35,150 nucleotides of DNA. It comes from Chloroflexota bacterium (GTDB lineage Bacteria; Chloroflexota; Dehalococcoidia; Bin125). Positions 1 through 35,150 of this stretch are shown in pieces. The notes under the pieces are model-generated. The model did no database searches. It was not told the DNA's origin and saw only the letters and a program-made list of their open reading frames with translations. Within the stretch, counting starts at the first letter, position 1. Each line of letters begins with the position of its first letter. The stretch is from the NCBI GenBank assembly GCA_028875225.1, contig JAPPFB010000006.1, positions 1 to 35,150 of the forward strand. The letters are read 5' to 3'. Position numbers and translations under genes: made by a program.

Positions 1-32
1 CCGGCCATGATCGCATATCCACCGGTTTACGC

Positions 33-121
33 GCAGGTCTCCTCAGGGAGAGGGTTGGGGTGAGGGCCCCGTCACTCAATCAACAAGCCGCCCTGCAACA
101 GCACGGCCATCACCCTCTCCC
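33..121. repeat. REP-like inverted repeat upstream of the first gene
   Basis: A small hairpin (TCTCC at 38-42 with GGAGA at 47-51) runs into a G-rich stretch of the type seen in many REP elements. A 10-bp arm GGGAGAGGGT (46-55) is repeated in inverted form as ACCCTCTCCC (112-121). No convincing gene is visible in 1-248, so this is intergenic DNA with a dispersed palindromic element. Nothing in the stretch indicates a truncated gene at the left edge. Confidence 0.5.
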
Positions 122-248
122 GATGTCCCGCAATCGCCTCACAATGGCTTCGACCGGACATGCACCAGCGAAGCCTGAGGCCTCCCTGCGATAACATTCA
201 ACCGAATCAACCCCGCTGACCGCTCGCGCCTCCCAGGGAGCACGCCAC

Positions 249-1415
249 ATGGAATACCGATTTAGCGACAAAGCCCTCGCCTTCGAGTCCGAGGTCAACG
301 AGTTCCTTGACGAGGAATGGACCCCGGAACTCCGCGCAACCATCGGCGACCCCACGACCGACACCATGACCGAGGAGCGCGGCTTCCGTAAGCTGCTGGC
401 CGAACGCGGATGGCTGACGATGTCCTGGCCGGCCGAGTACGGAGGACAGGAACGCTCGCTCGAGGAACAGTATCTCTTCTGGGAGGCCATGAACTACGTC
501 GGCGCGCCGCAGGCGACCGTCGCCACCCAGCAGGTTGGGCCGACGCTGATGCGCTTCGGCACCGAGGAGCAGCAGGAACGCTTCCTCCCGCCGATCGCCC
601 GCGGCGAAGTCGAGTTCGCGCTGGGATACACGGAGCCCGACGCCGGCTCAGACCTGGCTTCGTTGCAGCTCAAAGCCGTCAAGGACGGAGACGACTACGT
701 CCTCAATGGCACCAAGCGCTTCACCTCGGGCGCGCACCGCAGCGAGTACGTCTGGCTCGCCACCCGCACCGATCCCAACGCACCCAAGCACCGCGGCGTC
801 TCGATGATGCTGGTCGACATGCAGTCGCCGGGCATCACGGTCAAGCCGCTCTGGACCATGGCCGGCTATCGGACCAACGAGGTCTACTTCGAGGACGTCC
901 GCGTACCCACCAGCGTGCTGGTCGGCGAGGAAAACCGCGGCTGGTACTACGCCGCCCACGCGCTCGACCGCGAACGCATTTCGATTTTCACGGTCTCGTC
1001 GGTCCGCGCTGTGTATGACCGTCTGATGGACTGGGCCACCTCGGAGACTCCGATGGGCCGTCCAATCGACGACGCCGGAATCAAAGGCACATTCGCCGAG
1101 TTCAAGGTCGAGCTCGAAGTGCTGCAGCACCTCAGCTACCGCATCCTCGACATGCTCAAGCGCGAGGAATCGCCCAACTATGAGGCTAGCCAGGTCAAGA
1201 TCTTCTCAACCGAGATGATGCAGCGCCTGCAGAACTTCTCGCTGCACGCCATGGGCCTGTACGGACAACTCAACAGCAACGACGGCCGCGCCCCAATCGA
1301 AGGCTCAGCCGAGAACGGCTATCTCGCCGCCGTCATGCCCACCTTCGGAGCCGGCGGCAACGAACTCCAGCGAAACATCATCGCCCAACGAGGCTTCGGC
1401 CTCCCCCGCGCCTGA
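249..1415 (+). CDS. Acyl-CoA dehydrogenase family protein
   Basis: This 388-residue protein has the usual length and order of an FAD-dependent acyl-CoA dehydrogenase. These enzymes introduce an alpha-beta double bond into acyl-CoA and pass electrons to ETF. The N-terminal helical domain carries the typical SWPAEYGGQ segment. The middle beta domain has the flavin and substrate motif YTEPDAGSDLAS followed by GTKRFTSGA, and the C-terminal helical domain ends with AGGNELQRNIIAQRG-type residues, where family members contact FAD. GGGAG at about 235-239 lies 8 bases before the ATG and supports this start. The gene stands alone, with REP-like DNA upstream and a palindromic repeat downstream. The substrate cannot be read from sequence; bacterial paralogs act on many branched or cyclic acyl-CoAs. 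Confidence 0.93.
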   Translation: MEYRFSDKALAFESEVNEFLDEEWTPELRATIGDPTTDTMTEERGFRKLLAERGWLTMSWPAEYGGQERSLEEQYLFWEAMNYVGAPQATVATQQVGPTLMRFGTEEQQERFLPPIARGEVEFALGYTEPDAGSDLASLQLKAVKDGDDYVLNGTKRFTSGAHRSEYVWLATRTDPNAPKHRGVSMMLVDMQSPGITVKPLWTMAGYRTNEVYFEDVRVPTSVLVGEENRGWYYAAHALDRERISIFTVSSVRAVYDRLMDWATSETPMGRPIDDAGIKGTFAEFKVELEVLQHLSYRILDMLKREESPNYEASQVKIFSTEMMQRLQNFSLHAMGLYGQLNSNDGRAPIEGSAENGYLAAVMPTFGAGGNELQRNIIAQRGFGLPRA

Positions 1416-1426
1416 TTGATTCCTCG

Positions 1427-1478
1427 CTTCACCCCTCTGGGGGTAAGCTGCCGAAGGCTGAAGGGGGGGCTCCCTGAA
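1427..1478. repeat. Dispersed palindromic repeat, copy 1
   Basis: A hairpin (ACCCC 1431-1435 with GGGGT 1440-1444) is followed by a conserved core GCCGAAGGCTGAAGGGGG and a TCCCT end. The same hairpin plus core arrangement occurs near 25501-25552 and 28545-28595. It sits just after the acyl-CoA dehydrogenase stop and before the 3' end of cofC, so it could also act as a bidirectional terminator, although no T-run follows. Confidence 0.7.
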
Positions 1479-1534
1479 ACTCGTGAGAGCGCTCCGCTAG
1501 CGTGACGGCCAAGCTCCGTGGGACGTTCACCCCT

Positions 1535-2227
1535 TCAAATCGGAGCCCCGGTTCGAGCCTCCCGAGCCGTCAACCAGCTCCTGGTGTTCGGCGCAATCCC
1601 CTCCGGCAACTGAGGCAACGTCTCCTGTAACCAGCGCAGATCCGACGGTGTATCCAGATCGAACGCCCATACGTCGATCCGCGCCTCGCGGAACGGCACG
1701 CCCGCCTCCCCCGCTGCCGCCGCCGACTGCTGATGCGCCCGCGCCGAGGATGGCCCGAACTGGGGCTTGACCACATCCGGAGGCCGTAGGAACAGTCCGT
1801 TGGTCCCTCCGTCATGAGCCGGCGCCACGACGACTGCAGGGCCCGCCGGAGCGCTCGAGACCATCAAATCCACCGCGTCCGGTGTGATCAACGGAACGTC
1901 CGCGGGCACAATCAGGATCGCCTCGGACTCGGCCAGCGCATCCTGCGCAAACTGGACCGCTCGGTTGTAGCCGAGCTTGAGCTCCGTCTGGTCGAGGAAG
2001 TCGACCCCCAGCCTGCCAGCCTCGTCTCGGGCGGCCGCGTCACGCGACGCAATCATCACCCGGTCGATGGTCTCAGCGGCGACGAGAGCAGCGACGACGT
2101 CATCCAACATGGCGCGTACCAGGCCGTTGCGCTCGTCAACGTCCAGCAACGCCGCCAGCCGGCGCTTCCCGGCCGGCAGACCGCGGACCGGCACCACGGC
2201 GACCAGTTCGCGAACCTCAGCCGACAT
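1535..2227 (-). CDS. cofC: 2-phospho-L-lactate (or phosphoenolpyruvate) guanylyltransferase CofC
   Basis: CofC activates 2-phospho-L-lactate, or phosphoenolpyruvate in many bacteria, with GTP to make the donor used by CofD in coenzyme F420 synthesis. The 230-residue protein is a nucleotidyltransferase fold. It opens with VVPVRGLPAGKRRLA (nucleotide binding), has ILIVPADVPLIT in the centre (the Asp that holds metal) and DIDTP-like FDLDTPSDL near the end, all CofC hallmarks. Its start overlaps the end of cofD by 11 bases, so the two are translated from one message. About 30 C-terminal residues past the FDLDTP region look like a variable tail. Which substrate it prefers cannot be decided from sequence alone. 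Confidence 0.92.
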   Translation of the reverse strand: MSAEVRELVAVVPVRGLPAGKRRLAALLDVDERNGLVRAMLDDVVAALVAAETIDRVMIASRDAAARDEAGRLGVDFLDQTELKLGYNRAVQFAQDALAESEAILIVPADVPLITPDAVDLMVSSAPAGPAVVVAPAHDGGTNGLFLRPPDVVKPQFGPSSARAHQQSAAAAGEAGVPFREARIDVWAFDLDTPSDLRWLQETLPQLPEGIAPNTRSWLTAREARTGAPI

Positions 2228-3158
2228 TGAGCGCCGCCTCCAGCGTGCCCGACGCGAGCGCCATCTTGGCCTCGACGTCCGTCATCAGCGTCGGCATCAC
2301 GACGACCTGCATCCCGGTTTCAGCCGCGATCGCGTCCGCCAGCGCCGTGTCCGTCTCATCCAGGACAAACACCTCCGCCAAATCGTCGTATAACCGTGCG
2401 ACACCGAGTGCGGACACATCGTGCCCCAGGGATTTGAGAATGTCTGCAGCCGGACCCTTGACCGCCTGGCCGCCGACAATCGGGCTCACCGCCACCACCC
2501 TGGCTCGATTTGAAGTCACCAGTTCCCGAACCCCGGGAACGCTGAGCAACGGATCGATGCTGAGAAAGGGATTCGACGGCGCGATCACGATCACGTCGGC
2601 CCTGGCCAGAGCATCTTCCACGAACGGCGCCGGCTTTGCCGTCTCCGCACCGTCAAACCGCAGCGCATGCACCAGATCAGACGCCCGCCGGCGTACGAAG
2701 TAGTCCTGAAACGCCAGCTCACCCTGGTCCGTACCGACCACGGTACGGAGGCGGTCGTCGGTCACTGGCGTGACGACACATTCCAGCCCAAGCCGGACAG
2801 TGAGATCGCGAGTGATCGCCGAGAGCGGGTCCCCCTCCGAGAGCCGATGCGTTCGATACAGGTGGGTCGCCAGGTCCAGGTCGCCGATCATGAACCAGTC
2901 CGGGCCGCCCAGCTCCGACAACCGCTCCAGCGTGCGCCGTGATTCGTCTCGCAGGCCCCAACCGGTCTCGGGATTGACCAGACCGGCCAGCGTGTACGTG
3001 ACCGTGTCGAGGTCGGGCGAAATGTGCAGCCCGGCCCACTCCATGTCGTCGCCGACATTGACGATCGCCGTGACGTCAGCAGGCGGTACAACCCGAACGA
3101 GACCGTCGAGAAATCGCGCGGCGCCAACCCCGCCGGCGAGCACAGCCACGCGCGTCAT
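2217..3158 (-). CDS. cofD: 2-phospho-L-lactate transferase CofD
   Basis: CofD transfers the phospholactyl (or enolpyruvyl) moiety from the GDP-activated donor to the deazaflavin Fo, giving F420-0. The 313-residue length is normal. Family motifs are clear: LAGGVGAARFL at the N terminus, NVGDD at about residue 35, the APSNPFLSIDPLL loop, and SPIVGGQAVKGPA. The start ATG overlaps the TGA of the upstream 111-residue ORF (ATGA), and the 3' end overlaps cofC, giving a three-gene minus-strand operon. No Fo synthase (FbiC/CofG-CofH) or CofE is present here, so the rest of F420 synthesis must be elsewhere. The nitroreductase-like gene at 24823 is not obviously an F420 enzyme. Confidence 0.96.
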   Translation of the reverse strand: MTRVAVLAGGVGAARFLDGLVRVVPPADVTAIVNVGDDMEWAGLHISPDLDTVTYTLAGLVNPETGWGLRDESRRTLERLSELGGPDWFMIGDLDLATHLYRTHRLSEGDPLSAITRDLTVRLGLECVVTPVTDDRLRTVVGTDQGELAFQDYFVRRRASDLVHALRFDGAETAKPAPFVEDALARADVIVIAPSNPFLSIDPLLSVPGVRELVTSNRARVVAVSPIVGGQAVKGPAADILKSLGHDVSALGVARLYDDLAEVFVLDETDTALADAIAAETGMQVVVMPTLMTDVEAKMALASGTLEAALNVG

Positions 3159-3490
3159 TCGCTTCGCTCCCCTGCATCGGACAGCTGCAACTGCAGGCTG
3201 ATCTCGCCGTCATCTCGCTGGACAACATCAGCCGCTCCCGCTGGTCCGAGCAGCTGAAACGAGAACTGCTCGTCGCCGCCGATCGCTGTGCGCTGGTCAA
3301 ACTCGATCACCGAGCGGAGTCCGTCCAGCTCGATGTCCAGCTCAGCTTCCTGCACCGAGCCGTCGCGGTCGACGACCAGTCGAAGCGCCAGATCGGCCAT
3401 CGCGTCATCGCCGACGATCTCGATGTGGCGGCTGCCGTCAAGCTGGCGCTCATCCTCCACGACCGAGCCAATGAGGTTGACGTGTCTCAC
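3155..3490 (-). CDS. Small unknown protein translationally coupled to cofD
   Basis: This reads as a 111-residue acidic protein with alternating hydrophobic and polar residues, suggesting a beta-rich fold. I see no signal peptide, cysteine motif or known domain. The open frame extends upstream to a TTG at 3523, but I prefer GTG at 3490: a TACGAT -10-like box lies at 3497-3502 (minus strand) exactly six bases before it, the same spacing as at the leaderless M20 peptidase gene. The stop overlaps the cofD ATG as ATGA, the main argument that the gene is real. It may resemble the C-terminal part of LppX/LprG-like beta proteins, but that is a guess. The absence of a homology search keeps confidence moderate. 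Confidence 0.5.
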   Translation of the reverse strand: MRHVNLIGSVVEDERQLDGSRHIEIVGDDAMADLALRLVVDRDGSVQEAELDIELDGLRSVIEFDQRTAIGGDEQFSFQLLGPAGAADVVQRDDGEISLQLQLSDAGERSE

Positions 3491-3508
3491 GTGCGGATCG
3501 TACAACCG

Positions 3509-3526
3509 CCGTTGACAAATCAACGG
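3509..3526. promoter_or_regulatory. Perfect inverted repeat in the cofD-operon / PHP divergent region
   Basis: CCGTTGA (3509-3515) is mirrored by TCAACGG (3520-3526) around CAAA. A further GTTGAC follows at 3526-3531. The element lies between the divergent unknown-cofD-cofC operon and the PHP gene, where a dimeric regulator could act on both. It also contains TTGACA (3512-3517), a -35-like hexamer. An operator is inferred, not demonstrated. Confidence 0.4.
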
Positions 3527-3563
3527 TTGACCGACGTTGGCGCACGCGGGACGCTTTGCCTAC

Positions 3564-4157
3564 ATGCTGATTGACATGCACACGCACACGTCGGTGTTCT
3601 CGACCGACAGCAATCTGTTGCCACATGAAGCGCTGGAACGGGCCGCCGAACGCGGGCTCGACGGCGTCATGCTGACCGAGCATGACGTCGTCTGGCCGGC
3701 CGACCGCACCGCTCGGCTGGCTGAGCAGGTTGGAATCCTCGTGCTCCCGGGCGTGGAGGTGACCACCGAACTGGGCCACATTCTGGTCTACGGGCTGACC
3801 GAGCCGTTTCCGAGGATTACGGACTCCAAGCGGCTGCGCGACTACTGCAACGAACGCCAGGCGCTGATGTACCTCGCCCATCCGGCCCGAGATCCGGGAC
3901 TGCGCGTCCCTCGAGCGGCGATGGATCTGTTCGATGGCGTCGAGGGACTGAACGGCTGCGACGGCCCGCTGCAAAACCAGAGCGCCTCGTCGCGCGGACG
4001 CTCCAGACCCCTGCCGCCCATCGGCGGCAGCGACTCCCATGCGTTGCACGAGGTCGGAACAGCGGCCACTGAGTTCGAAGCGGAGATCCGGTCGCTCGAA
4101 GACCTGATGGCCGCGTTGCGAAGCGGCGAGTACCAGCCAACCGCACTGCCCTACTAA
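3564..4157 (+). CDS. PHP-domain metal-dependent phosphoesterase
   Basis: The 197-residue product is a compact PHP hydrolase, a metal-dependent (usually tri-metal) phosphoesterase fold. Visible metal ligands are the N-terminal DMHTHTS, the LTEHD motif, the Glu in LPGVEVTTE, the His in LAHPAR and the C-terminal GSDSHA. I chose the ATG at 3564 because it begins MLIDMHTHTS, the canonical PHP start; the open frame extends to 3537 but adds only untypical residues. No good ribosome binding site is visible. The family includes histidinol phosphatase, the nucleotide phosphatase YciV/TrpH and polymerase-linked PHP domains; a small free-standing protein like this most resembles the TrpH-like group. The three RDD proteins follow on the same strand. 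Confidence 0.9.
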   Translation: MLIDMHTHTSVFSTDSNLLPHEALERAAERGLDGVMLTEHDVVWPADRTARLAEQVGILVLPGVEVTTELGHILVYGLTEPFPRITDSKRLRDYCNERQALMYLAHPARDPGLRVPRAAMDLFDGVEGLNGCDGPLQNQSASSRGRSRPLPPIGGSDSHALHEVGTAATEFEAEIRSLEDLMAALRSGEYQPTALPY

Positions 4158-4180
4158 GCTCAGATGCAGGAGCAACGCGC

Positions 4181-4840
4181 GTGGGCCGATTCGATCCACT
4201 CCCGACCGATCCCTATCAGCGTTCACCCGGGCAACCCCGCCATTACGGGGCGATCTGCGCCGCCTGTCGGGGAGACACCCGGCTCGGAACCAGATTCTGC
4301 ACCAGCTGCACTGCCCTGCGCGACGATGCCGAGCGCGGCCACTCACCGCGTTTCGCCGCCACCAGGCTCGCCCGGTTCATGGGCGCCCTGGCCGACGGTC
4401 TGATCGTCAGCGTGATCGGCCTGCTCATCGACCTGGCCGACCTCGAAGGTCTGCTCTCGCTCGAACTCTGGCTGGGTTCGGTAATCTGGCTGGTCTGGTT
4501 CGCCGCGATTGCCAGTCGCGGACAAACCCCCGGCAAACAGATGCTCTCCACACAGGTCATCCGCACGGATGGATCTGCAGCGTCGCGGAAACTCATGTGG
4601 GCGCGGGAGGTCGGATACCGGGCCGCGGTGAACGTACCGGTCATCCTGATCGGTCAGCTCTATCCCGAGTCCACGGCCGCCGACCTCGTACTGGCCGTGA
4701 TCGCCGTGATCGTGATCGCCGATGGCATGGCGATCTTCTTCAGCACCGATCGGCAGACCCTCCATGATCGAGTGTTCGGGACGCTGGTGATTAGTGTCCG
4801 CCCTGTTCGCCAGACCAGCGCAGAGCTTCGCGCGCTATGA
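4181..4840 (+). CDS. RDD-family membrane protein with N-terminal zinc ribbon (1 of 3)
   Basis: This is a 219-residue protein with a GTG start supported by AGGAG eight bases upstream. Residues near 28-45 form a four-cysteine ribbon (CAAC...CTSC). The RDD domain follows: ARFMGALADGLI with the first conserved Arg/Asp, two or more hydrophobic segments, SRGQTPGKQML, and DRQTLHDRVFGTLVI at the end. RDD proteins are small integral membrane proteins of mostly unknown role; some have been linked to ion transport. The cysteine ribbon probably binds zinc in the cytoplasm. It is the first of three paralogs and ends in an ATGA overlap with the next. Confidence 0.88.
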   Translation: MGRFDPLPTDPYQRSPGQPRHYGAICAACRGDTRLGTRFCTSCTALRDDAERGHSPRFAATRLARFMGALADGLIVSVIGLLIDLADLEGLLSLELWLGSVIWLVWFAAIASRGQTPGKQMLSTQVIRTDGSAASRKLMWAREVGYRAAVNVPVILIGQLYPESTAADLVLAVIAVIVIADGMAIFFSTDRQTLHDRVFGTLVISVRPVRQTSAELRAL

Positions 4841-5388
4841 GCGACATCGCCTCACGCACGTTCGTCCTCGAGTGCGATGTCTGCCATCAGCCCGCGGGCC
4901 CAGGCGCCTACTTCTGCTCCAGTTGTCATGTGCTCAGCGTCGATCCCGAGCGCCGGTCATATGCAGCGACGCGTTGGTCTCGGCTCGGAGCATTCGCCCT
5001 CGATTACCTGATCATCTGGCTCACCGCGGGCGTTGGTTGGTTCATCTGGCTGGCGATCGTGGCCCCGCGCGGACAATCGCCTGGCAAATCGTTGCTCGGC
5101 CTGCATATCGTCCGCACCAGCGGCCAGGTGGCGGCAACCGGCGACGTCTGGCTACGTGAATTTGGTTGGGATCTGACGATCGGGCTCATCGCCGCGCTGC
5201 TGTTGCTGCTGCTCGGCGCCGTGGCCAGCTCCATTGGGGAGCTGTTCATTCTCTGGTTTTGGCTCACCGCGTTGTTCTGGTCGTTCTCGTTCTTCGACGC
5301 CGCCTGGGTGCTCTGGGATCGCGATCGCCAGACGCTGCATGACAAAGTGCTCGGAACACTGGTGGTAGAGCGTTCCAGCCGGGGCTGA
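4837..5388 (+). CDS. RDD-family membrane protein with N-terminal zinc ribbon (2 of 3)
   Basis: The 183-residue paralog begins at the ATGA overlap with the preceding gene, so translation is probably coupled. The cysteine ribbon is CDVCHQ...YFCSSC (residues about 13-31). The RDD domain has RLGAFALDYLII as the first helix, PRGQSPGKSLLGL in the loop, two further hydrophobic helices rich in Leu, Trp and Phe, and DRQTLHDKVLGTLVV at the end. It differs from its neighbours by lacking any C-terminal extension. Function is unknown; repetition of the same domain pair suggests a hetero-oligomer. Confidence 0.88.
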   Translation: MSDIASRTFVLECDVCHQPAGPGAYFCSSCHVLSVDPERRSYAATRWSRLGAFALDYLIIWLTAGVGWFIWLAIVAPRGQSPGKSLLGLHIVRTSGQVAATGDVWLREFGWDLTIGLIAALLLLLLGAVASSIGELFILWFWLTALFWSFSFFDAAWVLWDRDRQTLHDKVLGTLVVERSSRG

Positions 5389-5450
5389 TAGCAGCTCAGC
5401 GTCCGTTTGCTTCCCACCAGCTGTCCTACTCTCCAGTCGGAGGCCAGCAC

Positions 5451-6194
5451 ATGTCGACGCCGCGACCTCAGGCGTTGCGTCCCGAGCAATGTCCGGTCTG
5501 CGAGGACTATCCCGGAGTCGGCGCCTTTTGCAGCGCCTGCGGCGTGCTGGCCTCACATCCGACGTCGGGCGACTATGCGGCGCCGTATGTCCGCCGGCTG
5601 GCCGGGGAGTTGTTGGACCTGTTGATCTTTCTGATATTGCCGCTGTGGCTGTACTGGATGTGGTTCACCTCGCGCGACGGACAGTCCCCGGCCAAATCCC
5701 TGTTGGACCTGTATGTCATCGCCGAGTCCGGCCAACCGATTACGCCGCAGCGCATGTGGGTTCGCGAACTGCTGATCAAGCGGCTCTTGCTCGGCTTGAT
5801 CGGCTACCTCTTCACTCTGCTGGGACCGATCATCAATGCCGGTTGGATCCTGTTGAACCCTGACCGGCAGTGTGTCCACGACCGCATGGTCGGCACCTTG
5901 GTCGTCGTGCGCCGAGAACCGCCGCCGCTCGCCCAATCGGAGTCCACCTTCGGTCAGCAGGACGTACAGCTGCCGCCACCGGCGCCGCGAGGTCCGAGAG
6001 TCGGGCCGCCAGTTCCCGCCGTACGGGTCGCTCCCGCAACCGAATCCCTGCGCACGAGGTCGGAGCCGACGCCAGCGCCACAACCGACATCACCCGAACT
6101 CGAGGCGCTGGAGGGTGAGCGGTCGACGCTGTCCCAGACCGAGTATGAGCGTCGCCGACGCCGGCTGCTCGCGCAGCTCGAAGAATCCGATTGA
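5451..6194 (+). CDS. RDD-family membrane protein with zinc ribbon and proline-rich tail (3 of 3)
   Basis: This is a 247-residue protein. GGAGG about seven bases before the ATG supports the start. The ribbon is CPVCEDY...FCSAC (residues about 14-31). The RDD domain follows, with RLAGELLDLLIF, RDGQSPAKSLLDL and DRQCVHDRMVGTLVV. Unlike its two upstream paralogs it carries an extra tail of about 90 residues: first a Pro-rich, probably disordered stretch, then a charged helix around ELEALEGERSTLSQTEYERR that looks like a short SHOCT-type or coiled-coil end. The tail could recruit a partner to the membrane. It ends 13 bp from the convergent nrdJ stop. Confidence 0.87.
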   Translation: MSTPRPQALRPEQCPVCEDYPGVGAFCSACGVLASHPTSGDYAAPYVRRLAGELLDLLIFLILPLWLYWMWFTSRDGQSPAKSLLDLYVIAESGQPITPQRMWVRELLIKRLLLGLIGYLFTLLGPIINAGWILLNPDRQCVHDRMVGTLVVVRREPPPLAQSESTFGQQDVQLPPPAPRGPRVGPPVPAVRVAPATESLRTRSEPTPAPQPTSPELEALEGERSTLSQTEYERRRRRLLAQLEESD

Positions 6195-6207
6195 TCCCCG
6201 GTCGCGA

Positions 6208-9084
6208 CTACGAGCAGCCGGAAGTCGCCCCGCAGTTCATACAGCGGAAGCAGGAGCCGGAGCGCACCATGATCGATCCGCACTCGGCGCACGGCGGCGC
6301 GTCCAATTGATTCTGAAATCCCGTTGTTGACGCATCATCGACGAGCGGCACCGTCGCCGGAGTCACCGGAGCCGGGCCAGCGTCCTCGTCGGCCAGCTTG
6401 ACTTCGTCCGGCGACATCGCCATCTGACCTTGCTTGGCGACCGAGTCTGATGAGTCGTCGGGCAGATACCTGGCGCCCATCCAGCGGAACACGTAGTCCA
6501 GGATCGAGTCGGCGTGAGGTATCTCTTTCGAGCGCGTCCATCCGCTGGGTTCGAAGCGCATGTGCGCGAACTTCTTGACCAGCGTCGACAGCGGCACGCC
6601 GGATTGCAGCGCCACCGATGTCAATGTGCCGACCGCGTCCATCAGCCCGGACACGGCCGAGCCTTCCTTCGAGATATGAACGAAGACCTCGCCCGGGCTG
6701 CCGTCGTCAAACTCACCGATCGTCATGTAGCCCTCGTGCTCGCCGATCGTGAACTTGTGCGTCAGCGCCTGGCGCTCATCAGGGAGTCGGTGACGACGGT
6801 ACGCCGGCGGCGATTGGGCGCTCTCGATCACGACGGGCGCATCACTCGGCAGCGACGGACCGGGAGCGGCTGTCGCAACTGAGGTCGTCTCGCCGGTTCG
6901 CTCGCCCGTCTCGAGCGGTTGAATTCGCTTCGAGTTGTCGCGGTAGATGGCGACCGCCTTGACGCCCAGTTTCCATGCGTCGACGTAAGTCTGCATGATC
7001 TCTTCGACGGTCGTGTGCTCGGGCACGTTGACCGTCTTCGACACCGCGCCGGAGAGGAACGGCTGCACCGCGCCGAGCATGCGGATGTGTCCGGATGGAG
7101 CGATGCTCCGCTGCCCCGCCTGCGCCTTGAAGGCGCAATCGAAGATCGCCAGATGCTCGCCGTTCAGATCGGTTGAGCCTTCGATCGTCCCGGTCTCGTC
7201 GATGTGTTTACCGATTCGTTCAATCGCATCCTCGGCATAGCCCAGGCGTCGCAGCGCCGCCGGCACCGTACGGTTGACAATTTTGAAGTATCCGCCGCCG
7301 GACAGGTTCTTGAACTTGACCAGCGAGATGTCCGGCTCGACGCCGGTCGTGTCGCAGTCCATCATGAATGCGATGGTGCCGGTCGGCGCCAGCACCGTGG
7401 CCTGCGCATTGCGATAGCCGTGCGCTTCGCCCAGTTCAACCGCCTGCCGCCAGGCGTCGTCGGCTGCCTGGCGAATGATGTCCGGCACCGCGGCCAGACC
7501 GTCGATCCGGCCGACCGCGGCCTGGTGTTTACGCATCACGCGCAGGAACGGCTCCCGGTTCGCGGCAAACTCGCTGAACGGTCCGATCCGCTCGGCGATT
7601 CGCGACGACTGCAGGTAGGCCTCGCCGGTCATCAGCGCGGTCACCGCTGCCGCCAAGGCTCGGCCGTCGACCGAGTCGTAGGGCAGTCCGCGAGCCATCA
7701 GCAGGGCGCCGAGGTTCGTGTAGCCGAGGCCCAACGGCCGGTACTTTTCCGAGTTCTCGCCGATCAGCGGCGACGGGTAGGACGCGTTCGAGACGAGGAT
7801 CTCCTGGGCCGTGATCATCACGCGGCAGGCGTGACGATAGGAGGCGACATCGAACTCGTGCGTCTCAAGATCGTAGAACTTGAGCAGGTTGAGCGAGGCC
7901 AGGTTGCAGGCCGTGTCGTCGAGGAACATGTACTCCGAGCACGGATTGGACGCGTAGATCCGATCAGTGTTCGAGCAGGTGTGCCAGTCGTTGATCACCG
8001 TGTCGAACTGCATGCCCGGATCGCCGCACTGATGCGTCGCCGCCGAGATGGCGCGAAGAATCTCTCGCGCCGGAATCTGTTCGATCACCTCACCCGTGAC
8101 GACCTCGCGGGTCGACCACATTCCGTTCGCCTCGACCGCCTGCATGAATTCGTCGGCCACGCGGACTGAGTGGTTGGCGTTCTGGAACGAGACCGACGAA
8201 TACGCATCGCCGTTGAGCGACCCATCGTACCCGGCGTCGATCAACGCCCAGGCTTTGCGCTCCTCGTCCGCCTTGCAGTTGATGAACTCAATCACATCGG
8301 GGTGATCAGCGTCGAGGATGATCATCTTCGCTGCGCGGCGCGTTTTGCCGCCCGACTTGATCACGTTGGCGAACGCGTCGTAGCCGCGCATGAACGAAAC
8401 TGGGCCGGACGCTTTGCCGCCGCCGGTCAGCGATTCCTTGCTCGAGCGCAGGGTGGAGAGGTTCGAGCCGGTTCCGCTGCCCCACTTGAACAGCAGGGCC
8501 TCGCGCTTGGCCAGATCCATGATCGATTCCATCGAGTCCTCGACGGAGTTGATGAAGCAGGCCGAGCACTGCGGCGTCTCTTCGATGCCGACGTTGAACC
8601 AGACGGGCGAGTTGAACGCGGCGTACTGATTGATCAGCAGGTAGCGCAGTTCCTGGGAGAAGGCCGACGCCGCTGCGCCGTCGCTGAAGTAGCCGCCTTC
8701 GCGTCCCCAGCGCGTGATCGTCTCGACCACGCGATCGACGAGCGTCTTCATCGACGTCTCACGCTGCGGCGTTCCCGCTTCGCCCCAGAAGTACTTCGAG
8801 GCGACGATGTTGGTCGCCGTCTGCGACCAGAACGAGGGCGTCTCGATGTCGGTCTGCTCGAAGATCGTGTCGCCGGTGTCGGAGGTGATCGCAGCGGTTC
8901 GGTAGGTCCACTCGATCTGCCCGTAGACGTCATCGCCGGGCTGGGTGAAGTGCCGACCAATCAACGGTTCGCGAACGACGCGAGCGGCAGGCAAAGTGGC
9001 AGCGTGCTCCTCAACAGCGGAGTCGCCGGCGAACGCGGCGGTCGCTTCATCTGCAACGTCTGAGTGGTCGTCAGCGCGAGTCAT
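6208..9084 (-). CDS. nrdJ: Adenosylcobalamin-dependent (class II) ribonucleoside-diphosphate reductase
   Basis: NrdJ reduces ribonucleotides to deoxyribonucleotides using a cobalamin-generated thiyl radical, without oxygen or a small subunit. The 958-residue protein shows the active-site region CSACFINSVEDSMESI, the substrate loop GSGTGSNLSTLR, and NPCSEYMFLDDTACNLASLN with the Cys and Asn of the reductase centre. PTGTIAFMMDCDTTGVEPD follows. The C terminus has a ribbon (CAECG...CFRCMNCG) and a final GCS, a cysteine tail thought to help re-reduce the active site in this subfamily. AGGAG eight bases before the ATG supports the start. The MetE-like gene is divergent. No nrdAB or nrdDG is present, so this may be the only reductase, but that needs the genome. 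Confidence 0.97.
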   Translation of the reverse strand: MTRADDHSDVADEATAAFAGDSAVEEHAATLPAARVVREPLIGRHFTQPGDDVYGQIEWTYRTAAITSDTGDTIFEQTDIETPSFWSQTATNIVASKYFWGEAGTPQRETSMKTLVDRVVETITRWGREGGYFSDGAAASAFSQELRYLLINQYAAFNSPVWFNVGIEETPQCSACFINSVEDSMESIMDLAKREALLFKWGSGTGSNLSTLRSSKESLTGGGKASGPVSFMRGYDAFANVIKSGGKTRRAAKMIILDADHPDVIEFINCKADEERKAWALIDAGYDGSLNGDAYSSVSFQNANHSVRVADEFMQAVEANGMWSTREVVTGEVIEQIPAREILRAISAATHQCGDPGMQFDTVINDWHTCSNTDRIYASNPCSEYMFLDDTACNLASLNLLKFYDLETHEFDVASYRHACRVMITAQEILVSNASYPSPLIGENSEKYRPLGLGYTNLGALLMARGLPYDSVDGRALAAAVTALMTGEAYLQSSRIAERIGPFSEFAANREPFLRVMRKHQAAVGRIDGLAAVPDIIRQAADDAWRQAVELGEAHGYRNAQATVLAPTGTIAFMMDCDTTGVEPDISLVKFKNLSGGGYFKIVNRTVPAALRRLGYAEDAIERIGKHIDETGTIEGSTDLNGEHLAIFDCAFKAQAGQRSIAPSGHIRMLGAVQPFLSGAVSKTVNVPEHTTVEEIMQTYVDAWKLGVKAVAIYRDNSKRIQPLETGERTGETTSVATAAPGPSLPSDAPVVIESAQSPPAYRRHRLPDERQALTHKFTIGEHEGYMTIGEFDDGSPGEVFVHISKEGSAVSGLMDAVGTLTSVALQSGVPLSTLVKKFAHMRFEPSGWTRSKEIPHADSILDYVFRWMGARYLPDDSSDSVAKQGQMAMSPDEVKLADEDAGPAPVTPATVPLVDDASTTGFQNQLDAPPCAECGSIMVRSGSCFRCMNCGATSGCS

Positions 9085-9106
9085 GATCCGTTCTCCTGCA
9101 CTAGCA

Positions 9107-9112
9107 ATAGTA
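9107..9112 (-). promoter_or_regulatory. Possible -10 box for nrdJ
   Basis: TACTAT on the minus strand (9112 to 9107) lies just upstream of the AGGAG ribosome binding site of nrdJ. I find no good -35 hexamer at 16-18 bases, so this is a weak call. I searched the same interval for paired NrdR boxes and found none that convince. Confidence 0.3.
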
Positions 9113-9180
9113 GTACGTGTGTTCCCTGCATGTGGCGGTCCGATCTGCGAGAATCGCAGCCGTTATGTACAGACCGTTGG

Positions 9181-9300
9181 CAAGTGAAGACGAAGTCACT
9201 TGGGGCGGTCTCCCTCATCAATTGTTCAACAGAGTGAACAGCTGAGCAGCAAGTGTAGCTACTCTAGACGGAAATTGCATCCCTCCCGAGTTACCGAAGC
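9181..9300 (-). promoter_or_regulatory. Structured leader upstream of nrdJ, possibly cobalamin-riboswitch-like
   Basis: Read on the minus strand, this interval has, in order, CGGGAGGGATGCAATTTCC, GCTACACTTG, GATGAGGGAGACCGCCC and a perfect 7-bp hairpin (CAAGTGA 9181-9187 with TCACTTG 9196-9202). The order loosely recalls the GGGA / GGTG-AA-TCC / GCCACTG / B12-box layout of cobalamin riboswitches, but several conserved positions differ. A B12 switch that represses in the presence of B12 would be illogical on a B12-requiring enzyme. I treat it only as a structured region needing covariance testing. Confidence 0.2.
9223..9240. promoter_or_regulatory. Perfect inverted repeat TGTTCA-N6-TGAACA
   Basis: TGTTCA (9223-9228) and TGAACA (9235-9240) form an exact 18-bp dyad in the nrdJ/MetE-like divergent region. 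It may be a hairpin loop of the nrdJ leader or an operator for a dimeric repressor acting on both genes. I do not match it to a known regulator: the half-sites are in the opposite order from MetR sites. Confidence 0.4.
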
Positions 9301-9361
9301 CAAAAGTCTCTCCGGCTGCGAAGCTCGACTGCGTGACGTCAGAGGTCATCCGACCCACGGG

Positions 9362-9367
9362 TACACT
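9362..9367 (+). promoter_or_regulatory. Possible -10 box for the MetE-like gene
   Basis: TACACT lies about 60 bases before the GTG start and ahead of its AGGAGG. A matching -35 at 17 bases is not evident. It is the best -10 candidate on the plus strand in this gap. Confidence 0.3.
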
Positions 9368-9428
9368 AAGTCCGCCCGCCCGGCTCACGCGCGTAAGCGC
9401 CAACAACTCCACAGGAGGCGTTGAGGAC

Positions 9429-10490
9429 GTGGACGCTCCCATCCATCTACCGCTCCTGCCCTGCGGCATTGGCTCGACTCGCCACACCGACGCGGCCGAA
9501 GCGGTCGCTGAAGTGCTCGAGGACTACTGGCGGCTCCCGTTCTGGCCCCAGTTGCCGAACCGCACGCCCGAGGAACAGATGATCCCACAGACGGCGCTCT
9601 CCCTGCCCGGCGCCGCCTGGGATGGCGAGTTCCTCACCTGGTCGGGTTCGCTGTCGGACGACGACATCGCCAACGCCGGTCTTCCTCCCCGAGAACGAGC
9701 CGCCGGCCTCTACGAACTGCTGGAGCGGCTCCCTGAGGTTCCCGAAGAGCGCAAGTCGAAAGTCGTCAAGGGGCAAATCATCGGACCGCTGACGTTGTCT
9801 CGTTGGTCGCGAGACAGGTCTGGCTGCGCTCCTCACGAGGACCTGGAGACCCTGGAGCGACTGGCGTCCTGGCTCGGCGCCGCCGCCGCCGAACAGGCGC
9901 GCGTCTTCCAGCGGCTTGGCTATCAGGCGATCATCCTGTTCGATGAGCCGGAACTGGCCTCGGTCGGGGAACCGTCGATCCCATTGCCCTGGCGCGAAGT
10001 GGCGCCGGTGTTGCGAGCCGCGATCGAACCGGTCCAGCGGATCGGCGCCCTGGCCGGCATTCACTGCTGCGCCGCGCCAAACTGGACTCGAGTCCTCGAC
10101 GCGCGGCCCAATCTGATCCATTTCGACGCACGCGAGGGACACGTCGAGGACGTGATCGAGCATCACCGCGCCGTCCGCGAGCATGTCGCCCGAGGCGGCT
10201 ACCTCGGCTGGGGACTCTGGCCGACCGATGGTCGAGGGCCGACGCCCTTCGAATCGAAGGAGATGCAGTACTTCCTGGCAAACAAGGCGCGCGATCTTTC
10301 CTTCGTCGACGCCTCCGTCGGCCTGATCTTCAAGCGCTCGATGCTGACCGGCGTCTGCGGCGGCGCCGGGCTCGACGCCGCAACCGAGCGCCAGGTGGCG
10401 CGCGACCTTGAAGAGCTGTCGATGGGCATTCGGCACCGCTATTGGATTGCCGCGACGACCGATGTCGATCCGGATTCGCCCCTGACCTGA
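9429..10490 (+). CDS. MetE/UROD-like single-barrel protein
   Basis: The product has 353 residues if it starts at GTG 9429, which has AGGAGG ten bases upstream; the open frame continues to 9333 but without a ribosome binding site. The sequence reads as one TIM barrel of the cobalamin-independent methionine synthase (MetE) C-terminal type. It opens with LPCGIGSTRHTD, has KGQIIGPLTLS, ILFDEPEL and a candidate zinc site HCC at residues 212-214, and ends with GVCGG, with Cys310 as a possible third ligand. Full MetE is about 750 residues with two barrels, so this is a core-type homolog. It could transfer methyl groups to homocysteine, or act on another thiol. It is divergent from B12-dependent nrdJ. 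Confidence 0.75.
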   Translation: MDAPIHLPLLPCGIGSTRHTDAAEAVAEVLEDYWRLPFWPQLPNRTPEEQMIPQTALSLPGAAWDGEFLTWSGSLSDDDIANAGLPPRERAAGLYELLERLPEVPEERKSKVVKGQIIGPLTLSRWSRDRSGCAPHEDLETLERLASWLGAAAAEQARVFQRLGYQAIILFDEPELASVGEPSIPLPWREVAPVLRAAIEPVQRIGALAGIHCCAAPNWTRVLDARPNLIHFDAREGHVEDVIEHHRAVREHVARGGYLGWGLWPTDGRGPTPFESKEMQYFLANKARDLSFVDASVGLIFKRSMLTGVCGGAGLDAATERQVARDLEELSMGIRHRYWIAATTDVDPDSPLT

Positions 10491-10508
10491 CGGCGCTGTC
10501 GCGACCAG

Positions 10509-11510
10509 CTAGCTGTATCGCTCCAGGAACTCCAGCATCAGCCGGTTGACGTCCTCTGCCCCTTCCTGCTGGACCCAGTGACCGCAGTCGGGCAGGTACA
10601 TGAGTTCGAACGGACCGGCAAACAGATCGTCCATGCCTTCCGTGAGTTCCTTGCCCAGGGCGGTGTCGCGTTCGCCCCAGATCAGCAGCGTTGGCGCGAC
10701 GATCTCCGGAAACTCAGTCGCGCCGACGTTTGATGACCCAAGGACGCTGTCCAGTACCTGGCCCAGGACCGGGAACTGGGTCACCAGGCGTGCGCGAGAC
10801 TCCTGAGCTCCAGCCCGCACAGCTGCGCGATAGAAGTGCAGCGGTCCGCTGAGCCCATGCTGTGCGGCGGCTCGCCGATACTCCTCCATCACCTCGGCCG
10901 GAAATGCCTCTGGATGACCGGCGGTATCGCGGAACAACCAGCCAATGCGCTCATAGTCGTTCGTCGCCAACCAACGCTCCGGCAACATGGGAATCTGAAA
11001 GACAAACATGTACCAGGAACGGCCGATTTGACGAACGTTGGGCCGGGAGCCGAACGCCTCGGCCATGCGCTCAGGATGCGGCGCATTCATCACGATCAAT
11101 CGCTCGACGGACGCGGCATAATCCATCGCGAACTTCCAGGCCACTGCGCCCCCCCAGTCGTGACCGACGATCACCGCCCGTTGGCGTCCGAAGTGCAAAA
11201 TGAGCCGCTTGACGTCCTCGGTCAACAGGTCCATCCGATAGTCGCGAATGTCCGAGGGCGCGTCCGAGAGGTTGTACCCGCGTAGATCCGGCGCCACAAC
11301 CCAGTAGCCCGCCGCGGCCAGCGCCGGCATCTGCAACCGCCACGACCACCAGAACTCGGGGAACCCATGCAGCAGGACGGCGAGCGGCGCGTCTTCCGGA
11401 TTCGATTCGGGTCGCATCTCGGCGTAGTGCAGCCGGACGCCGTTGGCCCCGTCGGCGAACCCGTGCGTCCAGGGACCCTGGGGCTGCGTATCCGTCGAAG
11501 GATCGCTCAT
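10509..11510 (-). CDS. Alpha/beta hydrolase, epoxide-hydrolase type (1 of 2)
   Basis: A 333-residue alpha/beta hydrolase with all landmarks of epoxide hydrolases: HGFPEFWWSWR (oxyanion loop), nucleophile Asp in VGHDWGGAV, a helical cap with Tyr and Trp, catalytic acid in IWGERDTAL, and His in DCGHWVQQEG. Asp at the nucleophile elbow followed by WGG favours epoxide hydrolase over esterase (Ser) or fluoroacetate dehalogenase (HDRGG). It overlaps the upstream paralog by four bases and shares the GHWVQQE ending, so the pair arose by duplication. It converges on the MetE-like gene, with 18 bp between stops. The substrate is unknown. Confidence 0.9.
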   Translation of the reverse strand: MSDPSTDTQPQGPWTHGFADGANGVRLHYAEMRPESNPEDAPLAVLLHGFPEFWWSWRLQMPALAAAGYWVVAPDLRGYNLSDAPSDIRDYRMDLLTEDVKRLILHFGRQRAVIVGHDWGGAVAWKFAMDYAASVERLIVMNAPHPERMAEAFGSRPNVRQIGRSWYMFVFQIPMLPERWLATNDYERIGWLFRDTAGHPEAFPAEVMEEYRRAAAQHGLSGPLHFYRAAVRAGAQESRARLVTQFPVLGQVLDSVLGSSNVGATEFPEIVAPTLLIWGERDTALGKELTEGMDDLFAGPFELMYLPDCGHWVQQEGAEDVNRLMLEFLERYS

Positions 11511-12406
11511 TGCGCCGGGGTCTCAGCGGCTTCGCTCACCAGGAAATCCAGCATTGCCGCAGTGACCTCGTCGGGCTGCTCCTGCTGCACCCAGTGACCG
11601 GCGTTGTCGATCACCACGGTCCGCAGGTCGTCGACCCGCTCTGCGGCCTCTTCCATGAACGGAAGCCGAACGGCGCGATCTTCCCGTCCCCAGATGAACT
11701 GCGTCGGACAGGCAATTCGTTCGTTGCGATCGGCCCAGGTCAGGAACCAGTCCGGCCAATAGATCGAGCGGTAGTACTTCATAGCAGACGACAGCGCCTT
11801 CGGCTGCTTCAGCGCCTCGGCGAAGATCTCAATGTCCTCGTCGGTGAATGCGTCGTTGTTGGCGGCCACACCCGAGAAGACGTTCCTCGTCGTCTGATCG
11901 ATGTCGGACCAGCTGCGCCGTTCCGCCAGGCCCGGCACCTGCATCATCAGGGCATACAGGTTGTTCGGATAGTTTCGCCGACCCCAGTACCACGACCTGA
12001 TCAGTGGGGCGTTCATCACGATCAGGCGGTCGCAGGCCGCGGGGTAATCGATCGGAAACTGCAGGGCGATGACCCCGCCCCAGTCATGGCCGACCACCGT
12101 GGCCGATTCTTCACCCAGGGCACGGATGATCCCGCGCACATCCTTGGTCAGTGTCTTGATGTCGTAGCCGCCGCGGGGTTTGTCCGAGAGGTTGTAGCCG
12201 CGCAGATCGGGCGCCACGACCCGGAATCCCGCAACAGCCAGTGGTCCGATTTGAAATCGCCAGGAGTACCAGTGCTCGGGAAATCCGTGCAACAGCAAGA
12301 CCAGGGGCCCCTCGCCCTGAGACACATAGTGCAGGCGGACGCCATTGGTCGTGAGGTAGTCGTGGGTCCAGCCGTCCGCATCGAAACCAGTCTGTTCGGC
12401 GCTCAT
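11507..12406 (-). CDS. Alpha/beta hydrolase, epoxide-hydrolase type (2 of 2)
   Basis: This 299-residue paralog of the following gene has HGFPEHWYSWRFQ, nucleophile Asp in VGHDWGGVIALQF, FIWGREDRAV with the catalytic acid, and the His in AGHWVQQEQP. GGAG six bases before the ATG supports the start. The stop overlaps the next start (ATGA), so both are made from one message that may begin at the M23 peptidase gene 49 bp upstream. Family members convert epoxides to vicinal diols in the cytoplasm. Two divergent copies suggest different substrates. Confidence 0.9.
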   Translation of the reverse strand: MSAEQTGFDADGWTHDYLTTNGVRLHYVSQGEGPLVLLLHGFPEHWYSWRFQIGPLAVAGFRVVAPDLRGYNLSDKPRGGYDIKTLTKDVRGIIRALGEESATVVGHDWGGVIALQFPIDYPAACDRLIVMNAPLIRSWYWGRRNYPNNLYALMMQVPGLAERRSWSDIDQTTRNVFSGVAANNDAFTDEDIEIFAEALKQPKALSSAMKYYRSIYWPDWFLTWADRNERIACPTQFIWGREDRAVRLPFMEEAAERVDDLRTVVIDNAGHWVQQEQPDEVTAAMLDFLVSEAAETPAQ

Positions 12407-12455
12407 GACAATCTCCGCCCCTGGGAGGCAACTCGGTACGGCCCTGGGGTCCGAA

Positions 12456-13775
12456 TCAGTTCAGCCAGGCCAACGGGTTGACCGCTTGACCGTCGATGAT
12501 GATTTCAAAGTGTAGATGCGCGCCTGAGGAGTTCCCGGTGTTGCCCACCGTGCCGATGAAGGCGTTCGCCTGTACCCATTCCCCTTCGCGGACCCAGATG
12601 GCGTCGAGATGCGCATATCGCGACCGGTAGCCGCCGCCGTGGTCAATCTCGATCCAGTTGCCGTACGAGGGGTCCCATGTCGCCACGGTCACTTGCCCCG
12701 CCGCCGTCGAGCCCACGATGGTGCCCACCGCCGCGACGAAATCGACGCCCGTGTGGTAGCCAACCGAGTTCGCCCGAGGCGTCCCGAACAGGTCGCTGAT
12801 CTTGTCGTATCCCAACGGCCAGAGGAAGTCGGGTACCGACCACACCGCAGCACCCTGGCTACTACCCACGCCCGTCGTCACAGCGCTACCCGAGGCCACC
12901 GAAGCGGATCCATGAACGAGCAACAGCTGCTGACCGGCAAAAATCTGGTCAGGACTGGAAATGCCGTTCGCGGGATAGGCCAAAGTCGCATCCAGGCTGG
13001 CCTGGAAGTTCTCAACCAGGAAATCGAGGTTGTCCCCGGGCTGGACGGTGTACACCAGACCGTCGACCGCCGGCAGCGTCAACGACTGTCCGACGGTCAA
13101 CAGATTGGGGTCGTAGACGTCGAAGTTGTTGAACAGGACCGTGGCCTCTTGCAGGCCGAAGCGATCGGCGATGCTTGACGCCGTATCGCCCTGTTCAATC
13201 ACGTAGCTGAATGACACGGGCAACTGCGCGCCGGCGTGGAGGCCCAGATACTGCCGGATCCGCGCAGCCGGATCGTCAAGCGCGACCACTTCGGCGGCGG
13301 CCGCCGAGGTCTCGACGGAGCTACCAGCATCGACCGGAGCCGCCGCGTCCGAAATCGTCTCGGTTGACGTCGAGATCGCTCCAGAAGTGACAGGTTCCGC
13401 GGCAGCTGTGCTGGATATTGAAGGTCTGACGGTTGGCTCGGCGCTTGATGTCGTTGACGTCGATTCGGCCGCCAGGACCGGCTCTGTACCTCTGGATGTC
13501 TCTGTGGAATCAGCAGTCGCGGTCGGTGGGGCAACCGGAGTGACGGTGCGCTGAATGCTCGCGGTTTCGACGGGCGGCGGGATGATGACCGGCAAGGAAA
13601 CCTGTGAAGACAACCGGAAATCGAAGATCACGGCTGAGATCGCGACCAGCGTCGCTGCGACGACGATCACGAACGACCATTGTTGGCCTGTGCTCTCCGT
13701 GCGCTGAGTCGGACTCTCGACCAGGGCCCAACCGCCCAACCGACTGCTCAGCGGCGCCGCAGACAGCCTTAGCAT
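12456..13775 (-). CDS. Membrane-anchored LysM / M23 peptidoglycan peptidase
   Basis: The 439-residue protein has a single N-terminal membrane helix (about residues 33-53, SFVIVVAATLVAISAVIF), a Ser/Thr/Ala-rich linker of about 100 residues, two LysM-type repeats (YVIEQGDTASSIADRFG; YTVQPGDNLDFLV) and a C-terminal M23 domain. Zinc ligands of the LytM/M23 fold are visible: HTGVD, and HLHFE near the end. M23 enzymes cut peptide cross-bridges in peptidoglycan or activate amidases, and LysM binds glycan. The predicted location is the outer face of the membrane. It faces the sirtuin unit divergently across a 145-bp gap that holds the plus-strand promoter. Confidence 0.92.
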   Translation of the reverse strand: MLRLSAAPLSSRLGGWALVESPTQRTESTGQQWSFVIVVAATLVAISAVIFDFRLSSQVSLPVIIPPPVETASIQRTVTPVAPPTATADSTETSRGTEPVLAAESTSTTSSAEPTVRPSISSTAAAEPVTSGAISTSTETISDAAAPVDAGSSVETSAAAAEVVALDDPAARIRQYLGLHAGAQLPVSFSYVIEQGDTASSIADRFGLQEATVLFNNFDVYDPNLLTVGQSLTLPAVDGLVYTVQPGDNLDFLVENFQASLDATLAYPANGISSPDQIFAGQQLLLVHGSASVASGSAVTTGVGSSQGAAVWSVPDFLWPLGYDKISDLFGTPRANSVGYHTGVDFVAAVGTIVGSTAAGQVTVATWDPSYGNWIEIDHGGGYRSRYAHLDAIWVREGEWVQANAFIGTVGNTGNSSGAHLHFEIIIDGQAVNPLAWLN

Positions 13776-13860
13776 GCCGCGAACCTGGACTGAAACATCA
13801 GGCTATGCGCTGTCCACATGACATCGGCAGTTTAACGCAGTCCGGGCGTCCCGGAGGGCC

Positions 13861-13889
13861 GTGACAATCGGCGAAAAATCAGCTACCAT
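13861..13889 (+). promoter_or_regulatory. Sigma-70-type promoter ahead of the leader ORF and sirtuin
   Basis: GTGACA (13861-13866) and TACCAT (13884-13889) are separated by exactly 17 bases. This is the best consensus promoter I find in the window. The predicted transcript starts near 13896, just before the strong AGGAGG of the leader ORF at 13921. Confidence 0.6.
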
Positions 13890-13920
13890 GACGGCGGTTG
13901 GGAACAGAGAGGAGGAATTG

Positions 13921-13986
13921 ATGCGCAAGCTGAACATTCACCTCGTCTTTGGAGTACTTCAAGTCGACCGTCCAGGCTCCCGTTAG
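13921..13986 (+). CDS. 21-codon leader ORF
   Basis: The ORF starts with ATG, encodes 21 residues (MRKLNIHLVFGVLQVDRPGS followed by R) and ends in TAG. It is preceded by AGGAGG with ideal spacing, stronger than the binding site of the sirtuin gene itself, and by the promoter at 13861-13889. The peptide has no obvious run of one amino acid as in amino-acid attenuators. A different frame continues from TTG 13949 (EYFKSTVQAPVREP...) to a CPTC, so a frameshift or recoding event could join the first nine residues to a longer product of about 60 residues. Translation is likely, but the role is unknown. Confidence 0.5.
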   Translation: MRKLNIHLVFGVLQVDRPGSR

Positions 13987-14011
13987 GGAGCCGAAGGCAC
14001 AGAAGAAGATG

Positions 14012-14029
14012 CGCCCCCGAGAGGGGGCG
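14012..14029 (+). terminator. GNRA-capped hairpin between leader ORF and sirtuin
   Basis: CGCCCCC (14012-14018) pairs perfectly with GGGGGCG (14023-14029) around a GAGA loop. Only a weak T-containing sequence follows, so it is not a classical intrinsic terminator. Its place between the leader ORF and the sirtuin start suggests attenuation or RNA stabilisation. Confidence 0.4.
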
Positions 14030-14055
14030 TTGTCGTATGTGATGGATGATGGCCC

Positions 14056-14862
14056 ATGCCCGACATGCCAGAGACGGTCGACAGACACCAGGACTCAGTT
14101 GAACGCGCTGCCGCGCTGCTGGCCCAATCGCGCTATTGCATCGCCTTGACCGGCGCCGGCATCTCGGCGGAGTCGGGCATTCCCACCTTCCGGGGCAAGG
14201 ATGGACTCTGGACCAAGCACGGCGAGCCGCCGCTGAACCAATACGAGCAATTCTCCGCCGACCCGGCCGAATGGTGGCAGAACGTCGCCGAGCGGCGGCG
14301 CAACCCGGATGAGCTCACTGCCACAATCGCAGAGGCGCAACCCAACGACGCCCATTACGCGATGGCCGAACTCGAGCGGATCGGGGTGCTCAAGCACATC
14401 ATCACCCAGAACGTCGACGGTCTCCATCGCGCCGCCGGCGCCGAGAGCCTGACCGAAATCCACGGCTGTACGACCCTCCTCCGCTGCATCGCCTGCAACA
14501 CCCGCTCCCCGTTCGACGAGATCCCCGAGATCTTCCCGCCGCGTTGCGACAAGTGCGGCGGCATCGTCAAGACTGACACCGTGATGTTCGGCGAGCCAAT
14601 CCCACCCGATTGCCTGCAGCGTTGCTATGAGGAAGCCTCGAGGGCTGATTGCGTCATCCTCGTTGGCACCACGGCCGTCGTGTCACCCGCTGCCGATTTT
14701 GCCTTCGCCGTCGGCCAGCGAGGCCACCCGATGATCGAAGTCAATCTCGATCCGACGATCATCACGCAATATTGCACCGTCGCGATACACGACAAGGCGG
14801 GCGAGCTGATGTCTCGAATCGTCTCCGAGGTCAAGCAGATCCAGGCGGCCGAATCGAACTGA
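14056..14862 (+). CDS. Sirtuin (SIR2-family NAD-dependent protein deacylase)
   Basis: The 268-residue protein is a bacterial CobB-like sirtuin. It has the NAD-binding GAGISAESGIPTFRG, the catalytic ITQNVDGLH and the His in EIHG, a CxxC...CxxC zinc site (RCIAC and RCDKC), and the late NAD motifs VGTTAVVSP and VNLDPT. Sirtuins remove acetyl or other acyl groups from lysine using NAD and control enzymes such as acyl-CoA synthetases; an AMP-forming acyl-CoA synthetase with the C-terminal lysine motif typical of such control lies at 30219 in this window. The ATG at 14056 has no strong binding site, and translation may depend on the leader. Confidence 0.94.
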   Translation: MPDMPETVDRHQDSVERAAALLAQSRYCIALTGAGISAESGIPTFRGKDGLWTKHGEPPLNQYEQFSADPAEWWQNVAERRRNPDELTATIAEAQPNDAHYAMAELERIGVLKHIITQNVDGLHRAAGAESLTEIHGCTTLLRCIACNTRSPFDEIPEIFPPRCDKCGGIVKTDTVMFGEPIPPDCLQRCYEEASRADCVILVGTTAVVSPAADFAFAVGQRGHPMIEVNLDPTIITQYCTVAIHDKAGELMSRIVSEVKQIQAAESN

Positions 14863-14880
14863 GCTCGTTATGGCGAAACG

Positions 14881-14886
14881 TATACT
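14881..14886 (+). promoter_or_regulatory. -10 box of a leaderless transcript (M20 peptidase)
   Basis: TATACT ends six bases before the ATG at 14893, so the transcript should start at or within a base or two of the start codon. No ribosome binding site is present. This is the expected layout of a leaderless gene. Confidence 0.6.
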
Positions 14887-14892
14887 CGTCCC

Positions 14893-16218
14893 ATGACCAC
14901 TACACCTGAACTTGGCATCAACTGGGACGACGTGACCGCCGAAATCACGTCGGTGCTGCGCGACTACCTCCGCATCAACACGTCCAATCCTCCCGGCAAC
15001 GAACAGGCCGCGGCCGAGTTTCTCGCCCCCATCCTCGAAACCGAGGGCTACGAGTGTGAGTACGTCGAGGCAGGGCCCGGCCGCGTTTCGATGCGCACTC
15101 GTCTGCATGGGACCGGCGATGAACGCCCGCTCATGCTGCTCAACCACACTGATGTGGTTCCCGTGCAGGAAGAGTTCTGGGATGTCGATCCCTTCGCCGC
15201 CGTCGAGCAGGACGGCATGCTCTGGGGTCGCGGCGCGCTCGACATGAAGGGCATGGGCACGCTCGAATTGCTGGTCATGTTGCTCTTCAAGCGACTCAAC
15301 CTGACGCCCAATCGTGACATCGTCTTCCTCGCCGTCGCCGACGAGGAAGCCGGTTCCGCCTACGGCATGGAGTGGCTCGACCAGAACGAGCAGGCTTGGA
15401 TTACCGAGCCTGAGTTCGCGCTGAACGAGGGCGGTATGGGCGCGCTCAACTTGCTCGGCTCGAACCGGCCGGTGTTCGCCTGCTCGCCTTCGGAGAAATC
15501 GCCGCTCTGGCTCAAACTGCGCGCCGAAGGCCAACCTGGACACGGCTCGACGCCCCACGGCGACAACGCCGTCGAACGGTTAATCCGCGCGCTCTACGCC
15601 ATCCAGAACTGGGACCGCGCCGTCACCGTGCAGCCACATACCGCGGAAGCGCTCCAGCGGATGCGCGACGCGAACGCCTGGGCGGGCTCCGCTCCGAGCC
15701 TGAACAAGCTCTGCCAGACCTATCCCGCATTCGCAGCCGTCACCCGAGACACGATCTCCAACACCGGCGCCACCAGCGGAATCAAGCACAACGTGATCCC
15801 TGCCGACGCCGAAGCAACGCTCGACTGCCGCCTGTTACCTGGCGAGTCTTACGACGACTTCATCAAGTCCATGCGCGACGTGATCGACGACGAGAAGGTC
15901 GAAGTCGAGGTCGTCTTCGGCAGCATGGGCCCCTCCAGCAGCTTTGAGACCGAGATGGTCAGCGTGATCGAGGATGTCGTTCGCGAGCAGGTCGAAGGCG
16001 CGCTGGTCATCCCCTCCACCTGCGTCGGTTTCACCGACTCGCGTGTACTCCGCCGTCACGGGGTCCACTCCTATGGATTTGTGCCAACCTTGATGGACGC
16101 TTCACTCGCCGCTGGAGTGCATGGACACAACGAACGCACGCCGATCGAGGGCCTCAACACCGGCATCCAGATCCTCTTCGAGGTCGTCCGGCGCTTCACA
16201 AACGCCCAGCGATTCTGA
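14893..16218 (+). CDS. M20-family metallopeptidase / amidohydrolase
   Basis: This 441-residue enzyme belongs to the ArgE/DapE/carboxypeptidase family with two zinc ions. Metal ligands and catalytic residues are seen in LNHTDVVPV (His85, Asp87), WGRGALDMKGMG, the catalytic Glu of VADEEAGS and the GHGSTPH dimerisation-domain His. The family hydrolyses N-acyl amino acids, dipeptides or related amides. The natural substrate cannot be told here; the sequence is closer to general M20 peptidases than to DapE or ArgE. Transcription appears leaderless. The stop lies 49 bases before the SDR gene. Confidence 0.92.
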   Translation: MTTTPELGINWDDVTAEITSVLRDYLRINTSNPPGNEQAAAEFLAPILETEGYECEYVEAGPGRVSMRTRLHGTGDERPLMLLNHTDVVPVQEEFWDVDPFAAVEQDGMLWGRGALDMKGMGTLELLVMLLFKRLNLTPNRDIVFLAVADEEAGSAYGMEWLDQNEQAWITEPEFALNEGGMGALNLLGSNRPVFACSPSEKSPLWLKLRAEGQPGHGSTPHGDNAVERLIRALYAIQNWDRAVTVQPHTAEALQRMRDANAWAGSAPSLNKLCQTYPAFAAVTRDTISNTGATSGIKHNVIPADAEATLDCRLLPGESYDDFIKSMRDVIDDEKVEVEVVFGSMGPSSSFETEMVSVIEDVVREQVEGALVIPSTCVGFTDSRVLRRHGVHSYGFVPTLMDASLAAGVHGHNERTPIEGLNTGIQILFEVVRRFTNAQRF

Positions 16219-16267
16219 TTCCGGAATCCTGCCAGCTCGCCAACAACAGTCTCCAGGGAGGCGAACC

Positions 16268-17080
16268 GTGCGACATCCGCAACTTGACGGTCAATGGGCG
16301 CTCATCCTCGGCGCGTCCTCTGGTTTCGGCGGCACCACCGCAGTGGCCCTGGCCGAGGCGGGGATGAACATCGCCGGGGTCCACCTCGACCGGCGCTCCA
16401 CTATGTCAAATGTCGAGCGAATTGTCGGCGAAATCGAATCTCACGGCCGCCGGGCTGTCTTCCACAACATGAATGCCGCCGACGAGGCCAAGCGCGGCGA
16501 TATGCTCGACAGCCTGCGCGAGCAGCTCGACGCCGAGGGCGGTCCTGCCACCGTCCGAGTGTTGCTGCACTCGCTGGCCTTTGGCACCCTCGGCCCCTAC
16601 ATCGGCGCGAAGGAAGATCGACCGATCAGCCAACGCCAGATGGAGATGACCCTCGACGTGATGGCCAACTCGGTCGTCTACTGGACCCAGGACATGGTCA
16701 GCCGTGGCTTGCTCGGAGAAGGCAGCAAGATCTACGGCATGACCTCTGGCGGCGACCTGCGCGTGATCCCCCAGTACGGGGCTGTGTCTGCAGCCAAAGC
16801 AGCACTCGCCGCTCATTTGAGGCAGCTCGCCGTCGAGTTGGCTCCTCGTGGCATCGCGGCCAACGCGATCAAGGCCGGAATCACCCACACACCCGCGCTC
16901 GAGAAGATCCCCGCCGGCATGCAGCTCCTCGACTTCGCCCAGAACCACAACCCCTCCGGCCGAGTCACAGAGCCCGGCGACATCGCCCGGGCGATCATCG
17001 GCCTCAGCCTCGACGACTCCAACTGGGTCACCGGAAACACCATCAACGTCGACGGCGGCGAAGACATCACGGTGCTCTAG
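16268..17080 (+). CDS. Enoyl-ACP-reductase-like short-chain dehydrogenase
   Basis: I set the start at GTG 16268 because GGGAGG lies six bases upstream; an in-frame ATG at 16121 would overlap the M20 gene by about 100 bases. The 270-residue protein has the NAD(P)-binding GASSGFGG and a catalytic tyrosine spaced six residues from lysine (YGAVSAAK), the spacing of FabI enoyl-ACP reductases rather than the YxxxK of ordinary SDRs. It ends with TGNTINVDGGEDI, also FabI-like. Probable reaction: reduction of a trans-2-enoyl thioester with NAD(P)H. Alternatively it is an atypical SDR of the same fold. Confidence 0.82.
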   Translation: MRHPQLDGQWALILGASSGFGGTTAVALAEAGMNIAGVHLDRRSTMSNVERIVGEIESHGRRAVFHNMNAADEAKRGDMLDSLREQLDAEGGPATVRVLLHSLAFGTLGPYIGAKEDRPISQRQMEMTLDVMANSVVYWTQDMVSRGLLGEGSKIYGMTSGGDLRVIPQYGAVSAAKAALAAHLRQLAVELAPRGIAANAIKAGITHTPALEKIPAGMQLLDFAQNHNPSGRVTEPGDIARAIIGLSLDDSNWVTGNTINVDGGEDITVL

Positions 17081-17084
17081 TACA

Positions 17085-17090
17085 TAGACT
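17085..17090 (+). promoter_or_regulatory. Possible -10 box for the small PPPGP protein
   Basis: TAGACT lies 35 bases ahead of the small gene's ATG and ahead of its AGGAG. No clear -35 is visible at 17 bases. The small gene may therefore have its own promoter rather than depend on the SDR gene. Confidence 0.3.
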
Positions 17091-17124
17091 GGACGAAGAC
17101 AGAGGACCGTTCAGGAGTACTGCA

Positions 17125-17238
17125 ATGGCCGAGAACGAGAAGACCGGTTCGAAGTCAGATTCAGTCAAGCCTGCGCTTCCGAAGAACCCGAAGCTGCCGC
17201 CCCCAGGTCCTCCGAACTTCCTGGACCGCGGTCTGTAG
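17125..17238 (+). CDS. 37-residue charged protein with LPPPGPP motif (cassette A)
   Basis: The ATG has a textbook AGGAG seven bases upstream. The protein is short, rich in Lys, Glu and Ser, then in Pro, and ends shortly after KLPPPGPPNFLDRGL. The same LPPPGP signature occurs in the 64-residue protein at 32955, which also faces a three-helix membrane protein convergently; that repetition is why I call it a gene. It has no signal peptide or helix. Its C terminus is shorter than its partner's, so it may be a reduced form. I do not recognise the family. Confidence 0.65.
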   Translation: MAENEKTGSKSDSVKPALPKNPKLPPPGPPNFLDRGL

Positions 17239-17271
17239 TTGGCCTCCAGGCCCCGGTCACCAGGGCCAACT
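17237..17271. terminator. Shared hairpin between convergent genes
   Basis: AGTTGGCC (17237-17244) pairs with GGCCAACT (17264-17271) across a GC-rich loop that can pair further. It overlaps the stops of both the small protein and the membrane protein, so it could end transcription in both directions. Confidence 0.5.
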
Positions 17272-17772
17272 GGCGACAATCGCAGCGAGAGAGGCCAACG
17301 CAAGGTCGACCATGGTCAAGGCTGTGGCCCGCCGCAGCCAGCGTGCCTTTTCGGCGACAAACGGTTCATTCGCCTGATATGCCGCCCAGATCTCACGAGC
17401 GACCCAGATTCTCGCAACGGTGATCCCAACCGTGGATGCAACATCCTCAAACGCGTTGAAGTCTGGCCTGACCTCCCACCTGCGCAACCGAAAAGCCAGG
17501 TAGGCGCAGATCCCGTTGGCCAGGAAGACCGCCACCACAGCCAGCACCAGACCCCAAACCACACCCGAATCTTCTGCGCCTCGCAATGCGATTGCGGCTG
17601 CGAAGACTGCAATCAAGGCGCCATTCAGCGTCAGAATCGTTGCAAGCTTGCGATCCAATGCGTCGATCTGGCTCAACTGCTGATCAAACCTCCAGCGAGC
17701 CAAGTCGTAGAGAGCGACATCTCCTTCAGTTGCCTCCTGCGATTGGAAACTGGGATCCGATGGTTCGATCAC
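17257..17772 (-). CDS. Three-helix membrane protein, ARWR/RPD family (cassette A)
   Basis: A 171-residue protein with GTG start and GGAG a few bases upstream. An acidic N terminus is followed by an amphipathic segment LARWRFDQQLSQIDALDRKL (25-43), helix 1 (45-63), helix 2 (72-94), a 55-residue hydrophilic loop with VRPDFNAFEDVA and an Arg/Trp-rich end, and helix 3 (150-168). The protein at 33146 shares ARWR-x-D-x-Q, an LN pair in helix 1 and RPD after helix 2, so the two are paralogs. The segment before helix 1 recalls the D-x-K/R start of several prokaryotic effector membrane proteins (SLATT-like, Pycsar TM effectors), but I cannot assign a family. Base composition is lower in GC than the flanking catabolic genes. 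Confidence 0.8.
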   Translation of the reverse strand: MIEPSDPSFQSQEATEGDVALYDLARWRFDQQLSQIDALDRKLATILTLNGALIAVFAAAIALRGAEDSGVVWGLVLAVVAVFLANGICAYLAFRLRRWEVRPDFNAFEDVASTVGITVARIWVAREIWAAYQANEPFVAEKARWLRRATALTMVDLALASLAAIVASWPW

Positions 17773-17814
17773 ACTACTCTCCGTGCGAGTGCGCAGGTGC
17801 TTTGGTTCCGACCG

Positions 17815-17820
17815 ATAGTA
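17815..17820 (-). promoter_or_regulatory. Possible -10 box for the cassette A membrane protein
   Basis: TACTAT on the minus strand lies about 43 bases before the GTG start. No consensus -35 is present. On the plus strand TAAACT (17847-17852) may serve the divergent thiolase operon in the same gap. Confidence 0.3.
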
Positions 17821-17878
17821 CCCCCTCTCTCCGAGACGCTCGCTGCTAAACTGACGCTTGATTTGCGAGGAGTTTCAC

Positions 17879-19069
17879 ATGAGCGATCCGATCAGGGGAC
17901 AAACGGCGATCTGCGGTCTCGGCATCACCGAGATGGGCAAGGTCTACGGACACGACGCGTCCTGGTTTGCCGGAGAATCGATCCGTCTGGCCGTCGAGGA
18001 TGCCGGGCTGGACAAAGACGACATTGACGGATTGCTCGTCAACCCTGGCATCACCGGCATGATGGGCACAGGCATCAGCATTCCGCTCCAGGGATACCTC
18101 GGACTGCGCAACCTGCGCCTCCTCAACCACATGAACTCCTACGGAGCCACGGCCTCGGCGATGGTCCAGTACGCCGCTTTCGCCGTCCACCACGGCATGG
18201 CCAACTACGTCGCCTGCATCTTCTCCGACGCGCCCTTGCAGCAGGGCGGCTCGGCCGGCGCCGCCTACGGCGGAGCTGGACGGCGAGGGCCGACCGGCAT
18301 GGCCTCGCTGATGCCCGCCTTCGGCTTCTACGGCGCCAATACGTCATACGCGCTCGCCGCGCGACGCTACATGGAGCGCTACGGCGTCACCAACAACGAC
18401 CTCGGCCGAGTCTCCGTCACCCAGCGCCGCTACGCCGTCGACAACCCCCACGCCACGATGCGCCAGCCGCTGACGCTCGAGGACTACCACAACTCCCGCT
18501 GGATCGTGGAGCCCTTCCATCTGCTCGATTGCTGCCTCGTCTCCAACGGCGCGGTTTGCACGATTGTCACCACCGCCGAACGCGCTCGCGACCTCAAGTC
18601 ATCGCCCGCCTACATCTGGGGCATGGGACAGGGACACCCGGGCAACTTCCCCCACGCTGAGGTCGAAGTCGGCACGACCTCAGGAGCGACCATCGCAGGC
18701 GAAACCGCGTACAAGATGGCCGGCGTCGGTCCTGAGGACGTCGACATCTGCGAGTTCTACGACTGCTACACCTACACGGTGCTACGAACGATCGAGGACT
18801 ACGGCCTGGCCAAGCCCGGCGAGGCGATCGGCCTCTACCCTGAAGACCCGGCCGATCCCGAGGCCGAACTGCCGCGGATCAACACCGGTGGCGGGCAGCT
18901 CTCCTCGTACTACATGTGGGGCATGACGCCGATCTCCGAGGGCGTCATCCAGGCCCGAGGCTCGGGCGGCGACCGTCAGATCGAGAAGAACGACATCGTG
19001 CTCTGCTCGGGCAACGGTGGCACGCTCGACACCCACGGCACGCTCATCCTCTCGCCCAACGCCAACTAG
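17879..19069 (+). CDS. SCP2-type thiolase-like protein, catalytic Cys replaced
   Basis: I start at ATG 17879 because AGGAG lies six bases upstream; the open frame to 17858 lacks a binding site. The 396-residue protein has the thiolase fold of the lipid-transfer (SCPx/Ltp) group. At the position of the nucleophilic Cys of classical thiolases it has NHMNSYGATAS with Ser87, so Claisen condensation or thiolysis of the usual kind is unlikely. CEFYDCYTYTV and CSGNGGTLDTHG near the end are typical of this group. Homologs such as Ltp2 work with a DUF35 partner as retro-aldolases in steroid side-chain degradation; the next gene is such a partner. It starts a long catabolic operon. Confidence 0.88.
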   Translation: MSDPIRGQTAICGLGITEMGKVYGHDASWFAGESIRLAVEDAGLDKDDIDGLLVNPGITGMMGTGISIPLQGYLGLRNLRLLNHMNSYGATASAMVQYAAFAVHHGMANYVACIFSDAPLQQGGSAGAAYGGAGRRGPTGMASLMPAFGFYGANTSYALAARRYMERYGVTNNDLGRVSVTQRRYAVDNPHATMRQPLTLEDYHNSRWIVEPFHLLDCCLVSNGAVCTIVTTAERARDLKSSPAYIWGMGQGHPGNFPHAEVEVGTTSGATIAGETAYKMAGVGPEDVDICEFYDCYTYTVLRTIEDYGLAKPGEAIGLYPEDPADPEAELPRINTGGGQLSSYYMWGMTPISEGVIQARGSGGDRQIEKNDIVLCSGNGGTLDTHGTLILSPNAN

Positions 19070-19081
19070 GACCAATCACCA

Positions 19082-19486
19082 ATGGCCTACGACAAGCCGC
19101 TCCCCAACCCCGACGAGAACACCCAGCCGTTCTTCGACGGTCTCAAGGACCACAAGCTCCTGCTCCAGTATTTCCCCTCGGCCGACCACTACCAGTACCC
19201 CTACAGCGACCGCTGCTACAAGGACTGGTCGACCGATTGGGAATGGCGCGAGTCCGCCGGCAACGGCGAGGTCTACACCTGGGTGCGCATGCACCAGCTC
19301 TACCACCCCTCGTGGAAAGCCGAGATTCCCTACACCCTCGCCGTGGTTCAACTCGACGAAGGGCCGCGGATGCACACCAATCTGGTCAACGTGCCGGTCG
19401 AGGATGTCCACGTCGGCATGCGGGTCAAGGTCCATTTCGACGACGTGACCGACGAGGTCACGCTGCCCAAGTTCGAGCCCGCGTAG
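19082..19486 (+). CDS. DUF35 / OB-fold acyl-CoA-associated protein without zinc cysteines
   Basis: The 134-residue protein follows the DUF35 pattern: PLPNPDENTQPFFDGLKDHKLLLQ, a short ribbon region, then a beta-barrel starting GNGEVYTWVRMHQLYHP. In typical members the ribbon holds four cysteines that bind zinc. Here the equivalent stretch (YFPSADHYQYPYSDRCYKDW) has one cysteine, so metal binding is probably lost. DUF35 proteins form complexes with thiolase-like enzymes and help channel acyl-CoA. It lies 12 bp after the thiolase and is almost certainly its partner. Confidence 0.88.
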   Translation: MAYDKPLPNPDENTQPFFDGLKDHKLLLQYFPSADHYQYPYSDRCYKDWSTDWEWRESAGNGEVYTWVRMHQLYHPSWKAEIPYTLAVVQLDEGPRMHTNLVNVPVEDVHVGMRVKVHFDDVTDEVTLPKFEPA

Positions 19487-19501
19487 GTCGCCGCGTCATC
19501 G

Positions 19502-20758
19502 ATGACTGACTCTGAGCCCAACACCAGGCCGCCGCTCGACGGCGTCAGAGTCGTCGACTTTACCTGGATCGTCGCCGGCCCTACCTGCACTCGACTGCTC
19601 GGTGATCTCGGCGCCGAGGTCATCCGCGTCGAAAACGAGCAAACCCTCGATTCAATCCGCTTCGGGCGTCCCCACCCAAATGGGTTCGACCCGCCCGACT
19701 CGGGCGCCATGTTCAACTGGCTCGACCGCAACAAGCGCTCGATCACGGTCAATGCGCGCCATCCCGACGGACTCGACCTGATCAAGCGGCTGATTCGAGT
19801 CTCCGACGTCGTCGTCGAGAACTACTCGTCCCGAATCCTCGAGAACTGGGGCCTCAGCTACGAAGAGCAACGCGCTGAGAATCCGCAGATCATCTACGTG
19901 TCGCTCTCCGGCTTCGGACACTCCGGGCCGCAGCGCGACTACTCAACCTGGGGCCCGACCGCACAGGCGCTAAGCGGCCTGACCGCCATGTCCGGTTTGC
20001 CCGAAGCGCCCGAACCGGCCGGTTGGGGTTACTCCTACCTCGACCACATGGCCGGTTTCACTGCGGCCGCCGCGATCACCGCCGCACTGAAACATCGCCG
20101 CGACACCGGCCAGGGACAATGGATCGACCTGTCACAGGTCGAGACCGGCATGGCGCTGACCGGCTCCGCCACGCTCGACTTCACGGTCAACGGACGCCGC
20201 TACCGGGAGACCGGGAATCCACCCGGCAATCGCTCCGTCTGGCCGCAAGCCGCGCCGCACAACACCTACCCGACCGCCGGCGACGACAACTGGATCATGA
20301 TCACCTGCACCTCCGACGCCGAATGGGAGTCATTCTGCGAGGTGAGCGATCATCCCCACTGGCGCACCGACCGGCGCTTCGCCACCCTGCCCGCTCGACT
20401 CCGACATGAAGACGAACTCGATGAGCAGATCGGATCCTGGACCGCCGGTCAGGACGGCCGAGCCCTGATGCAGCGTCTGCAGGCCGCGGACGTGCCCGCC
20501 GGCGTCGTCCAGAACGGCGTCGACCTCGTCGTCAGCGATCCGCAGATGAAGGCGCGAGAGTGGACGGTTACCCGCAATCACCCCGTCATCGGCGAGCACC
20601 TGACCGACGGACTGCAGATCCACTTCTCCCGCACGCCGGCCCATCGCGACCGTCCCGGACCCCGGCTCGGAGAAGCCAACCACTACGTCTTTGCAGAACT
20701 CCTAGGCCTCAGCGACGAACGAATCGCCGAGCTGCAGATCAACGGCGCGTTGGGCTAG
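19502..20758 (+). CDS. Family III CoA-transferase (CaiB/BaiF), catalytic Asp present
   Basis: The 418-residue protein has the family III fold: DGVRVVDFTWIVAGPTCTRLL at the N terminus, GDLGAEVIRVEN, YVSLSGFGHSGP, and the catalytic Asp in YLDHMAG (Asp181), which forms the acyl-CoA mixed anhydride in formyl-CoA transferase. GQGQWIDLSQVE and the late PGPRLGEANHYV segments are also typical. The reaction would be exchange of CoA between an acyl-CoA and a carboxylic acid. The next gene is a paralog lacking this Asp, so the two may form a heteromeric enzyme. Confidence 0.93.
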   Translation: MTDSEPNTRPPLDGVRVVDFTWIVAGPTCTRLLGDLGAEVIRVENEQTLDSIRFGRPHPNGFDPPDSGAMFNWLDRNKRSITVNARHPDGLDLIKRLIRVSDVVVENYSSRILENWGLSYEEQRAENPQIIYVSLSGFGHSGPQRDYSTWGPTAQALSGLTAMSGLPEAPEPAGWGYSYLDHMAGFTAAAAITAALKHRRDTGQGQWIDLSQVETGMALTGSATLDFTVNGRRYRETGNPPGNRSVWPQAAPHNTYPTAGDDNWIMITCTSDAEWESFCEVSDHPHWRTDRRFATLPARLRHEDELDEQIGSWTAGQDGRALMQRLQAADVPAGVVQNGVDLVVSDPQMKAREWTVTRNHPVIGEHLTDGLQIHFSRTPAHRDRPGPRLGEANHYVFAELLGLSDERIAELQINGALG

Positions 20759-20760
20759 CC

Positions 20761-22002
20761 ATGGGCGCACTCGACGGCGTCAGCGTGCTCGATTGTTCCG
20801 AGCCGAGAGGTCACTTCGCCGGCAAACTCCTCGCCGGACTCGGCGCAGACGTGATCAAGATCGAACCGCCCGGCGGCGACGTCGGCCGCAGCTACGGACC
20901 GTTCCTCCACGACCAACCGGGACCCGAGCGCAGCCTCTACTGGTGGCACTACGCCGCCGGTAAGCGATCCCTGGCGCTCGATCTACACAGCGCCGACGGC
21001 ATCGAACTCTTCCTCCAACTCACGGCCGACGCCGACGTCGTCCTCGAGACCTGGCAACCGGGACGCGGCCGCCCATTCGATCCGATCGCGCTCTCTGAGC
21101 ATTTCCCCGAACTTATCGTCATCAGTCTCACCCCATTCGGACAGACCGGCCCCTGGCGCGATCATGCCTGGTCCGACGCCGTCGGCCTCGCCCTCGGCGG
21201 TCCGATGGGCAGCACCGGTTATGACAACATCCCCGGAGCGCCGCCAATCCGTCCGACCGAGCATCACGCATCCCATATCTCTGGGTACTTCGCCGCCACC
21301 GCGGCCTGCACCGCGCTCTACGAGCGCCAGGACAGCGGACTCGGACAACACATCGACATTGCGATGCACGAATGCCTGGGCTTCACGATCGAATCGTCCG
21401 CACCCTGGGCCCTGTACGAGCGACACCCGCTCATCCGCCAGGCCGGACGCCATGCCGGACCTCAGCCGACCGAGCCCTGGCAGTACCCGACTGCCGACGG
21501 TCGCCTGATCAACATCTTCGGCATGCCCCGCTCCGAGGCCAGTTGGCTTGCGCTCGTCGCCTTCATCCAGGAGCGCGGCATGGGCGAAAATCTGTCCGAA
21601 TACGAGCTCCTGGACGGCCGCAAGCGTCAGTTGGGCCTGCAACAGCCGTCGGTCGCAGTGATGCTCGACGACATCGCCGAGTTCATTGCCGCGCACGAAG
21701 CCGAAGAGATATACGCTGGCGCACAGGCCGCCGGAGCCGCCTGGAGCATCATCCGCACCCCGGACGAATGCCTGGCCGACGAACACTGGCGCGCAAGAGG
21801 CTTTTTCGTCGACGTCGAACATGAGGAACGCGATCTGACCGTGACTTTTCCCGGAGCGCCCTACATCCTCAGCGAGACGCCGTGGACGCACGGCCGCCGC
21901 GCGCCGCTGCTCGGCGAGCACACCCGCGAGATTCTCTGCGGCCAGCTCGGATTGAGCGACGATGAATTCGGCGCACTGGTCTCCGCAGGGGTCGCGCAAT
22001 GA
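20761..22002 (+). CDS. Family III CoA-transferase-like protein, catalytic Asp replaced by Ser
   Basis: The 413-residue paralog begins two bases after the previous stop and probably relies on translational coupling. It keeps the family layout (GVSVLDCSEPRGHFAGKLLAGLGADVIKIEPPGGD, VISLTPFGQTGPW, GLGQHIDIAMHE, APLLGEHTREIL), but where its neighbour has LDHMAG it has ASHISG, placing Ser171 at the nucleophile position. It may be a non-catalytic subunit paired with the preceding protein. Asymmetric two-subunit family III enzymes are known from benzylsuccinate and malate metabolism. Alternatively it could have another activity. Confidence 0.9.
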   Translation: MGALDGVSVLDCSEPRGHFAGKLLAGLGADVIKIEPPGGDVGRSYGPFLHDQPGPERSLYWWHYAAGKRSLALDLHSADGIELFLQLTADADVVLETWQPGRGRPFDPIALSEHFPELIVISLTPFGQTGPWRDHAWSDAVGLALGGPMGSTGYDNIPGAPPIRPTEHHASHISGYFAATAACTALYERQDSGLGQHIDIAMHECLGFTIESSAPWALYERHPLIRQAGRHAGPQPTEPWQYPTADGRLINIFGMPRSEASWLALVAFIQERGMGENLSEYELLDGRKRQLGLQQPSVAVMLDDIAEFIAAHEAEEIYAGAQAAGAAWSIIRTPDECLADEHWRARGFFVDVEHEERDLTVTFPGAPYILSETPWTHGRRAPLLGEHTREILCGQLGLSDDEFGALVSAGVAQ

Positions 22003-22796
22003 GCAATCAACCCGCGCGACGCCGCCGGCGCAGAAGGCCGGCCCGACCAACCGGACAGTCCGGCGAGTCGGAGGTCGGCCGCCGGTCTGGCGCCGAGTCC
22101 ACCCAGGAGTCCTCGGAGCGCGGACGAGGCGGAGGCCGCCGCTCGGGCGGAGGCTCCGAACAGCCTCAGCGACGAAGCACCATCTTCGGCATGCCGCGCA
22201 TGACGGTCGCCCTCTTGGGCGGTCTGCTCGTCGCCATGATCGCCGTCTTCGCCATGCAGCTCATCTTCCCGCCCGACGACGTGATCGAGGTCCAGGGCGT
22301 CCAGACCTTCCCCGATCAGGGCCGCAGGCACCTGGACGAAGGCGAAACCTTCGACGCCTACAACTCCTCCCCGCCGACCTCCGGACCGCAACCGGCCGAA
22401 TCTCCGCCCGCCGACGTCTACCTGCCCGACGACGAGTTCATCCCCGACCCAGCCGAGATGCTGCCATTGCTCGAGCGAGGCGGCATCGTGATCTACTACG
22501 ACCCCGACTCCTACTCCAGCGCTGAAGATCCGAGCGGACTGCTGGGCGCGATGGTCAGCCTCCGCCAGTTCCGCGAGAGACTGGCCGTCGTACCGATCGA
22601 AGGACTCGCCGACCAGCATCAGGGAGCGACGATCGTCGCCGTCGCCTGGAAAACGCTGCTGCCCATCGCCCAGTGGGACGCCGACGGCAACGAACAGCTC
22701 ACGGCCTTCCTCCAGAACGCGCCGGAGGGCTACTACGATCGCTACCGACTCGAACGGGACAGCTCCGCAATCTCGGCCGGAACGTCGTCAGAATGA
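21999..22796 (+). CDS. DUF3105-like membrane protein, degenerate His sites (1 of 2)
   Basis: This is a 265-residue protein overlapping the preceding stop (ATGA). About 65 residues of Arg/Gly/Ser-rich cytoplasmic tail precede one membrane helix (TVALLGGLLVAMIAVFAMQLIF, about 68-89). An extracytoplasmic domain of DUF3105 pattern follows: FPDQGRRHLDEG, PPTSGPQ, then LLERGGIVIYY. Typical members have SGPH and HxLEHG, so two of the usual histidine positions are Gln and Arg/Pro here. The next gene retains them. DUF3105 function is unknown to me. The location in an acyl-CoA operon is unexpected. Confidence 0.75.
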   Translation: MSNQPARRRRRRRPARPTGQSGESEVGRRSGAESTQESSERGRGGGRRSGGGSEQPQRRSTIFGMPRMTVALLGGLLVAMIAVFAMQLIFPPDDVIEVQGVQTFPDQGRRHLDEGETFDAYNSSPPTSGPQPAESPPADVYLPDDEFIPDPAEMLPLLERGGIVIYYDPDSYSSAEDPSGLLGAMVSLRQFRERLAVVPIEGLADQHQGATIVAVAWKTLLPIAQWDADGNEQLTAFLQNAPEGYYDRYRLERDSSAISAGTSSE

Positions 22797-23365
22797 CCCC
22801 AACAGTGTCCGGACGGCTGCTCGCCCTGCTGATCGGTTGCGCCGCGCTCGCGCTCAGCGCCTGTGGCGGAGACTCTGCCGGTTCCGGAACCTGGATCGAT
22901 ATCCGCGACCGTCCAGAACTCGAGATCTACGACAACGAACACACGACCAACCAACAGATCCACCTCGTCGCCGGGCAGACGGCCGACTACACCGTCATTC
23001 CTCCCTACGGCGAAGAACACTCGCCGATTCCCCAGCCGTGCGGGGCCTACGCAGCGACTCCGACCTTTGAGATGGTCGTGCATGCCCTGGAGCATGGCGC
23101 AGTCGCGATCTGGTACTCGCCTGACGATCTCGGCGCCGATGACATTGAAGCGCTCACGGCAATCACGGCGAAGCACTTCGAGGATGGGGACTACGTCATC
23201 CAGGCGCCGTACGGCGCCCTCGGCGCGCCCCTGATGCTCATCGCCTGGGGAGTCAGGCTCCCGCTCGACAACGTCGAAGAACGTGCCATCGACCAGTTCT
23301 TCGACGAGTTCCACGACGACGCGCCCGAACCGCTTGCCGCCGGCGGCTGTCCCACGGCCCGCTAG
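22793..23365 (+). CDS. DUF3105-like lipoprotein with intact His motif (2 of 2)
   Basis: The 190-residue lipoprotein starts at the ATGA overlap with the previous gene. A signal peptide ends in the lipobox LSAC (Cys24), so it should be lipid-anchored outside the membrane. The DUF3105 motif is complete: QIHLVAG, PPYGEEH, then VVHALEHGAVAIWYSP. The conserved His residues may bind a metal; this is inference. Translation from 22673 in the same frame exists but would overlap the neighbour widely. It pairs with the preceding membrane protein. Confidence 0.8.
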   Translation: MTPTVSGRLLALLIGCAALALSACGGDSAGSGTWIDIRDRPELEIYDNEHTTNQQIHLVAGQTADYTVIPPYGEEHSPIPQPCGAYAATPTFEMVVHALEHGAVAIWYSPDDLGADDIEALTAITAKHFEDGDYVIQAPYGALGAPLMLIAWGVRLPLDNVEERAIDQFFDEFHDDAPEPLAAGGCPTAR

Positions 23366-23376
23366 CGAGCTGCGCC

Positions 23377-23382
23377 TACAAT
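23377..23382 (+). promoter_or_regulatory. -10 box of a possible internal leaderless transcript
   Basis: TACAAT lies seven bases before the GTG at 23390, with no ribosome binding site in between. This is the same arrangement as at 14881. It suggests an internal promoter so that the last two genes can be expressed apart from the rest of the operon. Confidence 0.45.
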
Positions 23383-23389
23383 CTCAACC

Positions 23390-24826
23390 GTGACCAACAC
23401 TCACCCCCTCGACCCCATCTTCTTTCCCCGAGGCGTCGCCGTCGTCGGAGCCTCACGTGGAAATCGCGGCAACCGTGGACCGGGCGGCTGGCTGCAGTCG
23501 CTCAAGGACGCCGGACAACCCAACATCTACCCCGTCAATCCCAGCGCCGACGAGATCGAGGATCTGCCCGCCTACGCCCGCCTGACCGACATCCCCGGCC
23601 CGGTCGACCATGTGATCAGCGCCATCCCCGCCGCCTACGTGCTCGACATGCTGGAAGACGCCTCGGCCAAGGGCGTCCGTTCGATCCACCTGTTCACGGC
23701 CGGATTCGCCGAGACAGGCATCGCCGACCGGCTGGAACTCCAGCACCAGCTCAAATCGAGAGCCAACGAGTTGGGCATTCGCCTGATCGGACCCAACTGC
23801 ATGGGCCTCTACGTGCCCGACGGCAAGGTCTCCTTCTCCCAGCAACTCCCCACCGAGTCCGGCCCGGTCGCCTTCTTCTCCCAATCTGGAACAAACGCCA
23901 GCGACGCCACCTACAACGGTGCCCTGCGCGGGCTCCGGTTCTCGAAAGTTGTCTCGTTCGGCAACGCCATCGACGTCTCCGCCGCCGAATTGATCGACTA
24001 CGCCGCCGCCGACCCCAACACCGAGATCATCGGCGCCTACATCGAAGGCATGCCCGACGCCCGCGACTTCTTCCGTTCGCTGCGCAGCGCCGCCCGCTCC
24101 AAACCGGTCGCCATCCTCAAGGGTGGACTGCTGCCCTCCGGCGGCCGCGCCACGCAATCCCACACCGCCTCGCTCGCGGGCTCGGGCCAGATCTGGGCTG
24201 CCGCCGCCCGACAGACCAACGCCGTCCTCGTTCACAACATGCAGGAGATGGTCGACGTCCTGGTCGGCTGGCGCTTCGGCGCGGTCCCCGCCGGACCCAA
24301 GATCGGCCTCGTCGTTGGCGGAGGCGGCATCTCCGTTCAGGGAGCCGATGACGTCGAGCGCGAGGGACTCCAGTTGCCGCCGCTACAGGACCAGACGCTC
24401 AACCGCCTCGCCGATGTCACCCCCGTCGCCGGAACCGGCATTCGCAATCCCGTCGACACGATGTCGCTCTGGGACGGCCAGAGAGTCAGACCCACACTGG
24501 ACGCCGTTGCCGAAGACCCGAACATCGACGCGATCATCGTGCAGGTCGGCATGAACTGGGGAATCGGATTCTTCGGCGACGAACAGATGGACCATCGCCG
24601 AAGAATGATCTCCGAAATCGCCGAGGCCCGCGAGCGGCACGGCATCGCCATTGCGATGGTTGTCCCGATCAGCATCGATCACCGACACGGCGGCTCCAAC
24701 GCCGAGCTGGCCCGAATGATCTCCGACGCCGGCCTGCCGCTCTACTACAACATCCGCGACGCCGCCCGAGCAATGAACCGCCTCCTCACCTGGAACACGA
24801 GACGAGCCGAGAGAGCAGCACCATGA
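23390..24826 (+). CDS. NDP-forming acyl-CoA synthetase, alpha-type domains only
   Basis: The 478-residue protein has the CoA-binding Rossmann domain (FFPRGVAVVGAS, then PVNPSADEIEDLPAY), followed by two succinyl-CoA-ligase-like domains. These include RLIGPNCMGLY, FFSQSGTNASD, and SHTASLAG, which holds the histidine phosphorylated in this superfamily. The ATP-grasp (beta) domain is absent, so it cannot make acyl-CoA from ADP alone; the beta part must come from another gene, or the protein has another role. None lies in this window. The GTG start follows a TACAAT box by seven bases. It overlaps the nitroreductase start (ATGA). Confidence 0.87.
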   Translation: MTNTHPLDPIFFPRGVAVVGASRGNRGNRGPGGWLQSLKDAGQPNIYPVNPSADEIEDLPAYARLTDIPGPVDHVISAIPAAYVLDMLEDASAKGVRSIHLFTAGFAETGIADRLELQHQLKSRANELGIRLIGPNCMGLYVPDGKVSFSQQLPTESGPVAFFSQSGTNASDATYNGALRGLRFSKVVSFGNAIDVSAAELIDYAAADPNTEIIGAYIEGMPDARDFFRSLRSAARSKPVAILKGGLLPSGGRATQSHTASLAGSGQIWAAAARQTNAVLVHNMQEMVDVLVGWRFGAVPAGPKIGLVVGGGGISVQGADDVEREGLQLPPLQDQTLNRLADVTPVAGTGIRNPVDTMSLWDGQRVRPTLDAVAEDPNIDAIIVQVGMNWGIGFFGDEQMDHRRRMISEIAEARERHGIAIAMVVPISIDHRHGGSNAELARMISDAGLPLYYNIRDAARAMNRLLTWNTRRAERAAP

Positions 24827-25449
24827 GCAACCGCACCACCGACATCTACGAAGTCATGCAGACTCAGCGAGCGATCCGCCGCTGGACCGACGAGCCGGTC
24901 GACCGCGAGACCATCGAACGAATCATCCAGGCCGGATGCTGGGCGCCCAGCGGCAGCAACTCGCAGCCCTGGGGATTCCTCGTCGTCACCGACGACGGCA
25001 TCCGCGAGCGGCTGGCCGCCGCCATCCGCGAAATGTTCAGCGCCCGCTTCAGCGGCGACATGCCCAATCCCGACGACATCGACGATCCCACCACGCGGCG
25101 AATGATGCGCGGCGCGTTCAACCTGTTCGACAACTTCGCCGCCGCGCCCGTCTGGATCATCCCTTGCCTCGTCCGCGTGCAATCGCCCGCGCCCGAGGGT
25201 CTGCTGGCCGGTAGCAGCATCTACCCCAGCATCCAAAACATGATGCTCGCCGCCCGCCCCGAGGGCCTCGGCACCGTCCTCACCACGCCGCAGGACGGGA
25301 TCATGGACCAACTCCGCGAAGAACTGCGAATCCCCGACAACGCCACCCCGGTCGCCATGATCCCCATGGGCTACCCCAACGCCAACTTCGGACCCGTCAC
25401 CCGTCAGCCCCTCGACACCTTCCTCCACTGGAACGGCTGGAACGACTGA
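24823..25449 (+). CDS. Nitroreductase-family flavoprotein
   Basis: The 208-residue protein begins YEVMQTQRAIRRWTDEPVD, the FMN-binding start of the nitroreductase fold, with APSGSNSQPWGFLVV near residue 45 and PMGYPNANFGPV near the C terminus. These FMN enzymes use NAD(P)H to reduce nitro groups, quinones, enoates or, in BluB-like branches, flavin itself. The sequence is a general member. It is the last gene of the operon and is probably involved in redox chemistry of the substrate. A terminator-like repeat follows at 25501. Confidence 0.92.
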   Translation: MSNRTTDIYEVMQTQRAIRRWTDEPVDRETIERIIQAGCWAPSGSNSQPWGFLVVTDDGIRERLAAAIREMFSARFSGDMPNPDDIDDPTTRRMMRGAFNLFDNFAAAPVWIIPCLVRVQSPAPEGLLAGSSIYPSIQNMMLAARPEGLGTVLTTPQDGIMDQLREELRIPDNATPVAMIPMGYPNANFGPVTRQPLDTFLHWNGWND

Positions 25450-25500
25450 CTTCCAACCTGCCCAGAGCTCACCTCCAGCTCGCCTCTCTCTGTCTTCCTT

Positions 25501-25552
25501 TCTCCCCCCGCTTCGCGGGGGGAGATGCCGAAGGCAGAGGGGGGCTCCCAGA
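25501..25552. repeat. Dispersed palindromic repeat, copy 2
   Basis: An 11-bp perfect stem (25501-25511 with 25515-25525) has a three-base TTC loop, and is followed by the core ATGCCGAAGGCAGAGGGGGG and CTCCC. The repeat core matches copies 1 and 3. It lies after the nitroreductase operon. The long stem could stop transcription even without a T-run. Confidence 0.75.
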
Positions 25553-25787
25553 AGACGCCAATCTTAGATCAGCGGTCCAGGAAGAGCTCCGCTTCACGCT
25601 GCCCGCCTGATACCATCAGAACATATGCGCTCTCACCGTCAAATTCCGCCCTTCCCCGAACCACGAGGCGCTCCTTCCATGACCTACAAAGCGGGCCACC
25701 GTCTACCAGCGCTCACCCGCCGCACAGCACCGAACTTCCCCGTCCCCAATGACACATCACCGTCCAAGCCCCGCACAGACCCCGTCC

Positions 25788-25820
25788 AGAATCGAACAAG
25801 TCCGAACAGAATCGAACAAG
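25788..25820. repeat. Direct repeat in A/C-rich tract
   Basis: AGAATCGAACAAG occurs exactly at 25788-25800 and 25808-25820, a 20-base period. Shorter related units (ACCGACCA, CCGAACA) flank it. The tract is strongly skewed to A and C on this strand, unlike the neighbours. Confidence 0.6.
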
Positions 25821-25972
25821 ATCGAACGTCCAGAACCGACCAACACCTGACAACACCGACCAAAACCGACCACTTCAACCACACGATCTCCCGCAAAACA
25901 CTGGAGATTGTCTGTTTTCCACCTCCAGGGAACAATCCAGCCTGACCACCTCCACGAGCAGGAACTCCCACC

Positions 25973-26620
25973 ATGCCGCCTGTCCGACGCAAGTTCTCCA
26001 TCCGCAAGGCCAACGCCCACCTGCGCGAAGCCGATCCGGTCCTCGCCCGGCTGATCGACGAACACGGATCATTCCAGCCTCGCCCGTCCAACGATCCCTG
26101 GTCGGCGTTGGTTCGTTCGATCCTCTTCCAGCAACTCGCCGGCGCGGCCGCCTCCGCCATCCAGCGCAAGTGGTTCGGCTTCTACGGCAATGAAGAATCC
26201 ACGCCCACCCCGGAACAGATCCTTGCGACCTCCGACGAAGACTTCCGCGCCTGCGGCATCTCCCGCCAGAAAATGTCCTACTTCCGCGATCTCGCTTTGC
26301 ACACTTCCGACGGCAGGCTCAAGCTCTCCCGCCTCAATCGCATGTCCGACGACGACGTGACCACCGCCCTGACCGCCGTCAAAGGAGTCGGTGAGTGGAC
26401 TGCCCACATGCACCTCATGTTCCACCTCGGACGGCCCGACATCCTGCCCGTCGGCGACCTCGGCGTGCGCAAGGGTATGCAAGTCGCCTACGGTCTGACG
26501 GAGACGCCCACGCCAAAGGAGGCCCTGGAAATCGGAGCCAGGTGGGCGCCCTATCGAACCGTCGGCAGCTGGTACATGTGGCGCGCCGCCGACACCTTCA
26601 CCCCGGACCAATCGCTCTAA
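25973..26620 (+). CDS. HhH-GPD DNA glycosylase, AlkA-like (3-methyladenine DNA glycosylase II)
   Basis: The 215-residue protein is a monofunctional base-excision glycosylase of the AlkA type. It has a helix-hairpin-helix KGVGEWTAHMHLMF followed by the catalytic aspartate in PVGDLGVRKG, the standard AlkA arrangement. The N-terminal TATA-like domain of E. coli AlkA is missing, giving the shorter form common in many bacteria. It removes alkylated purines such as 3-methyladenine from DNA. It precedes two dehydrogenase genes by 11 bp, with which it may share a transcript, though no functional link is obvious. Confidence 0.93.
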   Translation: MPPVRRKFSIRKANAHLREADPVLARLIDEHGSFQPRPSNDPWSALVRSILFQQLAGAAASAIQRKWFGFYGNEESTPTPEQILATSDEDFRACGISRQKMSYFRDLALHTSDGRLKLSRLNRMSDDDVTTALTAVKGVGEWTAHMHLMFHLGRPDILPVGDLGVRKGMQVAYGLTETPTPKEALEIGARWAPYRTVGSWYMWRAADTFTPDQSL

Positions 26621-26631
26621 GGAGTCCTGAC

Positions 26632-27564
26632 ATGCCCGACTCATCCCGAGACCAGTTGATCGGCTTCATCGGCACCGGCAACATCGGCAACCCGATGGCC
26701 CGCAACCTGATCGAGGCTGGACAGCAACTCGTCATCTACGATTTGCGGCCTGAAGTCATGGAAAACCTCCTGGAACTCGGCGCTGAGTCCGCCGAAAGCT
26801 GTGCCGAGGTTGCCTCCCGCTGCTCCGTTGTGTTCAGCTCGCTACCGGGTCCGCCCGAGATCGAAGCGGCGATCACCAGCGCCGACGGCATCCTCGCGGG
26901 CGCGTCCCCGGGCGACATTCACGTCGATCTGAGCAGCAACTCGATCACGACCGTCCGCCGCCTGGCCCAACTCGAAGCCGACGCCGGCGTCAGCTACATC
27001 GACGCACCGGTTACCGGTGGAGTCCCGGGGGCTGAATCCGGCACACTGACCGTCCTCGGCAGCGGCGATCTTGACGCCTTCGAGCGCGTCCGCCCGCTGC
27101 TCGATCACATCGGATCCAACGTCTTCCACCTGGGCGAGGCCGGGGCCGGCTGCCTGTTCAAGCTGCTCAACAACGTGATCATCCTCTGCGGCAACCAGAT
27201 CGTGCAGGAGGCCCTCGTCCTGGGAACCAAGGCCGGACTGGACCCTGAAGACCTCGTTGAAAAGCTTCGGCTCGGCACTGCGAGGCCATACATGGGACTC
27301 GCCCCCTACCTGCTCGGCAAGCGCTTCGACAACCCATCCTTCACTCTGCGCCTTGCTGAGAAGGACGTCTCCCTGGCGATAGAGGCCGCCCGCGCCAATC
27401 AGGTCCCGATGCCCGTCGCCAACGCCGCCCACCAGACCTATCTCCGCGCCCTCAGCGCCGGCCTCGGCGAACAGTCCTTCCTCGCCACCCTCCAGGCCAT
27501 CGAAGCCGCCGCCGGCCACGAAATCCCAACCATCCAGATCGAAGGCGGCCGCGCCTCGCTCTAA
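26632..27564 (+). CDS. NAD-binding beta-hydroxyacid dehydrogenase (1 of 2)
   Basis: The open frame extends far upstream, but ATG 26632 has AGGAG nine bases before it and gives MPDSSRDQLIGFIGTGNIGN, identical to its paralog's first residues. The 310-residue protein has the Rossmann motif GFIGTGNIG, the DAPVTGG substrate motif, and the catalytic lysine region GCLFKLLNN (Lys and Asn conserved in the family). Members reduce or oxidise 3-hydroxyisobutyrate, tartronate semialdehyde or related 3-hydroxy acids. Substrate not assigned. The paralog follows after 52 bp. Confidence 0.92.
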   Translation: MPDSSRDQLIGFIGTGNIGNPMARNLIEAGQQLVIYDLRPEVMENLLELGAESAESCAEVASRCSVVFSSLPGPPEIEAAITSADGILAGASPGDIHVDLSSNSITTVRRLAQLEADAGVSYIDAPVTGGVPGAESGTLTVLGSGDLDAFERVRPLLDHIGSNVFHLGEAGAGCLFKLLNNVIILCGNQIVQEALVLGTKAGLDPEDLVEKLRLGTARPYMGLAPYLLGKRFDNPSFTLRLAEKDVSLAIEAARANQVPMPVANAAHQTYLRALSAGLGEQSFLATLQAIEAAAGHEIPTIQIEGGRASL

Positions 27565-27573
27565 CTCCTCCCC

Positions 27574-27594
27574 GTCCCCGCTTCAAGCGGGGAC
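27574..27594. terminator. Perfect hairpin between the two dehydrogenases
   Basis: GTCCCCGCT (27574-27582) pairs with AGCGGGGAC (27586-27594) around TCA. There is no T-run. It resembles the palindromic repeat stems but lacks the GCCGAAGGC core, so it is a shorter relative or a terminator. Confidence 0.5.
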
Positions 27595-27616
27595 CCGCTC
27601 GGCCGGAGACCGTGAC

Positions 27617-28531
27617 ATGCCCGACTCATCCCGCGATCAACTCATCGGATTCATCGGCACCGGCAACATCGGTAACCCGATGGCCCGGCAACTCATCCGC
27701 GGCGGCCATCAGCTCGTGGTCTTCGACCTAAGGCCGGATGTGATGGAGAACCTCCTCGAACTCGGAGCCGAGCCGGCCTCCAGCGCCGCCGAAGTCGCAT
27801 CCCGCTGTTCCGTCGTCTTCACCTCGCTGCCCGGCCCTCCCCAGATCGAAGCCGCGACCACGGGTCCCGAAGGCATCCTCGCCGGAGCCTCCCCCGGAGA
27901 TGTACACATTGATCTCAGCACCAACTCGCTACGCGGAGTCCAACGAATCGTCGATCTCGAGACCGACGCCGGAGTCATCCACATCGACGCCCCGGTCACC
28001 GGGGGCGTCGTGCGAGCCGGCCAGGGCGACCTGACCGTCTACGGCAGCGGAGATGCTGAGACCTTCGAACGCATCCGCCCGCTCCTCGACCACATCGGCA
28101 CGAACGTCTTCCATCTCGGCGACGCTGGCATGGGCTGTCTCTACAAGCTGGTCAACAACACAATCGTGCTCTCCGGTCACATGATCGTCCAGGAGGCGCT
28201 GGTGCTGGGGGCGAAAGCCGGACTCGATGTGCCCGACCTGGTCGAGAAACTCCGGCTCGGCACCGCCCGACCCTACATGGGACTCGTCGATCTCTTCCTG
28301 GCCAAGCAGTGGGAGAATCCGCCTTCGACGATGGTCATCGCTGAGAAAGATGTCAGGCTCGCGCTGGAACTCGCCCGCGAGCAGCAGGTCGCCATGCCCG
28401 TCGCCAACGCCGTCCATCAGACCTACCTGACCGCCCTAGCCGCCGGCTTCGACGAACTCCACCACTACAGCACCATCGACGTCCTCGCCGCCGCCGCTGG
28501 CATCAACATTCCCTCGATTGAATCTCACTGA
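27617..28531 (+). CDS. NAD-binding beta-hydroxyacid dehydrogenase (2 of 2)
   Basis: The 304-residue product is a close paralog of the preceding gene, about two thirds identical by eye, including the first 24 residues. It has GFIGTGNIG, IDAPVTGG and GCLYKLVNN with the catalytic Lys. The C-terminal part, which shapes the active site in the partner subunit, is more diverged, so substrate range may differ. Both genes were probably made by a local tandem duplication. A palindromic repeat copy follows. Confidence 0.92.
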   Translation: MPDSSRDQLIGFIGTGNIGNPMARQLIRGGHQLVVFDLRPDVMENLLELGAEPASSAAEVASRCSVVFTSLPGPPQIEAATTGPEGILAGASPGDVHIDLSTNSLRGVQRIVDLETDAGVIHIDAPVTGGVVRAGQGDLTVYGSGDAETFERIRPLLDHIGTNVFHLGDAGMGCLYKLVNNTIVLSGHMIVQEALVLGAKAGLDVPDLVEKLRLGTARPYMGLVDLFLAKQWENPPSTMVIAEKDVRLALELAREQQVAMPVANAVHQTYLTALAAGFDELHHYSTIDVLAAAAGINIPSIESH

Positions 28532-28544
28532 GACCCTTTAATCT

Positions 28545-28595
28545 TCCCGCTCCCCCTCGCAGGGGGAGCTGCCGAAGGCTGAGGGGGTCCCTCCG
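28545..28595. repeat. Dispersed palindromic repeat, copy 3
   Basis: A 9-bp stem (28549-28557 with 28561-28569) with CGC loop runs into GCTGCCGAAGGCTGAGGGGG and TCCCT. It matches copies 1 and 2 in core and order. It separates the convergent dehydrogenase and carboxylase genes. Confidence 0.75.
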
Positions 28596-28607
28596 ACCGG
28601 AACACAG

Positions 28608-30131
28608 TCACCACGCGTCCACCGCATGCTTCTTCACCGCCGACAACGGAGCCCGCGGCGTCATCCGCAACATCGAAATCAACACATCCCGAGTCTCCTC
28701 GGGCGCAATCACATCGTCGAACTCGTACCGCCGACCCGCATTGATCGCCGAGTTCCGTTCCCGCATCTCCGTCGCCCACTCGTCGCGAATACGCTTGGCC
28801 TCTGCCGGATCTCGCTGCTCGACTTCGCGAATCTCGTCCCGATTGACCAGCAGCGACGCCCCTTCCAACCCCATCCCACCCGACTCCGCTGTTGGCCAGG
28901 CCAGGCGGATGTCGCGCGGCGCATACGAGTTACCCATTGCCGCCGGACCCAGTCCGTAGGCCTTGCGCAGCTGAATCGTGTAGAGCGGGACGGTCCGGTT
29001 CTGGTGCGCGATGATCGGTCGGGCGTGATGCCGCGCGATGCCCGCTTCCTCCGCTGGACGTCCGACCATGTAGCCGGGATTGTCGACCAGCGAGACCATC
29101 GCAATCTCATGCGCATCGCAGAGCTGGATGAACCGCGCGATCTTGTCGGACGCGTCCGAGTCGATTGCTCCGGCGATCACCGAAAGCGGTTGATTCGCGA
29201 TGATCCCCACCGACCGTCCGCCCAGACGCGCCAGCGCCGTGATCAGCTGCGGCGCCCAAGTCGGCCGCAGTTCGAACACCGTGTCGCGATCCATGATCGC
29301 CCGGATCACCCGCCGCATGTCGTACGCCCGACGCCGGTTCGATGGCACAATCCCCCGAATCCGTTCTGACCAGGGATCAGGTTCGCCGTCGGGCAGGTCG
29401 TAGAGGAAGTAGCGCAAGTACTTGCCCGCAGCATCGATCGCTTCCGCCTCGGTCTCGACCATCAGATCGATCCCGCCAACGCGATCGTGCATTTCCGCCG
29501 GACCAATCTCGTCCGGCGTCAGCTTCAGGCCCATCGCCCCTTCGACCAGCGGCGGGCCGCCCATCCCGATCGCCGAGTCCCGCGTCGCCACGATGAAGTC
29601 GGACAGTCCGGCGATCGACGCGTTGCCGGCAAAGGATCGCCCCGACACCACCGACACCGTCGGCACCCAGCCCGAGAGCACGGCCATCCCGTCGAATGTG
29701 CCCCAGCGACCGGTCATCCCGCGCTGCGAGCCGGCCAGATCGTGCGCCCGCGCGCCGCCCCCGTCGGCGAAGGTCACCAACGGCCAGCGCCGATCATGCA
29801 CCAGCTCCAGCAGCCGGTCGAACTTGCCATGATTCAGCGCCGTCTGCGTCCCGCCCTGCACCGTGTAGTCATACGACGCAATCCCAACCGGATGTCCCTC
29901 AACCGTGCCGAATCCCTGCACCAGGCCGTCAGCCGGACCCGTCATCGACTTGTTCGCGGGGATCGCGAGCACCCCGTATTCGACGAAGCTGCCCTCGTCC
30001 AACACCATCGCGATCCGCTCACGCGCCGTGAACTTCTGCTTCGCATGCACCTTCGCCACCGCCTCGGGACGAGCGTTATCCATCGCGCTCGCCCGAGCGT
30101 CCAGCACTTCCTGAATGACGTCTTCATCCAT
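28608..30131 (-). CDS. Acyl-CoA carboxylase carboxyltransferase (beta) subunit
   Basis: The 507-residue protein is the carboxyltransferase part of a biotin-dependent carboxylase, likely for propionyl- or methylcrotonyl-type acyl-CoA. The crotonase-fold halves carry ADGGGARAHDLAGS and GGPPLVEGAMGLKLT, then SLVDNPGYMVG and PAAMGNSYAPRDIRLAWP. I chose ATG 30131 because GGAGGGG lies about ten bases upstream; an in-frame GTG at 30179 gives 523 residues. It is divergent from an acyl-CoA synthetase. The biotin carboxylase partner is not in this window. Confidence 0.93.
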   Translation of the reverse strand: MDEDVIQEVLDARASAMDNARPEAVAKVHAKQKFTARERIAMVLDEGSFVEYGVLAIPANKSMTGPADGLVQGFGTVEGHPVGIASYDYTVQGGTQTALNHGKFDRLLELVHDRRWPLVTFADGGGARAHDLAGSQRGMTGRWGTFDGMAVLSGWVPTVSVVSGRSFAGNASIAGLSDFIVATRDSAIGMGGPPLVEGAMGLKLTPDEIGPAEMHDRVGGIDLMVETEAEAIDAAGKYLRYFLYDLPDGEPDPWSERIRGIVPSNRRRAYDMRRVIRAIMDRDTVFELRPTWAPQLITALARLGGRSVGIIANQPLSVIAGAIDSDASDKIARFIQLCDAHEIAMVSLVDNPGYMVGRPAEEAGIARHHARPIIAHQNRTVPLYTIQLRKAYGLGPAAMGNSYAPRDIRLAWPTAESGGMGLEGASLLVNRDEIREVEQRDPAEAKRIRDEWATEMRERNSAINAGRRYEFDDVIAPEETRDVLISMLRMTPRAPLSAVKKHAVDAW

Positions 30132-30218
30132 CGGACCGTCCCCCTCCGCTGATACCCTCCGCATACGGTATCCGCTCACGTTTGAAACTCAGTCCAGGCC
30201 GGAGTTTGGAGTTGGCAC

Positions 30219-32153
30219 ATGGCGTCGAACATTGATCTGGTTGGTCCGATCGTCCGAGAAATCCAACGCCGCTCGCTGGACGAGCCCGACGCGTTCTGGG
30301 CCGAAGCCGCTGCGCGGATTCCCTGGTTTCGGGAATGGGACGAAGTCTTCGAGTGGACGCCCGACGAGATTCCCGCCTTCCGCTGGTTCATCGGCGGCGA
30401 GACCAATCTCGCCTATGCCTGCCTCGACGCGCAGGTCGCCAACGGCCACGGCGGACGCGCGGCCCTGATTGCCCTCGACGAGAACGGCGGACAGCGGGTC
30501 TACACCTACGCCCAACTGCTGAGACAGGTCGAACGCATGGCGGCCTCGCTGCGAGCGATCGGCATCGAGCGCGGCGACCGCGTCGCCGTCTACATGCCGA
30601 CCAACTTCGAGGCGATCGCCCTGATGCTCGCCTGCGCCCGAATCGGCGCCGTTCACCTCGTCATCTTCGCCGGCTTCGGCGCTGGCGCGATCGCCGAACG
30701 AGTCAAGCTGGCTGAGGCGAAGGCCATCTTCTGCACCGACTCCACCTATCGACGAGGTCGTAACGTGCCGCTGGACCACTTCGTCCGCGGAGCGCTCGAG
30801 AACGAGGGCGCGGGCGAAATCGTCGAGACGGTCGTCGTCGAGCGGCGGCTCGCTGACAGCCCCAACATCGGGGGCGACAAGGAGATCAGCTGGGAAGCCT
30901 TCCTCGCCGCGGGCGACGGCGGCGACGGCTCCTGGGCGGCGATGGAGGCCAATGATCCCGCCTACATCCTCGCCACATCCGGCACGACCGCCCGACCAAA
31001 ACTCTGCGTCCACACCCACGGCGGCTACCCGGTCTGGGTTGCGAGCCAGGCCGACTGGGTCTTCGACATCCAGCCTGAAGACGTCTGGTGGGCGACCTCC
31101 GACATCGGCTGGGTCGTCGGCCATTCTTACATCGTCTATGGGCCACTGCTCGCCGGCGCCACCACGATCGCCTTCGAGGGCGCGCTCGACCATCCCGATG
31201 TCGGCACGTTCTACCGCATCATCGAAGACCACGGCGTGACCGGCATGTTCACCTCGCCCACCGCGATCCGACTGCTCATGCGTTCCGGCCTCGAGCCGGC
31301 CGAAGCGGTCGACATGTCCTCGTTGGTCCGAGTCTTCTCGGCCGGCGAGGTGCTCAATCCGCCTGCCTGGGAGTGGTTCCAGCACGAGATCTTCGGCGAC
31401 CAGATACCCGTCCTCGATCACATGTGGCAGACTGAGACCGGCGGACCGATCATCGGCAATCCCTACGGCATCCAGATGCTGCCGATCAAGCCGGGCTCGG
31501 CCGGCATTCCCCTGCCCGGCATCGAAGGCACGGTGCTCGACACCGACGGCGCCGAACTCGCGGCCGACGAAAAGGGCATCTTCGCGATCACGCGCCCGTT
31601 CCCCGGCTTGACCGCGCGTCTCTGGGGTGAGCCCGAGCGCTATCAGACCGACTACTGGGGCAAGGTGCCGGGCAAGCAGGTCTACTTCACCGGCGACGCC
31701 ACCTCAGTCGACGAGGACGGCTACGTCTGGTTCTCCGGCCGCGCCGACGAGATCATCAAGATCGCCGCGCACCGGCTCGGAACCATTGAGGTCGAGTCCG
31801 CCATCCTCCGTCATCCCGGCGCCGCCGAGGCAGGCGTCACCGGTCGGCCGGACGAGTTGCGCGGTGAGGTGATCTCCGCTTTCGTCGTGCTCAAGGCCGG
31901 CTTCGAGCCGGGCGACGAACTCAAGACCGAGATCCTGCAGACGATCCGTGGTGAACTCGGTCCCGTCGCCGTGATCGGCGAGCTCAACTTCGTCGACGCC
32001 CTGCCCAAGACCCGTTCCGGCAAGATCATGCGGCGCGTCCTCAAGGCCGTCACGCTCGACACCGACCCCGGAGACATCTCCACGATCGAAGACGAGGGCT
32101 CCGTCGAAGACGCCCGCTCCGCCTGGGAGCAGATGAAAGCCAGCATTCGATAG
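30219..32153 (+). CDS. AMP-forming acetyl/propionyl-CoA synthetase
   Basis: The 644-residue length matches the ACS family. The N-terminal ACS cap is followed by the nucleotide loop TSGTTARPKL, GETNLAYACLD near residue 65, DHMWQTETGG (adenine/acyl pocket), YFTGDATSVDEDGY, FSGRADEIIKIAAHRLG (hinge and CoA loop), and PKTRSGKIMRR with the lysine that is acylated to switch off many ACS enzymes. GGAG seven bases before the ATG sets the start. It makes acetyl- or propionyl-CoA via acyl-AMP and could be a target of the sirtuin at 14056. The divergent carboxylase suggests a propionyl-CoA route. Confidence 0.94.
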   Translation: MASNIDLVGPIVREIQRRSLDEPDAFWAEAAARIPWFREWDEVFEWTPDEIPAFRWFIGGETNLAYACLDAQVANGHGGRAALIALDENGGQRVYTYAQLLRQVERMAASLRAIGIERGDRVAVYMPTNFEAIALMLACARIGAVHLVIFAGFGAGAIAERVKLAEAKAIFCTDSTYRRGRNVPLDHFVRGALENEGAGEIVETVVVERRLADSPNIGGDKEISWEAFLAAGDGGDGSWAAMEANDPAYILATSGTTARPKLCVHTHGGYPVWVASQADWVFDIQPEDVWWATSDIGWVVGHSYIVYGPLLAGATTIAFEGALDHPDVGTFYRIIEDHGVTGMFTSPTAIRLLMRSGLEPAEAVDMSSLVRVFSAGEVLNPPAWEWFQHEIFGDQIPVLDHMWQTETGGPIIGNPYGIQMLPIKPGSAGIPLPGIEGTVLDTDGAELAADEKGIFAITRPFPGLTARLWGEPERYQTDYWGKVPGKQVYFTGDATSVDEDGYVWFSGRADEIIKIAAHRLGTIEVESAILRHPGAAEAGVTGRPDELRGEVISAFVVLKAGFEPGDELKTEILQTIRGELGPVAVIGELNFVDALPKTRSGKIMRRVLKAVTLDTDPGDISTIEDEGSVEDARSAWEQMKASIR

Positions 32154-32171
32154 TCATTCGGGATTGGTCAC

Positions 32172-32930
32172 ATGGCTTCAATGATCCGGACAGAGTCGTT
32201 GGCTGCGACGTTCATCCAGTTCAAGGCTGGCCGCTCCGACGCGCTCCTGGAACGCTGGGAAGCTCGGACCAACATCCCGCTGTTGATCCTCGCCGCGGCC
32301 ATGCTGCCGCTGATCGTCCTGCCTCTATTGACAAGCCTGGAAACGCACGTCGAGCGAACATTCACCTACACGGAATGGGGCATCTGGGCCGTGTTCGCGT
32401 TCGACCTGGTCGCCCGACTCTGGCTGGCAGAGAATCGCAAACTGTTTCTCAGACGCAACTGGATCGACGTCCTAATCGTTGCCGTCCCCTTCCTGCGGCC
32501 GCTGCGCTTGCTGCGGGCGGTGGTTTTCGTCGCCAGGATCTGGGCGCTGTTGGACCGCCGCGGCGTGCGCGGAACGGTTGTGCTCGCCCTGGCGGTCATG
32601 TTCGGCGCGACGGCGGCCATCTGGGGAGCCGAACACGGCCAGGGCGGCGAGGTTCAAAGCTGGGACACAGCGCTGTGGTGGACGCTGCACACGATGGCCA
32701 CCGGCGACGGCGTGCGAGAAGCGACCACCGTGCTCGGCCGAATCGTGGGAGCCATCGTCACGCTGCTCGGATTCGCCCTCCTCGGCATGGTCACCGCGAC
32801 GATCGCCGCCTGGTTCGTCGAACAGGGTCAGGACGTCGAGCAAGAACAGATCCTCGCCGAACTCAAGACGCTCCAGGCCGAGGTCAAGTCGCTGCGGGAA
32901 GAACTGGTGGGCACGTCACGTGAAGATTGA
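32172..32930 (+). CDS. Voltage-gated-channel-like membrane protein with atypical filter
   Basis: The 252-residue protein has the layout of a single-subunit 6-helix channel. Helices S1-S3 lie at about 35-105. Then comes an S4-like segment with spaced Arg (FLRPLRLLRAVVFVARIW), S5 (VVLALAVMFGATAAIWGA), a pore loop LWWTLHTMATGDGV (filter region 174-180) and S6 (IVGAIVTLLGFALLGMVTATIAAW). The usual potassium filter TVGYGD is replaced by TMATGDG. A charged coiled coil (VEQEQILAELKTLQAEVKSL) closes the protein. Start ATG 32172 lacks a clear binding site; ATG 32181 is possible. It is a potassium-channel relative, but selectivity is unclear. Confidence 0.82.
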   Translation: MASMIRTESLAATFIQFKAGRSDALLERWEARTNIPLLILAAAMLPLIVLPLLTSLETHVERTFTYTEWGIWAVFAFDLVARLWLAENRKLFLRRNWIDVLIVAVPFLRPLRLLRAVVFVARIWALLDRRGVRGTVVLALAVMFGATAAIWGAEHGQGGEVQSWDTALWWTLHTMATGDGVREATTVLGRIVGAIVTLLGFALLGMVTATIAAWFVEQGQDVEQEQILAELKTLQAEVKSLREELVGTSRED

Positions 32931-32936
32931 TACGAT
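32931..32936 (+). promoter_or_regulatory. Possible -10 box for the cassette B small protein
   Basis: TACGAT lies 18 bases before the ATG and just ahead of the GGGAG ribosome binding site. The predicted start point would leave a very short leader. No clear -35. Confidence 0.3.
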
Positions 32937-32954
32937 GGGGTTGGGAGAAGTGTG

Positions 32955-33149
32955 ATGGAAGATGCGAAACAGAAGTCTGATGAGCATGAGGAACTGGATC
33001 TGCCGCCGCCTGGCCCGGTGTATTTGACTAGCGACTCAGGCCTGGGACCAACTGGCGTGTTTGCGGAGATACCGGAACGTAGCTGGAAGGATGACCTGAA
33101 GGTGCTGTTCGGAAGGACGCCGAGCTGGGAGTCGAAGCGACTTCGCTAG
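32955..33149 (+). CDS. 64-residue acidic protein with LPPPGP motif (cassette B)
   Basis: I chose ATG 32955, seven bases after GGGAG; a GTG just before is also in frame. The N-terminal third is acidic and Lys-rich, followed by LDLPPPGPVYLTSDSG, and a C-terminal segment with Trp, Leu and Arg (SWKDDLKVLFGRTPSW) that could form an amphipathic helix. The LPPPGP motif is shared with the 37-residue protein at 17125. It has no signal peptide. It ends in a CTAG in which its own TAG and the TAG of the convergent membrane gene overlap. The family is unknown to me. Confidence 0.7.
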   Translation: MEDAKQKSDEHEELDLPPPGPVYLTSDSGLGPTGVFAEIPERSWKDDLKVLFGRTPSWESKRLR

Positions 33150-33646
33150 CCGAGGGCAATTGAGAGACCGGACACCGCCGCAACCAACGCCACCGACACC
33201 CCCGTCGAGATCATTGACCACGTTACCCAGAGAGCTTTGCGCTTGAGGTAGCGGTCAACCTCTTCCAGAGCGACACGGATCTCTCCAACACTCCACGAGG
33301 TGGCGCGGAGCGAATCCTGTTGATCGGCGATCTGGCCGAGTTCGCTCAAATCTGGTCGCGTGAGCCTCTGATCCACCCGATACGTCCACAGCAGTACCAC
33401 GACGTTCATCAACAGCGTGAACAACGTTGCGTAGGCAAGGTACTCCGCCACCGCCGGGAGAGGCTGGCTGCCGAATCGCAGTGATGCGCTGAGCAATGCC
33501 AAGACAGCTAGATTCAGAGCGAAGAGGGTGCTGAGCCGCGAATTGAGCTCAGAAGTGCGCCGCACCTGATCGTCGCGGCGCCAACGTGCTTCGTCTAGCA
33601 GCAGGCTGGCATTGGCGATGCGATCATCCCGCTCGGTGTTCGCCAT
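33146..33646 (-). CDS. Three-helix membrane protein, ARWR/RPD family (cassette B)
   Basis: The 166-residue paralog of the protein at 17257 has EARWRRDDQVRR (19-30) leading into helix 1 (39-57), helix 2 (69-89), RLTRPDLSELGQIADQ and a charged loop, and helix 3 (142-163). As in cassette A, the segment before helix 1 and the loop after helix 2 are predicted cytoplasmic. It lies nine bases after the M48 protease stop on the same strand and may be co-transcribed with it, which differs from cassette A. Its gene, like its partner's, is lower in GC than nearby genes. Function unknown; effector- or signalling-type membrane proteins are possible. Confidence 0.8.
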   Translation of the reverse strand: MANTERDDRIANASLLLDEARWRRDDQVRRTSELNSRLSTLFALNLAVLALLSASLRFGSQPLPAVAEYLAYATLFTLLMNVVVLLWTYRVDQRLTRPDLSELGQIADQQDSLRATSWSVGEIRVALEEVDRYLKRKALWVTWSMISTGVSVALVAAVSGLSIALG

Positions 33647-33655
33647 GTTTCGCCA

Positions 33656-34645
33656 TCAGAACGGTCGGCCGATTTCCTCGCCGATCTTCCTCAGCCGCTC
33701 GACTCGCTGCTCGGTTGGTGGGTGGGTCGAGAAGAACTTGCCTGCACCGCCGGCCAGCGGATTGACGATGAACATGTGGTTGGCCGCTTCGGCCGTCTTC
33801 ATCTCTTCCGCTGCGTAACGCGACTCAGGCGTCCTGACGCCCTGCTCAAGCTTCATCAGGGCATAGGCCAGCGCCTCCGGATCGCCGCAGCGCCGCGCCC
33901 CCGTGTCATCCGCCTTGAGCTCGCGCTGACGACTGACCGCCATCTGGATCATTCCAGCAATGATCGGCGCGATGATCGCCACGATCAGCGCCCCCGCCAG
34001 GTGTCCGGCGCCTCCGCTCCCGCCATCTCGTCCGCCCATGCCGCCAAACATGAACCCCATGAACAGCGCAAACTGAGCGATCATCGCTATGAACGAAATC
34101 ACCATCGCCATCGACGCCACGATCGTCGACCAGAGCGTGTCGCGGTTGGTCACGTGGGCCAGCTCGTGCGCCATCACGCCGGCCAGCTCCCGCCGGGTCA
34201 GCAACCCCATGATCCCGGTCGTCGCAGCGACCGCCGAGTGCTTCGGGTGCCGCCCCGTGGCGAAGGCGTTGGGGATCGGCGTATCGATCACATAGACCGA
34301 CGGGATATGCCGCGGGCAGTCGCCGGGGCGGCAATGCCCCGTGCAGCGCGCCTCGAGGTGCTCAACCGTGAACTGCGACAGCAACTCCGGCTTGAACGGC
34401 ATCTTCGCCTGGCAAGCGGCTTGCTCCACGATCCGGAACAGGTCTGGCGCCTCGGCCGCGGTGACCAGCTGGCCGCCCATCATCCTGGGGACCATCGAGT
34501 GCGAGTTGTAGTAGCTGTACAGGTTGATGCCCAGCGCAAGCACGGCCATCACGATTAGACCGACCTCGCCGGCCACCGCCAGACCCACGACCATCATCAG
34601 GCCGGCCATCAGGACCACCAGGAACATCGTGCGCAATCCGTACAC
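33656..34645 (-). CDS. M48-family (HtpX-like) membrane zinc protease with Cys insertion
   Basis: The 329-residue form starts at GTG 34645, nine bases after AGGGAG; a TTG at 34672 would add nine residues. Two N-terminal helices, YVIDTPIPNAFATGR, the zinc motif HELAH (residues 160-164), two further hydrophobic segments and RELKADDTGAR (third ligand Glu) are all HtpX features. Before the YVIDTP strand there is an insertion of about 30 residues containing Cys101, Cys105 and Cys110 (CTGHCRPGDCPRH), not usual in HtpX, which could bind metal or act as a redox switch. HtpX proteases cut misfolded membrane proteins. It precedes the cassette B membrane gene by nine bases. Confidence 0.9.
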   Translation of the reverse strand: MYGLRTMFLVVLMAGLMMVVGLAVAGEVGLIVMAVLALGINLYSYYNSHSMVPRMMGGQLVTAAEAPDLFRIVEQAACQAKMPFKPELLSQFTVEHLEARCTGHCRPGDCPRHIPSVYVIDTPIPNAFATGRHPKHSAVAATTGIMGLLTRRELAGVMAHELAHVTNRDTLWSTIVASMAMVISFIAMIAQFALFMGFMFGGMGGRDGGSGGAGHLAGALIVAIIAPIIAGMIQMAVSRQRELKADDTGARRCGDPEALAYALMKLEQGVRTPESRYAAEEMKTAEAANHMFIVNPLAGGAGKFFSTHPPTEQRVERLRKIGEEIGRPF

Positions 34646-34728
34646 GATTCGTCTCTCCCTCACCGCAAACAAAGTCGCCGATCAGATGCGGCTGTTACGT
34701 CGAGATCGTACCATCGTGGAAGACTGAT

Positions 34729-34734
34729 AGAGTC
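34729..34734 (+). promoter_or_regulatory. Possible -10 box for the FmdB-type gene
   Basis: TAGAGT lies about 27 bases before the ATG and ahead of GGGAG. The divergent M48 promoter must also be in this gap (34646-34761), but I find no clear -10 for it. Confidence 0.3.
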
Positions 34735-34761
34735 CTCCGTGAATGTGGCGGGGAGCCAGAC

Positions 34762-35058
34762 ATGCCGATCTACGAATACGCCTGCCGAGCCTGCGGAGCC
34801 GAGTGGGAGCACTTCACCCGCAAGATCGACTCTCCTGCTCCTGAGTGCGAAGCGTGCGACACCAAAGGACAAGTTGAGAGGCTCATCGCCAGATCAGCCT
34901 TTATCAAGGACGAAAACACCAAGATGCGAGAGATGCATCCCAAGTACGCCAAGATGGTCGACGCCGCCTGGGAGAAGGCCTCGCGCAACGATCCCCTCAG
35001 CAAGACTCGCTTCGCCCCCCTCGTCGACTCAGGTAAACGCGTCCAGGACATGACCTAG
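34762..35058 (+). CDS. FmdB-type zinc ribbon protein
   Basis: This 98-residue protein begins MPIYEYACRACGAEWEHF, the signature of the FmdB/CxxC regulatory family, with a second pair CEAC near residue 29, so it should hold one zinc. GGGAG six bases before the ATG supports the start. The C-terminal half (HPKYAKMVDAAWEKAS) is charged and helical, longer than minimal family members. The family name comes from a putative regulator of formamidase genes, but the role of most members is unknown. It is divergent from the M48 protease. Confidence 0.9.
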   Translation: MPIYEYACRACGAEWEHFTRKIDSPAPECEACDTKGQVERLIARSAFIKDENTKMREMHPKYAKMVDAAWEKASRNDPLSKTRFAPLVDSGKRVQDMT

Positions 35059-35078
35059 GGTTCATCAACGCCCACAAG

Positions 35079-35146
35079 AAGTCGCCCCCGCGAAGGGAGA
35101 CCTTTGCGTAACGCCGTGAAGTTGTCCCTTTTGGCTGTGGCGACTT
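35079..35146. other. Nested inverted repeats at the right edge
   Basis: AAGTCGCC (35079-35086) is mirrored by GGCGACTT (35139-35146), and inside it AAGGGA (35093-35098) by TCCCTT (35125-35130). The nested pairing suggests a folded RNA or a palindromic element of about 68 bases. The window ends four bases later, so its context is unknown. Confidence 0.4.
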
Positions 35147-35150
35147 GGGA

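Follow-up and report, generated by a model that had tools for sequence, protein, structure and literature searches.

The locus described here raises the question of what a 21-codon open reading frame (ORF), equipped with a promoter-like site, a Shine-Dalgarno (SD) sequence and two perfect hairpins, does in front of a sirtuin gene. The window, by which we mean the whole stretch of 35,150 nucleotides analysed, is contig 14 of a 3.22-Mb genome, and the features discussed are collected in Table 1. A preliminary description had proposed a promoter with a 17-nt spacer leading to AGGAGG and the ORF, and we found these elements as proposed, the promoter-like site being the only one within 13500-14300 (801 bases), where shuffled sequences give 0.1 each. 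That description had also listed a 7-bp hairpin with a GAGA loop (hairpin 2), whose stem is indeed present, but had missed a second one (hairpin 1), which turns out to recur in the family presented below. The fold of 13893-14055 beat that of 199 of 200 shuffles (z -3.6). None of the Rfam 15 covariance models scored above its curated threshold in the window, and at E ≤ 10 over 13700-14100 there were two weak matches and none further. A fold that pairs the 5' region to the ORF, obtained by minimum free energy folding and RNAalifold, was dropped because several of its pairs were altered or broken in relatives.

Table 1. Position of the features around the small ORF, in window coordinates.
Feature	Position	Strand	Description
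LysM/M23 peptidase gene	12456..13775	-	Upstream and divergent; boundary gene, outside the family
Promoter	13861..13889	+	-35 GTGACA (13861-13866), 17 nt, -10 TACCAT (13884-13889); 9/12 consensus bases
Shine-Dalgarno AGGAGG	13910..13915	+	Five bases 5' of ATG 13921
21-codon ORF, MRKLNIHLVFGVLQVDRPGSR*	13921..13986	+	Core GVLQVD; Asp16 codon 13966-13968
Hairpin 1	13975..13992	+	GGCTCCC-GTTA-GGGAGCC, perfect 7-bp stem; stop codon inside; 6-nt spacer after the Asp16 codon
Hairpin 2	14012..14029	+	CGCCCCC-GAGA-GGGGGCG, perfect 7-bp stem; poor tail TTGTCGTATG; probably a degenerate intrinsic terminator
Sirtuin (SIR2) gene	14056..14862	+	Pfam PF02146, 153.3 bits; outside the family

Elsewhere in the window (26395-28531), MPDSSRDQLIGFIGTGNIGNPMAR is present in both of two neighbouring ORFs, which look tandemly duplicated and which we take to be a 3-hydroxyisobutyrate dehydrogenase-like gene.

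Searched against 61 genomes (its own and those of 60 relatives), the leader DNA was present in every one of the 15 genomes that make up the genus and also in one sister-genus genome (G017), always adjoining the sirtuin gene, which is cut by the contig end in one of them (G003). DNA identity was 80-97% to the 14 other genus genomes and 73% to G017, and by eye the alignment breaks down 5' of the promoter. A promoter matching at least 9 of 12 consensus bases was present in 14 of the 16 aligned rows, and AGGAGG five nucleotides ahead of the ATG in 15 genomes out of 16. All 16 genomes encode the peptide MRKLNIHL(V/I/L/R)(F/Y)GVLQVD, with residues 1-8 and 11-16 invariant; it is followed by (R/S)(P/L)GS(R/H) and a stop within hairpin 1 in 15 genomes, and ends immediately in G017. 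Over the 16 codons aligned in the 16 genomes, pN/pS was 0.09 in frame versus 1.30 and 1.72 in the shifted frames. Since the ratio is low in this frame only, the comparison shows the leader ORF to be translated and under selection at the protein level. Both ORF and stem are thus conserved among relatives, a point on which the preliminary description had made its case depend. The loop of hairpin 2 is not conserved, being a GNRA tetraloop in just 7 of the 16 rows by eye, and only 2 of these 16 members pass the terminator test.

These leaders do not stand alone: judged by layout and core motif, the window ORF is one copy of a family of small translated RNA genes present in many Chloroflexota, with the peptide core GV(W/L/F)QVD. 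First, a covariance model of 16 leaders (R1) found four genuine distant members in the class, its fifth match (L082, in G153) being a terminator only, without the motif. Second, a model of SD, ORF and hairpin 1 built from 13 sequences (R2) was applied to 393 genomes of the class; it matched 78 at E ≤ 1e-4 and 248 at E ≤ 1, where many chance matches are expected. The 74 R2 loci read, out of 76 (L103 and L112 were left out), share the same arrangement of SD, start, lead, core and hairpin, in which 3-13 lead residues, frequently including a His four positions ahead of the Gly, precede GV(W/L/F)(Q/I)V(D/Q) or some variant of it. Two R2 matches, in G702 (L247) and G032 (L256, weak at E 0.011), had no motif on reading. 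Third, a model of 101 sequences (R3) matched, at E ≤ 1e-4, 90 of 235 class genomes from 33 family codes (matches not each read) and 51 of 400 genomes of the phylum, 14 in the class and 37 outside it; E-values of such models are rough, and many of the genomes are metagenome-assembled. All out-of-class matches but those in G473, G536 and G543 were read, and 33 of the 34 carried the motif or a near variant, that in G549 (L281) being degenerate. The R3 match in G052 (L278) had no motif, and none of the nine phylum-scan genomes listed under family code f14 matched.

A DNA pattern that demanded the SD and a GGR codon and ended at the Asp codon retrieved 72 stretches from 84,980 species. Fourteen of them, 13 copies from the window's genus and one copy already covered (G311), were not read; of the other 58, 52 have a start and the motif behind an SD, and six were rejected as chance frames resembling ATP-binding loops. 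Of the 52 true stretches, all but L199 and L225 carry the label Chloroflexota or one below it. These two are labelled Actinomycetota and Deltaproteobacteria, their copies resemble the Chloroflexota ones, and their contigs may be mis-binned. A small control of six genomes labelled as lying beyond the phylum yielded nothing at E ≤ 1e-4 and a single match at 1.2e-4 (L296, in G742, labelled Tectomicrobia); this weak match reads GVLQVE in a longer frame and is either chance or a distant member.

Within the family, loci of code f33 (e.g. L115-L118 and L120-L123) have the core GV(W/L/F)IVQ at the same distance to hairpin 1. Paralogs with other peptide ends were also observed, YRKWFNPI in L146 (G264) and YRVWFGPI in L160 (G337). 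As the former lies directly behind a GVWIVQ copy, one genome can hold both diverged and tandem copies. Rfam models run over 20 loci of relatives returned two tRNAs and nothing else, and those run over L166 gave sub-threshold matches and no better ones. Literature searches, mostly without subscription journals, returned nothing on the motif family or on matching small RNAs, small proteins or leader peptides of Chloroflexi, Dehalococcoidia or Dehalococcoides. The family is thus without an Rfam 15 match or a name that we could find, yet recurrent in many Chloroflexota families.

We then asked how hairpin 1 relates to the ORF. Among 99 distinct members, all seven of its pairs show changes on both sides and 93.5% of cells are paired; both-side changes occupy 137 cells, versus 46.2 in shuffled and at most 30 in slid controls, in an alignment fitted to the model, which favours structure. 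Covariation of this extent shows hairpin 1 to be selected as RNA. Its position was measured in a set of 137 loci, 8 of them without an ORF by our regular expression and 129 with one, of which 128 have the hairpin. The distance from the Asp (or Gln) codon to the first paired base was 6-7 nt in 103 of the 128 members, the other 25 not showing this spacing by the hairpin finder; outside the genus and G017 it was 6-7 nt in 87 of 112. By contrast, hairpin 1 lies anywhere from -72 to +4 relative to the end of the stop codon. Because R1-R3 include the hairpin, members found with them lean to 6-7 nt (54 of 77 outside the genus and G017). In the pattern-found members, where the hairpin was not part of the pattern, the spacing was 6-7 nt in 33 of 35, and the stop-to-hairpin distance again ranged from -72 to +4. 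A later set of 34 loci gave 6-7 nt in 23, the finder showing no such spacing in the other 11; three of its loci (L263, L273 and L285) repeat the earlier set and all have 7. Since the spacing to Asp is fixed while that to the stop is variable, these data show that hairpin 1 takes its position from the Asp codon and not from the stop, as though placed for a ribosome at Asp and not for termination.

The peptide is 14-21 residues long in 118 of 129 members; 13 also occurs, and a late stop extends it to at most 38. In the wider set pN/pS was 0.40 in frame versus 1.06 and 1.44 in the shifted frames, a contrast flattered by the pattern-found loci, as the genus figure is not. The last position of 97 distinct cores outside the genus is Asp in 71, Gln in 25 and Glu in one. 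Outside the genus and G017, the residue that follows Asp varies among the 78 members of the Asp type (S 22, R 22, K 7, C 6, W 5, stop 5, M 4, and others), and it is Arg in 14 of the 16 genus and G017 rows and in 19 of the 34 later loci; counting Arg and Lys together gives 29 of 78, 14 of 16 and 22 of 34, respectively. All 88 model-found members have GGA or GGG for the core Gly (72 of 72 when the genus and G017 are set aside), a count that omits the 35 pattern-found loci, for which GGR had been demanded, and that the search somewhat favours since the model seeds carried GGA. In the window as a whole, Gly is encoded by GGC 291 times, GGA 78, GGT 48 and GGG 43. The later set has GGA or GGG in 32 of 34, and GGT in L288 and L290. 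An internal GGAG lies 8 nt ahead of the Val codon and could act as a Shine-Dalgarno sequence. We saw no -1 slippery heptamer by eye at the Val-Asp codons.

Within 260 nt behind hairpin 1, 86 of the 112 members outside the genus and G017 have a terminator-like hairpin followed by a run of T, versus 6 of 111 shuffled sequences; its distance is similar within groups, and in many f33 loci it lies 170-200 nt behind hairpin 1. The domain between hairpin 1 and the terminator aligns in 42 sequences of one large group as a long stem closing a small hairpin, plus a third short helix. Sixteen of its 20 pairs have both-side changes (85 cells versus 30.9 shuffled and at most 48 slid) and 86.5% of cells are paired, a degree of covariation that shows the 3' domain, too, to be selected as RNA. 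The window's genus, G018 and G107 lack the domain (the latter two by eye) and leave no room for it, as their next hairpin starts 12-19 nt behind hairpin 1. Because the ORF and hairpin 1 are kept even there, these two are the conserved heart of the unit; lacking the 3' domain, the copy in the window's genus could be a relic or a changed device. A promoter of at least 10/12 precedes 26 of the 112 members, versus 0.8% of shuffles, the other 86 having none so good. Thus the marks of a dual-function small RNA (own promoter and terminator, conserved ORF and RNA structure) are found in the family, with a promoter that is strong in 26 of 112 only and a terminator that is weak in the window's genus.

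What could such a unit do? We propose, giving this reading an even chance, that it is a stand-alone unit whose ribosome pauses at Asp, with the peptide, the GGAG and the hairpin acting jointly, and that the pause sets the fate of the RNA. The unit would consist of promoter, SD, an ORF mostly of 13-21 codons, a hairpin 6-7 nt past the Asp codon, and a terminator. From this geometry, the ribosome would pause once ...GV(W/L/F)QV-Asp occupies its active centre. The nascent peptide, of at most about 20 residues when Asp is added, would act from inside the exit tunnel, within which a peptide of this length stays at that step. The internal GGAG would assist the pause as a Shine-Dalgarno-like sequence, and hairpin 1 would assist it at the mRNA entry. 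A conserved peptide end, an SD-like GGAG and a stable hairpin each slow ribosomes; since all three meet at one place, pausing seems to us the best explanation. The paused ribosome would hold hairpin 1 open and thereby decide the folding of the 3' domain, the stability of the RNA or read-through of the terminator. As there is no constant downstream gene, the pause most likely acts on the RNA itself or on its 3' domain. In the window's genus the unit may have been reduced to ORF, hairpin and weak terminator, and have come to lie on the sirtuin gene. Several points speak against pausing: the large family f33 has GV.IVQ and not GV.QVD, two paralogs have other ends, the residue after Asp is mixed, the hairpin finder did not give the 6-7 nt spacing in 25 of 128 and 11 of 34 members, and the window's genus is without the 3' domain. 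A bolder version, which we regard as tentative and rather doubtful, is a phylum-wide arrest RNA, in which GVWQVD-Arg would halt the ribosome at the entry hairpin on a dedicated transcript and the stalled ribosome or the refolded RNA would be the output, a translation-state sensor acting in trans.

One alternative is a micropeptide gene, whose free peptide works after release while the hairpins do no more than terminate translation and transcription and shield the mRNA. The strong constraint on the protein fits this, as do the terminators (86 of 112), the strong promoter matches (26 of 112) and the many members that stop one codon past Asp (44 of the 78 Asp-type ones outside the genus and G017, and 26 of 34 in the later set). 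Yet hairpin 1 keeps its spacing to Asp even in members whose ORF continues for another 5 to 25 codons, through the hairpin, and the core Gly codon is nearly confined to GGA and GGG. A finished peptide alone predicts neither, so that both speak against a micropeptide, as does the covariation of the 3' domain. We therefore hold a micropeptide possible but somewhat unlikely, and prefer the pausing ribosome.

The preliminary description had favoured a leader-peptide attenuator of the sirtuin gene, in which translation of the ORF decides read-through of hairpin 2. The unit does adjoin the sirtuin in 16 of 16 genus and sister-genus genomes. In the window's genus, the sirtuin ATG has no SD and lies 26 nt behind hairpin 2, whose U tract is weak (terminator test passed by 2 of 16, versus 86 of 112 elsewhere). 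Since a weak terminator so close upstream and the missing SD make read-through from the leader promoter possible, the arrangement suggests that the sirtuin of this genus may be partly expressed in this way. However, the family at large points elsewhere. A sirtuin search of 239 loci, many of them overlapping, was positive in 47, namely 46 genus or G017 copies and L235, a distant Dehalococcoidales contig with the unit at 1154-1203 and a 30%-identical sirtuin-like match at 1622-2257, on the same strand and about 0.4 kb behind. This one case would suit an attenuator but cannot decide the matter, and we take it as coincidence. The remaining loci have no sirtuin beside the unit and their neighbours differ. 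Pfam matched 12 of 20 downstream ORFs, with no constant gene among them: DUF72, radical SAM, M16 peptidase, ribulose-phosphate epimerase, aconitase X, HPP and two phosphoribosyltransferase-like genes (one under its cut-off) are co-directional, and HAD, integrase, TatD and DUF1684 face the unit. Seven of 10 upstream ORFs matched, all different. By eye, the next ORF is presumably an ABC transporter in G018 and RpiB in G107. With no neighbour common to the loci, the unit appears mostly stand-alone outside the window's lineage.

Other observations weigh on the attenuator as well. G016 and G019 carry the sirtuin and gave no R1 match at E ≤ 0.01, the listed peptides show by eye no run of codons for a single amino acid, and G017 has a -10-like TACAAT 8 nt ahead of the sirtuin ATG (by eye), so that a separate promoter may serve its sirtuin. 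Like arms of hairpin 1 and the terminator pair slightly better within than between loci (-7.3 versus -6.5 and -7.5 versus -6.6 kcal/mol), as an attenuator would have it, but the excess is small (of 86 loci, 47 were better and 30 worse in the first comparison, 41 and 31 in the second), the unlike arms pair slightly worse within loci, and shared base composition could explain the difference. It is too small to claim an antiterminator switch between these arms. We consider the attenuator unlikely: on the distribution of its copies, the family is one of translated small RNA genes and by origin no sirtuin attenuator, and what stands of the earlier proposal is its weaker form, read-through in the genus.

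A dual-function small RNA, whose main role lies in the RNA (the 3' domain or a base-pairing target) with the ORF secondary, would account for the covarying domain of the 42 sequences in one large group and for terminator distances that are similar within groups. Since the domain is missing in the window's genus, G018 and G107 despite their ORF and hairpin 1, we judge this reading improbable. Least credible by far is one small protein split by a one-base shift near 13945-13952: its second frame, proposed to begin at TTG 13949, is open for at least 57 codons in the window, but the first frame is the same and uninterrupted in all 16 genomes, ACG replaces the TTG in 5 of the 16, and the second frame has neither a conserved start or end (its length varies from 24 codons to beyond the limit of the sequence compared) nor any coding constraint.

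Gene callers can easily overlook so short a gene (mostly 13 to 21 codons) with an RNA of its own. Arrest peptides are usually described ahead of the gene they control, and the family would offer a test of whether a stand-alone RNA gene can have stalling as its product. Moreover, a large natural alignment in which a hairpin is tied to a codon, not to the stop, would be a data set on the residues and spacing that halt ribosomes.

Several known systems resemble the family in part. Like tmRNA, it combines a structured RNA with an internal ORF, but this ORF has its own start codon and SD; the tmRNA model (RF00023) had no match in the window, and the genome's tmRNA match lies on another contig (G000:C3:53126-53482, 125.6 bits, over the cut-off). 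SgrS/SgrT and SR1/SR1P are stand-alone RNAs with a promoter, a terminator and a small ORF. The family shares this architecture with them and with VcdRP, and differs in having no Rfam match, a hairpin locked to ORF codons and a shorter ORF. TnaC is a short peptide with Trp and Asp acting within the tunnel. The family peptide is likewise short with Trp and Asp, but many members, the one in the window included, have Leu or Phe in place of Trp, and no tna genes were among the neighbours scanned. In macrolide-dependent arrest leaders, stalling is tied to a change of mRNA fold (PMC9178857). Among them, ErmBL stalls at Asp10, with Arg7 and Val9 to Lys11 critical and Arg11 stalling three times better than Lys11 (PMC4935803). 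The family resembles it in its very short ORF and, in part of the members, in Val-Asp, often followed by a basic residue. It differs in having no resistance methylase or constant downstream gene (20 ORFs scanned), mostly its own terminator, a spread over a phylum, and Trp, Leu or Phe where ErmBL has Arg7. We regard the resemblance to ErmBL as a likeness and not as membership.
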